Made by a program: the position numbers and the translations under genes. Shown one piece after another: positions 1 through 43,899 of a DNA stretch of 43,899 nucleotides (position 1 is its first letter; every line of letters begins with the position of its first letter). Source of the DNA: Alloprevotella sp. oral taxon 473 str. F0040 (GTDB lineage: Bacteria > Bacteroidota > Bacteroidia > Bacteroidales > Bacteroidaceae); the NCBI RefSeq assembly GCF_000318095.2, contig NZ_KB290718.1, positions 1,344 through 45,242 on the forward strand, written 5' to 3'. The notes under the pieces were generated by a model, which was not told the DNA's origin, did no database searches, and saw nothing but the letters and a program-made list of their open reading frames with translations.

Positions 1-2
1 AA

Positions 3-191
3 GAGCGAAAGCCTATCTCTGATTTTGTTTTTGACGTAGAACCGCTGGTCTATCTATTCAAAAACGATTCATACCTTAAAGAGAATCTGCATGGTGCATG
101 GCATAACAAAATATCAAAAGAGAATGTTGCACGGTATTTTCTTTATCTTTTCTTTATCTTATGGCTGATTATCAGTATATTTGTATTGTGA
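3..191 (+). CDS. C-terminal fragment of an unidentified membrane protein (partial)
   Basis: An open frame runs from the left edge to a TGA at 189-191 and gives the last 62 residues of a protein that starts outside the window. Residues 1-45 of the fragment are polar and mixed. The last 18 or so (ending LWLIISIFVL) form one hydrophobic segment, so the product probably ends in a membrane anchor with almost nothing after it. The family is not recognised. The frame has no start codon here, so it is called only because it is open from the edge and ends in a plausible membrane helix. It could be a chance open frame. Confidence 0.5.
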   Translation, partial: ERKPISDFVFDVEPLVYLFKNDSYLKENLHGAWHNKISKENVARYFLYLFFILWLIISIFVL

Positions 192-355
192 TAAATACTT
201 CTTTTATGCCTACATCCATTATTCATGAGAGGGTTATGAAGAGAATTTTGTCTCAAAGGTTGAGTATCATTCATAGGTTATCGCTCTAAATGTCGGATGA
301 ACCTGTTTTTTGAGTATTACAGAAAGCTAACATAACCCCTCTTCCGATCTACCCC
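192..355. other. Intergenic region upstream of the beta-barrel gene
   Basis: AT-rich spacer of 164 bp. No promoter with both elements was found in it. The nearest match to a Bacteroidetes -7 box, TATATTTG, is at 176-183, inside the end of the preceding frame, and it lacks a convincing -33 element. Confidence 0.4.
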
Positions 356-3025
356 ATGTCACAAATAACATCTTGCATGCGCTACTCGCTGGTCGTTCTA
401 AAAGTAGTTGGATTCATTTTTATTCTCTTCGCCCACTTTGGTGTTGGCTATGCTATGCCCTCATGCCCCAACATACCCATACTCGCTACTGACTCGGTAA
501 ACACCAAAGGTGAGAAAGAACATCAACTAAAAGAGGCCAAAGTGATAGGTACTCGATTCTTGTTGGTCACAAAGAAGGACACGACTATTTATGATCTTGA
601 TGCTTTGACCTTGAAAAATGGGGCACTGCTGAGAGAAGCCTTTGAAAAACTACCAGGCATCAGCTTTCGCAATGGTTCACTCTACCACAACGGGCAAGAA
701 GTCAAACGCGTACTCATCAATGGTATGGATTTTTCGAGCAAGAATCCTTTACTGGCACTTCAAACGTTACCTTCCTACATTATGAAGAATATCAAAGTGT
801 ATGAACGGAAGAGTGATTTCAGTGAGAAGACAGGTATTGATGACGGACAGCAAGAACTCGTAGCAGATGTAAGTGTACGTCGTAAATATATGGGGGTATG
901 GACGGGGCAGCTAACTGTTGGTGTGGGAACAGACAAACGGTTCTCGGGAAAAGGCTTCGGTAACACCTTTACAGACCAGTTTCGTGTGTCGCTTTTTGGC
1001 AATGCCAACAATATCAATGAACAAATGTGGTATTCTGGTGATGGACAGGAACGAGCAGGAGCTGCACAACCTGGAGATAATCAATTTTACACTCCGGGAG
1101 CAACGTTTTTGTGGAAAAACAAGAAAACCTCTAAAGAAAAGGGATATTTTCTAATTTCTGGCGGCTTGGATTACAACAAAGAGATCTATGACAAAGAAGA
1201 ACTTTACCGTACGGAACTATACCTCTCTGATGGTAGTCTTTTCTCTGCAGGTAAAACCATAAGTACCACAAAGCGAAACCGCTTCTCGAACAACCTGAAG
1301 ATGGATTGGAACATTTCCAACTCCCTCTCGGCGAGTTACGTTGCTTCACTAGAGTTGAATCGTAGTAGAGACAATCACAATGTCGTCAAAGCGAACTGGA
1401 ATGAAGCACCAATAGTTGAGGATGGAAACATAGCTAATGCTCTTATGATTCTACAAAATTCTAATGGGCAAGAGCAAACGGCTATTGATTTTCAACAAAG
1501 AAAAAACAACTTTAATCAGAACAATTCAGCCTATCAACATCAACTCTCCTTCAACTATCATTTTCTCAAGTCGAACACCTACTTAATAGTTGAACACCGA
1601 CTCAACTTGAACAATGACGCTCAAGAAGAACAACAAAATACGTACTACAAATACTTCAATCAAGAAGCACACCAATCGTATGGATTTGATCGCAAATTAG
1701 ATACGGAAACTAACAAGAACACACAAGACATCCATGCCCGTATTATTCATTACTTTACGGTGAAAGGCTTCTCACGTTTCTCTCTATATTTAGACTATCG
1801 ATATAATCAAAGCAACATTGAGTATGGCAGAGACGGATTTCTTGCGAATCTCAAAATGAGACAAGACTCTCCTCTTTCTCGAGCAATAGATGACGAAAGC
1901 ACACGTTCTTGGAATGAAAAGGATTATCAGCATACAATTGAACCTAAGCTTGGTATAGCCAAGAGTATTTTTAACTTTGAATTCACTCCCACACTAAACC
2001 TTAAGCGTCAACAACTAGACTACCACAAACGGAATCTTCCTGATCTATCTTTGAAACAAGAGTATAGATACTGGGCTATTGAGACTCTCTTTAGAGTACG
2101 TTCTACCTCCTTAGGGTCATTGTTGGCGAGATTTCATAGCACCCCCAACATTCCTAGCATTCACTCTTTCGTTAGTTATCCAGATAAGACAGACCCACAA
2201 TATATCGTTATGGGTAACGAGAACCTTACTATGGGTCGTAAAAACACGCTACTAGCTTGGTATTGGCGTAATTTCGTGCAAGATGGAGAGAAAGGGAAGC
2301 GAACTCGTACTCTATCTGCACACCTCCTCTATTCTCGACAACAAAATGATGTTGCGAACTTTACAACTTACAACCGCAAGACTGGAGTCGTGACAATACA
2401 ACCTGTCAATGTTTCGGGTAATTGGAACGGAAAAGTAAACATCGGATTTAGCTCTCCTATAGATATAGCGCAGCATTGGTGGCTGGAACTTCTTGCCGAA
2501 ACTTCTTTGTTACGCACCAAAACATTCTTGGGCACAAACGAACAAGGAGTCAATAGTCAGCAAGTCAATGACAACCTTCTCTCTAGCCATTCCCTGAATA
2601 TAACGCCACGGTTGAGACTTGCATCCTTCGACTGCTCACTCACCTATCAACTGACACTAGAAAGCAATAAGGGAACGTATGCTTCAGCTAACCATACGGG
2701 GCAATGGCAACACCAATTGAAAGGAAAGTTAGACTGGACTCTACCATTTCGCCTCCATCTAAATACGAGCATCAATTATCACAATTACGCAGGCTACGTT
2801 TCTAGAAAAAGAGAAAACTGGATTATGTTAGACGGTGAAGTGGAACGAAGCTTCCTGAAGAAGGATAATCTCTCAATTGCTCTGGCTTTACATGATGTCT
2901 TCAACCAAAACAACGGTTTTCTGCAAGAGTATAGCGCAACAGCCTTGACTCAAACTTACCAGCAAACGCTAGGCCGCTATGCAATGCTATCAGTAAGGTA
3001 TAGATTCGACACTAAGAAGGACTAA
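356..3025 (+). CDS. TonB-dependent-receptor-like outer membrane beta-barrel protein (plug plus barrel)
   Basis: An 889-residue outer membrane protein. Residues 1-33 look like a signal peptide with a long hydrophobic stretch (VVLKVVGFIFILFAHF). A start at residue 8 (position 377) is also possible. Residues 75-155 resemble a plug domain: LREAFEKLPGISFRNG, then VLINGMDF and LPSYIMKNIKVYER. From about residue 170 to the end the sequence has alternating polar and aromatic strands typical of a 22-strand-type barrel, with many Tyr, Trp and Asn. The N-terminal carboxypeptidase-regulatory-like domain often present in Bacteroidetes relatives is missing. The closest family by eye is the OMP_b-brl_3 type, whose substrates are mostly unknown. 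No SusD-like partner lies next to it. A terminator-like hairpin follows at 3082-3115, so it is probably transcribed alone. Confidence 0.82.
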   Translation: MSQITSCMRYSLVVLKVVGFIFILFAHFGVGYAMPSCPNIPILATDSVNTKGEKEHQLKEAKVIGTRFLLVTKKDTTIYDLDALTLKNGALLREAFEKLPGISFRNGSLYHNGQEVKRVLINGMDFSSKNPLLALQTLPSYIMKNIKVYERKSDFSEKTGIDDGQQELVADVSVRRKYMGVWTGQLTVGVGTDKRFSGKGFGNTFTDQFRVSLFGNANNINEQMWYSGDGQERAGAAQPGDNQFYTPGATFLWKNKKTSKEKGYFLISGGLDYNKEIYDKEELYRTELYLSDGSLFSAGKTISTTKRNRFSNNLKMDWNISNSLSASYVASLELNRSRDNHNVVKANWNEAPIVEDGNIANALMILQNSNGQEQTAIDFQQRKNNFNQNNSAYQHQLSFNYHFLKSNTYLIVEHRLNLNNDAQEEQQNTYYKYFNQEAHQSYGFDRKLDTETNKNTQDIHARIIHYFTVKGFSRFSLYLDYRYNQSNIEYGRDGFLANLKMRQDSPLSRAIDDESTRSWNEKDYQHTIEPKLGIAKSIFNFEFTPTLNLKRQQLDYHKRNLPDLSLKQEYRYWAIETLFRVRSTSLGSLLARFHSTPNIPSIHSFVSYPDKTDPQYIVMGNENLTMGRKNTLLAWYWRNFVQDGEKGKRTRTLSAHLLYSRQQNDVANFTTYNRKTGVVTIQPVNVSGNWNGKVNIGFSSPIDIAQHWWLELLAETSLLRTKTFLGTNEQGVNSQQVNDNLLSSHSLNITPRLRLASFDCSLTYQLTLESNKGTYASANHTGQWQHQLKGKLDWTLPFRLHLNTSINYHNYAGYVSRKRENWIMLDGEVERSFLKKDNLSIALALHDVFNQNNGFLQEYSATALTQTYQQTLGRYAMLSVRYRFDTKKD

Positions 3026-3081
3026 AAAACAAACGCTACATAAGTTGACTTGCGACTTTTGTCAACAAGGAGATAAAAATA

Positions 3082-3115
3082 GGCTGAAACCCTTTTGTAG
3101 GGTTTCAGCCTTCTT
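3082..3115 (+). terminator. Hairpin terminator after the beta-barrel gene
   Basis: An 11-bp perfect stem (GGCTGAAACCC paired with GGGTTTCAGCC) with a 7-nt loop, followed by TTCTT. It lies 57 nt after the stop codon. The T tract is short, so termination strength is uncertain. Confidence 0.7.
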
Positions 3116-3364
3116 ATACTATCGGAGAGGAATACTTCTACCAGACAGCTATAATAGTAGACGAGAGGTGGTTAGTATGATGCATCACCACGAAGAAGGA
3201 GCTTTGTCCTCCGAAATAGAGCTGCAAGCCCTCAAGGAACGTGGCGTGGAAGCGGTCAATAAAGTATCTCATTGTCTCTATCACTATTGCCGACAATACC
3301 GGAACCATCTTTAGCTGGAGAGCGTGGTATAGACAAACAACTCCAAAATCAGGTGTCGAGGTAC
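3116..3364. other. Intergenic region between convergent transcription units
   Basis: About 250 bp between the ends of the beta-barrel gene and the r-protein operon. Short frames cross it on both strands, but none has a recognisable family, a promoter or a consistent composition. No feature is called. Confidence 0.4.
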
Positions 3365-3398
3365 AAAAAATCCCCACTCCTTTATGAGGAGTGAGGAT
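3365..3398 (-). terminator. Rho-independent terminator of the r-protein operon
   Basis: Read on the minus strand, a 7-bp stem (CACTCCT with AGGAGTG, loop CATAA) is extended by three further pairs past a mismatch, and is followed by GGGATTTTTT. It lies 22 nt after the rplQ stop, which is where the 29-gene operon ends. Confidence 0.82.
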
Positions 3399-3420
3399 GG
3401 CATAAGTATGTGGTGTAAAA

Positions 3421-3924
3421 TTACTCTGCAGTTGCAGGTGCCTCTGTTTCAGCAACAGGAGCTTCGACCTGAGCTTCAGCAGCCACGGGAGCTTCTTCAG
3501 CAGCGGCCTTCTTTGAACGACGAGTACGCTTAGCCTTCTTTTCAGTCTTAGCCATGTTCTCGTTGTAGTCAACCAATTCGATAAAGCACATGGGCGCTGC
3601 GTCTCCTGCACGGAAACCAGTCTTGATGATGCGGGTGTAACCACCAGGACGATCACCAACCTTGACGCTGACTTCTTTGAAGAGCTCAGTTACGGCGAAC
3701 TTATCTTTGAGGTAAGAGAAGACAACACGACGAGAGTTGGTGGTGTCTTGCTTAGACTTAGTGATAAGGGGCTCAACGTACTTCTTCAACGCCTTGGCCT
3801 TAGCGACAGTCGTAGTGATTCTTTTGTGCTTACTCTTAATCAACGACACAGCCATGTTAGAGAGCATAGCAGCGCGGTGAGAAGCAGTACGACTGAGATG
3901 ATTGAATTTCTTATTGTGTCTCAT
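3421..3924 (-). CDS. rplQ: 50S ribosomal protein L17
   Basis: 167 residues. The N-terminal 115 or so are the L17 fold near the peptide exit tunnel: [37 protein letters not shown], and [19 protein letters not shown]. The last 40 residues are a low-complexity tail of Lys/Arg followed by Ala, Glu, Pro and Val. Such extensions are common on Bacteroidetes L17 and are not part of the conserved core. It is the last gene of the operon, 54 nt after rpoA, with a terminator just beyond. Confidence 0.97.
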
Positions 3925-3978
3925 TTAGGTACTTGTTGTTTAATGGGATAGTTGACTAATCATTCCGAATGCTCGGGA

Positions 3979-4971
3979 TTAATCCTTGTCCAATTTGTAT
4001 TTTGAAATGTCGGTTCCAAACGACAGATTCAGACTCTCGAGCAAATCATCAAGCTCGGTGAGCGATTTCCTACCAAAGTTGCGGAACTTCAAGAGGTCGT
4101 TCTTGTTGTACTGAACGAGTTCGCCGAGGGTTTCTACGTCTGCAGCCTTCAAGCAGTTGAGAGCGCGGACAGAGAGGTTGAGGTCGACGAGTTTCGTCTT
4201 GAGCAACTGACGCATGTGCAATACTTCTTCATCGAACTCTTCATTATCAGCATCGGGAGCATCGTCCACGGTGATCTTCTCATCAGAGAAGAGCATGAAG
4301 TGATAGATGAGGATCTTTGCAGCCTCTTTCAGTGCATCCTTTGGGTGGATGGAACCGTCCGTTGTAACTTCAAGCACGAGCTTATCGTAGTCGGTCTTCT
4401 GCTCAACGCGGAAGGGCTCGATGAGGTACTTGACGTTGCGGATGGGAGTGTAAATAGAATCGATGGGAATTACGTTGACATCGGTGCAGAACTCGCGATT
4501 TTCATCAGCGGGAACATATCCGCGACCCTTGTTGATCGTAACTTCGATCGTCATCGTGGCTTTGGAATCCAAATGGCAAATTACAAGCTCGGGATTGAGG
4601 ACCTCAAAACCGGACAATTGTTTGCCAATGTCACCTGCTTTGAACTCCGTAGAGTTCGAAATGGTGATACTTGCTTTCTCAGTCTCGAATTCTTCTACTA
4701 ACTGTTTGAAGCGAACTTGCTTCAACTTGAGAATGATGTTGGTTACGTCTTCCTTCACACCAGGGACAGAAGCAAATTCGTGTTCTACTCCATCAATCTT
4801 GATAGCGCAGATGGCGAAACCTTCCAACGAGGAGAGGAGGATGCGACGTAGAGCATTGCCGACGGTGGTACCGAAACCTGTTTCCAAAGGACGGAATTCA
4901 AATTTTCCATACTTAGAATCGTTTTCGAGCATAACCACTTTGTCGGGTTTTTGGAATGCTAATATCGCCAT
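3979..4971 (-). CDS. rpoA: DNA-directed RNA polymerase subunit alpha
   Basis: 330 residues, the normal length. The N-terminal domain (about 1-235) has the dimerisation and assembly signature, [19 protein letters not shown] at residues 33-51. After an acidic linker ([13 protein letters not shown]), the C-terminal domain (about 255-320) carries the helix-hairpin-helix-like segment with [17 protein letters not shown], which contacts upstream promoter DNA and activators. The gene lies 18 nt after rpsD and before rplQ, the usual order, so alpha is made together with ribosomal proteins. Confidence 0.98.
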
Positions 4972-4989
4972 GAAAAATCGTATTATGAA

Positions 4990-5583
4990 TTAGTTCTTAG
5001 AGTAGAGCTCGACGATCAACTGTTCCTTGATGTTCTCAGGAATGTCAGCGCGCTCGGGCTTGTGGAGGAGCTTACCAGACTTAGTAGCTTCGTCCCATTC
5101 CACCCAAGGATACTTGGAATGATTGAATCCAGCGAGAGAGTCAGCAATCACTTCGAGTGACTTAGACTTTTCGCGAACAGCAACCACTTGACCAGGCTTA
5201 ACGCTGTAAGAAGCGATGTTTACCACACGACCATCTACTGTGATGTGCTTGTGATTTACAAGCTGACGAGCAGCAGCACGAGTGCCTGCGATACCAAGAC
5301 GATATACGACGTTGTCAAGACGACATTCGAGGGCTTGGAGCAAAAGTTCACCGGTGATACCGCTAGCCTTTGCAGCCTTATCGAAGAGGTTACGGAATTG
5401 CTTTTCGAGAACACCATAGGTGTACTTAGCCTTTTGCTTCTCGGCGAGCATGATGCCGTATTCAGAGGTCTTGCGACGACGCACGTTTTGGTTGCGACCC
5501 TGCATACGCTTGGTAGTGTTGCCGAAGATGTCTTCACCGAACTTGCGAGAAAGACGAACCTTAGGACCTGTATATCTTGCCAT
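4990..5583 (-). CDS. rpsD: 30S ribosomal protein S4
   Basis: 197 residues. S4 is a primary 16S rRNA binder that starts assembly of the 30S body. In many bacteria it also represses its own operon by binding the mRNA leader. The N-terminus [21 protein letters not shown] and the S4 RNA-binding domain (about 90-150, with [30 protein letters not shown]) are clear. The zinc-type Cys cluster seen in some S4 proteins is absent. A 236-nt untranslated gap with strong hairpins precedes it. That gap is unusual inside this compact operon and fits autoregulation. Confidence 0.98.
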
Positions 5584-5819
5584 ATTGGTTGATTTACTTT
5601 GTAAATGTTATCGTTATCTTAGGGCGACTTCAGTCCACTGCAACTGGAATGCTCCAGTATGCGGTGGGATGAAATCGTTCTAGTTTGCTTTCTTCCTTTT
5701 TCGTAGAAACGTTTTGATGGCTTTAGAGCATCAACAACGTAGCACTAAGCCACATGATCCAGTCACTCGAGGGTGCACAGTTTACAATGTTGCGGAAGAG
5801 AAGCTCAGGTTGTCTTTAA
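5584..5819 (-). promoter_or_regulatory. Structured leader between rpsK and rpsD (candidate S4 autoregulatory element)
   Basis: A 236-nt non-coding gap with three hairpins. At 5709-5740, 11 pairs with one bulged base (ACGTT-TTGATG against CATCAA-c-AACGT). At 5635-5667, a two-part stem whose inner helix is ACTGGA/TCCAGT with a 4-nt loop. At 5592-5606, a perfect 6-bp stem (ATTTAC/GTAAAT) ending 8 nt before the rpsD start codon. No TAnnTTTG promoter was found within. The position directly before rpsD suggests control by S4, and I recall an S4 leader motif reported in Bacteroidia, but identity with it is not checked. Confidence 0.65.
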
Positions 5820-6209
5820 TTACACGCGACGACGCTTGGGAGGACGGCAGCCATTGTGTGGAAGTGGAGTAACGTCAATGATTTCGGTTACTTCGATACC
5901 TGCACCGTGGCAAGCGCGAATAGCACTCTCACGACCATTACCAGGACCCTTAACGTAAGCCTTAACCTTGCGGAGACCGAGGTCGAAAGCTACTTTTGCG
6001 CAGTCTTGAGCAGCCATCTGAGCAGCGTAAGGAGTGTTCTTCTTAGAACCACGGAAGCCCATCTTACCAGCACTTGACCAAGAGATAACTTGACCTTCGC
6101 CGTTAGCGAGTGAAACGATGATATTGTTGAAAGAGCTGTGTACGTGGAGCTGACCTTGCGCGTCAACCTTCACGTTACGCTTCTTTGCAGAGACAGTTTT
6201 CTTTGCCAT
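5820..6209 (-). CDS. rpsK: 30S ribosomal protein S11
   Basis: 129 residues, normal length. S11 sits on the 30S platform near the mRNA exit. Clear family segments are [20 protein letters not shown] near the N-terminus, [18 protein letters not shown] in the middle, and the C-terminus [18 protein letters not shown]. It starts 11 nt after the rpsM stop codon. Confidence 0.98.
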
Positions 6210-6220
6210 AAGTTTACTTA

Positions 6221-6601
6221 TTATTTAGTAGCCTTCTTCTTGTTAGCAACGGTCTTCTTGCGACCCTTGCGAGTACGAGCGTTGTTCTTCGTGCTCTGGC
6301 CACGGAGGGGAAGACCAATACGGTGGCGAATACCACGGTAGCAACCGATGTCCATGAGACGCTTGATATTGAGCTGTACTTCTGAGCGGAGGTCACCCTC
6401 TACCTTGAACTCAGCACCAATGATTTCACGAATCTTGGCGGCTTGGTCGTCCGTCCAATCTTTTACTTTGATGTCTCTGTCGATCCCGGCCTTGTCAAGG
6501 ATTTTTGCCGAGCTACTACGACCAATACCGAAGATATAGGTCAAAGCGATTTCGCCTCGCTTGTTTTGAGGCAAATCAACACCAACAATTCTTATTGCCA
6601 T
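6221..6601 (-). CDS. rpsM: 30S ribosomal protein S13
   Basis: 126 residues. S13 lies in the 30S head, contacts the P-site tRNA and bridges to the 50S. The N-terminus [20 protein letters not shown], the helix-hairpin-helix segment [17 protein letters not shown], and the basic C-terminal tail with [20 protein letters not shown] are all typical. It lies between rpmJ and rpsK as in most bacteria. Confidence 0.98.
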
Positions 6602-6628
6602 ATACTTATTTTGTTTTTGTCTGTTGGA

Positions 6629-6745
6629 TTAACCCTGACGTGTCTTGAACTTAGGGTTTTTCTTGTTAATCACATAGAGGCGGCCCTTGCGACGTACAAT
6701 CTTGCAGTCAGCAGTGCGCTTCTTCAAGGATGCTCTTGTCTTCAT
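6629..6745 (-). CDS. rpmJ: 50S ribosomal protein L36
   Basis: A 38-residue gene found by translating the infA-rpsM gap. It starts [20 protein letters not shown] and ends NPKFKTRQG. Cysteine is present at residue 14, but the full zinc-type CxxC...CxxxxH set of classical L36 is absent, as expected for the longer Bacteroidetes type. It lies 15 nt after infA and 27 nt before rpsM, the canonical position. Confidence 0.96.
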
Positions 6746-6760
6746 ATCTTGAATGATGTT

Positions 6761-6979
6761 TTATTTGTATCGGAATACGATTCTGCCTTTTGACAAATCG
6801 TAAGGACTCATTTCCACCTTCACTCGGTCACCAGGAAGAATCTTGATGTAGTGCATACGCATCTTTCCCGAGATATGAGCGGTAATGGGATGACCGTTCT
6901 CTAACTCTACACGGAACATCGCGTTGCTCAAAGCCTCGATGATGGTTCCGTCCTGTTCAATTGCAGTTTGTTTAGCCAT
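6761..6979 (-). CDS. infA: Translation initiation factor IF-1
   Basis: 72 residues, an S1/OB-fold protein that occupies the A site of the 30S during initiation. The start at 6979 ([20 protein letters not shown]) gives the family length. The frame is open for another 24 residues upstream, but that part runs into map and resembles no IF-1. Core motifs are [20 protein letters not shown] and [20 protein letters not shown]. It starts 7 nt after map. Confidence 0.97.
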
Positions 6980-6986
6980 AGATGTT

Positions 6987-7787
6987 CTAATAGAGGTTAC
7001 CTTCCACTCGTTCGATTTCTTCAAACGAAGAAAGAATATCAGCTTTGCCATTGTGAATGGCGATGGTATGCTCGAAATGCGCTGCCATACTTCTGTCGCG
7101 AGTCAGGATGCTCCACTTGTCGGGGTGCATGCCTATCTCAGGGCTACCCAAGGTGATCATGGGTTCGATGGCGATGCAGAGACCATTTTTAAGTTGTTTT
7201 CCTGTTCCTCTCTTTCCATAATTGGGAATTGAGGGCTCTTCGTGCATTTCACGACCGATGCCGTGACCTACAAATTCGCGAACGACTCCGAAGCCTTCTG
7301 CTTCGCAATGGCTCTGAACTGCTGCACCAATGTCTCCGATGCGACGATTGGGGAGAGCAGCTTCAATGCCTTTGTAAAGACTTTCTTTTGTGGTACGCAA
7401 GAGGCGTTTCACCTCTTCACTCACTTCTCCTACACAAAACGTGTAGGCGGAATCACCACAAAAACCATTTAGGAAGGTGCCACAATCAATAGAAACGATG
7501 TCTCCATCTTTTAGTGGCTCTGCCGTTGGTAGTCCATGCACCACGACTTCGTTGACCGAAGCACAGATGGATGCAGGGAAAGGATCGGTGTCTGGAAAAC
7601 TAGCGGGAAAACCTTTGAATGTAGGTATCGCGCCATGATCTCTAATGAATTGCTCTGCCAAGGCATCCAACTCAAGTGTTGTAACACCTGGCTTCACAAT
7701 CTTTGCTATTTCGGCGAGTGTTGCACTTACCAATTGATTGGCAGCTCGCAGCAACTCGATTTCTTCTTCTGTTTTCAGATAAATCAT
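6987..7787 (-). CDS. map: Type I methionine aminopeptidase
   Basis: 266 residues. It removes the initiator methionine from nascent proteins and uses two metal ions. All five metal ligands are visible in their usual contexts: two Asp in [19 protein letters not shown], His in [20 protein letters not shown], Glu in [11 protein letters not shown], and Glu in [10 protein letters not shown]. There is no N-terminal zinc-finger extension, so this is the short bacterial form. It lies between secY and infA. Confidence 0.97.
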
Positions 7788-7808
7788 CTGACGAGATTCT
7801 ATGTGCCT

Positions 7809-9149
7809 TTATACGTTTGAACGGTTGCGAGTGTGTCCCGCATTGAGCATTCTGTCGTAGTTGCGCACTGACATGTGGCTATCAATTTGTTGGATGGTAT
7901 CCAACACCACACCCACAAGGATGAGCAACGACGTACCTCCGAAGAAGTGTGCAAATGCTTGGTGTACTCCGAATGGCTTCATTTGAGCGAAGACAGGGAG
8001 AATAGCAATTGCAGCAATGAAGAGTGAACCTGGCAAAGTGAGATGTGACATCACATTGTCAATGTAATCAGAAGTATCCTTACCAGGCTTGATGCCAGGA
8101 ATGAAACCGTTGTTACGCTTCATATCTTCTGCCATCTGTACGGGATTCATTGTAATCGCCGTATAGAAGTAGGTGAAAGCTACAATGAGCAATACGAACA
8201 CTACATTGTAGAGAACGCTATCGTTATGAAGGAATTGTTGCAAAATGGGGCTTTGCACGTTCAGCGACTGTACGAGCATCATTGGAATAAACATGATGGC
8301 CTGAGCAAAGATGATCGGCATCACGTTAGCCGCAAAGAGCTTCAAAGGAATGTACTGACGTGCACCACCAAACTGATTCTTGCGACCTTCAATGCGTTTA
8401 GCGTACTGTACTGGAACTTTACGTACCGCTTTTACCAAAAGAATGGCGAAAGCCATCACAGCAACAAGAGCAATAATCTCTACAAGGAACTTGATGAGAC
8501 CACCACCTTCTGCTCCAGAGAGAGCGGAGGTGAATTCCTCTACAAAAGCCACTGGGAGACGAGCAATGATACCAATCATGATGATGACTGAAACACCATT
8601 ACCTATGCCTTTATCTGTGATGCGTTCTCCGAGCCACAAAACAAACATAGATCCTGCTGCAAGGATGATGGTTGACATAACCATGAATCCCACCCCATCT
8701 CCCATCAAGAACGCACCGCTACCTTGCGTTTGCGCCTTGAGGTTGATGAGATAAGTAGGAGCTTGGAAGGTGAGGATCGCTAGCGTCAAAAAGCGTGTGT
8801 ACTGATTGATCTTACGCGTTCCGCTTTCACCTTCACGTTGCATCTTTTGGAAATAGGGAACTGCAACTGCCAAGAGCTGAATAACAATCGAAGCTGTGAT
8901 GTAGGGCATAATACCCAAAGCAAAGATTGAAGCTTGAGAGAATGCTCCACCAGAGAACATGTCAAGAAGCGACATAAGGCCGCCCTCCGTCTGCTTGTGC
9001 AGATTAGCCAAAGCGTTTGAATCGATACCGGGGAGAACCACAGTCGAACCAAAACGGTAAATGGCTACGAACAGGATGGTGATGAGAATGCGCACGCGCA
9101 AGTCCTCAATGCGCCAGATGTTCTTGAGTGTTTCGATTATTTTTTTCAT
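7809..9149 (-). CDS. secY: Preprotein translocase subunit SecY
   Basis: 446 residues, the ten-helix channel of the Sec translocon in the inner membrane. The family start IWRIEDLRVRILITILFVAIYR, the plug region near LLDMFSGGAFSQASIFALGI, and the cytosolic loop with RKVPVQYAKR are all present. It lies 22 nt after rplO in the usual order. The partner SecG is encoded separately at 22269-22640. Confidence 0.98.
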   Translation of the reverse strand: MKKIIETLKNIWRIEDLRVRILITILFVAIYRFGSTVVLPGIDSNALANLHKQTEGGLMSLLDMFSGGAFSQASIFALGIMPYITASIVIQLLAVAVPYFQKMQREGESGTRKINQYTRFLTLAILTFQAPTYLINLKAQTQGSGAFLMGDGVGFMVMSTIILAAGSMFVLWLGERITDKGIGNGVSVIIMIGIIARLPVAFVEEFTSALSGAEGGGLIKFLVEIIALVAVMAFAILLVKAVRKVPVQYAKRIEGRKNQFGGARQYIPLKLFAANVMPIIFAQAIMFIPMMLVQSLNVQSPILQQFLHNDSVLYNVVFVLLIVAFTYFYTAITMNPVQMAEDMKRNNGFIPGIKPGKDTSDYIDNVMSHLTLPGSLFIAAIAILPVFAQMKPFGVHQAFAHFFGGTSLLILVGVVLDTIQQIDSHMSVRNYDRMLNAGHTRNRSNV

Positions 9150-9171
9150 TCGACTCTTAGAATTTCGTTAT

Positions 9172-9618
9172 TTAGAGTTGAGCAGCCGTACCACCTGCTG
9201 CTTCGATAGCAGCAACAGCAGCCTTTGAGAAAGCGTGAGCTTCTACGGTGAGCTTAACCTTCAATTCACCATTAGCAAGCACCTTAACAAGTGACTTACC
9301 GTTGATGAAACCTGCTTCGATAAGCTCTGCAACACCGATTTTCTCGAGGTTCTTAGCCTCGGCAAGAGTTTGGAGAGTGCTGAGATTGATGGGCTTATAC
9401 TCGACACGGTTGATGTTCTTGAAACCAAACTTAGGAAGACGGCGTTGGAGAGGCATCTGACCACCTTCAAAACCAATCTTCTTGCTGTAACCAGAACGAG
9501 ACTTGGCACCCTTATGACCGCGGGTAGAAGTACCACCGAGTCCAGAACCAGGACCACGACCGATACGCTTGCGCGCTTGGGTAGAACCGTTGGCAGGTTT
9601 GAGAGTATGTAATTTCAT
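9172..9618 (-). CDS. rplO: 50S ribosomal protein L15
   Basis: 148 residues. The N-terminal half is the extended glycine- and arginine-rich arm that threads into 23S rRNA (RKRIGRGPGSGLGGTSTRGH and GFEGGQMPLQRRLPKFGF). The C-terminal half is the globular domain. It lies 19 nt after rpmD and before secY. Confidence 0.98.
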   Translation of the reverse strand: MKLHTLKPANGSTQARKRIGRGPGSGLGGTSTRGHKGAKSRSGYSKKIGFEGGQMPLQRRLPKFGFKNINRVEYKPINLSTLQTLAEAKNLEKIGVAELIEAGFINGKSLVKVLANGELKVKLTVEAHAFSKAAVAAIEAAGGTAAQL

Positions 9619-9637
9619 AATGTCGTTACGTTTTGGA

Positions 9638-9814
9638 TTATTCTACTACTGTTACCAAGTGGTGAACCTTGCGAATCATACCGCGAGTGCAAGCATTGTC
9701 TTCGAGTTCTACAACATGGTAGAGCTTAGTGAGACCAAGCGCATCGAGAGTACGCTTTTGATCTACGGGCGCGCCGATACGGCTGCGAGTTTGCTGAATC
9801 TTAATCTTTGCCAT
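9638..9814 (-). CDS. rpmD: 50S ribosomal protein L30
   Basis: 58 residues from MAKIKIQQTRSRIGAPVDQK. The start at 9814 is chosen because it gives the family length and lies 4 nt after the rpsE stop codon. The open frame extends 26 residues further, into rpsE, with no L30 similarity. The typical segment RTLDALGLTKLYHVVELED is present. Confidence 0.96.
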   Translation of the reverse strand: MAKIKIQQTRSRIGAPVDQKRTLDALGLTKLYHVVELEDNACTRGMIRKVHHLVTVVE

Positions 9815-9818
9815 GTGA

Positions 9819-10325
9819 TTATCCTCTGAAAACTTTATCCAATGAAACACCACGATGTTGAGCCACAGTGCGTGCATCACGCATTTCACCAAGAGCTTGG
9901 ATAGTAGCCTTTACCAAGTTGTGGGGGTTAGAAGAACCCTTTGACTTAGCCAAAACGTTGGTGATACCTACACTTTCGAACACGGGGCGCATAGCACCAC
10001 CGGCTACTACTCCAGTACCTTCAGAAGCGGGGAGGATGAGCACCTCAGCACCGCCGAAGCGAGCAGCTTGTTCGTGAGGAACAGTACCTTTGATGATGGG
10101 CACCTTCACGAGGTTCTTCTTGGCAGCTTCAACACCCTTAGCAATAGCAGCGGTAACTTCGCCTGCCTTACCAAGACCGTAACCGATAACACCCTTACCA
10201 TCACCAACTACTACGATAGCAGCGAAAGTGAAAGTGCGACCACCTTTAGTAACCTTCGTTACACGATTGATAGCAACGAGTCTATCTTTCAATTCTTCAT
10301 TGTTTGCATTTACTCTGTTTGCCAT
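9819..10325 (-). CDS. rpsE: 30S ribosomal protein S5
   Basis: 168 residues. S5 lies at the mRNA entry site and influences decoding accuracy. The N-terminal double-stranded-RNA-binding-like domain (about 10-80, with [20 protein letters not shown] and [17 protein letters not shown]) and the C-terminal domain ([19 protein letters not shown]) are intact. It starts 5 nt after the rplR stop codon. Confidence 0.98.
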
Positions 10326-10330
10326 AATCT

Positions 10331-10675
10331 TTAGAATTTGAGTCCACCATTACGAGCGCCTTCAGCAACTTCCTTCACGCGACCGTGGTAGAGGTAGCCG
10401 TTACGATCAAAAACTACAGTAGTGATACCTGCTTCAAGAGCCTTCTTGGCTACTGCTTCACCCACCTTGAATGCTTGTTCCTTCTTAGGGCAAGCCTCAA
10501 GACCGAGAGAAGAAGCTGCAACGAGCGTGCTGCCTACTTCATCATTGATGATCTGAACGTAGATTTGCTTGTTGCTACGGAAAACGCTCATGCGAGGGCG
10601 TTCAGCCGTGCCAGAAATCTTATTGCGAACGCGATACTTAATCTTTACGCGTCTTGCTTCTTTTACTTTTGTCAT
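10331..10675 (-). CDS. rplR: 50S ribosomal protein L18
   Basis: 114 residues. It binds 5S rRNA in the central protuberance together with L5. The basic N-terminus ([20 protein letters not shown]), the strand [19 protein letters not shown], and the C-terminal [20 protein letters not shown] are typical. It lies 22 nt after rplF. Confidence 0.98.
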
Positions 10676-10697
10676 AATCTTGTGTCGTGATTAGAGA

Positions 10698-11264
10698 TTA
10701 CTTAGCACCTGCCGACTTACCAGACTTACGACGGATTTGTTCACCGACGTAAAGAATACCCTTACCCTTGTAAGGTTCAGGCTTACGGAAAGAGCGAATC
10801 TTAGCACATACGAGGCCAAGAAGCTGCTTGTCGCAAGAAGTGAGGCAGATATAAGGGTTCTTGTTACGCTCCATCTTAGTCTCCACAGAGATTTCCTTAG
10901 GAAGCTGAATCAAGATGGGGTGCGTGAAACCAAGAGAGAATGTGATGAGATTCCCCTTGTTCTCTACACGATAACCGACACCCACAAGTTCCATTTCGGC
11001 CTTGTACTGTTCAGTTACACCAACAACCATGTTGTTGACGAGGGCGCGGTAGAGGCCATGGAACGCTTGCTTTTGCTTTTGTTCCACTTCGCTGTTCTCA
11101 TCGATAGCGAAGGTGATTTGACCATCTGCGATAGTGACAATGATAGAGGGATCAACAGCCTGAGAGAGTTCACCCTTCGGACCTTTAACGGTCACTACAT
11201 TATCCTTCAGGGTAGCTTCTACGCCTGCAGGAATGTTAATCGGCAATTTACCAATTCTAGACAT
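10698..11264 (-). CDS. rplF: 50S ribosomal protein L6
   Basis: 188 residues from MSRIGKLPINIPAGVEATLK. The start at 11264 is preferred over a start 11 codons upstream because L6 proteins begin with MSRIGK and the upstream part reaches toward rpsH. Two repeated domains are visible; the second ends with the signature KPEPYKGKGILYVGE. L6 lies near the sarcin-ricin loop and the factor-binding site. Confidence 0.97.
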   Translation of the reverse strand: MSRIGKLPINIPAGVEATLKDNVVTVKGPKGELSQAVDPSIIVTIADGQITFAIDENSEVEQKQKQAFHGLYRALVNNMVVGVTEQYKAEMELVGVGYRVENKGNLITFSLGFTHPILIQLPKEISVETKMERNKNPYICLTSCDKQLLGLVCAKIRSFRKPEPYKGKGILYVGEQIRRKSGKSAGAK

Positions 11265-11281
11265 TTTGTTCCTTCTGTTTA

Positions 11282-11677
11282 TTAGTATACATAGCAAAGA
11301 ACCTCACCGCCAATCTTGAGGGCAGCAGCTTCCTTGTCTGTCATAACACCTTTGGACGTGGAGATGATAGCAATACCAAGTCCGTTGATTACGCGAGGCA
11401 TGTCACGGTAACCAGTATACTTACGCATACCTGGAGTAGAAACACGCTTCAAGCTCTTAATTGCGCTCACCTTAGTGGCGGGGTTGTACTTAAGAGCGAT
11501 TTTGATAGTGCCTTGAGGCCCTACTTCCTCAAACTTGTAGTTGAGGATATAGCCCTTGTCGAAGAGGATCTTAGTGATGTCCTTCTTCAAGTTTGACGCA
11601 GGAACTTCAACTACGCGATGCTTAGCTTGAATCGCGTTGCGAAGACGGGTCAAAAAGTCTGCTATAGGATCAGTCAT
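11282..11677 (-). CDS. rpsH: 30S ribosomal protein S8
   Basis: 131 residues. S8 is a primary binder of the central domain of 16S rRNA and, in enterobacteria, the translational repressor of the spc operon. The start MTDPIADFLTRLRNAIQAKH and the C-terminal GLGIAIISTSKGVMTDKEA are typical. It lies 73 nt after rpsN. Confidence 0.98.
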   Translation of the reverse strand: MTDPIADFLTRLRNAIQAKHRVVEVPASNLKKDITKILFDKGYILNYKFEEVGPQGTIKIALKYNPATKVSAIKSLKRVSTPGMRKYTGYRDMPRVINGLGIAIISTSKGVMTDKEAAALKIGGEVLCYVY

Positions 11678-11750
11678 TTATTGAGAGTTTAATTTATCGG
11701 GAAGTTCCCGACAGTGTTAAATATTTGTTGGTCTCAATTGAGAGTGCATC

Positions 11751-12053
11751 TTACCAAGATGCTTTGCGAACGCCAGGGATAAGACCTGCAGAAGCCATCT
11801 CGCGGAATTGGATACGAGAAAGACCGAAGAGGCGGATATAACCCTTAGGACGACCCGTGATCTTGCAACGGTTGTGCAAACGGATGGGGTTAGCGTTGCG
11901 AGGAATGCGTTGGAGCTTTTGAGCAGCTTCGAAAGCAGCTTGGGGATCATCGCTGTGATTAACGATTTCCTTAAGAGCAGCACGCTTAGCAGCATACTTA
12001 GCAACCATTTTGGCACGCTTCACTTCGCGTGCTTTCATTGATTCTTTTGCCAT
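11751..12053 (-). CDS. rpsN: 30S ribosomal protein S14 (zinc-free type)
   Basis: 100 residues with [20 protein letters not shown] at the start and the family signature [20 protein letters not shown] near residues 58-77. There is no CxxC pair, so this is the zinc-independent form. The middle (about residues 29-52, with [20 protein letters not shown]) makes it about ten residues longer than the 89-residue form I recall from Bacteroides. It lies 8 nt after rplE. Confidence 0.97.
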
Positions 12054-12061
12054 ATCGCTGA

Positions 12062-12616
12062 TTAGTTGTTTTTAGCGTTCTTGAAAGGAAGACCAAATTC
12101 CTTGAGGAGAGCGTAGCCCTCTTCGTCGGTGGGAGCAGAAGTCACGAAAGTGATGTTCATACCCAAGATACGATCGATAGAGTCGATGTTGATTTCGGGG
12201 AAGATGATCTGTTCTTGAATACCGAGAGTGTAGTTACCACGGCCATCGAACTTGCTTTCGATACCCTTGAAGTCACGGATACGTGGGAGAGCCACACGTA
12301 CGAGCTTTTCAAGGAATTCGTACATTTGCTCACGACGGAGAGTTACCATCACGCCGATAGGCATCTTCTTACGAAGCTTAAAGTTAGCAACGTCCTTCTT
12401 AGAAACAGTAGCAACTGCCTTTTGACCAGTAATTGCTGTGAGTTCGTTGATAGCTACATCGATAATCTTCTTATCAGCAGTAGCACTACCAAGACCTTGG
12501 TTAATAACGATTTTCTTGAGGACGGGGATCTGCATAGAAGAAGAGTAGTTGAACTGCTTCATCAACGCAGGAGCAATGCGCTCCTTATATTCTTTCTTGA
12601 GTTGTGCGGTATTCAT
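12062..12616 (-). CDS. rplE: 50S ribosomal protein L5
   Basis: 184 residues. L5 binds 5S rRNA and contacts the P-site tRNA. Family segments are [40 protein letters not shown] and [18 protein letters not shown]. Its start follows the rplX stop by 2 nt, which suggests coupled translation. Confidence 0.98.
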
Positions 12617-12618
12617 TA

Positions 12619-12936
12619 CTAAATCTCCTCTCCTGATTTTTTAGCGATGCGGACGAGCTTACCTTCAGCGTTACGCTGACGACCGATGCGAGTGGGCTTG
12701 CCGGTCTTAGGATCAACCACATTCAAATTGGAAATGTGAATGGGAGCTTCCGTTTTCACGAAACCACCCTGAGGATTCTGGGCGCTGGGCTTCTGGCTCT
12801 TTTGAACCATGTTGAGACCTTCCACGATAGCGCGTTGTTTGTCAACGAGGACACGAACCACCTTACCGGTCTTGTTCTTATCCTTACCTGCAAGCACGCA
12901 CACAGTGTCACCCTTCTTAATATGTAACTTACTCAT
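12619..12936 (-). CDS. rplX: 50S ribosomal protein L24
   Basis: 105 residues with an N-terminal KOW motif: [20 protein letters not shown], then [21 protein letters not shown]24 starts 50S assembly by binding domain I of 23S rRNA. It lies 29 nt after rplN. Confidence 0.98.
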
Positions 12937-12965
12937 GTGAGATGTTAGTCTTTATTAGTGTGGGA

Positions 12966-13331
12966 TTAGAGTACTTCAGGTGCCAAAGAAACCACCTTCA
13001 TGTTTACTGCACGAAGCTCACGAGCCACAGGGCCGAAGATACGGCTACCTCTCAACTCACCTGCATTGTTCAAAAGAACGCATGCATTGTCATCAAAGCG
13101 GATGTAAGAACCATCAGGACGACGGATTTCCTTCTTCGTACGTACAATCAGTGCCTTTGAAACAGCACCCTTTTTGATATCGCTGGATGGGATGACGCTC
13201 TTCACAGAAACGACAATCACATCACCTACAGAAGCGTAGCGACGCTTCGTACCGCCGAGTACGCGAATGCAGAGTGCTTCACGAGCACCGCTGTTATCGC
13301 AAACGGTCAATCTAGATTCTGTCTGGATCAT
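12966..13331 (-). CDS. rplN: 50S ribosomal protein L14
   Basis: 121 residues, standard length. Conserved segments are [20 protein letters not shown] and [21 protein letters not shown]14 forms part of the subunit interface. It starts 2 nt after the rpsQ stop codon. Confidence 0.98.
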
Positions 13332-13333
13332 GA

Positions 13334-13588
13334 TTACTTAGCTCTTTCTACGATTTCTACAACTCTCCAACGCTTGGTCTTGCTCAAGGGACGGGTTTCC
13401 ATGATGAGCACGGTATCACCAACGTTGCAATCGTTCTTCTCGTCGTGAGCGTGATACTTCTTCGTCTTGGAGATAAACTTACCATAAATAGGGTGCTTCT
13501 CTTTGAATTTTGCGGCAACCACGATGGTTTTGTCCATCTTGTTGCTCACAACAACACCCTGACGAGTTTTTCTTAAATTTCTTTCCAT
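13334..13588 (-). CDS. rpsQ: 30S ribosomal protein S17
   Basis: 84 residues from [20 protein letters not shown]. The start at 13588 is chosen because S17 proteins begin MERN/MEKN and the open frame upstream (16 residues) is unrelated. The OB fold and the segment [20 protein letters not shown] are clear. Upstream lies a 139-nt gap with strong secondary structure, unusual because rpmC and rpsQ normally almost touch. Confidence 0.97.
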
Positions 13589-13727
13589 TCTGGATTGTGT
13601 ATAGATTGTTGGTTTGAACTTCAGTGCTATGTTCACTGTCTATTCGTTGCGGTGCCTACTTCTCAGCAATTCAACAATGAGCAACAGCAACGTATAGCAT
13701 GAGCATAGCCTTTAGTTCGTCACCGAT
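13589..13727 (-). promoter_or_regulatory. Structured spacer between rpmC and rpsQ (candidate cis-regulatory RNA)
   Basis: A 139-nt untranslated gap. A long stem joins 13640-13650 with 13687-13697: CTAT-t-CGTTGC pairs with GCAACG-t-ATAG, ten pairs interrupted by one T:T mismatch. The enclosed 36 nt contain a smaller CTCA/TGAG helix. Further copies of GCTATG and CATAGC flank it and could form an alternative pairing. No TAnnTTTG promoter was found. A gap of this size here is atypical, so a regulatory or RNA-processing role is inferred. Confidence 0.55.
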
Positions 13728-13913
13728 TTACTTTTCGTTCAACACAGTCTTCATCTGCGCGATGGTACGACGGAGCGTCTTGATCTGTGCAGGATTTTCC
13801 AGGGGAGAGATGCTGTGGTTGATCACCAAAGTGTCATAGGCTGCAACCTCAGCTGCAAGGCGTTCTGCGAGTTCGCCCTTGCTTTTCAGTTCACGAATTT
13901 CTGCAATCTTCAT
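13728..13913 (-). CDS. rpmC: 50S ribosomal protein L29
   Basis: 61 residues starting MKIAEIRELKSKGELAERLA, two helices typical of L29 at the exit tunnel, where SRP and trigger factor dock. The ATG at 13913 is preferred. An in-frame TTG two codons upstream would overlap the rplP stop codon. It lies 2 nt after rplP and is followed by the structured 139-nt spacer. Confidence 0.95.
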   Translation of the reverse strand: MKIAEIRELKSKGELAERLAAEVAAYDTLVINHSISPLENPAQIKTLRRTIAQMKTVLNEK

Positions 13914-13915
13914 AA

Positions 13916-14341
13916 TCAAGCTTTTTTGTCGTAGTCGTGTCTAACAATGAACTTAGTGGTCACGGGGAGCTTCTGCGCTGCGAGGCGAAGAGCTTCTTTA
14001 GCCACCTCGAAGGGAACACCTTCAATTTCAAAGATGATGCGACCAGGAGTGATGGGGAACACAAAACCTACGGGGTCACCCTTACCCTTACCCATGCGGA
14101 CGTCGGCAGGCTTCTTAGTGATAGGTTTGTCAGGGAAAATGCGAATCCAGCTCTGTCCTTCACGTTGCATGTAACGCGTCATAGCGATACGTGCAGCTTC
14201 GATTTGACGACCGGTAATCCAGTGCGTATCGAGGCTCTTGATGCCGAAGCTACCAAAAGCGAGTTGGTTACCGCGCTGTGCGTTGCCTTTGCTGCGGCCC
14301 TTATGAGGGCGGCGGTACTTAGTTCTTTTAGGCTGTAACAT
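13916..14341 (-). CDS. rplP: 50S ribosomal protein L16
   Basis: 141 residues. L16 contacts A- and P-site tRNAs near the peptidyl transferase centre. Signatures are [40 protein letters not shown], and [19 protein letters not shown]. It lies 20 nt after rpsC. Confidence 0.98.
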
Positions 14342-14361
14342 AATGCTCTAAACGGAATCGA

Positions 14362-15150
14362 TTAACGGTTTGAATTTCTCTTGTTGCGGAAGTTACCACG
14401 ACCTTCACGACGACCGCCTTCACGACGACCATTCTCCTTCTCAGCAGTGAAGTTAGGAGCGAGGTCACGCTTGCCATAAACTTCGCCACGGCAGATCCAC
14501 ACCTTAATACCAAGGATACCCACTTTAGTGAGGGCTTCAGTTTGGCAATAGTCGATGTCTGCACGGAAAGTGTGGAGAGGTGTACGACCTTCCTTGTACA
14601 TTTCGCTACGAGCGATTTCAGCACCGTTCAAGCGACCGCTGATTTGTATTTTAATACCTTCTGCACCACCACGCATTGTATTCTCGATAGCCTTCTTGAT
14701 AGCACGACGGTAAGCAATCTTACCTTCAATTTGGCGTGCGATAGACTTTGCTACGATATTAGCGTCGAGGTCAGGCTTCTTCACTTCGAAGATGTTGATT
14801 TGAACATCCTTGTTCGTAATCTTCTGAAGTTGAAGTTTGAGTTGCTCTACATCCTTACCACCTTGGCCGATGATCATGCCAGGACGGCTAGTGCACACCG
14901 TGATTGTCACCAATTTAGGTGTACGTTCGATAACGATGCGAGAAACGTATTCATAAACACTGGTAAATTCTTTTTTGCTAGCGTTGCGACCGGGCTTCTC
15001 GATGTAGTTCTTGAAACGAGCATCGAGGTACTCACGGATCTTGCTATCTTCGAGAATGCTGTCGCCGAAGTTAGAACCACCGAACCAGTTGGAGTCCCAA
15101 CCGCGGATGATGCCAAGTCGGTTGGCGATAGGATTAATCTTTTGTCCCAT
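14362..15150 (-). CDS. rpsC: 30S ribosomal protein S3
   Basis: 262 residues. The KH domain (about 60-110, with [16 protein letters not shown]-like sequence) and the C-terminal domain ([20 protein letters not shown]) form the mRNA entry channel with S4 and S5. The last 30 or so residues are an Arg-, Gly- and Asn-rich tail ([19 protein letters not shown]) beyond the usual end. The tail is probably flexible and RNA-contacting. It lies 12 nt after rplV. Confidence 0.98.
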
Positions 15151-15162
15151 TTCTTTTACTAA

Positions 15163-15567
15163 TTAGTCGTTGGTTTCTTCTTTAGTACCCACGAAAATAG
15201 TCACGTGGTTAGAACGTTTGCGGATGCGATAGCCACGACCTTGGGGTGCAGGGCGCATGCGCTTGAGCGTTGCACCACCGTCAACGAAGATCTTCGTGAT
15301 GAAGAGTTCGCCTTCTTCGGCTTTGCGATTATTCTTTGCTTCCCAGTTAGCGATGGCAGAGCGAAGGAGCTTCTCTACGTCGTTAGACGCAGCCTTCTTG
15401 CTGAAGCGGAGCGTGCCGAGGGCGCGATTCACTTCCATGCCGCGCACCAAGTCTACTACGTAGCGCATCTTGCGGGGAGACGAAGGACAATCATTCAACT
15501 TTGCAAAATACTGGGTTTTGAGAGCCGCTTTGCGAGCTTCAGCGGCGAGTCTTTTTCTAGCTCCCAT
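15163..15567 (-). CDS. rplV: 50S ribosomal protein L22
   Basis: 134 residues. The protein has the long beta hairpin that lines the exit tunnel ([20 protein letters not shown], the usual macrolide-related loop) and the core [19 protein letters not shown]. It lies 69 nt after rpsS. Confidence 0.98.
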
Positions 15568-15636
15568 TATTTAGAGATTGAGATGTTGATTATTGGAATG
15601 GATTGATTTGTGTGAGGTAATCAAGTGCGAAGTAGA

Positions 15637-15903
15637 TTACTTCTTGTTGCCGCCGTGACCACCGAACTTACGAGTGGGAGCGAACTCACCGAACTTGTGA
15701 CCTACCATGTTTTCAGTCACATAAACGGGAATGAACTTGTTACCATTGTGCACTGCGACAGTGTGACCCACGAAATCGGGGGAAATCATCGAAGCGCGAG
15801 CCCAAGTTTTCACCACATTCTTCTTACCACTTTCGTTCATGGCAAGAATCTTCTTCTCGAGAGAAACTGCGATGTATGGACCTTTCTTAAGAGAACGACT
15901 CAT
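15637..15903 (-). CDS. rpsS: 30S ribosomal protein S19
   Basis: 88 residues beginning [20 protein letters not shown], with the conserved [20 protein letters not shown] and [21 protein letters not shown]19 pairs with S13 in the 30S head. It lies 21 nt after rplB. Confidence 0.98.
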
Positions 15904-15924
15904 ATTGCGATTCTTTTAGTGCTG

Positions 15925-16749
15925 TTATTTCTTACGTCTTTCGATAATGTACTTGTTGCTCTGCTTCTTAGGTGCACGAGTCTTGAGACCCTTAGCATAG
16001 AGACCAGTACGAGAGCGTGGGTGTCCACCGCTTTGGCGTCCTTCACCACCACCCATGGGGTGATCTACAGGGTTCATCACAACACCACGGTTGTGAGGAC
16101 GACGACCAAGCCAGCGGCTACGACCTGCCTTACCAGAAGATTCGAGAGCGTGGTCAGAGTTACCTACGCTACCGATTGTAGCTTTGCAAGCACTGAGAAT
16201 TTGACGAGTTTCTCCAGAGGGCAACTTGATAACACAATACTTACCTTCACGAGAAGTGAGCTGAGCGAAGTTACCAGCAGAGCGAACGAGAAGTGCGCCT
16301 TGACCAGGACGAAGCTCAATGTTGTGGATCACAGTACCCACGGGGATGTTTTGAAGAGGAAGTGCGTTACCTACTTCAGGAGCAGCTTCAGCACCAGAGA
16401 GGAGCTGATCGCCAACCTTCAATCCATTGGGAGCGATGATATAACGCTTTTCACCATCAGCATAGTAAAGAAGAGCGATACGAGCAGAACGGTTTGGATC
16501 ATACTCGATAGTCTTTACCACTGCGGGAACTCCATCTTTCTCACGCTTGAAGTCGATAAAACGGAACTTACGCTTATGACCACCGCCGAGATAACGCATA
16601 GTCATCTTACCGACGTTATTGCGACCACCGCTAGCACGCTTACCGCTAACGAGAGATTTTTCCGGTACTGATGCAGTAATTTCTTCGAAAGTACCGATAG
16701 CTTTGTGTCTTTGGCCCGGAGTCGTGGGCTTAAATTTACGTACTGCCAT
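15925..16749 (-). CDS. rplB: 50S ribosomal protein L2
   Basis: 274 residues, standard length. L2 is needed for subunit joining and peptidyl transfer. The conserved C-terminal loop [20 protein letters not shown] carries the invariant His near the active site. The N-terminal OB fold and the SH3-like domain are intact. It lies 8 nt after rplW. Confidence 0.98.
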
Positions 16750-16757
16750 TTCTTTGT

Positions 16758-17048
16758 TTAGATATTGCTATAGAAATCGATGGCCTCGCCTTCCTTCACA
16801 GTGACAATAGCCTTCTTGAAAGCGTTGGTACGACCACGAAGGAGACCAGCGCGAGTATAGCGAGACTTGCTCTTACCAGCGTAAACCATTGTGTTCACGT
16901 CAGTAACCGTCACACCGTAGCGTGCTTCTACCTCAGCCTTGATTTGGAGCTTATTGGCAGTTGGCTTCACTACGAAACCGAACTTATTCTGCTTTTCAGA
17001 AAGTTCGTTCAGTTTTTCCGTAACGATGGGTTTAATAATGAATGCCAT
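16758..17048 (-). CDS. rplW: 50S ribosomal protein L23
   Basis: 96 residues. It is the exit-tunnel docking site for trigger factor and SRP. Family segments are [20 protein letters not shown] and [20 protein letters not shown]. It lies 23 nt after rplD. Confidence 0.97.
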
Positions 17049-17071
17049 TACTTCGTTGTTTAATGAGATAA

Positions 17072-17701
17072 TTACTTAGCGAGTACTTCTTCTACCTTTG
17101 CTACTGCGCTTTCGGTGAGCACCAAAACAGCTGCATCAAGCACACCATAAGTGTTGATATCAGAAGCAACAGCAACTTTTGCCTTGGGAAGGTTACGAGC
17201 TGAGAGATAGAGATTCTTATCGCTACCAGGAGCTACGAAGAGCACCTTCTTGCCTGCAAGGTTAAGATCATTGAGCAATGCGATAAAGCTCTTTGTCTTA
17301 GGAGTTTCAAAAGTGAAATCTTCTACTACTACAAGCGCATTTTCTTGAACCTTGTAGCTCAATGCAGAACGACGAGCCAACTGCTTCACCTTCTTATTGA
17401 GCTTAAAGCGATAGTCACGAGGTTTTGGACCAAACACGCGAGCACCACCTACGAGTACAGGTGAATTGATATCACCACGACGTGCGCCACCGCCACCTTT
17501 CTGACGACCGAGCTTACGAGTAGAACCAGACATCTCGCTACGTTCCTTAGACTTCGCAGTGCCTTGGCGTTGTGCAGCAAGATATTGCTTTACATCAAGA
17601 TAAATAGCGTGGTCATTAGGCTCAACACCGAAGACACTGTCGTTAAGAGTCACCTTCTTACCAGTATCTTGACCCTTAATATTCAATACACTAACTTCCA
17701 T
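17072..17701 (-). CDS. rplD: 50S ribosomal protein L4
   Basis: 209 residues. The extended tunnel loop ([20 protein letters not shown] and [20 protein letters not shown]) and the Rossmann-like globular domain are clear. In gamma-proteobacteria L4 represses the S10 operon. Whether it acts on the structured leader of this operon is unknown. It starts 3 nt after the rplC stop codon. Confidence 0.98.
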
Positions 17702-17704
17702 GTC

Positions 17705-18319
17705 TTACTTTTCTACAATTACGATTGAACCATTGCAACCAGGAACACTACCCTTAATCAAAAGGAGATTATGTTCAGGGATCACCTTTAACACTTTCAA
17801 GTTCTGAGTAGTCACGCGCTTGCCACCCATTTGGCCACCCATGCGCAAACCCTTAAACACCTTTGCGGGATAAGAGCAAGCACCGATAGAACCGGGCTTA
17901 CGGAGACGGTCATCTTGACCGTGAGTAGACTGACCTACACCACCAAAACCATGGCGTTTCACAACACCCTGAAAACCTTTACCCTTAGAAGTCCCAACAA
18001 CATCAACGAAGTCGTTTTCGCCAAAGAGTTCTACAGTCACTGCATCACCAAGGTTGAGCTCTTGTTCGTAAACAAACTCAGCCAAATGACGCTTAGGCGT
18101 AACACCAGCTTTCTTGAAGTGACCAAGGAGAGGAGCAGAAACATTCTTTTCCTTTACATCTTGAAAGCCAACTTGCACAGCAGAATAACCGTCTTTTTCA
18201 ACAGTCTTAATCTGAGTAACTACGCAAGGACCGCATTCAATTACAGTGCACGGCACATTTTTGCCGTCGGCACCGAAAACGGAAGTCATTCCGATTTTCT
18301 TACCTAATAATCCTGGCAT
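17705..18319 (-). CDS. rplC: 50S ribosomal protein L3
   Basis: 204 residues beginning [20 protein letters not shown], with the loop [20 protein letters not shown] that reaches the peptidyl transferase centre and [20 protein letters not shown]. It is the first gene of the operon here. rpsJ, which normally precedes it, is absent from the upstream sequence, and a promoter and a 140-nt structured leader take its place. Confidence 0.98.
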
Positions 18320-18461
18320 TTGGAATTTTATTGATTTTTGATTTCGTAGCCCGCTTCAGTCACTACCTCAGCGGGGCGAATGGTTATTATTCAGTTTAAG
18401 TCGTATAACCGATTGATTATCACGGCTTGAAGCCGTAGAAGAGCGCACAGCTCTTACTTTT
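18320..18461 (-). promoter_or_regulatory. Structured 5' leader of the rplC operon
   Basis: About 140 nt between the inferred transcription start and rplC. Three hairpins are visible: 18439-18455 (AAGAGC/GCTCTT, 5-nt loop), 18422-18436 (ACGGCT/AGCCGT, 3-nt loop), and 18350-18375 (CCCGCT/AGCGGG, 14-nt loop). None is followed by a clear U tract, so simple attenuation is not obvious. A role as a ribosomal-protein binding leader is inferred from position and structure only. Confidence 0.55.
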
Positions 18462-18467
18462 GCGGTA

Positions 18468-18498
18468 CAAAGATACGAACTTTCTCTGAAACCACCAA
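18468..18498 (-). promoter_or_regulatory. Promoter of the rplC-rplQ operon
   Basis: On the minus strand, TATCTTTG at 18475-18468 matches the Bacteroidetes -7 box TAnnTTTG. A TTG at 18498-18496 lies 20 bp upstream as the -33 element. Transcription would start near 18461. Confidence 0.65.
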
Positions 18499-18737
18499 GC
18501 AAATCATCTAATTTACAGCGTTTTTTAGCACTTTTCTTTCACTATGCCCTTTCGACCTATTCTCCACCCCCTGCATCAACCTTACCAAAAGAAAATAGCA
18601 TTATTTAATTATCTCCGAAATATGAGCAGGAAAATTAGAAATATCATAAAATACAGAAAAACGCTATATACACTATCTTAAACTCTCCTCTGGAGATGCC
18701 CTCCTTCCCCATCAGATGCTGTATATAATTTATGTTC
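18499..18737. other. Intergenic region between the operon promoter and the TlpA-like gene
   Basis: AT-rich, about 240 bp, between the rplC promoter and the 3' end of the lipoprotein gene at 18738. No open frame, convincing terminator or RNA gene was seen. Confidence 0.4.
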
Positions 18738-19325
18738 TCATATTCCATTGACAGCATTTTGCGATGCAAACTCATGAGCCGCCCTCTGAATGGCACGACG
18801 CAAAACCTCATAGGTTGGAATTGGCTGATCAGCGAAGGCCGCTACAATCACACCTTGAGGATTTACAAGATAAACCCTTGGCACCGTCACACGGGCAAAC
18901 TGATTATAAAGACTGCGATTAGCAGGAGCATAATAGGGCATGGTGAAGCTGCGCAAAACCCAATAATGCTGCACTTGAGCAGACGTTTGCTCTCGTGCCG
19001 TAACACAAAACTTCACAGAAACCTTATCCATCCTCCCCCCTTCTCGGCGAACTTCCTCAAAGAGTTGCTGCAACTCAGGCAAAAATCGCTGACAATCTGA
19101 ACAATCAGTATCGAAAAACGCAATCACTTTAATCTCCCCACTCCCACTTCTCGAGCTAAAACGACTCCCGTCTGACAACATTACCTCGAAATCAGGCACT
19201 CTATCTCCTACACTCACCACTTCTTTTTGCTCAGTAGGCAAATCTTCGCCAATGCAACTGGAGCCCCCCAACAAGCTCCCCAATATCCCTAAGAACATCA
19301 TGAAAGTACTTAAAAACTTCTTCAT
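18738..19325 (-). CDS. TlpA/ResA-like thioredoxin-fold lipoprotein
   Basis: 195 residues. Residues 1-24 are a lipoprotein signal (MKKFLSTFMMFLGILGSLLG, then GSSC with Cys24 as the lipidation site). Residues 40-180 are a thioredoxin fold: GDRVPDFEVMLSDGSRF, the redox pair in FFDTDCSDCQRF (Cys75 and Cys78), and TVPRVYLVNPQG with the expected cis-proline. It probably acts as a membrane-tethered thiol-disulfide oxidoreductase facing the periplasm. The substrate is unknown. It stands alone, divergent from the sigma-54 activator gene at 19602. Confidence 0.85.
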   Translation of the reverse strand: MKKFLSTFMMFLGILGSLLGGSSCIGEDLPTEQKEVVSVGDRVPDFEVMLSDGSRFSSRSGSGEIKVIAFFDTDCSDCQRFLPELQQLFEEVRREGGRMDKVSVKFCVTAREQTSAQVQHYWVLRSFTMPYYAPANRSLYNQFARVTVPRVYLVNPQGVIVAAFADQPIPTYEVLRRAIQRAAHEFASQNAVNGI

Positions 19326-19401
19326 CTACCTATCCATTATTATCATTTTGAACCCATGTTGATATAACACGCTAAACAAGAAATCAGAGACCCGTATAAT
19401 G

Positions 19402-19409
19402 CAAATGTA
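19402..19409 (-). promoter_or_regulatory. Possible -7 box for the TlpA-like gene
   Basis: TACATTTG on the minus strand, 77 nt before the start codon, fits TAnnTTTG. No properly spaced -33 element was found, so this is weak. Confidence 0.35.
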
Positions 19410-19451
19410 CGAAAAATCAAAGAAACGAAGAGACAGCTGGAAAATATTTCG

Positions 19452-19459
19452 TAAATTTG
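19452..19459 (+). promoter_or_regulatory. Possible -7 box for the sigma-54 activator gene
   Basis: TAAATTTG on the plus strand fits TAnnTTTG, about 143 nt before the start codon at 19602. No convincing -33 element was found. Confidence 0.3.
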
Positions 19460-19601
19460 CAATCTCTATTTTCTTGGCATAGTATGTCCAGCCACTCAAG
19501 CAGACATCTTTAAGCCAGCCCAGTCCTCCACTTATATTATATATATATAAGAGAACGAGCCACACTACTCCCCATATAGCGATTATTCGCTTTTTCACAT
19601 C

Positions 19602-20843
19602 ATGACCGAGAAAGAACTACAATCCGTAAAGCAACGCTACGGCATCGTTGGCAATAGCGATGCACTAAACCGCGCCATTGAGACTGCTCTTAAAGTGGCT
19701 CGCGTGGATTTGTCTGTGCTTATTCAAGGAGAGAATGGTGTTGGTAAGGAGATCATCCCACGCATCATCCACGATGCCAGCCCGCGCAAAAACAAACGCT
19801 ACTTGGCTCTCAACTGCGGTGCAATCCCTGAAGGCACCATCGACTCCGAACTTTTCGGACACGTAAAGGGTGCATTTACTGGAAGTGTAGATAGCCGAGA
19901 AGGCTATTTCTCTGCCGCCGATGGTGGAACGCTATTTCTAGATGAAGTAGGTGAACTTCCACTTCAAACTCAGGTGCGCCTCTTGCGCGTCCTCGAAACA
20001 GGAGAATACATCCCAGTGGGCTCTAGCGAAGTTAAAAAGACAGATGTGCGTATTGTAGCTGCTACCAATGTAGACATGAAGCAAGCTATTGCTGATCGTC
20101 TGTTTAGACAAGACCTATACTATAGATTAGCAGCTGTGCTTATCGCCATCCCGCCTTTGCGTGAACGCGGAAATGATGTGGATATCCTATTTCGCAAATT
20201 TGCCCTGGAGATGAGTGAGCGTTATCAAATGCCTCCCATTCGTCTAAACGATGCAGCTCGTTCCGCTCTACTATCCTATCCTTGGCCAGGCAACATCCGC
20301 CAACTAAAAAATGTGGCAGAGACGATGTCTGTCACAGAAGATACCCGCGAAATCACACCTGAGATTTTAGCGCACTACATCAACTTTCAAACAGAGCACA
20401 CACAGCTTGCGGTAAACGGTGCTCACACGGCCTTAGAATCTACAGACACTAGTGCGAGGTTAGACAAAGACACAAATACCATATTGCAGATGATTTTGAC
20501 GCTCCGTCATGACATTGAGCAATTAAAAGCTGAGATAGCGCAACTTAAACAAGGCCAATGGTCATCCAACGGCTCCTCGAACAACAACTCTCCACTGCTA
20601 CCCTATCATCGTGAAGCTCCTGTCATCGCTCACGAAATTATAGACAATGCAGAAGAGATTGTGGAAGATATTCCTCCTACCTCAGATGTACCACTACGCA
20701 CAAAAAGTGATGTAGAGCGCGACTTAATAGTTCAGGCTCTCCACAAATATAATGGTCACCGCAAACAAGCGGCTGATCAAATAGGCATCTCTGAGCGTAC
20801 ACTATACCGTAAGATTAAAGAATACGGCCTAGAAGATTTATAG
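19602..20843 (+). CDS. Sigma-54-dependent transcriptional activator lacking a receiver domain
   Basis: 413 residues. The AAA+ domain starts almost at the N-terminus: Walker A GENGVGKE (43-50), the sigma-54 contact loop GAFTGS (90-95), and Walker B LFLDEVGE (111-118). A linker (about 285-365) contains a short coiled coil (LRHDIEQLKAEIAQLKQ) and a Ser/Asn-rich stretch. The last 45 residues are a Fis-type helix-turn-helix (HRKQAADQIGISERTLYRKI). No receiver, GAF or PAS domain precedes the ATPase, so control must come from a partner protein or from its own level, as in PspF-like activators. It lies 13 nt upstream of an lptE-like gene, and I recall the same order in other Bacteroidales. The link to envelope genes suggests envelope control, but the targets are unknown. 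Confidence 0.92.
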   Translation: MTEKELQSVKQRYGIVGNSDALNRAIETALKVARVDLSVLIQGENGVGKEIIPRIIHDASPRKNKRYLALNCGAIPEGTIDSELFGHVKGAFTGSVDSREGYFSAADGGTLFLDEVGELPLQTQVRLLRVLETGEYIPVGSSEVKKTDVRIVAATNVDMKQAIADRLFRQDLYYRLAAVLIAIPPLRERGNDVDILFRKFALEMSERYQMPPIRLNDAARSALLSYPWPGNIRQLKNVAETMSVTEDTREITPEILAHYINFQTEHTQLAVNGAHTALESTDTSARLDKDTNTILQMILTLRHDIEQLKAEIAQLKQGQWSSNGSSNNNSPLLPYHREAPVIAHEIIDNAEEIVEDIPPTSDVPLRTKSDVERDLIVQALHKYNGHRKQAADQIGISERTLYRKIKEYGLEDL

Positions 20844-20856
20844 CCCAAGACTCACT

Positions 20857-21408
20857 ATGAGCATCCAATCGCACTTATCACAAGGGATTCGTCCCCTACT
20901 TCGGAGTTGGTCGCTCCTTCTATTGCCAGTACTATTCACCATCGTGTTGGCAGCATGCAGCGTGTCCTACAAATTCACAGGCACGAATCTCAACTACGAT
21001 TTGATCAAGACACTGCAAATCGACCCTATCGCGAACCGCGCTCCTTATGGTTGGGCACCTATGCAGGCCATGTTCAACAATCGCTTGCAAGACCAATATG
21101 TCAACCAAACTCGTCTTCGCCTCGTCAAACGTAATGGTGACATGCACATTTCAGGAGAAATCACTGGCTATGATCAATTCAACAAATCAATTTCGGCAGA
21201 CGGCTTCTCCTCTCAAGTGCAACTTCGCCTAACGGTGAACATTCGTTTTGAGAATCGCAAAACTAACCAACGCTGGGAGAAGCAATTTTCTGCCACTGCT
21301 CCCTACGATGCCAACTTGCAACTCTCACAAGTGCAAGAACGACTGGTCACCGAGTTGATACGCGACATCTGCGATCAAATCTTCAACGCCACGGTAGCCG
21401 ATTGGTAA
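20857..21408 (+). CDS. lptE: LptE-like LPS-assembly lipoprotein
   Basis: 183 residues. A lipoprotein signal ends in VLAAC with Cys34 as the lipidation site. After it come SVSYKFTGTNLNY and a mixed alpha/beta body with VNQTRLRLVKRNGDMHISGE, the pattern of the LptE family in Bacteroidetes. LptE plugs the LptD barrel that inserts LPS into the outer membrane. Primary sequences of this family diverge strongly, so the name rests on the motif pattern and on the neighbours (activator before, secG after). Confidence 0.78.
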   Translation: MSIQSHLSQGIRPLLRSWSLLLLPVLFTIVLAACSVSYKFTGTNLNYDLIKTLQIDPIANRAPYGWAPMQAMFNNRLQDQYVNQTRLRLVKRNGDMHISGEITGYDQFNKSISADGFSSQVQLRLTVNIRFENRKTNQRWEKQFSATAPYDANLQLSQVQERLVTELIRDICDQIFNATVADW

Positions 21409-21493
21409 TCTAGCTCTACAGCCTACTTCCCACTCGCACAAATCCTTTTTGCACGCCATCTCCCCAGAGTGCAGACCTTTATCTTCTATAATA

Positions 21494-22261
21494 ATGGATA
21501 TTCCTTACCTCATCGAACACCCCGAAGCTCTCGACGATTCGACGCTTCACCAGCTCAGCAAGTTGGTGGAAGAATATCCATACTATCATGCTGCTCGCCT
21601 ACTCTTGGTGCAGAATGCTCATAAACTTCAACACGAGAGCTATGAGGAAGAATTACGCAAGGCGGCCATACTACTTCCCAACAGAAGACCCCTCTTTGAT
21701 TTAGCCAAAGCACACGAGTATGCAATAACACAGAAACCTGCTCGTAAACCGGAACCTCCTGCCAAGGATCGTATGGCGGCACTGATTGATGGTTTCTTGA
21801 ATCAACACAAGGAATCGGACCAGAGTTCCCATCGGATGCCCACTGCCGACCCATCTGCAGACTACATGAGCTATCTTTTCCAACAAGAGGCCATTGCCGC
21901 TACCGTCGCTGTGCAATATGGAGCAGAAGCACCTCCACCATTAGAGAATCCTAATGACCGCACACAATCTCTCATCGAGCAGTTTATGTCTGTTCCTCCA
22001 AAAGAACGCATCAACTTGTCTGAGCCAGATGCTACGCAGGATCGTGCTAACATAGCTTCGACATCGCTTCATGAAGACTTTGTTGCAGAAGGCTGCTATT
22101 CCGAATCCTTAGCCAAAATCTGCATTCAGCAAGGACGATATGAACGCGCAATTGCAATTCTCACGCAAATTCATTTGAATAATCCAAGAAAAAGTGCTTA
22201 CTTTGCAGATCAGATACGCTTTTTGCGCAAACTAGCAATCAATAATAAATACAAATCATAA
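21494..22261 (+). CDS. Uncharacterised protein between lptE and secG, possibly TPR-like
   Basis: 255 residues from MDIPYLIEHPEALDDSTLHQ. The start at 21494 is preferred over one 15 codons upstream because it begins a well-formed helical domain. Residues 1-90 are helical and rich in Leu, Glu and Tyr (LVEEYPYYHAARLLLVQNAH). The middle is Pro-, Ser- and Asp-rich. Residues 195-255 contain SESLAKICIQQGRYERAIAI, which resembles one tetratricopeptide repeat. There is no signal peptide, so it is likely cytosolic. I recognise it only as a Bacteroidales gene found at this position; its function is unknown. Confidence 0.8.
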   Translation: MDIPYLIEHPEALDDSTLHQLSKLVEEYPYYHAARLLLVQNAHKLQHESYEEELRKAAILLPNRRPLFDLAKAHEYAITQKPARKPEPPAKDRMAALIDGFLNQHKESDQSSHRMPTADPSADYMSYLFQQEAIAATVAVQYGAEAPPPLENPNDRTQSLIEQFMSVPPKERINLSEPDATQDRANIASTSLHEDFVAEGCYSESLAKICIQQGRYERAIAILTQIHLNNPRKSAYFADQIRFLRKLAINNKYKS

Positions 22262-22268
22262 TCCCATC

Positions 22269-22640
22269 ATGTACACGCTTTTTGTTATTTTGGCCGTCAT
22301 CACCGCCATTCTCCTCGCCATTGTGGTGCTCATTCAGGAATCTAAAGGTGGTGGACTCGCCTCTAACGTTTCTGGTGCAAACTCCGTGCTCGGTGTACGC
22401 AAAACTACCGACTTCGTGGAGAAGGCAACTTGGACGCTCGCTGCTCTCCTCGTGGTATTTAGTGTAGCTACAAGTTTCTTCGTACACCAAGAATCTGGTG
22501 ATGCTTTCGATGTAGCTAACATCAAAACCACAGCTCCAGCTATGCCTGCCCCCGCAGCTCCTGCTAAGAATCAAGCAGCTCCTGCAAATCAAGCTACTAC
22601 TCCTGCAGCTGAAACACCCGCACCATCTACTTCTAAATAA
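22269..22640 (+). CDS. secG: Preprotein translocase subunit SecG
   Basis: 123 residues. Two hydrophobic helices (about 2-20 and 55-75) flank the conserved cytosolic loop VLIQESKGGGLASNVSGANS. SecG assists SecYEG-mediated export. The last 40 residues are a low-complexity Ala-, Pro- and Thr-rich tail (APAAPAKNQAAPANQATTP), longer than in typical SecG. It starts 7 nt after the preceding gene and is followed by a strong terminator, so it ends the activator-lptE-secG unit. Confidence 0.93.
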   Translation: MYTLFVILAVITAILLAIVVLIQESKGGGLASNVSGANSVLGVRKTTDFVEKATWTLAALLVVFSVATSFFVHQESGDAFDVANIKTTAPAMPAPAAPAKNQAAPANQATTPAAETPAPSTSK

Positions 22641-22690
22641 GAATGATACATCAGCAATACGGCTGAACTTCGCATCATCTCTTACTCACT

Positions 22691-22735
22691 ACGCCTCATC
22701 GTTCAACTCAATTCTGAACAATGAGGCGTTTTTGT
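22691..22735 (+). terminator. Rho-independent terminator after secG
   Basis: A stem of 14 pairs with one C:A mismatch (ACGCCTCAT-c-GTTCA against TGAAC-a-ATGAGGCGT), a 9-nt loop, then TTTTTG. It lies 50 nt after the secG stop codon. Confidence 0.9.
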
Positions 22736-22950
22736 GTTGATTAGCTGATGACGTAGTGAACACCTAGTAAGACCCTACGGAGCTAACGAATCATAGGCTG
22801 CACATGATTCTTAAGACAAATCAGCGAACCTTATTTCGACTGCCCTCCCAACTCTGATCCGTCAGGTATAGAACCTTCGACCCCAACCTTCGATCTTGAG
22901 CATGGCTGTGATGAAAAATGGAATCGTTAATATCTCTATAAATCGGTTTC

Positions 22951-23012
22951 CTCGCGTGCGCGCGCACGCGCACACCCTGCAATTTTGTTTTTTTGCTTTC
23001 ACAACCTTCACA
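22951..23012 (+). repeat. Long inverted-repeat element copy 1, left arm
   Basis: CTCGCG, then an uninterrupted purine/pyrimidine alternation of 23 nt (22953-22975), then ACCCTGCA and a spacer, then a 23-bp core at 22990-23012 ending GCTTTCACAACCTTCACA. The core is a perfect inverted copy of 23303-23325, and ACCCTGCA is an inverted copy of 23334-23341. Confidence 0.9.
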
Positions 23013-23302
23013 GATTCTCCTATATTCAACTGAAAATCAAATAGATACAGCTAAAATTGAAACACATTTTAAGGCTCCACCTTTCTAAAGAGCAAATGCA
23101 AGGAAAATCATAGGTTGAGACTAACCTGATAATTTTTCACTTCGATAGCAACTTACGAGCCAAAAACATAAAAATAGGAGCAATCTCCTAAACTCTCGGA
23201 CACTTTTATCAAAAAGTCGGAGAGCTGTTAGTAAATCTCCTAGATTTCAATAGCCTAACTCCTTGATATTAAATAAAGAAACAGGGATATTTCTATCTAT
23301 TG

Positions 23303-23364
23303 TGTGAAGGTTGTGAAAGCAAAAAGTGAAGAATGCAGGGTGCGCGCGCGTACGTACGCGCGAG
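23303..23364 (-). repeat. Long inverted-repeat element copy 1, right arm
   Basis: The mirror of the left arm at the same length (62 bp): core 23303-23325 (TGTGAAGGTTGTGAAAGC followed by five A), then TGCAGGGT, then 23 nt of uninterrupted alternating purine and pyrimidine (23340-23362), ending CGCGAG. The alternating tract differs in sequence from the left arm (TACGTACG here) but not in pattern. The arms are 290 bp apart. Confidence 0.9.
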
Positions 23365-23672
23365 ACGCCCAAAATTTAGACAAAGGGAAACAGACAACGA
23401 CCTATACCGTCTCTCCTCGTTGCTCTTGAACTAAAACTATCACGAATACATCCGCAGCTTCGCCAATTAATGTCTCAGTAAATACACCTCTTTACTCAGT
23501 TGTTTGACTTGTCTACATAGCAAAACAGAGGGGTCTCTAAGAAAAAACTGCACTTTCTTTCAATATTTTCTCTCTTTGTGCCAATATCAACCCATATATC
23601 TATAGAGGGCAAAGGCAATGAACACGTGAGATATGGCACCATACAGCGCAGCTATCAATATTAGACAAGGCA

Positions 23673-23711
23673 TAAAAAGACTGCGCAACCACTAGAAAGC
23701 AGTTGCGCAGT
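23673..23711 (-). terminator. Rho-independent terminator of the nucleotidyltransferase gene
   Basis: A perfect 10-bp stem (ACTGCGCAAC/GTTGCGCAGT) with a 12-nt loop. On the minus strand it is followed by CTTTTTATG. It lies just after the stop codon of the gene at 23769-24680. Confidence 0.8.
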
Positions 23712-23768
23712 TGCTAAAAATTAGAGAGAAATAGAGAAGGATGAAAATTGCATCCCTAATTCTCAATT

Positions 23769-24680
23769 TTAGAACATCTTTTCTGGATAGATACCATCGG
23801 CTCCGAGTTTAGCAAATTTCTCTACTACTTCGGGACGATCTTCGGGATAGGTCACGCCAAACCATTTAGAAGTGGTATCAAGCACTTCGCAGGTAGCTTC
23901 ACCCTTACGAATCAGATGATCGACCATGAGAGGAATGAAGAACTCGCTCTTCAAGTTTTCGATGTTTTTAGGATCAGAGAGGAACTGTTTGAAATACTCT
24001 TCTGAGTGAGCGAAGTAGTCAGGAGTGAAACCCCAGAAGTTCATAGAAACAGGAGTCGTGTCGGGGATAGACACCCATTCACCCTTTTCATCCAAGTATT
24101 GCACCACACCATCGTGACGCTCAATCTTGGTGCGTTCAACGACAGAGGTGAGGAGGTTCTTTTCATCTACCTCGCAAACTCCACGGCTCACGGTGCCACT
24201 CTCAGAAAGAGTGTTGCCTACGCGGAAACCGACCATGGCATACTTACCAGTGCTTCCTTCAGGAAGTGAAGAGAGGAACTTACCCATCACTTGGAAAGCA
24301 TCGCGATCGTAGAAGTCATCGCAGTTGAGCACTGCGAAAGGCTCTTTAATCACACCAGCACCCATCATCACAGCGTGGTTGGTACCCCAAGGCTTTTCAC
24401 GACCTTCTGGGCAAGTGAAACCTTCGGGCAGAGTGTCAAGGGCCTGGAACACCAGCTCACAAGGGATTTTATCTTGATACTTCGTAAGAACGATTTTACG
24501 GAAATCTTCTTCAAAGTCTTTGCGGATCACGAAAACGAGTTTTCCAAATCCAGCGTTGATAGCATCATAGATAGAATAGTCCATGATGGTTTGCTCTTGG
24601 GGTCCGAGTTTGTCAAGTTGCTTGAGACCACCATAGCGACTGCCCATACCGGCAGCAAGGAGAAATAGTGTGGGTTTCAT
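23769..24680 (-). CDS. Sugar-nucleotidyltransferase-like protein
   Basis: 303 residues. The N-terminus LFLLAAGMGSRYGGLKQLDK is the nucleotide-binding signature of NTP transferases (GxGxR and a following Lys). AVLNCDDFYDRDAF supplies the metal-binding Asp pair near residues 120-125. WGTNHAVMMGAGV resembles the substrate loop. Such enzymes couple an NTP to a sugar phosphate, but the sugar cannot be read from the sequence and no pathway partner is adjacent. It is likely soluble and cytosolic. A -7 box is at 24709-24716 and a terminator follows. Confidence 0.85.
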   Translation of the reverse strand: MKPTLFLLAAGMGSRYGGLKQLDKLGPQEQTIMDYSIYDAINAGFGKLVFVIRKDFEEDFRKIVLTKYQDKIPCELVFQALDTLPEGFTCPEGREKPWGTNHAVMMGAGVIKEPFAVLNCDDFYDRDAFQVMGKFLSSLPEGSTGKYAMVGFRVGNTLSESGTVSRGVCEVDEKNLLTSVVERTKIERHDGVVQYLDEKGEWVSIPDTTPVSMNFWGFTPDYFAHSEEYFKQFLSDPKNIENLKSEFFIPLMVDHLIRKGEATCEVLDTTSKWFGVTYPEDRPEVVEKFAKLGADGIYPEKMF

Positions 24681-24708
24681 GATGAAAAGTAACTATTAAG
24701 TTGTGATG

Positions 24709-24716
24709 CAAAGGTA
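24709..24716 (-). promoter_or_regulatory. -7 box of the nucleotidyltransferase gene
   Basis: TACCTTTG on the minus strand, 28 nt before the start codon, matches TAnnTTTG. No clear TTG at the right spacing was seen. Confidence 0.5.
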
Positions 24717-24823
24717 GCAAAAAGCACTAGAATAAACGAACGAAAAGCAAAATATTATGTGCTATAAGGCTAAGATTTTTTTGGGCGATTCACTTGTTTG
24801 CACCCACTCTCCTTCTCTACTAC

Positions 24824-26134
24824 TTATTGTTCCTCCAGCTGCTCTGTACTTCCGAGCGTGAGTCGCAGCACCGATGGCGTATTCTCTTGTATCGCTACAC
24901 GATGAGCTATGGTTTCTCCCACCAACCACACGATGCCTTGTGCATCACACACGACCATAGCATACTGTTTCTCGATACGAGAGCGATGGCGATCGGTCAA
25001 ATAGTCACTCACCAGCTTGCTTCCTTGGCTCATGCCATAGGGGGAAAATCTATCTCCTATTTCAACATAGCGCAAGGTCAGTTGTCCCTTCACAGCTGTA
25101 GCATCTATGGTGGCGGAATAGGGGTCGCGACTGGGTCTGAAATGGTGAGGATGGGGTATCGCTTCTGTCTTGAGTATGGGAAGACTACCCCGCAAATCGG
25201 CAACCTCTAGCCACTGCCCATGGCGACAGAGCTGATGAGTCGAGGAAGCTATCCAAAAACCTTCTTTGGCTTGCAATGCTTGCTGAGCCTCATCCGTAGA
25301 AAATCCATGTTGCCAGCAAATCTCTTTCCACCACAATTGTCCTGCTTCTCCCAATTGCATGATAGCTTCCATCGAAAATCGCCGAATGCGTCCTTTGTAG
25401 AAAGGAAACTCACATTGACATGATTTTTCCACTAGGGTTTCAATATGCTGCAAACCAACTTCATAGACCGAAAGAGCCTGCCTCATGTGGTGAGCTGTCT
25501 CAGACAAGGTGGTGGAAATAGAGGGATTCACCTCTTGTAACTTCTTCAAAAGCTCGTGGCGCACCCAGTTTCGACGATAGTGGGTATCTCTGTTCGTGGA
25601 GTCTTCAACGAATGTTGCTCCGTGCTCGCGCAGGTAGGTCATGAGAACATGCCGAGGGATAGGCAGGAAAGGTCGCCAAATGTGATCACGTTCGGCTGCC
25701 ATGCCTGCTAATCCGCGAAGGCCAGTTCCGCGAATGAGATGCAACAAAAGAGTTTCGGCTTGATCATCGGCATGATGAGCCACACACACGTAGCCACCCT
25801 GCTCGGCAAACCAATGATAGCGCAGTGTCCGTGCAGCCATTTCAATGCTCTCCCCCGTCTGTTTGCACTGCTGATGCACATCGAAGTGCTTGACTTTAAG
25901 CGGAATGCCATACTGAGTGCAAAACGCTCGTACAAACTGCTCATCGGCTTCACTCTCTTCTCCACGCAAATGGAAATTGCAATGCAAGGCAGTGAAAGGG
26001 AGCTGCAAATCACGCATGACTAAGGCTAATGCCACAGAGTCTGCACCACCACTCAAAGCACACAACAATCCCTCGCCGCGCCAACGATTGGCACGGGAAA
26101 GAAAGAATGAGGATACTTCTTGAGACAGTGTCAT
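24824..26134 (-). CDS. tilS: tRNA(Ile)-lysidine synthase
   Basis: 436 residues. It attaches lysine to C34 of the tRNA(Ile) CAU anticodon, which switches its reading from AUG to AUA. The PP-loop ATPase signature is LLCALSGGADSVALAL (SGGADS at 28-33). HHADDQAETLLLHLIRGTGL follows near residues 118-137. The C-terminal substrate-binding domain (about 350-425, with GDRFSPYGMSQGSKLVSDYL) is intact. It is the last gene of the tdk-led minus cluster, 25 nt after the radical SAM gene. Confidence 0.96.
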   Translation of the reverse strand: MTLSQEVSSFFLSRANRWRGEGLLCALSGGADSVALALVMRDLQLPFTALHCNFHLRGEESEADEQFVRAFCTQYGIPLKVKHFDVHQQCKQTGESIEMAARTLRYHWFAEQGGYVCVAHHADDQAETLLLHLIRGTGLRGLAGMAAERDHIWRPFLPIPRHVLMTYLREHGATFVEDSTNRDTHYRRNWVRHELLKKLQEVNPSISTTLSETAHHMRQALSVYEVGLQHIETLVEKSCQCEFPFYKGRIRRFSMEAIMQLGEAGQLWWKEICWQHGFSTDEAQQALQAKEGFWIASSTHQLCRHGQWLEVADLRGSLPILKTEAIPHPHHFRPSRDPYSATIDATAVKGQLTLRYVEIGDRFSPYGMSQGSKLVSDYLTDRHRSRIEKQYAMVVCDAQGIVWLVGETIAHRVAIQENTPSVLRLTLGSTEQLEEQ

Positions 26135-26159
26135 GAATATTCCTGATTTTCAGTAAAGA

Positions 26160-26936
26160 TTAGTACGAAACGGAGCATTCCAATCCCAGTGCACGCACAC
26201 GCTCACCGATAGCATCGAGCACTGCAGGCGAGGCTTTAAGTAAGCCTTTGGCGGGGGTGTCACGATCAATAGTGTAGATGTAAACTGCTTCGGGACGAAT
26301 GCGCTGCAAAGCCTTGAGCCACGGATCCACAAAGGACGAGGCGGTGTTGTCTACCGATTGGCCTTCATATTCCCCACACATGAAAAGGGTCTGCACTTGC
26401 ACCTTTCCTTCAAATGCGCAGAAGCGTTCCACCATCTCTTCTGCATCATAGCGCAGGAGTGGCCGATCTACCAGCTGAATATAGTCGTTGGACAAGGTGT
26501 CAAGCTTCAATATGTTGTTGTCAACCTTTCGCAGTGCCTCATGCACGGCAGGTTGGTGACAATAGGTGGCATTGCTCAGCACACTGATTTTGGCCTTGGG
26601 GAAGTACTGATTGCGAAGAGCTATTGTGTCATCTATGATGCCTGGGAAATCAGGGTGCATCGTGGGCTCTCCATTGCCGGCAAAGGTGATGACATCAGGG
26701 CCTCGACCTGCACGCTCCATCTCTTGCAGCTTCTTTTCCAACACTTCTGCCACCTGCTCTCGCGTAGGGATGCGAAGTTTAGGTTTGGTGTCGGCATTAA
26801 AGCCGCATTCACAGTAGATGCAATCGAAGGTGCACAATTTACCATCGGAGGGCAAAAGATTGACCCCTAATGAAACACCCAATCTTCGGCTCTGTACAGG
26901 GCCAAAAATTGGGGATGAAAAAAGTATTGTAGACAT
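26160..26936 (-). CDS. Radical SAM protein of unknown substrate
   Basis: 258 residues. The cluster motif CxxxCxxC is present as CTFDCIYC (Cys35, Cys39, Cys42). The SAM-contact segment ITFAGNGEPTMHPDFPG follows near residue 80. The N-terminus SSPIFGPVQSRRLGVSLGVN matches a group of short radical SAM proteins annotated only in general terms (wybutosine-like or YfkB-like). There is no accessory iron-sulfur domain at the C-terminus. It sits between a secreted protein gene and tilS, 25-32 nt from each, so co-transcription is likely, but the reaction is unknown. Confidence 0.88.
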   Translation of the reverse strand: MSTILFSSPIFGPVQSRRLGVSLGVNLLPSDGKLCTFDCIYCECGFNADTKPKLRIPTREQVAEVLEKKLQEMERAGRGPDVITFAGNGEPTMHPDFPGIIDDTIALRNQYFPKAKISVLSNATYCHQPAVHEALRKVDNNILKLDTLSNDYIQLVDRPLLRYDAEEMVERFCAFEGKVQVQTLFMCGEYEGQSVDNTASSFVDPWLKALQRIRPEAVYIYTIDRDTPAKGLLKASPAVLDAIGERVRALGLECSVSY

Positions 26937-26968
26937 GTCTAGTTGTTCTTGTGTTATATTGAATTCCT

Positions 26969-27640
26969 CTACTCAGGAAAGTAGAGGAAGAGTTGCTTCA
27001 AAGAAGCCTCATCATTCCAACTCCACCAGCGATCTTCCATCAAGTTGCTGAACGCTAGCTTCATGTCGGATTTCACTTCTTTCTTAATATACTTTTGTCG
27101 AGCTGGTACTATGCGGCCTTTCAAACTGAAATAGTAGGTGTGTTTCAGGGGATATCCCTTGTTGGCTTGCTGCTCGCCACCACTCATGTCTATGAAGGTT
27201 TCACGAGCCAAGCCACCCAAATCTAAAGACACGAAAGGCAGATCGGTGCTTCCTCCAGTGATTTCTCTATATTTCTCCATATCGATAGTGGTGACACAGA
27301 GCAAACGGTTGCCACCATGCTCAGCAACGACACGCCCCATGGCCACTTTGTCTACCTTCTGATAGCGAATGCTATCGAAAACGACACCAACTATACTTGC
27401 ATTGCTAGCTTGATAGACCTTGCCATCTTTTTCGTCGATGTAGCAAAGCGCGGCGTTTTTATAGAGTATGTTGGCTTTTGCCTTGACAAATCGGCCAAAA
27501 GTTTGGAGCACCTTAGCTTCGCGGAAATCAGGATACACCAATTGTCGATCTGCGCGTTGCTCTTCCTGTAGCTGTTGGGCTTGCGCCGCCCCCCAGCCGA
27601 GCAAGAGCAGCAGTGTGAGAAGATAGAGTTTCATATCCAA
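26969..27640 (-). CDS. Secreted protein of unknown function
   Basis: 223 residues; the second ATG (residue 3) could also be the start. Residues 1-21 are a signal peptide (LYLLTLLLLLGWGAAQA with cleavage before QQ). The mature part is mixed, with NILYKNAALCYIDEKDGKVY and a Trp-rich stretch near the end (MEDRWWSWNDEASLKQLFLY). There is no lipobox, so it is periplasmic or surface-exposed. I recognise no family. It lies 69 nt after tdk in the same direction. Confidence 0.75.
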   Translation of the reverse strand: MDMKLYLLTLLLLLGWGAAQAQQLQEEQRADRQLVYPDFREAKVLQTFGRFVKAKANILYKNAALCYIDEKDGKVYQASNASIVGVVFDSIRYQKVDKVAMGRVVAEHGGNRLLCVTTIDMEKYREITGGSTDLPFVSLDLGGLARETFIDMSGGEQQANKGYPLKHTYYFSLKGRIVPARQKYIKKEVKSDMKLAFSNLMEDRWWSWNDEASLKQLFLYFPE

Positions 27641-27709
27641 TATTTATTGATTCATGAGAAAATGGGGATTGAAGCTGCGCAACATCATCATCACAGCTAC
27701 TTGACCCTC

Positions 27710-28291
27710 CTACTCATTCTTTGCCTGTTCGCTACAATGATCATAGCACTGGCGACAGAGCGGCTCGTAGGTTTGCATCTCTCCGAGCATCACTTGATTG
27801 TCACCGGCTACCAAACGATGGCTGAACTGTGCCAACTCGCCACAGCGCACACACACGGCATGCACCTTGGTGACATCTTCAGCCACAGCGCAAAGAGCAG
27901 GCATCGGACCAAAGGGGTTACCACGAAAATCCATATCCAATCCGGCTACAATGACGCGCTTGCCTTGATTGGCTAAGAGATTGCACACCTCTACAAGTCC
28001 TTCATCGAAAAACTGTGCCTCATCCACTCCTACCACATCTGCAGCATGAGCCAACGACACCATCTCTGCAGCAGAAGCTACGGGTACAGAAGCCACGGAC
28101 TGGGAATCATGAGATACTACTTCTACGTCACTGTAGCGGGTGTCAATGCAGGGTTTGAAGATTTTCACCTGCTGCTGTGCGATTCTTGCTCGCTTGATGC
28201 GGCGAATGAGTTCTTCTGTTTTCCCAGAAAACATACTTCCGCACACCACTTCGATGCGGCCTCTGCGAGGAAAGTGTTCGTGATAAGGCAT
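27710..28291 (-). CDS. tdk: Thymidine kinase (type II)
   Basis: 193 residues from [20 protein letters not shown]. The start at 28291 is chosen because it lies about 15 nt after the likely transcription start; an alternative 11 codons upstream would begin at or before that point. The P-loop is GSMFSGKT (18-25). The catalytic region contains [18 protein letters not shown]. The structural zinc site has its cysteines in CVRCGEL and CRQCYDH. It salvages thymidine to dTMP with ATP in the cytosol. It is the first gene of the minus cluster, with a promoter interleaved with that of menA. Confidence 0.95.
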
Positions 28292-28312
28292 AATGATAGG
28301 TTGATTTAAGGG

Positions 28313-28343
28313 CAAAAGTAGCAATTATTCTTGGTTACACCAA
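28313..28343 (-). promoter_or_regulatory. Promoter of tdk
   Basis: On the minus strand, TTG at 28343-28341, a 20-bp spacer, and TACTTTTG at 28320-28313 (TAnnTTTG). Its spacer contains the -33 element of the menA promoter. Confidence 0.7.
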
Positions 28344-28361
28344 GCAAAACTTATATCTTCG
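28331..28361 (+). promoter_or_regulatory. Promoter of menA, interleaved with the tdk promoter
   Basis: TTG at 28331-28333, a 20-bp spacer, and TATCTTCG at 28354-28361, one base from TAnnTTTG. The expected transcription start is about 28366-28368, at or next to the menA ATG (28366), so the mRNA may be leaderless. Confidence 0.55.
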
Positions 28362-28365
28362 CCGT

Positions 28366-29349
28366 ATGAACTCAAAAGGTGCTCCTCATTCTTTCCGCGC
28401 ATGGTGGTTGGCAGCTCGTCCGAAAACTCTCTCGGGCGCACTCGTCTCAGTGATTTCAGCCACAACACTGGCCTACACCTGCGACACTCCCCATAACACA
28501 GCCCCTCTTCTGGCTATACTTTGCGCCACTTTTGCAGGTTTGATGCAAGTGGCCTCCAACTTCATCAACGACCTCATAGACTTCCGCCGCGGACGCGATG
28601 GGGATGACCGACTAGGGCCGGAGCGCGCCTGTGCTCAAGGATGGATCAATGCGCGAGCTATGCAGTGGGGAATTGCCATTGTCTTGGGTTTAGCAGCCGC
28701 AGCGGGACTTATTCTCTTCGGAGTTTTCACCACTGTTTCTCAATATTCAGCCATTCAATTAGCGGTATGGCTCGGTCTCGTAGGGCTAAGCTGTGGAGCA
28801 GGGGCTTTCCTCTATACCACTCACTTGAGTCGATATGCACTTGGAGATGCAATGGTATTGATTTTCTTTGGACTAGTTCCTGTCGTTGGTACCTATTTTC
28901 TACTCACCGATCAGTTCACAACTCCTGCTATCCTTCTAGGAATAAGCATTGGAATAGTAGTAGATTTACTGTTGGTGATCAATAACTTTCGCGATCGAGA
29001 CAATGATGCTCGTGTCAATAAGCGCACTTTGGTAGTGCTCATGGGGGAATCGCTATCTATATGGTTCTACCTCCTTTTGGGAGTCGCTGCGATACTTCTT
29101 CTTTTTGTACTCTGCTTTGTCCTTCCTACAGCTACTTCAAGTTTCTGGGTTCGATTTCTCCCTGCTATCCTTTCTCTCGCTTTTTTCCCTCTACATTATC
29201 GCACATGGCAAAATCTACAACGCATTCACCACGGGCGCGCACTTAACGCACTTTTAGGCGAGACTTCACGCAATATGCTCATCTTTGCCCTGACCTTTTG
29301 TGTCGGTTTGATGATTCAATCACTCTTAATAGGAGATTGTTTTCAGTAA
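28366..29349 (+). CDS. menA: 1,4-dihydroxy-2-naphthoate prenyltransferase
   Basis: 327 residues, an inner-membrane UbiA-family enzyme that joins a polyprenyl chain to DHNA in menaquinone synthesis. The first Asp-rich motif is FINDLIDFRRGRDGDDRLGP (N68, D69, D72). The second, INNFRDRDNDARVNKRTL, is near residues 205-222. About eight hydrophobic helices are visible. AWWLAARPKTLSGALVSVI at the N-terminus is typical of MenA. No other men genes are adjacent. The start is the only ATG near the inferred transcription start. Confidence 0.93.
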   Translation: MNSKGAPHSFRAWWLAARPKTLSGALVSVISATTLAYTCDTPHNTAPLLAILCATFAGLMQVASNFINDLIDFRRGRDGDDRLGPERACAQGWINARAMQWGIAIVLGLAAAAGLILFGVFTTVSQYSAIQLAVWLGLVGLSCGAGAFLYTTHLSRYALGDAMVLIFFGLVPVVGTYFLLTDQFTTPAILLGISIGIVVDLLLVINNFRDRDNDARVNKRTLVVLMGESLSIWFYLLLGVAAILLLFVLCFVLPTATSSFWVRFLPAILSLAFFPLHYRTWQNLQRIHHGRALNALLGETSRNMLIFALTFCVGLMIQSLLIGDCFQ

Positions 29350-29427
29350 AAAAACTGGTGGCTTCTGATTTTCATCGCTGAACGATTGTTTTTCGGGCCA
29401 CTTTATTCTTTCCCTTTTTTACAATAC

Positions 29428-29462
29428 GGGTCGGATTGCGAGAAATGAAAGCAATTCGACCC
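29428..29462 (+). terminator. Hairpin after menA (weak terminator candidate)
   Basis: GGGTCGGATTGC pairs with GCAATTCGACCC: 12 pairs including one G:T, with an 11-nt loop. The T tract after it is poor (CATATTATT), so it may instead protect the mRNA end. Confidence 0.45.
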
Positions 29463-29589
29463 ATATTATTGAATCTGATTGGTTACTCACAGAAGTACAC
29501 TTCTTCAACTAAGGACATCTCTACAACTATTTAGTGTGAAACTTGTCAATCTCTCATATAATCTTTTTTTACCTTTTTCATAAAAATAC

Positions 29590-29620
29590 TTGTTTGATTA
29601 AACATTTCTTCCTACATTTG
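29590..29620 (+). promoter_or_regulatory. Promoter of the DUF5723-like gene
   Basis: TTG at 29590-29592, a 20-bp spacer, and TACATTTG at 29613-29620, which fits the Bacteroidetes consensus. Transcription would start near 29627, giving a leader of about 120 nt. Confidence 0.65.
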
Positions 29621-29746
29621 CACACAACCTTAGGAAGAGTGCTTCTGGTTATTAATGAGGAATACCACCTCTCAGATAACGTACCTTCCACTTACCCCAA
29701 TACTACTAACTATGAGGGACTTGCAAGCCCCACACTTCACAACATT

Positions 29747-31141
29747 ATGATGAAAAATTTGCTTCGCCTCTTCGCCTTGTCACTCCTTTCAGTAGGTGGT
29801 GCCACTTCTTTTGTAAATATAGCATCTGCACAAACAGCTCGCACGGGATTCTTCATGGAAACGTCTAAATTTCGTCATCAGATAAATCCCGCACTTCTTG
29901 AAGATAATCCCTATTTTTCTATTCCTTTCTTAGGTAATGTCTATGCTAGCACGATAAGCAGCCACCATTCAGATGCATTCATCTATAAAGTCACGGACCG
30001 CAATACAGGCAAGAAGTCGTATGACACGTTTATGAACCCATCTGTAACACCTACGCAGCTTTATAGACGTTTAGGAAATAAGGATGTTTCCCTTGATGTA
30101 GACTTTAGTGATAATATTTTCTCTATAGCCACCAATGGATTTGGCGGTACTAATCTGGTGGAAATCAACCTCAAGTCTGCTTCACGCCTGGAATTACCCA
30201 ACAATTTGTTTCACTATGCTAAAGAGCCGAACAGTTTCAATACATATCAATTGAATCACATGGCTCTTAAACACCAATCCTACCTAGAATTTGGTGTTGG
30301 GCATGCTAGAAACATTGACAATCATTTCACCGTTGGAGCTAAAGTAAAAGGGTTAATAGGACTTGCCTATGCAGACGTTGAAGCTAACCAACTACAGCTT
30401 CAACAATCGGGCATGGGATGGCAGGTTAGTGGTCACACGCGCGGAACAGTCGCTGTAATGAACACGGCACCCACTTTTGACAAAAAAGGACGCTTCGATG
30501 GTTTTGAAGAGCTTTCTCCTGGTATCACAGGATGGGGTTTAGCAGCTGATTTGGGAGCCACTTACGAAGTGCACGGAGTTGAAGGGCTTACAGTGAGTGC
30601 CTCACTTACCGATTTGGGATTCATCAACCACAAAAAAGCCTATGCATTAAGAAATGATGTACAACGCAGTTGGAGTTTCGATGGATTCCGTAAAACCCAA
30701 CAAGAGAATGAGAACATGCTTAATGAGGGGATTGAGCAGTTTAAGGATGACCTTCAAGAGCTTCTTTCGTTGCACGACGGAGGAAAAACAACAAAGAGTT
30801 CATCACTCAAAAGCACTCTTAATATCGGTGCTAAATACAAACTCCCCTTTGTGAAACACCTCAATGTTGGTCTACTCTATTCTAAACATCTTGAAGGCGA
30901 TTTCAGCTTAGATCAATTCACCTTAGGTGCTGCTTGGCACCCTATCGCTCCAATCGAAGTAGGTGTAAGCACCACATTGGTAAAAAACAAGCTGAACTTT
31001 GGTACAATGCTCACCGTGCAGGCTCCACGCTTCCAAGTGTTTGTGGGCACCGACTTCTTCTCTGGTGGTTTTTCAGAAGATGGTCTGCTCAGCAGCCGTG
31101 CCAACAATATAAATCTTGGTTTCACCATTCCACTCGACTAG
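29747..31141 (+). CDS. DUF5723-like outer membrane beta-barrel protein
   Basis: 464 residues from MMKNLLRLFALSLLSVGGAT. This start is preferred over a frame-open start 68 codons upstream because it begins a signal peptide, ending about residue 32 (NIASAQ), and follows the promoter. The mature protein starts with TARTGFFMETSKFRHQINPA, then SIPFLGNVYASTISSHHSDA, the pattern of the DUF5723 family. The remainder alternates like barrel strands and ends ANNINLGFTIPLD. The family is presumed to sit in the outer membrane; its function is unknown. It may share a transcript with the DUF805 genes 48 nt downstream. Confidence 0.8.
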   Translation: MMKNLLRLFALSLLSVGGATSFVNIASAQTARTGFFMETSKFRHQINPALLEDNPYFSIPFLGNVYASTISSHHSDAFIYKVTDRNTGKKSYDTFMNPSVTPTQLYRRLGNKDVSLDVDFSDNIFSIATNGFGGTNLVEINLKSASRLELPNNLFHYAKEPNSFNTYQLNHMALKHQSYLEFGVGHARNIDNHFTVGAKVKGLIGLAYADVEANQLQLQQSGMGWQVSGHTRGTVAVMNTAPTFDKKGRFDGFEELSPGITGWGLAADLGATYEVHGVEGLTVSASLTDLGFINHKKAYALRNDVQRSWSFDGFRKTQQENENMLNEGIEQFKDDLQELLSLHDGGKTTKSSSLKSTLNIGAKYKLPFVKHLNVGLLYSKHLEGDFSLDQFTLGAAWHPIAPIEVGVSTTLVKNKLNFGTMLTVQAPRFQVFVGTDFFSGGFSEDGLLSSRANNINLGFTIPLD

Positions 31142-31189
31142 GCTACACAGCGCCACGAGGATTTTTAATCCTACAGAAAACAGAACCGA

Positions 31190-31897
31190 ATGAAACCCTT
31201 TGACTATTTTATCTTCTGCTTTAAGAATTACGCCAAATTCTCAGGGCGCGCTCGTCGTTCTGAATTTTGGTTCTTTGTACTCTTCAACTTCGTCATCTCA
31301 AGCGCATTGAATGTTGTATCCCAAAGTTTGTGGTATGCCACCGATTCGTATGCATTTCTATCCATCAGCTATATTTACAGTTTAGCTGTTGCCATTCCTG
31401 CTTTAGCAGTGACAGTGCGCCGCTTGCACGACACCGGACGAAGCGGATGGTGGCTTCTAGCTTACTACCTACCAATCGTTTTGACGGTCGTCTTATTTGT
31501 TATATTTTTCGTCCAACTTCTTTCGGAATTTTCCTTCTACAAGCTGGACAGTATCCGCGCAGAAGATCTTCCTTGGACAACTGTTTGGGGTGTTCTTCTT
31601 AGTCTACTCCTTTCCCTCATTTTTGGTATTCTCATCTTTGTGTGGCTCTGCACCGATAGTCAATCAGGCACCAACAAATATGGTCCTAACCCCAAAGAAA
31701 TGATGCACCATGGCTTTGGTAATCCTCAACAACCGCCTTATGGGCAGCAACCTTATGGAGGGATGAATGCTCCTCAGCAACCTCCTTATGGTGCGCAACA
31801 ACCGCCCTATGGCAGTACACCTCAAACATCCCAAAATGGGGAAGGGGGCAACTACGAAAAGGACCCGAATGGCGGGGATAGCCACTACCAACGATAG
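31190..31897 (+). CDS. DUF805 membrane protein 1 with a Pro/Tyr/Gly-rich tail
   Basis: 235 residues. The DUF805 core (about 1-165) has the signature [40 protein letters not shown], and [18 protein letters not shown], with four hydrophobic segments. After the core, residues 167-235 are low-complexity: repeats of QQPPYG and QQPYGG, then a polar end (GGNYEKDPNGGDSHYQR). The tail is almost certainly disordered and probably cytosolic. DUF805 has no established function. It is the first of three tandem paralogues. Confidence 0.9.
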   Translation: MKPFDYFIFCFKNYAKFSGRARRSEFWFFVLFNFVISSALNVVSQSLWYATDSYAFLSISYIYSLAVAIPALAVTVRRLHDTGRSGWWLLAYYLPIVLTVVLFVIFFVQLLSEFSFYKLDSIRAEDLPWTTVWGVLLSLLLSLIFGILIFVWLCTDSQSGTNKYGPNPKEMMHHGFGNPQQPPYGQQPYGGMNAPQQPPYGAQQPPYGSTPQTSQNGEGGNYEKDPNGGDSHYQR

Positions 31898-31926
31898 TGA
31901 CTCTTCCTTCATAAAAATTTTGTTTG

Positions 31927-32640
31927 ATGAATTATTTCCTTTATTGCCTTAAGCACTACGCAGATTTTAACGGCCGCGCACGCCGCTCTGAGTACTGGTT
32001 TTTTACGCTGGTGCACTCTCTCTTAGTCATACTGCCCATCATCATTGGTTTGGCCATGATTGTGACAGCTTCTCTAACCCAGTTGCATCATCCCGCTAGA
32101 GAAGTTCCACTACACGGAAATGTGGGAGTTTTTATCATCGTCATCTTTGGCTTGCTCCACTTAGCGCTGTTTATCCCGCAACTAGCCGTTAGTGTAAGAC
32201 GTCTACACGACACAAGCAAAAGCGGTTGGTTGATTTTAATAGCCTTCATTCCTTACGTGGGTGTTATTGCCAGCATCGTGCTTCTGGTGTTCTACTGTAT
32301 GGATAGCACACCTGGATACAATCAATATGGTCCTAATCCGAAGGGGATAGGCAACGAAGAGAGAGCTTGGAGAAATCCTTATGGACAGCCACATTATGGG
32401 CAGTCTCCCTATGATCAACAATCCTATGCGCAGAATCCTTATGGGGCAGATCAACCACCCTATGGACAGAACCCTTATGGAGGAATGAATGCTCCGCAGC
32501 AGCCTCCTTACGATGCACAACAACCACAGCAAGGTGTGCAACAACCGCCCTATGGCAATGCACCTCAATCCCCTAACAAAGGCGAAGGTGGCAACTACCA
32601 ACAGGACCCAGAGGGCGGGAATAGTCACTATCAACGATAA
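31927..32640 (+). CDS. DUF805 membrane protein 2 with a Pro/Tyr/Gly-rich tail
   Basis: 237 residues from the ATG at 31927 ([20 protein letters not shown]); the codon before it is TTG. The core repeats the family motifs, including SVRRLHDTSKSGWLILIAFI and [15 protein letters not shown]. The tail (about 145-237) has many PYGQ and YGQNPYG units and ends GGNSHYQR, nearly the same end as paralogue 1. Shared tails and 29-nt spacing point to local duplication. Function is unknown. Confidence 0.9.
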   Translation: MNYFLYCLKHYADFNGRARRSEYWFFTLVHSLLVILPIIIGLAMIVTASLTQLHHPAREVPLHGNVGVFIIVIFGLLHLALFIPQLAVSVRRLHDTSKSGWLILIAFIPYVGVIASIVLLVFYCMDSTPGYNQYGPNPKGIGNEERAWRNPYGQPHYGQSPYDQQSYAQNPYGADQPPYGQNPYGGMNAPQQPPYDAQQPQQGVQQPPYGNAPQSPNKGEGGNYQQDPEGGNSHYQR

Positions 32641-32673
32641 ACTCTTAATCATTCATCTTTAATACCTATCATT

Positions 32674-33045
32674 ATGAAGTATTTCCTCTATTGCCTTCAG
32701 CACTATGCTGACTTCAACGGCCGTGCACGCCGCTCTGAATACTGGTACTTTGTACTCTTCAACTTTATCGTTTCCATCCTGATTGGCCTTTCGTTAGGAG
32801 TAATCGCAGGGCTTCTAAATGTGCCAGCTCTAGTTTATCTCGCTTACCTTTGGTCACTCGCTGTGTTTATCCCTAGTTTGGCAGTTTCAGTTCGTCGTTT
32901 GCACGACATTGGTCGCAGTGGTTGGTGGTTGCTCCTTTCATTGATTCCCCTCGTTGGTGCCATCATCCTTATCATTTGGCATTGCACAGACAGCCAACCT
33001 GGTGCCAACCAATATGGTCCTAATCCCAAAGAAATGGATTACTAA
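32674..33045 (+). CDS. DUF805 membrane protein 3 without a tail
   Basis: 123 residues, DUF805 core only: [40 protein letters not shown], and the last residues [17 protein letters not shown]. It stops exactly where the repeat tail begins in its two neighbours. It begins [20 protein letters not shown], closest to paralogue 2. It lies 33 nt after it and is followed by the hairpin at 33111-33154. Confidence 0.9.
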
Positions 33046-33110
33046 GGATTAGACAATCCCTAGCAGCAATAAGCTCCTTTAAGCGAGTTTTTTACACAAC
33101 TCTCTCACAC

Positions 33111-33154
33111 ATCGAGCGATTCCGTCACAATTCGTGGCAGAATCGCTCGATTTT
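33111..33154 (+). terminator. Long hairpin between the DUF805 genes and alaS
   Basis: A perfect 12-bp stem (ATCGAGCGATTC/GAATCGCTCGAT) continues past one mismatch into five more pairs (GTCAC/GTGGC with a G:T), with a 5-nt loop, and is followed by TTTT. It fits a terminator of the DUF805 genes but reaches the -33 region of the alaS promoter, so a second role is possible. Confidence 0.65.
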
Positions 33155-33168
33155 CGCTCAAAATATCG

Positions 33169-33176
33169 TACCTTTG
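33169..33176 (+). promoter_or_regulatory. -7 box of the alaS promoter
   Basis: TACCTTTG matches TAnnTTTG. The expected start near 33182 gives a leader of about 19 nt. The -33 region is only TTTTCG-like and overlaps the end of the preceding hairpin. Confidence 0.6.
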
Positions 33177-33200
33177 CACCCAAATAGTTTAGAAAACAGT

Positions 33201-35828
33201 ATGATGACTGCAAACGAAATACGCGAATCTTATAAGCGTTTCTTTGAGGAGCATGGACACCTCATCGTGCCTTCCGCTCCTATGGTGATTAAAGATGACC
33301 CCACCCTCATGTTCACCAATGCGGGTATGAACCAGTTCAAAGACATTATCCTTGGACACACAGAACCTAAATGCCGCCGTATGACGGACTCGCAGAAGTG
33401 TCTGCGCGTGAGTGGTAAGCACAACGACCTTGAAGAGGTTGGACACGACACTTACCACCACACCATGTTTGAGATGCTCGGCAACTGGTCTTTTGGCGAC
33501 TACTTCAAGGAAGATGCCATTACCTTTGCCTACAAGTTCTTGGTAGACGTGCTCAAAATCGATCCCAAAAACCTTTATGTCACAGTTTTTGAGGGTGACA
33601 AGGAAGCAGGACTTGAGCGCGACGACGAAGCTGCAGCAATCTGGGAACGCTACTTCCCCAAAGATCATATCATCAACGGTAATAAGCACGACAACTTCTG
33701 GGAGATGGGTGACACCGGTCCCTGCGGTCCTTGCTCTGAAATCCACATCGACGGCCGTTCCGAAGAGGAAAAGGCGAAGGTGTCGGGTGCATCACTCGTG
33801 AATCAGGATAACCCAGAGGTTATCGAGATTTGGAACCTCGTGTTCATGCAATATAACCGCAAAGCAGACGGCTCTCTCGAAGGTCTTCCCCACAAGGTCA
33901 TCGACACCGGTATGGGATTCGAGCGTTTGGTGCGTGTGCTTCAAGGCAAAAACTCTAACTACGACACCGATATCTTCCAGCCCATCATCCGCAAAATCGC
34001 AGAATTCTCAGGTTTTGCCTATGGTAAGGAAGAAACCATCGACGTGGCTATGCGTGTCATCGCAGACCACTTGCGTGCTATCGCTTTCTCTATCGCTGAC
34101 GGACAGCTTCCCTCAAACGCAAAGGCTGGTTATGTGATTCGTCGCATCTTGCGCCGCGCAGTTCGCTATGCTTACACCTTCCTCAATCAGCGCGAAACCT
34201 TCATCTGCCGCCTTGTTCCCACCCTCGTTCAGGAGATGGGAGGCGCATATCCCGAACTTCCTGCGCAACAGGAGTTAATTACCAAGGTGATTCGTGAAGA
34301 AGAGGAATCTTTCCTCCGCACACTTGCCACTGGTATCCATCGTTTGGAAACAATCATCGAAGCTACCAAGGCCGCAGGCAACAAGGTCGTTGATGGCAAG
34401 GATGCTTTCACCCTCTTCGACACCTATGGTTTCCCCCTCGACCTCACTCAACTCATCTGTTCTGAAGCTGGTCTCTCCGTAGACGAGGCAGGTTTTGATG
34501 CAGAAATGCAACAACAAAAGGAGCGTGCTCGTAACGCTGCAGCCACAGAAACAGGCGACTGGGTGGTTTTGGCAGAAGGTGACACCACATTCCATGGTTG
34601 GGACTACACCGAATATGGCTGCCGCATCTTGAAGTATCGTCAAGTGCAACAAAAGAAGCAAACCTACTTTGAACTCGTTCTTGATAACACTCCTTTCTAC
34701 GCTGAAATGGGTGGTCAAGTAGGTGACACTGGTGTCCTCATCAACGAGGACGAAACAGTGGAAATCTTCGACACCAAGCGCGAAAATAATCTTCCCATCC
34801 ACCTCACCAAGGCTCTTCCCAAGAATCCTGAAGCAGAATTCATGGCTTGCGTTGATGTGGATCGTCGTCACAAGATTGAAGCCAACCACACCGCTACGCA
34901 TTTGCTCGATCAGGCTCTCCGCGAAATCCTCGGCACCCACGTAGAGCAAAAAGGTTCGCTCAACAATGATCGCAGCCTTCGCTTCGACTTCTCACACTTC
35001 CAAAAGGTGACTCCCGAAGAACTTCGTCAAATCGAGCGTGTCATTAACGCTCGCATCCGCGAAAACATCCCCTTCCAGGATCACCGCGATATGCCCATCG
35101 AAGAAGCCAAAAACATGGGTGCTCTTGCTCTCTTTGGAGAAAAGTATGGCGATCGTGTCCGTGTCGTACAGTTTGGCGACAGCGTTGAGTTCTGCGGTGG
35201 TACACACGTAAGTGCTACGGGTAAAATTGGTCTTTTCCGCATCGTGAGCGAAAGCAGTGTTGCGGCTGGTATCCGCCGTATCGAGGCCATCACTGGTGAA
35301 GCAGCAGAAGAGAGCATGTATCTCCAACAAGACATCCTCAGCAGTGTAAGTGCCTTCTTCAACAACGCCAAGGATGTGAAGGCAGCCGTGCAGAAGGCTA
35401 TCGACGAAAACGCAGACCTGAAGAAGCAAGTCGAAGCAGCCGTGCGCGAACGAGTAGGACAGCTCAAAGGTCGTCTCATCGAAGCCGCCAAAGAAATCAA
35501 TGGTGTGAAGGTGATTGCTCAAGTTCTCCCCATGGACGTTGAAGCCGGAGCAGTCAAGGACTTAGCTTTCCAAGTAGCCAACCAACTGCCAGACAACACC
35601 TTCCTCGTGCTGGGTTCAAAGCATGATGACAAACCTCTCCTCACTGTCATGGTGAGCAAGGATCTCATCGCAAGCCGTCAGCTCCACGCTGGCAACCTCG
35701 TGAAAGAAGCCGCTCGCCTCATCCAAGGTGGTGGTGGTGGTGCTCCTCACTTCGCTACTGCTGGTGGTAAAAACACCGCAGGTCTTGACGAAGCCGTAGC
35801 TAAAGTTCTCGAACTCGCAGGTTTCTAA
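33201..35828 (+). CDS. alaS: Alanyl-tRNA synthetase
   Basis: 875 residues from [20 protein letters not shown]; a start one codon later is equally possible. Class II motif 1 is near [20 protein letters not shown]. The editing domain (about 550-720) has the zinc-type motifs ANHTATHLL and [10 protein letters not shown]. The C-terminal C-Ala region contains the DHHA1-like glycine-rich segment [16 protein letters not shown]. All domains are intact. It charges tRNA(Ala) and clears Ser and Gly mischarges. Codon use is more C-ending than in the neighbours, consistent with high expression. It has its own promoter and terminator. Confidence 0.98.
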
Positions 35829-35851
35829 TCAGCCTCTATATTCACAAATAT

Positions 35852-35889
35852 AAACCTCCCCATCTGCATCGTGCAGATGGGGAGGTTTT
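35852..35889 (+). terminator. Rho-independent terminator after alaS
   Basis: A perfect 14-bp stem (CCTCCCCATCTGCA/TGCAGATGGGGAGG), 3-nt loop TCG, then TTTTC. An A-rich left flank means it could also stop minus-strand transcription from the MATE gene. Confidence 0.92.
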
Positions 35890-35997
35890 CGGTATCATCG
35901 AATTCGCTTCGTTTCTGACCGAGGATTTTCGGCGCACCGTAGAGTCATTTTCTGCGTATCACTAGAGCCTACGCAACTATGTTCTTATCCATCCAGC

Positions 35998-37329
35998 TTA
36001 CGATTTCGATTTCATGAAGCGACGGTAGAAGAAAGCAAAGAGCAGTGTCGCCACCATCAGAGAAATGGAGAAGGAATAGAAGATACCTTTCACACCACCT
36101 TCCAAGACAAAGCCCATGGTGTAGGCGGTAGGCATGCCTATTAGAAGATACGCCACGGCAGAACTCCAAGTCATAGGCAGCACATCTTGTGTAGCTCGCA
36201 GGGCATTAGCGTAGCAAATCTGCAATGCATCCGCATATTGATACACCACTAGGGGCACAAGCAGCGCAAGAGAAGCAGCTATGACCGCGACATCTTGCGT
36301 GAAAAGGTGAACAATCTGGTTGCCTGCAAAGTAGAACAACAAACAAGACAGCGTGGCATTGATCAAAATCAAATTTCGACCTACTCTTCCAGCTGCCAAA
36401 GCTTGAGGAGTGTCGTTCTGTCCCAGGAAGTAGGAAATACGAATGCTCATGCTAGCTCCCAGACTATAGTAAAGCGTGAAGCCGAGCGTGCCCAAAGTCA
36501 TGAGAATCTGATAAGCCGCTAGTGGAATCTCTCCCAACCACCCCGTCATCACTGCGGAACCTGCAAAACAGAAGGTCTCCAAACCAATCTGTAAACTCAC
36601 GGGCCACGACTTGCGATGAACATCGCGCAACGAAGGCAACACCGACAGCGCCTCAGCAGAAAGCGGCATTCGATAGTCCGCAAAACGCTTCCCCATGAAG
36701 ATTATGGCGAGTAGGACAATCGCTATCAGCATGCGACTCACCATCGTAGCGAAACCTGCACCAAAAAGTCCCCATTCCGGAAATGGACCAACACCAAAGA
36801 TGAGCAGATAGTTAAGCACAATATTGACAATGTTACCAGCCAATATGAGCCACATCGCCAACTTTGTATAAGTGATGCCATCGGTGAATTGACGAGCGGC
36901 CGTAAAGATGACCACAAACCAAAGTGAAAGCCACAACGTAGCATAGTATGATCTCATGAGTGTGAGCAAAGAGTCCGGCTGCCCAAGATAGGGAAGGAGA
37001 AAGAAAATTATGCCAAAAACAAAGAGGACACCAGCCCCAAAGACGAGGTTCATCACAATGCCACGACGCATAATAGCCCCCACCGCAGCTTTGTTTCCCT
37101 GGCTGTACCTTGCAGAAATAAAGGGAGTCAAGCCGTAGCTGTATCCCAAAATTATCATGGTGGCAAGGTTAAACAGACTATTCACAAAAGAAGCTGCTGA
37201 CAGAGCGGGCGTGCTATAATGCCCGACCATAATCGTATCTGCAAATGCCAATATGATTGTACCAAGTTGCGCTATAGCAATGGGAAGACCAAGTCTAAGT
37301 GTTGCTGAGTAGTGCGAGGAGAGTTTCAT
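35998..37329 (-). CDS. MATE-family efflux transporter
   Basis: 443 residues with about 12 hydrophobic helices in two similar halves. The N-terminus PIAIAQLGTIILAFADTIMV is the MATE family signature. These inner-membrane antiporters export cationic drugs or metabolites using Na+ or H+; the substrate here cannot be told. The start codon overlaps the stop of the glycine-zipper gene by 4 nt, which implies coupled translation. Confidence 0.92.
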   Translation of the reverse strand: MKLSSHYSATLRLGLPIAIAQLGTIILAFADTIMVGHYSTPALSAASFVNSLFNLATMIILGYSYGLTPFISARYSQGNKAAVGAIMRRGIVMNLVFGAGVLFVFGIIFFLLPYLGQPDSLLTLMRSYYATLWLSLWFVVIFTAARQFTDGITYTKLAMWLILAGNIVNIVLNYLLIFGVGPFPEWGLFGAGFATMVSRMLIAIVLLAIIFMGKRFADYRMPLSAEALSVLPSLRDVHRKSWPVSLQIGLETFCFAGSAVMTGWLGEIPLAAYQILMTLGTLGFTLYYSLGASMSIRISYFLGQNDTPQALAAGRVGRNLILINATLSCLLFYFAGNQIVHLFTQDVAVIAASLALLVPLVVYQYADALQICYANALRATQDVLPMTWSSAVAYLLIGMPTAYTMGFVLEGGVKGIFYSFSISLMVATLLFAFFYRRFMKSKS

Positions 37330-38066
37330 CTACGTTTAAAGAGTTCTATACTAAAAGTTTTTACAGGATAAAGACGCTCTTGAGCATCGGGGAGTGCAAT
37401 CTGGAACACCACCTCGCGATCACGCGCATTGCTGCGTGCCACAACTTCGGCTTGGTAGCGCATGGCACGACCAGCTGGAAGTTCTCCAATAATAGCCGTT
37501 GGAGACACCTTCACACGCTTATAATCACAGGAAACGACTGGTGCAATGTTGTAGAGCGTGCGACCCGAATTATTGTAAAGATCGAAAGTAATCTGCGCAT
37601 GCTCCCCAGGTTGTAGGGCGCGATCACCGTTGTAATCAGCGAACGTGAGATTAGATATTTCAATACCATTGAAAGAAGCGTACACATCGCTATTATTGTT
37701 GTAGCGACCATAGCCCACAGGTTCATTTTCATATCGACTGTTCTCGTTGCCGTATCGACCAGAGCGATAGTCACGATAGTCACGTTCACTATACTGTTCG
37801 CGCTGTTGTGCATTCTTTTCGGCCGATGCAGCACCAATGGCTGCCCCTGCTGCACCACCTACAATTGTGCCAATGTCTGATCCTCGATAACCTCCTATGA
37901 GGCCACCCACCGTAGAACCAAAGAATGCACCAAGGCTCATACCAGTCGTAGTGCGATTCCAACTATCATAGCTCACACAGCTGCTCATCACAAGAGGAAT
38001 CATCAACCCTATCGCAACATTGCGCCATGCGCGCTGAGCATAAAGAAAAAGAGAAATGCGTTTCAT
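37326..38066 (-). CDS. Glycine-zipper lipoprotein
   Basis: 246 residues from MKRISLFLYAQRAWRNVAIG. The start at 38066 begins a lipoprotein signal; the open frame upstream is unrelated. The lipobox is LVMSSC, with Cys at residue 29. Residues 42-80 are a glycine zipper (GAFFGSTVGGLIGGYRGSDI, then GTIVGGAAGAAIG), a motif that inserts into membranes. A charged Arg-, Tyr- and Ser-rich linker follows (QREQYSERDYRDYRSGRY). The C-terminal 120 residues form a beta-rich domain (ITFDLYNNSGRTLYNIAPVV). Its function is unknown; likely outer-membrane attached. It overlaps the MATE gene. Confidence 0.82.
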   Translation of the reverse strand: MKRISLFLYAQRAWRNVAIGLMIPLVMSSCVSYDSWNRTTTGMSLGAFFGSTVGGLIGGYRGSDIGTIVGGAAGAAIGAASAEKNAQQREQYSERDYRDYRSGRYGNENSRYENEPVGYGRYNNNSDVYASFNGIEISNLTFADYNGDRALQPGEHAQITFDLYNNSGRTLYNIAPVVSCDYKRVKVSPTAIIGELPAGRAMRYQAEVVARSNARDREVVFQIALPDAQERLYPVKTFSIELFKRR

Positions 38067-38127
38067 CTTCAAATTATATAAGAATGAGTAACCTATTGCA
38101 CCAATCCCCAGAGGCAAAGGTGCAAAT

Positions 38128-38167
38128 ATGCCTATCCCTACGCAGTAAACCACGTGGGAATAGGCAT
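38128..38167 (-). terminator. Hairpin downstream of the coiled-coil lipoprotein gene
   Basis: On the minus strand, ATGCCTATTCCCACG pairs with CGTAGGGATAGGCAT: 14 of 15 positions pair, one as G:T. It lies 40 nt after the stop codon. The sequence after it (ATTTGC) is a weak U tract, so termination is likely but not certain. Confidence 0.55.
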
Positions 38168-38208
38168 AGACTATCTTTAATCAAGACAGATGCTTGTTTA
38201 AAGCGCAA

Positions 38209-39078
38209 TTATTTCACGGTAATCACAAGATACTTGCTCACACTCCAGAAACGTGCTGGATCCGTGATGCGAAGTGTATATTGACCTTGTGCATCTTTAT
38301 CGAGTGAATAACTACCTTCAGGGTGTGTGGTCATCAATCTAGCACTCTTAGAATAGAGGCGAATGACCTTATCCACACGGATATCAATCTTGGTGAAGTA
38401 GTCCTTATTGAAGTTATTGTTGCGCAACACTTCTCCACCCTTCAAGATGTTCTGTTCTTTCAGTTCACGCTTTGTGCCAAACACATAGTAAGCACTGTTG
38501 AGTTCACGATCTTGTGAAGCCACTGTGCGTGCTTTTGTTTCATTCTGCACGCTAAGTTCATTCACGTTGCTTTGGAGGTTTGCATTTTGCTCACCCAATT
38601 CAGCGATTTTGATGTCCTTCTTAGAAAGTTCAGCTTGAAGTTCATTCAACTGCTTGGTCAAGTCAGCGATTTGCGCAGTGAAAGCTGCCACAGTAGCTTC
38701 CATCTTCTTGCGGAGATCAGCGTTGTTAGACTTAGAAGCCTTCACTTGCTGACGAAGATTGTTGATCAAATCATTATTCAGACGGATCGTATTCTCGATG
38801 AGTTTCACATCTTCTACGATTTGAGCACGATTATTGCGCTCACCTTGTCTACGTTCAGTGGTGATGCGACCTTGTGCCTCATTGATTCGGCGGAAACCAT
38901 CCTGAATGTCATTCATGGTCGTCATCATGTCGGCCAGTTCCTTGTCTTTCTGCGCCACAATCTGCTGCAAAGAGTCAGCAGCAGAGAGTTCTGCCACCGT
39001 TTCTTTATCCTTCTTCGTGTTGCACGAAACGAAGGTCATACCGAATACGGCGATTAGGAGAAATGCTATTTTCTTCAT
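38209..39078 (-). CDS. Coiled-coil lipoprotein of unknown function
   Basis: 289 residues from MKKIAFLLIAVFGMTFVSCN, with Cys19 as the lipidation site; the open frame 17 codons upstream is not used. Residues 28-190 are almost entirely a coiled coil (KKMEATVAAFTAQIADLTKQ and neighbouring heptads). Residues 195-289 form a compact domain with YYVFGTKRELKEQNILKGGE and DKVIRLYSKSARL. It resembles Bacteroidales lipoproteins annotated only as hypothetical. Long coiled coils on the membrane suggest a spacer or scaffold in the periplasm. It is 47 nt after rsmI, so probably co-transcribed. Confidence 0.85.
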   Translation of the reverse strand: MKKIAFLLIAVFGMTFVSCNTKKDKETVAELSAADSLQQIVAQKDKELADMMTTMNDIQDGFRRINEAQGRITTERRQGERNNRAQIVEDVKLIENTIRLNNDLINNLRQQVKASKSNNADLRKKMEATVAAFTAQIADLTKQLNELQAELSKKDIKIAELGEQNANLQSNVNELSVQNETKARTVASQDRELNSAYYVFGTKRELKEQNILKGGEVLRNNNFNKDYFTKIDIRVDKVIRLYSKSARLMTTHPEGSYSLDKDAQGQYTLRITDPARFWSVSKYLVITVK

Positions 39079-39125
39079 ACACTTAGGAATTAGTTGATGT
39101 CTATAATAAAAAATATAATCAGGGC

Positions 39126-39941
39126 TCATCGATGCCGCTTGCTGCGACGTAGTTCTGCTTTATCAGTGAACTCTGTAGATGAAAGCTGCAGTGGTTGTCC
39201 TGTGATAGGATCACGTTCCACTACCATTCGTTTATTTTTATTTGTCGTAATGCTAGCTTCGTCATCGCCTACAGCATGAGGAGCACCTGCCACCACTAGG
39301 ACAAACTCTCCACGAGGTTCTGTGGTTTGAAAGTGAGTCAAGACCTCCAGCAGTGTGCCACGTACGCTCTCTTCGTGGAGTTTAGAAATCTCTCGACACG
39401 CACTGCAAGGACGTGTTGCGCCAAACACTTCTACCATTTGCTCGAGCGTTTTCACCACACGATAAGGACTTTCGTAGAAAATCATCGTACGCTCTTCTTG
39501 CTGCAAAGCTTGAAGCTTAGATTGCCGCCCTTTCTTTTGAGGAAGAAAACCTTCAAAACAGAAACGATCGCAAGGTAGTCCACTTGACACTAATGCAGGC
39601 ACGAAAGCAGTAGCTCCAGGCAGGCATTGCACTTCTCCGCCTTGCTTGACCACCTCACGCACGAGCATAAATCCAGGGTCAGAAATTGCAGGCGTACCAG
39701 CATCGCTAATCAGTGCCATCGTTTCCCCTGCCACAACGCGAGCGGCAAAGGCTGCTGCCGTCTGGTGCTCATTAAATTTGTGGTGACTCACCAGTGGGGT
39801 GGAAATGTCGTAGTGCTTGAGCAAGATACCGCTAGTACGAGTGTCTTCAGCCAATACCACATCGGCCTCTTTGAGAATGCGCAATGCGCGCAATGTGATG
39901 TCTTCCAGATTGCCGACGGGTGTAGGAACAAGATACAACAT
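39126..39941 (-). CDS. rsmI: 16S rRNA (cytidine(1402)-2'-O)-methyltransferase
   Basis: 271 residues. It methylates C1402 in the P site of the 30S together with RsmH. Signatures are LYLVPTPVGNLEDITLRALR (3-22), VVLAEDTRTSGILLKHYDI, and LISDAGTPAISDPG near residues 77-90. The usual product is about 230-280 residues. The C-terminus here ends in a basic stretch (KAELRRSKRHR). A promoter is at 40175-40206, giving a leader of about 227 nt. Confidence 0.96.
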   Translation of the reverse strand: MLYLVPTPVGNLEDITLRALRILKEADVVLAEDTRTSGILLKHYDISTPLVSHHKFNEHQTAAAFAARVVAGETMALISDAGTPAISDPGFMLVREVVKQGGEVQCLPGATAFVPALVSSGLPCDRFCFEGFLPQKKGRQSKLQALQQEERTMIFYESPYRVVKTLEQMVEVFGATRPCSACREISKLHEESVRGTLLEVLTHFQTTEPRGEFVLVVAGAPHAVGDDEASITTNKNKRMVVERDPITGQPLQLSSTEFTDKAELRRSKRHR

Positions 39942-40168
39942 GATGGTGGGAGAATAGAATCGTTTTCTTCAGGCAAAGGGCAAAGCAGTCTAGTGAAACG
40001 AGATAATGCAGTGTTATGCCATGAAAAAGGTCTCATCAATGAAACGGATGGCAGCATCAGGGCAACCCATAAGAGAGAGCCCCCTATTCGTGGCAATCAT
40101 ACATGAGAATTTTTATCTCATTTTCAGCCATTTCAGCCTCGTTTTTTGAGTTTACTACAAGGAGTAGC
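39942..40168 (-). promoter_or_regulatory. Long untranslated leader of rsmI
   Basis: About 227 nt between the inferred transcription start and rsmI. It contains a small hairpin near its 5' end (TGAGA/TCTCA around an A/T-rich loop, near 40102-40120). No known riboswitch was recognised and no convincing gene was found on either strand. Confidence 0.4.
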
Positions 40169-40174
40169 TTTTTG

Positions 40175-40206
40175 CAAAAGTAGTACTTTCGCCTCATTGC
40201 AACAAA
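40175..40206 (-). promoter_or_regulatory. Promoter of rsmI
   Basis: On the minus strand, TTTG at 40206-40203, a 20-bp spacer, and TACTTTTG at 40182-40175. Both elements fit the Bacteroidetes consensus. Confidence 0.7.
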
Positions 40207-40220
40207 TTATTTTCCGAAAA

Positions 40221-40253
40221 CTTGAACAACAAACGCGAAATGTGTTATCTTTG
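40221..40253 (+). promoter_or_regulatory. Promoter of the AI-2E-family permease gene
   Basis: CTTG at 40221-40224, a 21-bp spacer, and TATCTTTG at 40246-40253. The start would be near 40260, about 74 nt before the gene. The rsmI promoter diverges from it only 15 bp away. Confidence 0.68.
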
Positions 40254-40333
40254 CAGCATCATATTTATTCCATTTTCATAGACATTTGCCTATTCAGCAT
40301 TGTTTCTTATTCGCGCTCAACACGGCAACTTGA

Positions 40334-41488
40334 ATGTCAAAAATAAGCTCTCATTTTATGCAAATATTTCGCCAAGAAATTACGTTTGATCGTTTCATTC
40401 GCGGTGTTCTCTTCGTCAGTCTCCTTGTCCTTTTCGTGGCTGGACTCAACTGGCTGAGTGCCGTGCTTCTACCTTTCTTTGCAGCCTGGGCCATTGCTTG
40501 GGTGTTAGCTCCTGTAGTCAGTTTTTTCCACGAGCGTTGCTACATTCGTCCTCGTTTCCTAGCTGTTTCTCTCACTTTGATTTTAGCCATCGCCATTATC
40601 GTTGGAGCCTTGTGGTTCATTATTCCTCCGTTTGTCGAAGGCATTCTCCACATCAAAGACGCCCTGCTGCGCTATCTCCAAAGTGATGGAAAAAACGCCC
40701 ATCTTCCTGAATGGCTACAACATCTTTTGCAACAGTGGCTTGGATCTTTACAACTAGAAGAGAAGCTCCAGCAAAATAATGTGCTGCAAATGGTGCGCAC
40801 TTCTCTCCCACACGTGTGGAATGTGGTGCAGTCCACTGCCAATGTTGTAATGAGCCTTGCCAGTTCTGCATTCGCGCTCCTCTATTTGGTGCTACTGCTT
40901 GCAGACTATGATCACTATGCTACTATTTGGCTCAAGTATATACCCAAATCACAGCGAGATTTCTTGAGACAACTTTCTAACGATGTAGCGCACAACATGC
41001 GAGGATATTTCCGGGGCCAAGTATTGGTTGCCATCAGCAATGGAGTCATGTTTAGCATAGGCTTTTGGATCATTGGTCTCCCTATGCCAGTGGGCATGGG
41101 CATCTTTGTGGGAGTGCTCAGTTTCATCCCCTACATTCAAGTGTTAGGCCTGTTGCCAGCTGCCCTCCTATCTCTGCTCCAAATGGCCGACACTGGCAGT
41201 TCGTTTTGGGGCTTGATGGCGCTAGTGCTAGTGGTCTATATTGTCGTGCAAATCTTGCAGGACACCATCTTCACGCCTCGCATCATGGGGCAAATCACGG
41301 GATTGTCACCAGCCGTTGTGCTGCTCTCCCTCTCTGTCTGGGGCTACATCGCTGGCATCATCGGCTTGATGGTGGCACTACCTCTCACCACACTCATGCT
41401 AGCTTACTATCAACGCTACGTTCTGGAAGAGTCCTCGGAGGAAACATCCTTTGAGGAGGAAACTCTCGAAGCTGAGCAGGGGGAATAA
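40334..41488 (+). CDS. AI-2E-family (PF01594) permease
   Basis: 384 residues with about eight hydrophobic helices. Family features are the paired N-terminal helices (LLVLFVAGLNWLSAVLLPFF, AVSLTLILAIAIIVGALWFI), the periplasmic loop (about 110-150), the segment VLGLLPAALLSLLQMADTGS and QILQDTIFTPRIMGQITGLS near residues 310-330. The name comes from TqsA; most members are of unknown substrate, and some act as Na+/H+ antiporters. The last 20 residues are acidic (SSEETSFEEETLEAEQGE). The stop codon lies in the loop of its own terminator. Confidence 0.9.
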   Translation: MSKISSHFMQIFRQEITFDRFIRGVLFVSLLVLFVAGLNWLSAVLLPFFAAWAIAWVLAPVVSFFHERCYIRPRFLAVSLTLILAIAIIVGALWFIIPPFVEGILHIKDALLRYLQSDGKNAHLPEWLQHLLQQWLGSLQLEEKLQQNNVLQMVRTSLPHVWNVVQSTANVVMSLASSAFALLYLVLLLADYDHYATIWLKYIPKSQRDFLRQLSNDVAHNMRGYFRGQVLVAISNGVMFSIGFWIIGLPMPVGMGIFVGVLSFIPYIQVLGLLPAALLSLLQMADTGSSFWGLMALVLVVYIVVQILQDTIFTPRIMGQITGLSPAVVLLSLSVWGYIAGIIGLMVALPLTTLMLAYYQRYVLEESSEETSFEEETLEAEQGE

Positions 41489-41504
41489 TCCCTCTGCTTT
41501 TTTC
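41475..41504 (+). terminator. Rho-independent terminator overlapping the permease stop codon
   Basis: AGCAGGGGGA pairs with TCCCTCTGCT (ten pairs including one G:T); the loop ATAA contains the end of the stop codon (41486-41488). TTTTTC follows. The stem therefore begins inside the coding region. Confidence 0.85.
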
Positions 41505-41701
41505 TTCCTCCCCTATCTGTATAGGGGTGGAATTGCCCCCAAAGTGTAGGAAAATGGTGGAAAAGTGATGAAAAAATTTATTCACCTCACGTTTTTGTAA
41601 TTCACACCTATCAAATACATGGTTTTATACAACAACACTATGTATCGTCATTTGACCGCCCTCTAAGGTTTAGTTTGCCTCTCGCAATAGTGCTCAGTTT
41701 T

Positions 41702-41760
41702 CTCGCGTACGCGCGCGCATCCCTAGCAATTCCGACTTTTTGCTTTCACAACCTTCACAG
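41702..41760 (+). repeat. Long inverted-repeat element copy 2, left arm
   Basis: CTCGCG, then an uninterrupted purine/pyrimidine alternation of 17 nt (41704-41720), then CCCTAGCA and a spacer, then a 25-bp core at 41736-41760 containing GCTTTCACAACCTTCACA. It has the same order as both arms of copy 1. Confidence 0.9.
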
Positions 41761-41912
41761 GGTAGCTCTAATTCTCATCGTTTTGGCACTTTCCACTTAC
41801 TCCTATATCATAGGGCATTTTTCAGCTTCTCGGCCTTCTTTTTCGGCTAAGTGTTAATTATTGTCCGAAACACACGTATTATTCACTGGTAGACAATAGG
41901 TTACAACGTTTT

Positions 41913-41978
41913 CTGTGAAGGTTGTGAAAGCAAAAAGTTGCAAAATCGCAGGAATGCGCGTATACGCGTACGCGCGAG
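41913..41978 (-). repeat. Long inverted-repeat element copy 2, right arm
   Basis: Core 41913-41937 is the exact inverse of 41736-41760 (25 bp). It is followed by a spacer with CGCAGGA, then 23 nt of uninterrupted alternating purine and pyrimidine (41954-41976, including GTATACGC), ending CGCGAG. The arms are 152 bp apart. Confidence 0.9.
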
Positions 41979-42062
41979 AGTCGCCAATTCTACAGAATTT
42001 AACAGACAAAAAATTACCTCTCTCCCAAACGCCAAACATTATCTCCGACTTATGCAAAAAGT

Positions 42063-42092
42063 TCTCCGAGATTTTCATTAAACTCTCGGAGA
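42063..42092. repeat. Small inverted repeat TCTCCGAG/CTCGGAGA
   Basis: A perfect 8-bp inverted repeat with a 14-bp loop, flanked by further CTCCGA and TCCGAGA words between 42040 and 42145. Related words occur between the arms of copy 1 (23176-23240). Confidence 0.6.
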
Positions 42093-42312
42093 TTTATGAG
42101 TGCAACTTCCGAGATTTCACCCAAAAATCTCCAAGAGCTGTTGCAAGATGCACACGGCTTTCTTACATCCACATAGGAGAAACGACACTGTGGATTGCAC
42201 ATCGGATAGAACTATCCCCATCGAGCGGAACAGATGGCCCTACCACACAACTAGAGAAAACATCAAAAAGTGGAAATATAAGACGTAACCCATTGATTTT
42301 CTCTTACAAAAC

Positions 42313-42343
42313 TTGTACACTCCAGAGAAAAGCTGTAACTTTG
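42313..42343 (+). promoter_or_regulatory. Promoter of rplS
   Basis: TTG at 42313-42315, a 20-bp spacer, and TAACTTTG at 42336-42343. Transcription would start near 42350. Confidence 0.7.
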
Positions 42344-42350
42344 CCGTGCT

Positions 42351-42515
42351 TTTCCGCTCAACCGCTGCAAGGCGCACTGAAAGCCCACCAATCCATAAGA
42401 GTTACCAGTTCTTTCGGGAACACGAATTAGCTCATAGGATGACAGGCTACAGAGCAGTAGAATCCGAACATGTTGAGCTGGGGCGATTAACAATTTCAAA
42501 ATCAAGCAGTACACA
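42351..42515 (+). promoter_or_regulatory. Structured leader of rplS
   Basis: A 165-nt leader. Nested helices at 42429-42479: AGCTCA/TGAGCT (outer, 6 bp), GGAT/ATCC (middle), and CTAC/GTAG (inner). This fits an L19-responsive leader, which is known in other phyla, but the match is by position only. Confidence 0.5.
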
Positions 42516-42878
42516 ATGGCTGATCTCATTAAAATTGCTGAAGAAGCATTTGCTACTGGTAAGCAACACCCCTCATTCAAGGCTGGTGACACTATAACCG
42601 TAGCTTACAAAATCGTCGAAGGTAACAAGGAACGCGTACAGCTCTACCGCGGTGTTGTCATCAAGATCGTTGGTCACGGCGAAAAGAAGCGTTTCACTGT
42701 ACGCAAGATGTCTGGTACTATCGGTGTAGAACGTATCTTCCCCCTCGAGTCTCCCGCTATCGAGAGCATCGAAGTGAACAAGGTGGGTAAGGTTCGTCGC
42801 GCTAAGCTCTACTACCTCCGCGCCCTCACTGGTAAGAAGGCTCGTATTAAGGAAAAGCGTACCGCTACTAAGGCCTAA
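42516..42878 (+). CDS. rplS: 50S ribosomal protein L19
   Basis: 120 residues. L19 lies at the subunit interface next to L14. Family segments are [40 protein letters not shown] and [20 protein letters not shown]. It stands alone here with its own promoter, structured leader and terminator; the rimM-trmD neighbours seen in many bacteria are absent. Codon use is C-ending and biased, as expected for an r-protein gene. Confidence 0.97.
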
Positions 42879-42972
42879 GACATCACGTCCTAAGCGACTT
42901 TCACTATGCTGCGCTTTGCCAAGCCTTTCGGATTTGACAGAGCACACCTACAGAGTGAACAAAATCACGAAG

Positions 42973-43008
42973 TCCGCATCCAAACATTGGTTTGGTGCGG
43001 ATTTTTTT
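42973..43008 (+). terminator. Rho-independent terminator after rplS
   Basis: A 12-pair stem with one bulged T (TCCGCA-t-CCAAAC against GTTTGG-TGCGGA), a 4-nt loop, then seven T. It lies 94 nt after the stop codon. Confidence 0.92.
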
Positions 43009-43051
43009 GTAGCATCACCTAAGGCGTAGCTAAGTGCACGTAACGCTCATC

Positions 43052-43093
43052 AAAAAAAATCCCTTGCCACTGTCAAGCGACGTGGCAAGGGAT
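43052..43093 (-). terminator. Rho-independent terminator of the Ig-like protein gene
   Basis: A perfect 12-bp stem (ATCCCTTGCCAC/GTGGCAAGGGAT) with an 11-nt loop; on the minus strand it is followed by eight T. It lies 24 nt after the stop codon of the gene at 43118. Confidence 0.9.
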
Positions 43094-43117
43094 ATTTTGT
43101 GAGTAAGCAAGCTGCAA

Positions 43118-43899
43118 TCAAGGTTGTGCCAAGAGCAGTTTGTATGTACGACTGCCTACATAAATCAACAACACACGAGGCATTACTGGGAAGGTAATAC
43201 GAAGAGCCTCTCCATTACTTCTCGCTTGATGTAACAGCCGACCTTGAAGATCAGATACGCGCAGCCATTGACCACTGGGCACTTGCTCCACCACCAGCGT
43301 ATTCACTTCCACTCTAATGTGCGGAGCATCTCCCTTCGCAACTACGTCTTTGAGTCCGCTAGGAACTACAATCTCAATTTTGCATATTGCTCTACGTCTT
43401 GAGGCATCTTGAGCTTGTGCCACTATCGTAGCATTACCAGGCTTCAAGGCTTCAAAAGTGCCATCTCCTAGATGTTTTAGTAACAAAGATTCAGACACCA
43501 TCCATTGCAGACTATGGTTAGTTGCATTCTTGGGTAAAACTTCAGCCACCACTGTAAAACGATCGCCTACTGCTACGGTATCTTTCTCCAGCTTGAGCGA
43601 AATAGATTGCACCAAACGAGGCTTCACTACTACTTTGCATTCTGCTGACACTCCGCTACCATCCACTGCTTCAGCGCGAACGAGGGCCTCACCCACTTTC
43701 TTCGCTTGGATGACTCCATCTGCAGAGAGCGCAACCGCATCACCGCTCACCAGTTTCCAAACTACGTTGCGGTTGGTAGCATTCTCAGGCATTGCAGTTG
43801 CCGTGAGCGAGAAGGCATCGCCAATGATGAGTTCTTTCTGAGTAGCATTCAGCGAAAGGGATTGCACCAAACGAGGTTTCACCACCACTCTGCACTCTG
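43118..43899 (-). CDS. C-terminus of a surface protein with bacterial Ig-like repeats and a T9SS-like sorting domain (partial)
   Basis: The frame is open to the right edge, so the start is outside. At least two Big_2-type repeats are visible, each introduced by VVVKPRLVQS and followed by SL, with ENATNRNVVWKLVSGD in one and KNATNHSLQWMVSESL in the next. The repeat unit is 85 residues (255 bp; GATTGCACCAAACGAG recurs at 43605 and 43860). The last 70 residues (VEQVPSGQWLRVSDLQGRLL and PRVLLIYVGSRTYKLLL) resemble a type A C-terminal sorting domain for type IX secretion. It is probably exported and anchored at the cell surface. The apparent start at 43888 is a GTG inside a repeat and is not real. 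Confidence 0.8.
   Translation of the reverse strand, partial: ECRVVVKPRLVQSLSLNATQKELIIGDAFSLTATAMPENATNRNVVWKLVSGDAVALSADGVIQAKKVGEALVRAEAVDGSGVSAECKVVVKPRLVQSISLKLEKDTVAVGDRFTVVAEVLPKNATNHSLQWMVSESLLLKHLGDGTFEALKPGNATIVAQAQDASRRRAICKIEIVVPSGLKDVVAKGDAPHIRVEVNTLVVEQVPSGQWLRVSDLQGRLLHQARSNGEALRITFPVMPRVLLIYVGSRTYKLLLAQP

Follow-up and report, generated by a model that had tools for sequence, protein, structure and literature searches.

Facing sites with CG-rich alternating ends form a dispersed intergenic element in Alloprevotella

Two copies in the window and the build of the arms

The window, a stretch of 43,899 nucleotides from Alloprevotella sp. oral taxon 473 str. F0040 (genome G000, 2.55 Mb in 24 contigs), carries two copies of a non-coding element made of two arms that face each other (Table 1). 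Copy 1 lies between secG (PF03840) and a gene for a 303-aa protein without a Pfam match, and copy 2 (41704-41978) lies between the genes for an AI-2E transporter and ribosomal protein L19. The initial annotation described copy 1 as two arms of equal length around a segment free of genes, and both points hold: the arms are 62 nt each, 81% complementary, and 290 nt apart, and no ORF of at least 80 aa (ATG, GTG, or TTG start) is found between 22640 and 23769. The core GCTTTCACAACCTTCACA, searched with up to 3 mismatches, has four matches in the window, all exact and all in the arms of Table 1, against an average of 0.03 in shuffled sequence; the observation of paired arms is correct and far above chance. 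The annotation also gave each arm exactly 23 nt of unbroken purine/pyrimidine alternation, which is accurate for both arms of copy 1 but is not general as an equal pair: run lengths across arms peak at 12-14, 17, and 21-23 nt, and copy 2 combines 17 with 23.

Table 1. Positions of the two copies and of associated features in the window
Feature	Position	Strand	Remarks
Weak match to R-arm outside motif (GTTAAnAAnTnTAAAA)	22926-22943	+	placed by eye
Copy 1 left arm	22951-23012	+	tract 22953-22975, spacer, T-run, core 22995-23012; R-type, typed weakly (small margin)
Copy 1 left alternating purine/pyrimidine tract, 23 nt	22953-22975	+	
Copy 1 left core	22995-23012	+	with neighbours, two 9-bp repeats (CTTTCACAA CCTTCACAG)
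TCGGAGA-type repeats within long-class copy 1	23182-23249	.	present elsewhere in the genome too
TAACTCCTTGAT motif typical of long-class interiors, L side	23256-23267	+	
Copy 1 right arm	23303-23364	-	core 23303-23320, spacer, tract 23340-23362
Copy 1 right alternating tract, 23 nt	23340-23362	-	
Candidate associated box (CTCTTTGTG...CCCATATATCTATAGAGGGCAAAG)	23570-23614	.	read by eye; second-half consensus co-localises with P2826 elements
Copy 2 left arm	41704-41759	+	tract 41704-41720, core 41742-41759
Copy 2 right arm, typed R	41914-41978	-	core 41914-41931, tract 41954-41976
TCGGAGA-type array outside copy 2 R arm	42040-42136	.	by eye

The same build recurs throughout G000 and in the sister species Prevotellaceae bacterium Marseille-P2826 (LT608321.1, here P2826). 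Read from the outside in, an arm consists of CTC(A/G)CG with a CG-rich alternating tract, a short AT-rich spacer of one of three types (TTACAG, ACCCTGCA, or TTCCCTGG), a T-run, and the core with its two 9-bp repeats. R arms carry a motif on their outside (GTTAAnAAnTGT) and islands of motifs over about 80 bp inward, and L arms of the short class have almost no motifs on their inner side. The main class of core-to-core spans measures 199-202 bp and accounts for 33 of 75 spans shorter than 380 bp, with further classes near 189, 212, and 222 bp and a longer class of 283-371 bp to which copy 1 belongs with 326 bp (86 spans were typed, excluding L015 and L022, which contain N, and L046). The length of about 200 bp is found again at loci that have unrelated sequence on the L side of the interior. 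Quantisation of lengths by helical turns, seen by eye, proved weak under test, with p 0.12 on 15 length classes and 0.048 on a range narrowed afterwards, and was set aside.

Two other features accompany the arms. Arrays of partly palindromic TCGGAGA units resembling TCGGAGATTT, in steps of about 22 bp, occur in the window within copy 1 and outside the R arm of copy 2, and in P2826. TCGGAGA-type matches number 319 in 1.97 Mb of P2826, where they occur in every zone of the chromosome, and 88 of them lie within 700 bp of an element as against about 10 expected from an even spread; roughly 9-fold enriched near elements yet widespread, the arrays are not exclusive to the element and were rejected as a part of it. 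A box reading CCCCTATATAGGGG ... GCAAAGAGTGAAAAATCGCA is seen on the L-arm side, in the window both beside copy 1 and at about 41500-41590, and again in P2826, where its second half has 24 matches, 19 of them no more than 700 bp from an element and 0 in the zone more than 0.8 Mb from the origin.

Distribution among genomes and along the chromosome

With up to 3 mismatches the core has 48 forward and 48 reverse matches in G000, where the reversed core used as a control has 4 and 6, and the matches form a facing pair at 44 loci. Two arms that seem to stand alone have a partner with a 1-bp core deletion in one case and a degenerate partner in the other, for about 46 copies in all, a count that omits four single matches with 2-3 mismatches taken as chance (L049 and L056-L058). 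All 44 paired loci are intergenic, as judged with a simple ORF caller and with ORFs below 600 nt that overlap an element set aside, and the directions of the flanking genes look random (both reverse at 13 loci, both forward at 11, convergent at 11, and divergent at 9). Runs of 20 N interrupt arms at L013, L015, L022, L025, L026, L028, L031, and L038, mostly with arm sequence on both sides; these are assembly joins at the repeats.

Of 60 relatives, the congeneric G033 alone carries the core many times (44 and 42 matches), and three others have a single match each with 1 mismatch. The core 23-mer was found in a wider genome collection in LT608321.1 only, in 42 stretches, and that chromosome holds 43 facing pairs, 37 of them from these stretches; G033 matches it at 100% at three loci over the parts compared. 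Plasmid and phage collections gave no match to copy 1, and IMG/VR gave five contigs with one exact 17-mer apiece, which we take as chance. The locus next to element L037 was compared in 30 of 41 genomes of the genus (30 loci, of which 28 belong to genomes besides G000 and G033 and some end at contig ends), and outside these two it has just four 13-nt alternating runs.

In a third species the layout is unchanged but the core is another. CG alternating 16-mers in the 41 genomes of the genus number 30 in G000, 28 in G033, 11 in G005, 7 in G023, 5 in both G008 and G010, 4 in both G036 and G062, and 0-2 elsewhere, some of them inside genes. G005, with a PEP-synthase-like protein that shares 74% identity with its G000 counterpart as compared with 97% for G033, has arms with the identical order of parts around the core CTTCCACTGCTTCCAC; a degenerate pattern of this core has 47 matches in G005 and 0 in the control, and exact matches form 12 facing pairs. 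When nine G005 copies were placed against the sequence of G000 and P2826, two were plausibly in the same place, four lay beside genes with a core-less stretch in G000/P2826, and three lay on the other side of the matched gene, one of them across from the window's copy at the same gene. Single arms in which a CG tract adjoins different tandem repeats (TGGCAGTAGTGTAGG; TGACAGTATGACA; TACTGCCCTACTGCC) were seen at L198 in G023 and at L184 and L195 in G008, and perhaps represent further versions of the core, though as no more than a lead.

Elements are evenly spaced along the chromosome. The nearest neighbours among the 43 of P2826 are 11.5 kb apart, where kernel (smooth-density) nulls predict 9-11 intervals below 10 kb, and the observed minimum was reached in 0 of 5000 draws under each null. 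The shortest interval within a contig of G000 is 9.7 kb, and contig C14, with 19 elements, has a coefficient of variation of 0.47 against 0.92; in G005, counting single matches, the shortest interval is 6.5 kb.

They also thin out away from the origin. Third-position skew of 1065 ORFs of at least 200 aa, in 1.97 Mb of sequence, places the P2826 origin at about 1.68 Mb and its terminus at about 0.32 Mb, and all six full-length 16S genes are co-directional with the forks. Three zones at distances of 0-0.4, 0.4-0.8, and more than 0.8 Mb, which measure 0.8, 0.8, and 1.16 Mb, contain 24, 13, and 6 elements (KS p 3e-5). Element-free gaps of at least 200 bp are no rarer far out, at 161, 218, and 210 per Mb, as counted with a simple ORF caller over 0.46, 0.57, and 0.94 Mb of sequence partly sampled around elements. 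Since the right replichore is almost empty past 2.06 Mb, with 1 of 43 elements on the way from 2.06 Mb past the terminus to 0.43 Mb, the gradient is lopsided and not a symmetric domain. Orientation of the R and L arms had no association with replichore (p 0.16 and 0.47, at provisional origins of 1.40 and 1.55 Mb and with 7 of 43 untypable elements dropped). In G033, contig C6 shows between about 2.30 and 2.53 Mb a strand skew of opposite sign to that of the sequence around it, which would fit an inverted or misjoined segment.

Conservation of core, length, and alternation

Thirty-one of the 46 G000 copies could be matched by their flanking genes to an orthologue in P2826, and another ten were unassigned or unused. 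The core is the most conserved part, with 25 of 1116 sites differing in 62 orthologous arms and 8 of 930 at positions 3-17, although picking orthologues by cores with up to 3 mismatches biases the set towards conserved cores and these figures towards conservation, and gene conversion among the copies could raise it further. Five G000 copies (L010, L031, L041, L044, and L047) face an orthologous intergenic region in P2826 that, by eye, is armless; L047 is the window's own copy, and P2826 has a different element some 6 kb from the equivalent place.

Among copies of the short class, with about 200 bp from core to core, length is conserved; in the long class, to which copy 1 belongs, it is not. 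Where the G000 span is at most 260 bp, 19 of 20 orthologous interiors agree within 2 bp net in spite of up to 9 gaps in their alignments, as compared with 14.9 expected if indel signs were random (p 0.003), and the lone exception differs by 21 bp. Of the 11 pairs with longer spans, one is unchanged in length (349 bp), L017 goes from 426 to 199 bp, and the other nine show differences of 20-214 bp, with N joins in some of the G000 spans.

The initial annotation staked its proposal of selection for DNA shape on the tract being present and alternating in most genomic copies of the core, and it is. Within 60 nt outside the core the longest alternating run is at least 10 in 170 of 170 arms and at least 15 in 104, with a mean of 17.7 (176 arms of both genomes minus 6 with N, orthologues counted twice), and composition shuffles, made on the 24-nt stretch of highest GC content and so on less sequence than the 60-nt scan, give 4.9. 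Compared at equal length over positions -48 to -25, 0.77 of steps alternate as against 0.50 in shuffles. In 58 aligned orthologous arms substitutions affect 26% of sites in the outer flank, 17% in the tract, and 13% in the spacer. Transitions run at the same rate in flank and tract (0.105 and 0.108), and transversions fall about 2.7-fold, from 0.158 to 0.058. Because transversions in the tract drop while transitions stay at the flank rate, it is the alternation itself that is kept. Tracts have 155 transitions to 84 transversions, a ratio of 1.85, and sequence beyond the arms has 127 to 192, a ratio of 0.66 (Fisher p 5e-9). A two-base shift in aligned alternating tracts favours transitions, and an ungapped count over the 38 of 58 arms in the same register (at least 70% identity), which removes this effect in part, gives 2.74 against 0.74. 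This contrast is the strongest support for the idea that alternation and not the letters is kept. The other half of that proposal, that shape is selected rather than a sequence read by a protein, is at odds with the conservation of the core.

The palindrome score is 5.89 as against 4.94 in shuffles that preserve the purine/pyrimidine pattern, a modest excess over 170 non-independent arms, and where alternation is broken once the break sits at the palindrome centre in 22 of 65 arms, with 9.7 expected. Both favour palindromes, while transitions that break pairing yet proceed at the flank rate speak against them, and Z-DNA and a cruciform cannot be separated on this evidence.

Competing explanations and a possible role

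Facing inverted repeats are the known layout of invertible promoters in Bacteroidales, and arms facing each other around some 130-690 bp would suit such a promoter or another site-specific inversion unit. That reading is hardly credible here: the better-matching orientation of the interior agrees with the flanks in 30 of 31 orthologous pairs, no pair is clearly inverted (0 of 31, with small interior margins in L013 and L017), and in the remaining pair, L017, flank scores are too low to tell while the orientation agrees with the flanking gene order at the protein level; the random look of the flanking gene directions also tells against it. A transcribed RNA structure or terminator, suggested by the GC-rich self-complementary tracts and the T-runs nearby, is very improbable. 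Rfam has no match in the window at 22600-23800, convergent genes are not preferred (11 of 44), and mispairs at the best palindromes show no strand bias, since G-T and A-C are equally frequent (171 and 165, in loosely delimited tracts). It is likewise improbable that the alternation is merely a remnant of an old CG microsatellite altered by slippage and transitions. Two-base slippage and transitions do preserve alternation, and tract lengths do vary, but substitution simulated at the flank rate lowers the mean run at -48 to -25 from 15.0 to 8.7 over a single G000-P2826 distance, whereas long runs persist in both species, and transversions are lowered without an increase in transitions.

A selfish, non-autonomous repeat of the MITE or REPIN kind is a possibility to be taken seriously, if short of an even chance. 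If the element were moved in trans by a putative transposase, its cores would be the transposase's sites and would co-evolve with it, and the spacing would reflect a rule like target immunity, which is known from Mu and Tn7. The facing arms, their confinement to intergenic DNA, the different core of G005, the largely different locations in G005 on the one hand and in G000 and P2826 on the other, and the five copies with an armless counterpart in P2826, the window's included, all fit this reading, as do the near-duplicates. Certain copies resemble each other at 77-87% in the same genome, and when five such pairs were aligned similarity started or stopped in the tract on at least one side in four, one of them a mosaic of identical and unlike patches, and extended past both tracts in the fifth; therefore units are sometimes copied, by a route that may be transposition or conversion. 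Inverted terminal repeats without coding capacity, as in MITEs, and extragenic inverted palindromic doublets, as in REPINs (here with a modest palindrome excess), are both found; random extragenic placement is not, the copies being regularly spaced. No target-site duplication is legible at the five empty sites, which are too diverged to show ends. On the other hand, every P2826 pair (43 of 43) spans less than 700 bp, as do all recognised pairs of both genomes, and no larger autonomous relative with the same ends was found among them, although degenerate ends would escape. The 8 longest of 41 open frames of at least 70 aa, from 29 interiors of at least 300 bp, contain no Pfam transposase, and the only matches are two below the cut-off in one repetitive frame. 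The RAYT family Y1_Tnp (PF01797) is absent from the results for G000, G033, and G005 and present in 5 of 14 controls, although a missing stretch could hide a RAYT because the genomes are 85-97% complete; the silence of Mu-type PF09299 in the three genomes is uninformative, since 14 of 14 controls are silent too. The gradient from the origin also counts against a selfish repeat, and mobility alone leaves it unexplained that copies staying in place keep core and alternation.

Because in-place copies keep core and alternation, we prefer selection on the host, and give an even chance to a dispersed non-coding paired-site element that is maintained by the host, bridged by a protein, and probably used in chromosome organisation. 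A putative sequence-specific protein would probably bind the two-repeat core of each arm and bridge the facing cores over the short intervening DNA, which varies little in length within the most frequent class; facing sites at a held distance suggest such a bridge. The CG alternating tracts lie at the outer edges and are kept alternating, probably for a change of shape (Z-DNA or cruciform) under negative supercoiling; ends that retain a capacity to depart from B-form point to such a link with supercoiling. A role at the scale of the chromosome is suggested by the even spacing and by the thinning from origin to terminus, and new copies come from occasional copying of a unit that often ends at the tracts. 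Against maintenance by the host stand the mostly different places in G005 and the near-duplicates, both of which suit a mobile repeat, as well as the lopsided gradient, the weak helical periodicity, and the single length kept among the 11 longer orthologous pairs. A more elaborate version, which we consider rather unlikely as a whole, would be a lineage-specific organising system in which a fast-evolving DNA-binding protein and about 45 co-evolving paired sites, separated by about 10 kb or more and more crowded near the origin, carry CG ends as supercoil-sensing shape switches, the core having changed in concert while the layout stayed constant.

Known systems resemble the element in part. In the available text on matS/MatP of E. 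coli, 23 matS sites lie in 800 kb, likewise a repeated site over one part of the chromosome, but matS is a 13-bp site of the terminus domain, whereas the paired element is several hundred bp long, denser near the origin, and variable in its core between species, with a putative protein only (PMC3330122); the element itself follows a lopsided gradient with no sharp domain. REPINs are described, in the portion of the source available, as extragenic inverted doublets with a palindromic part and common spacings of 71 and 110 bp, in sequence classes that co-evolve with the lineage's RAYT transposase and are reported random in extragenic space (PMC3116915). The present elements share the inverted extragenic doublets, the palindromic part, common fixed spacings, and sequence classes by lineage, but lack a Y1_Tnp match, are regularly spaced, and have larger arms with a separate two-repeat core (PMC3116915). 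Among the literature matches listed, only the BrickBuilt MITE of Porphyromonas gingivalis approached such an element: in the available part of its description it is also from Bacteroidales, always intergenic, and without an internal transposase, with ends resembling those of the IS5-type ISPg1 and a 23-nt tandem repeat comparable to the TCGGAGA repeats of the long class (PMC4596501). That part describes no alternating tracts or facing two-repeat cores, and the TCGGAGA repeats here are also found away from elements (PMC4596501). A survey of prokaryotes reports, in the portion available, that Z-DNA-prone patterns are generally suppressed; alternating purine/pyrimidine tracts are common to both cases, but here they mark one repeat family (PMC4060949).

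An evenly spaced, origin-graded set of sites whose core varies between species would make the organisation of these chromosomes testable, and with it how a protein and dozens of its sites shift specificity together. Selection visible on the shape of DNA, as alternation, instead of on its letters would be unusual, and about 170 arms can be compared here.
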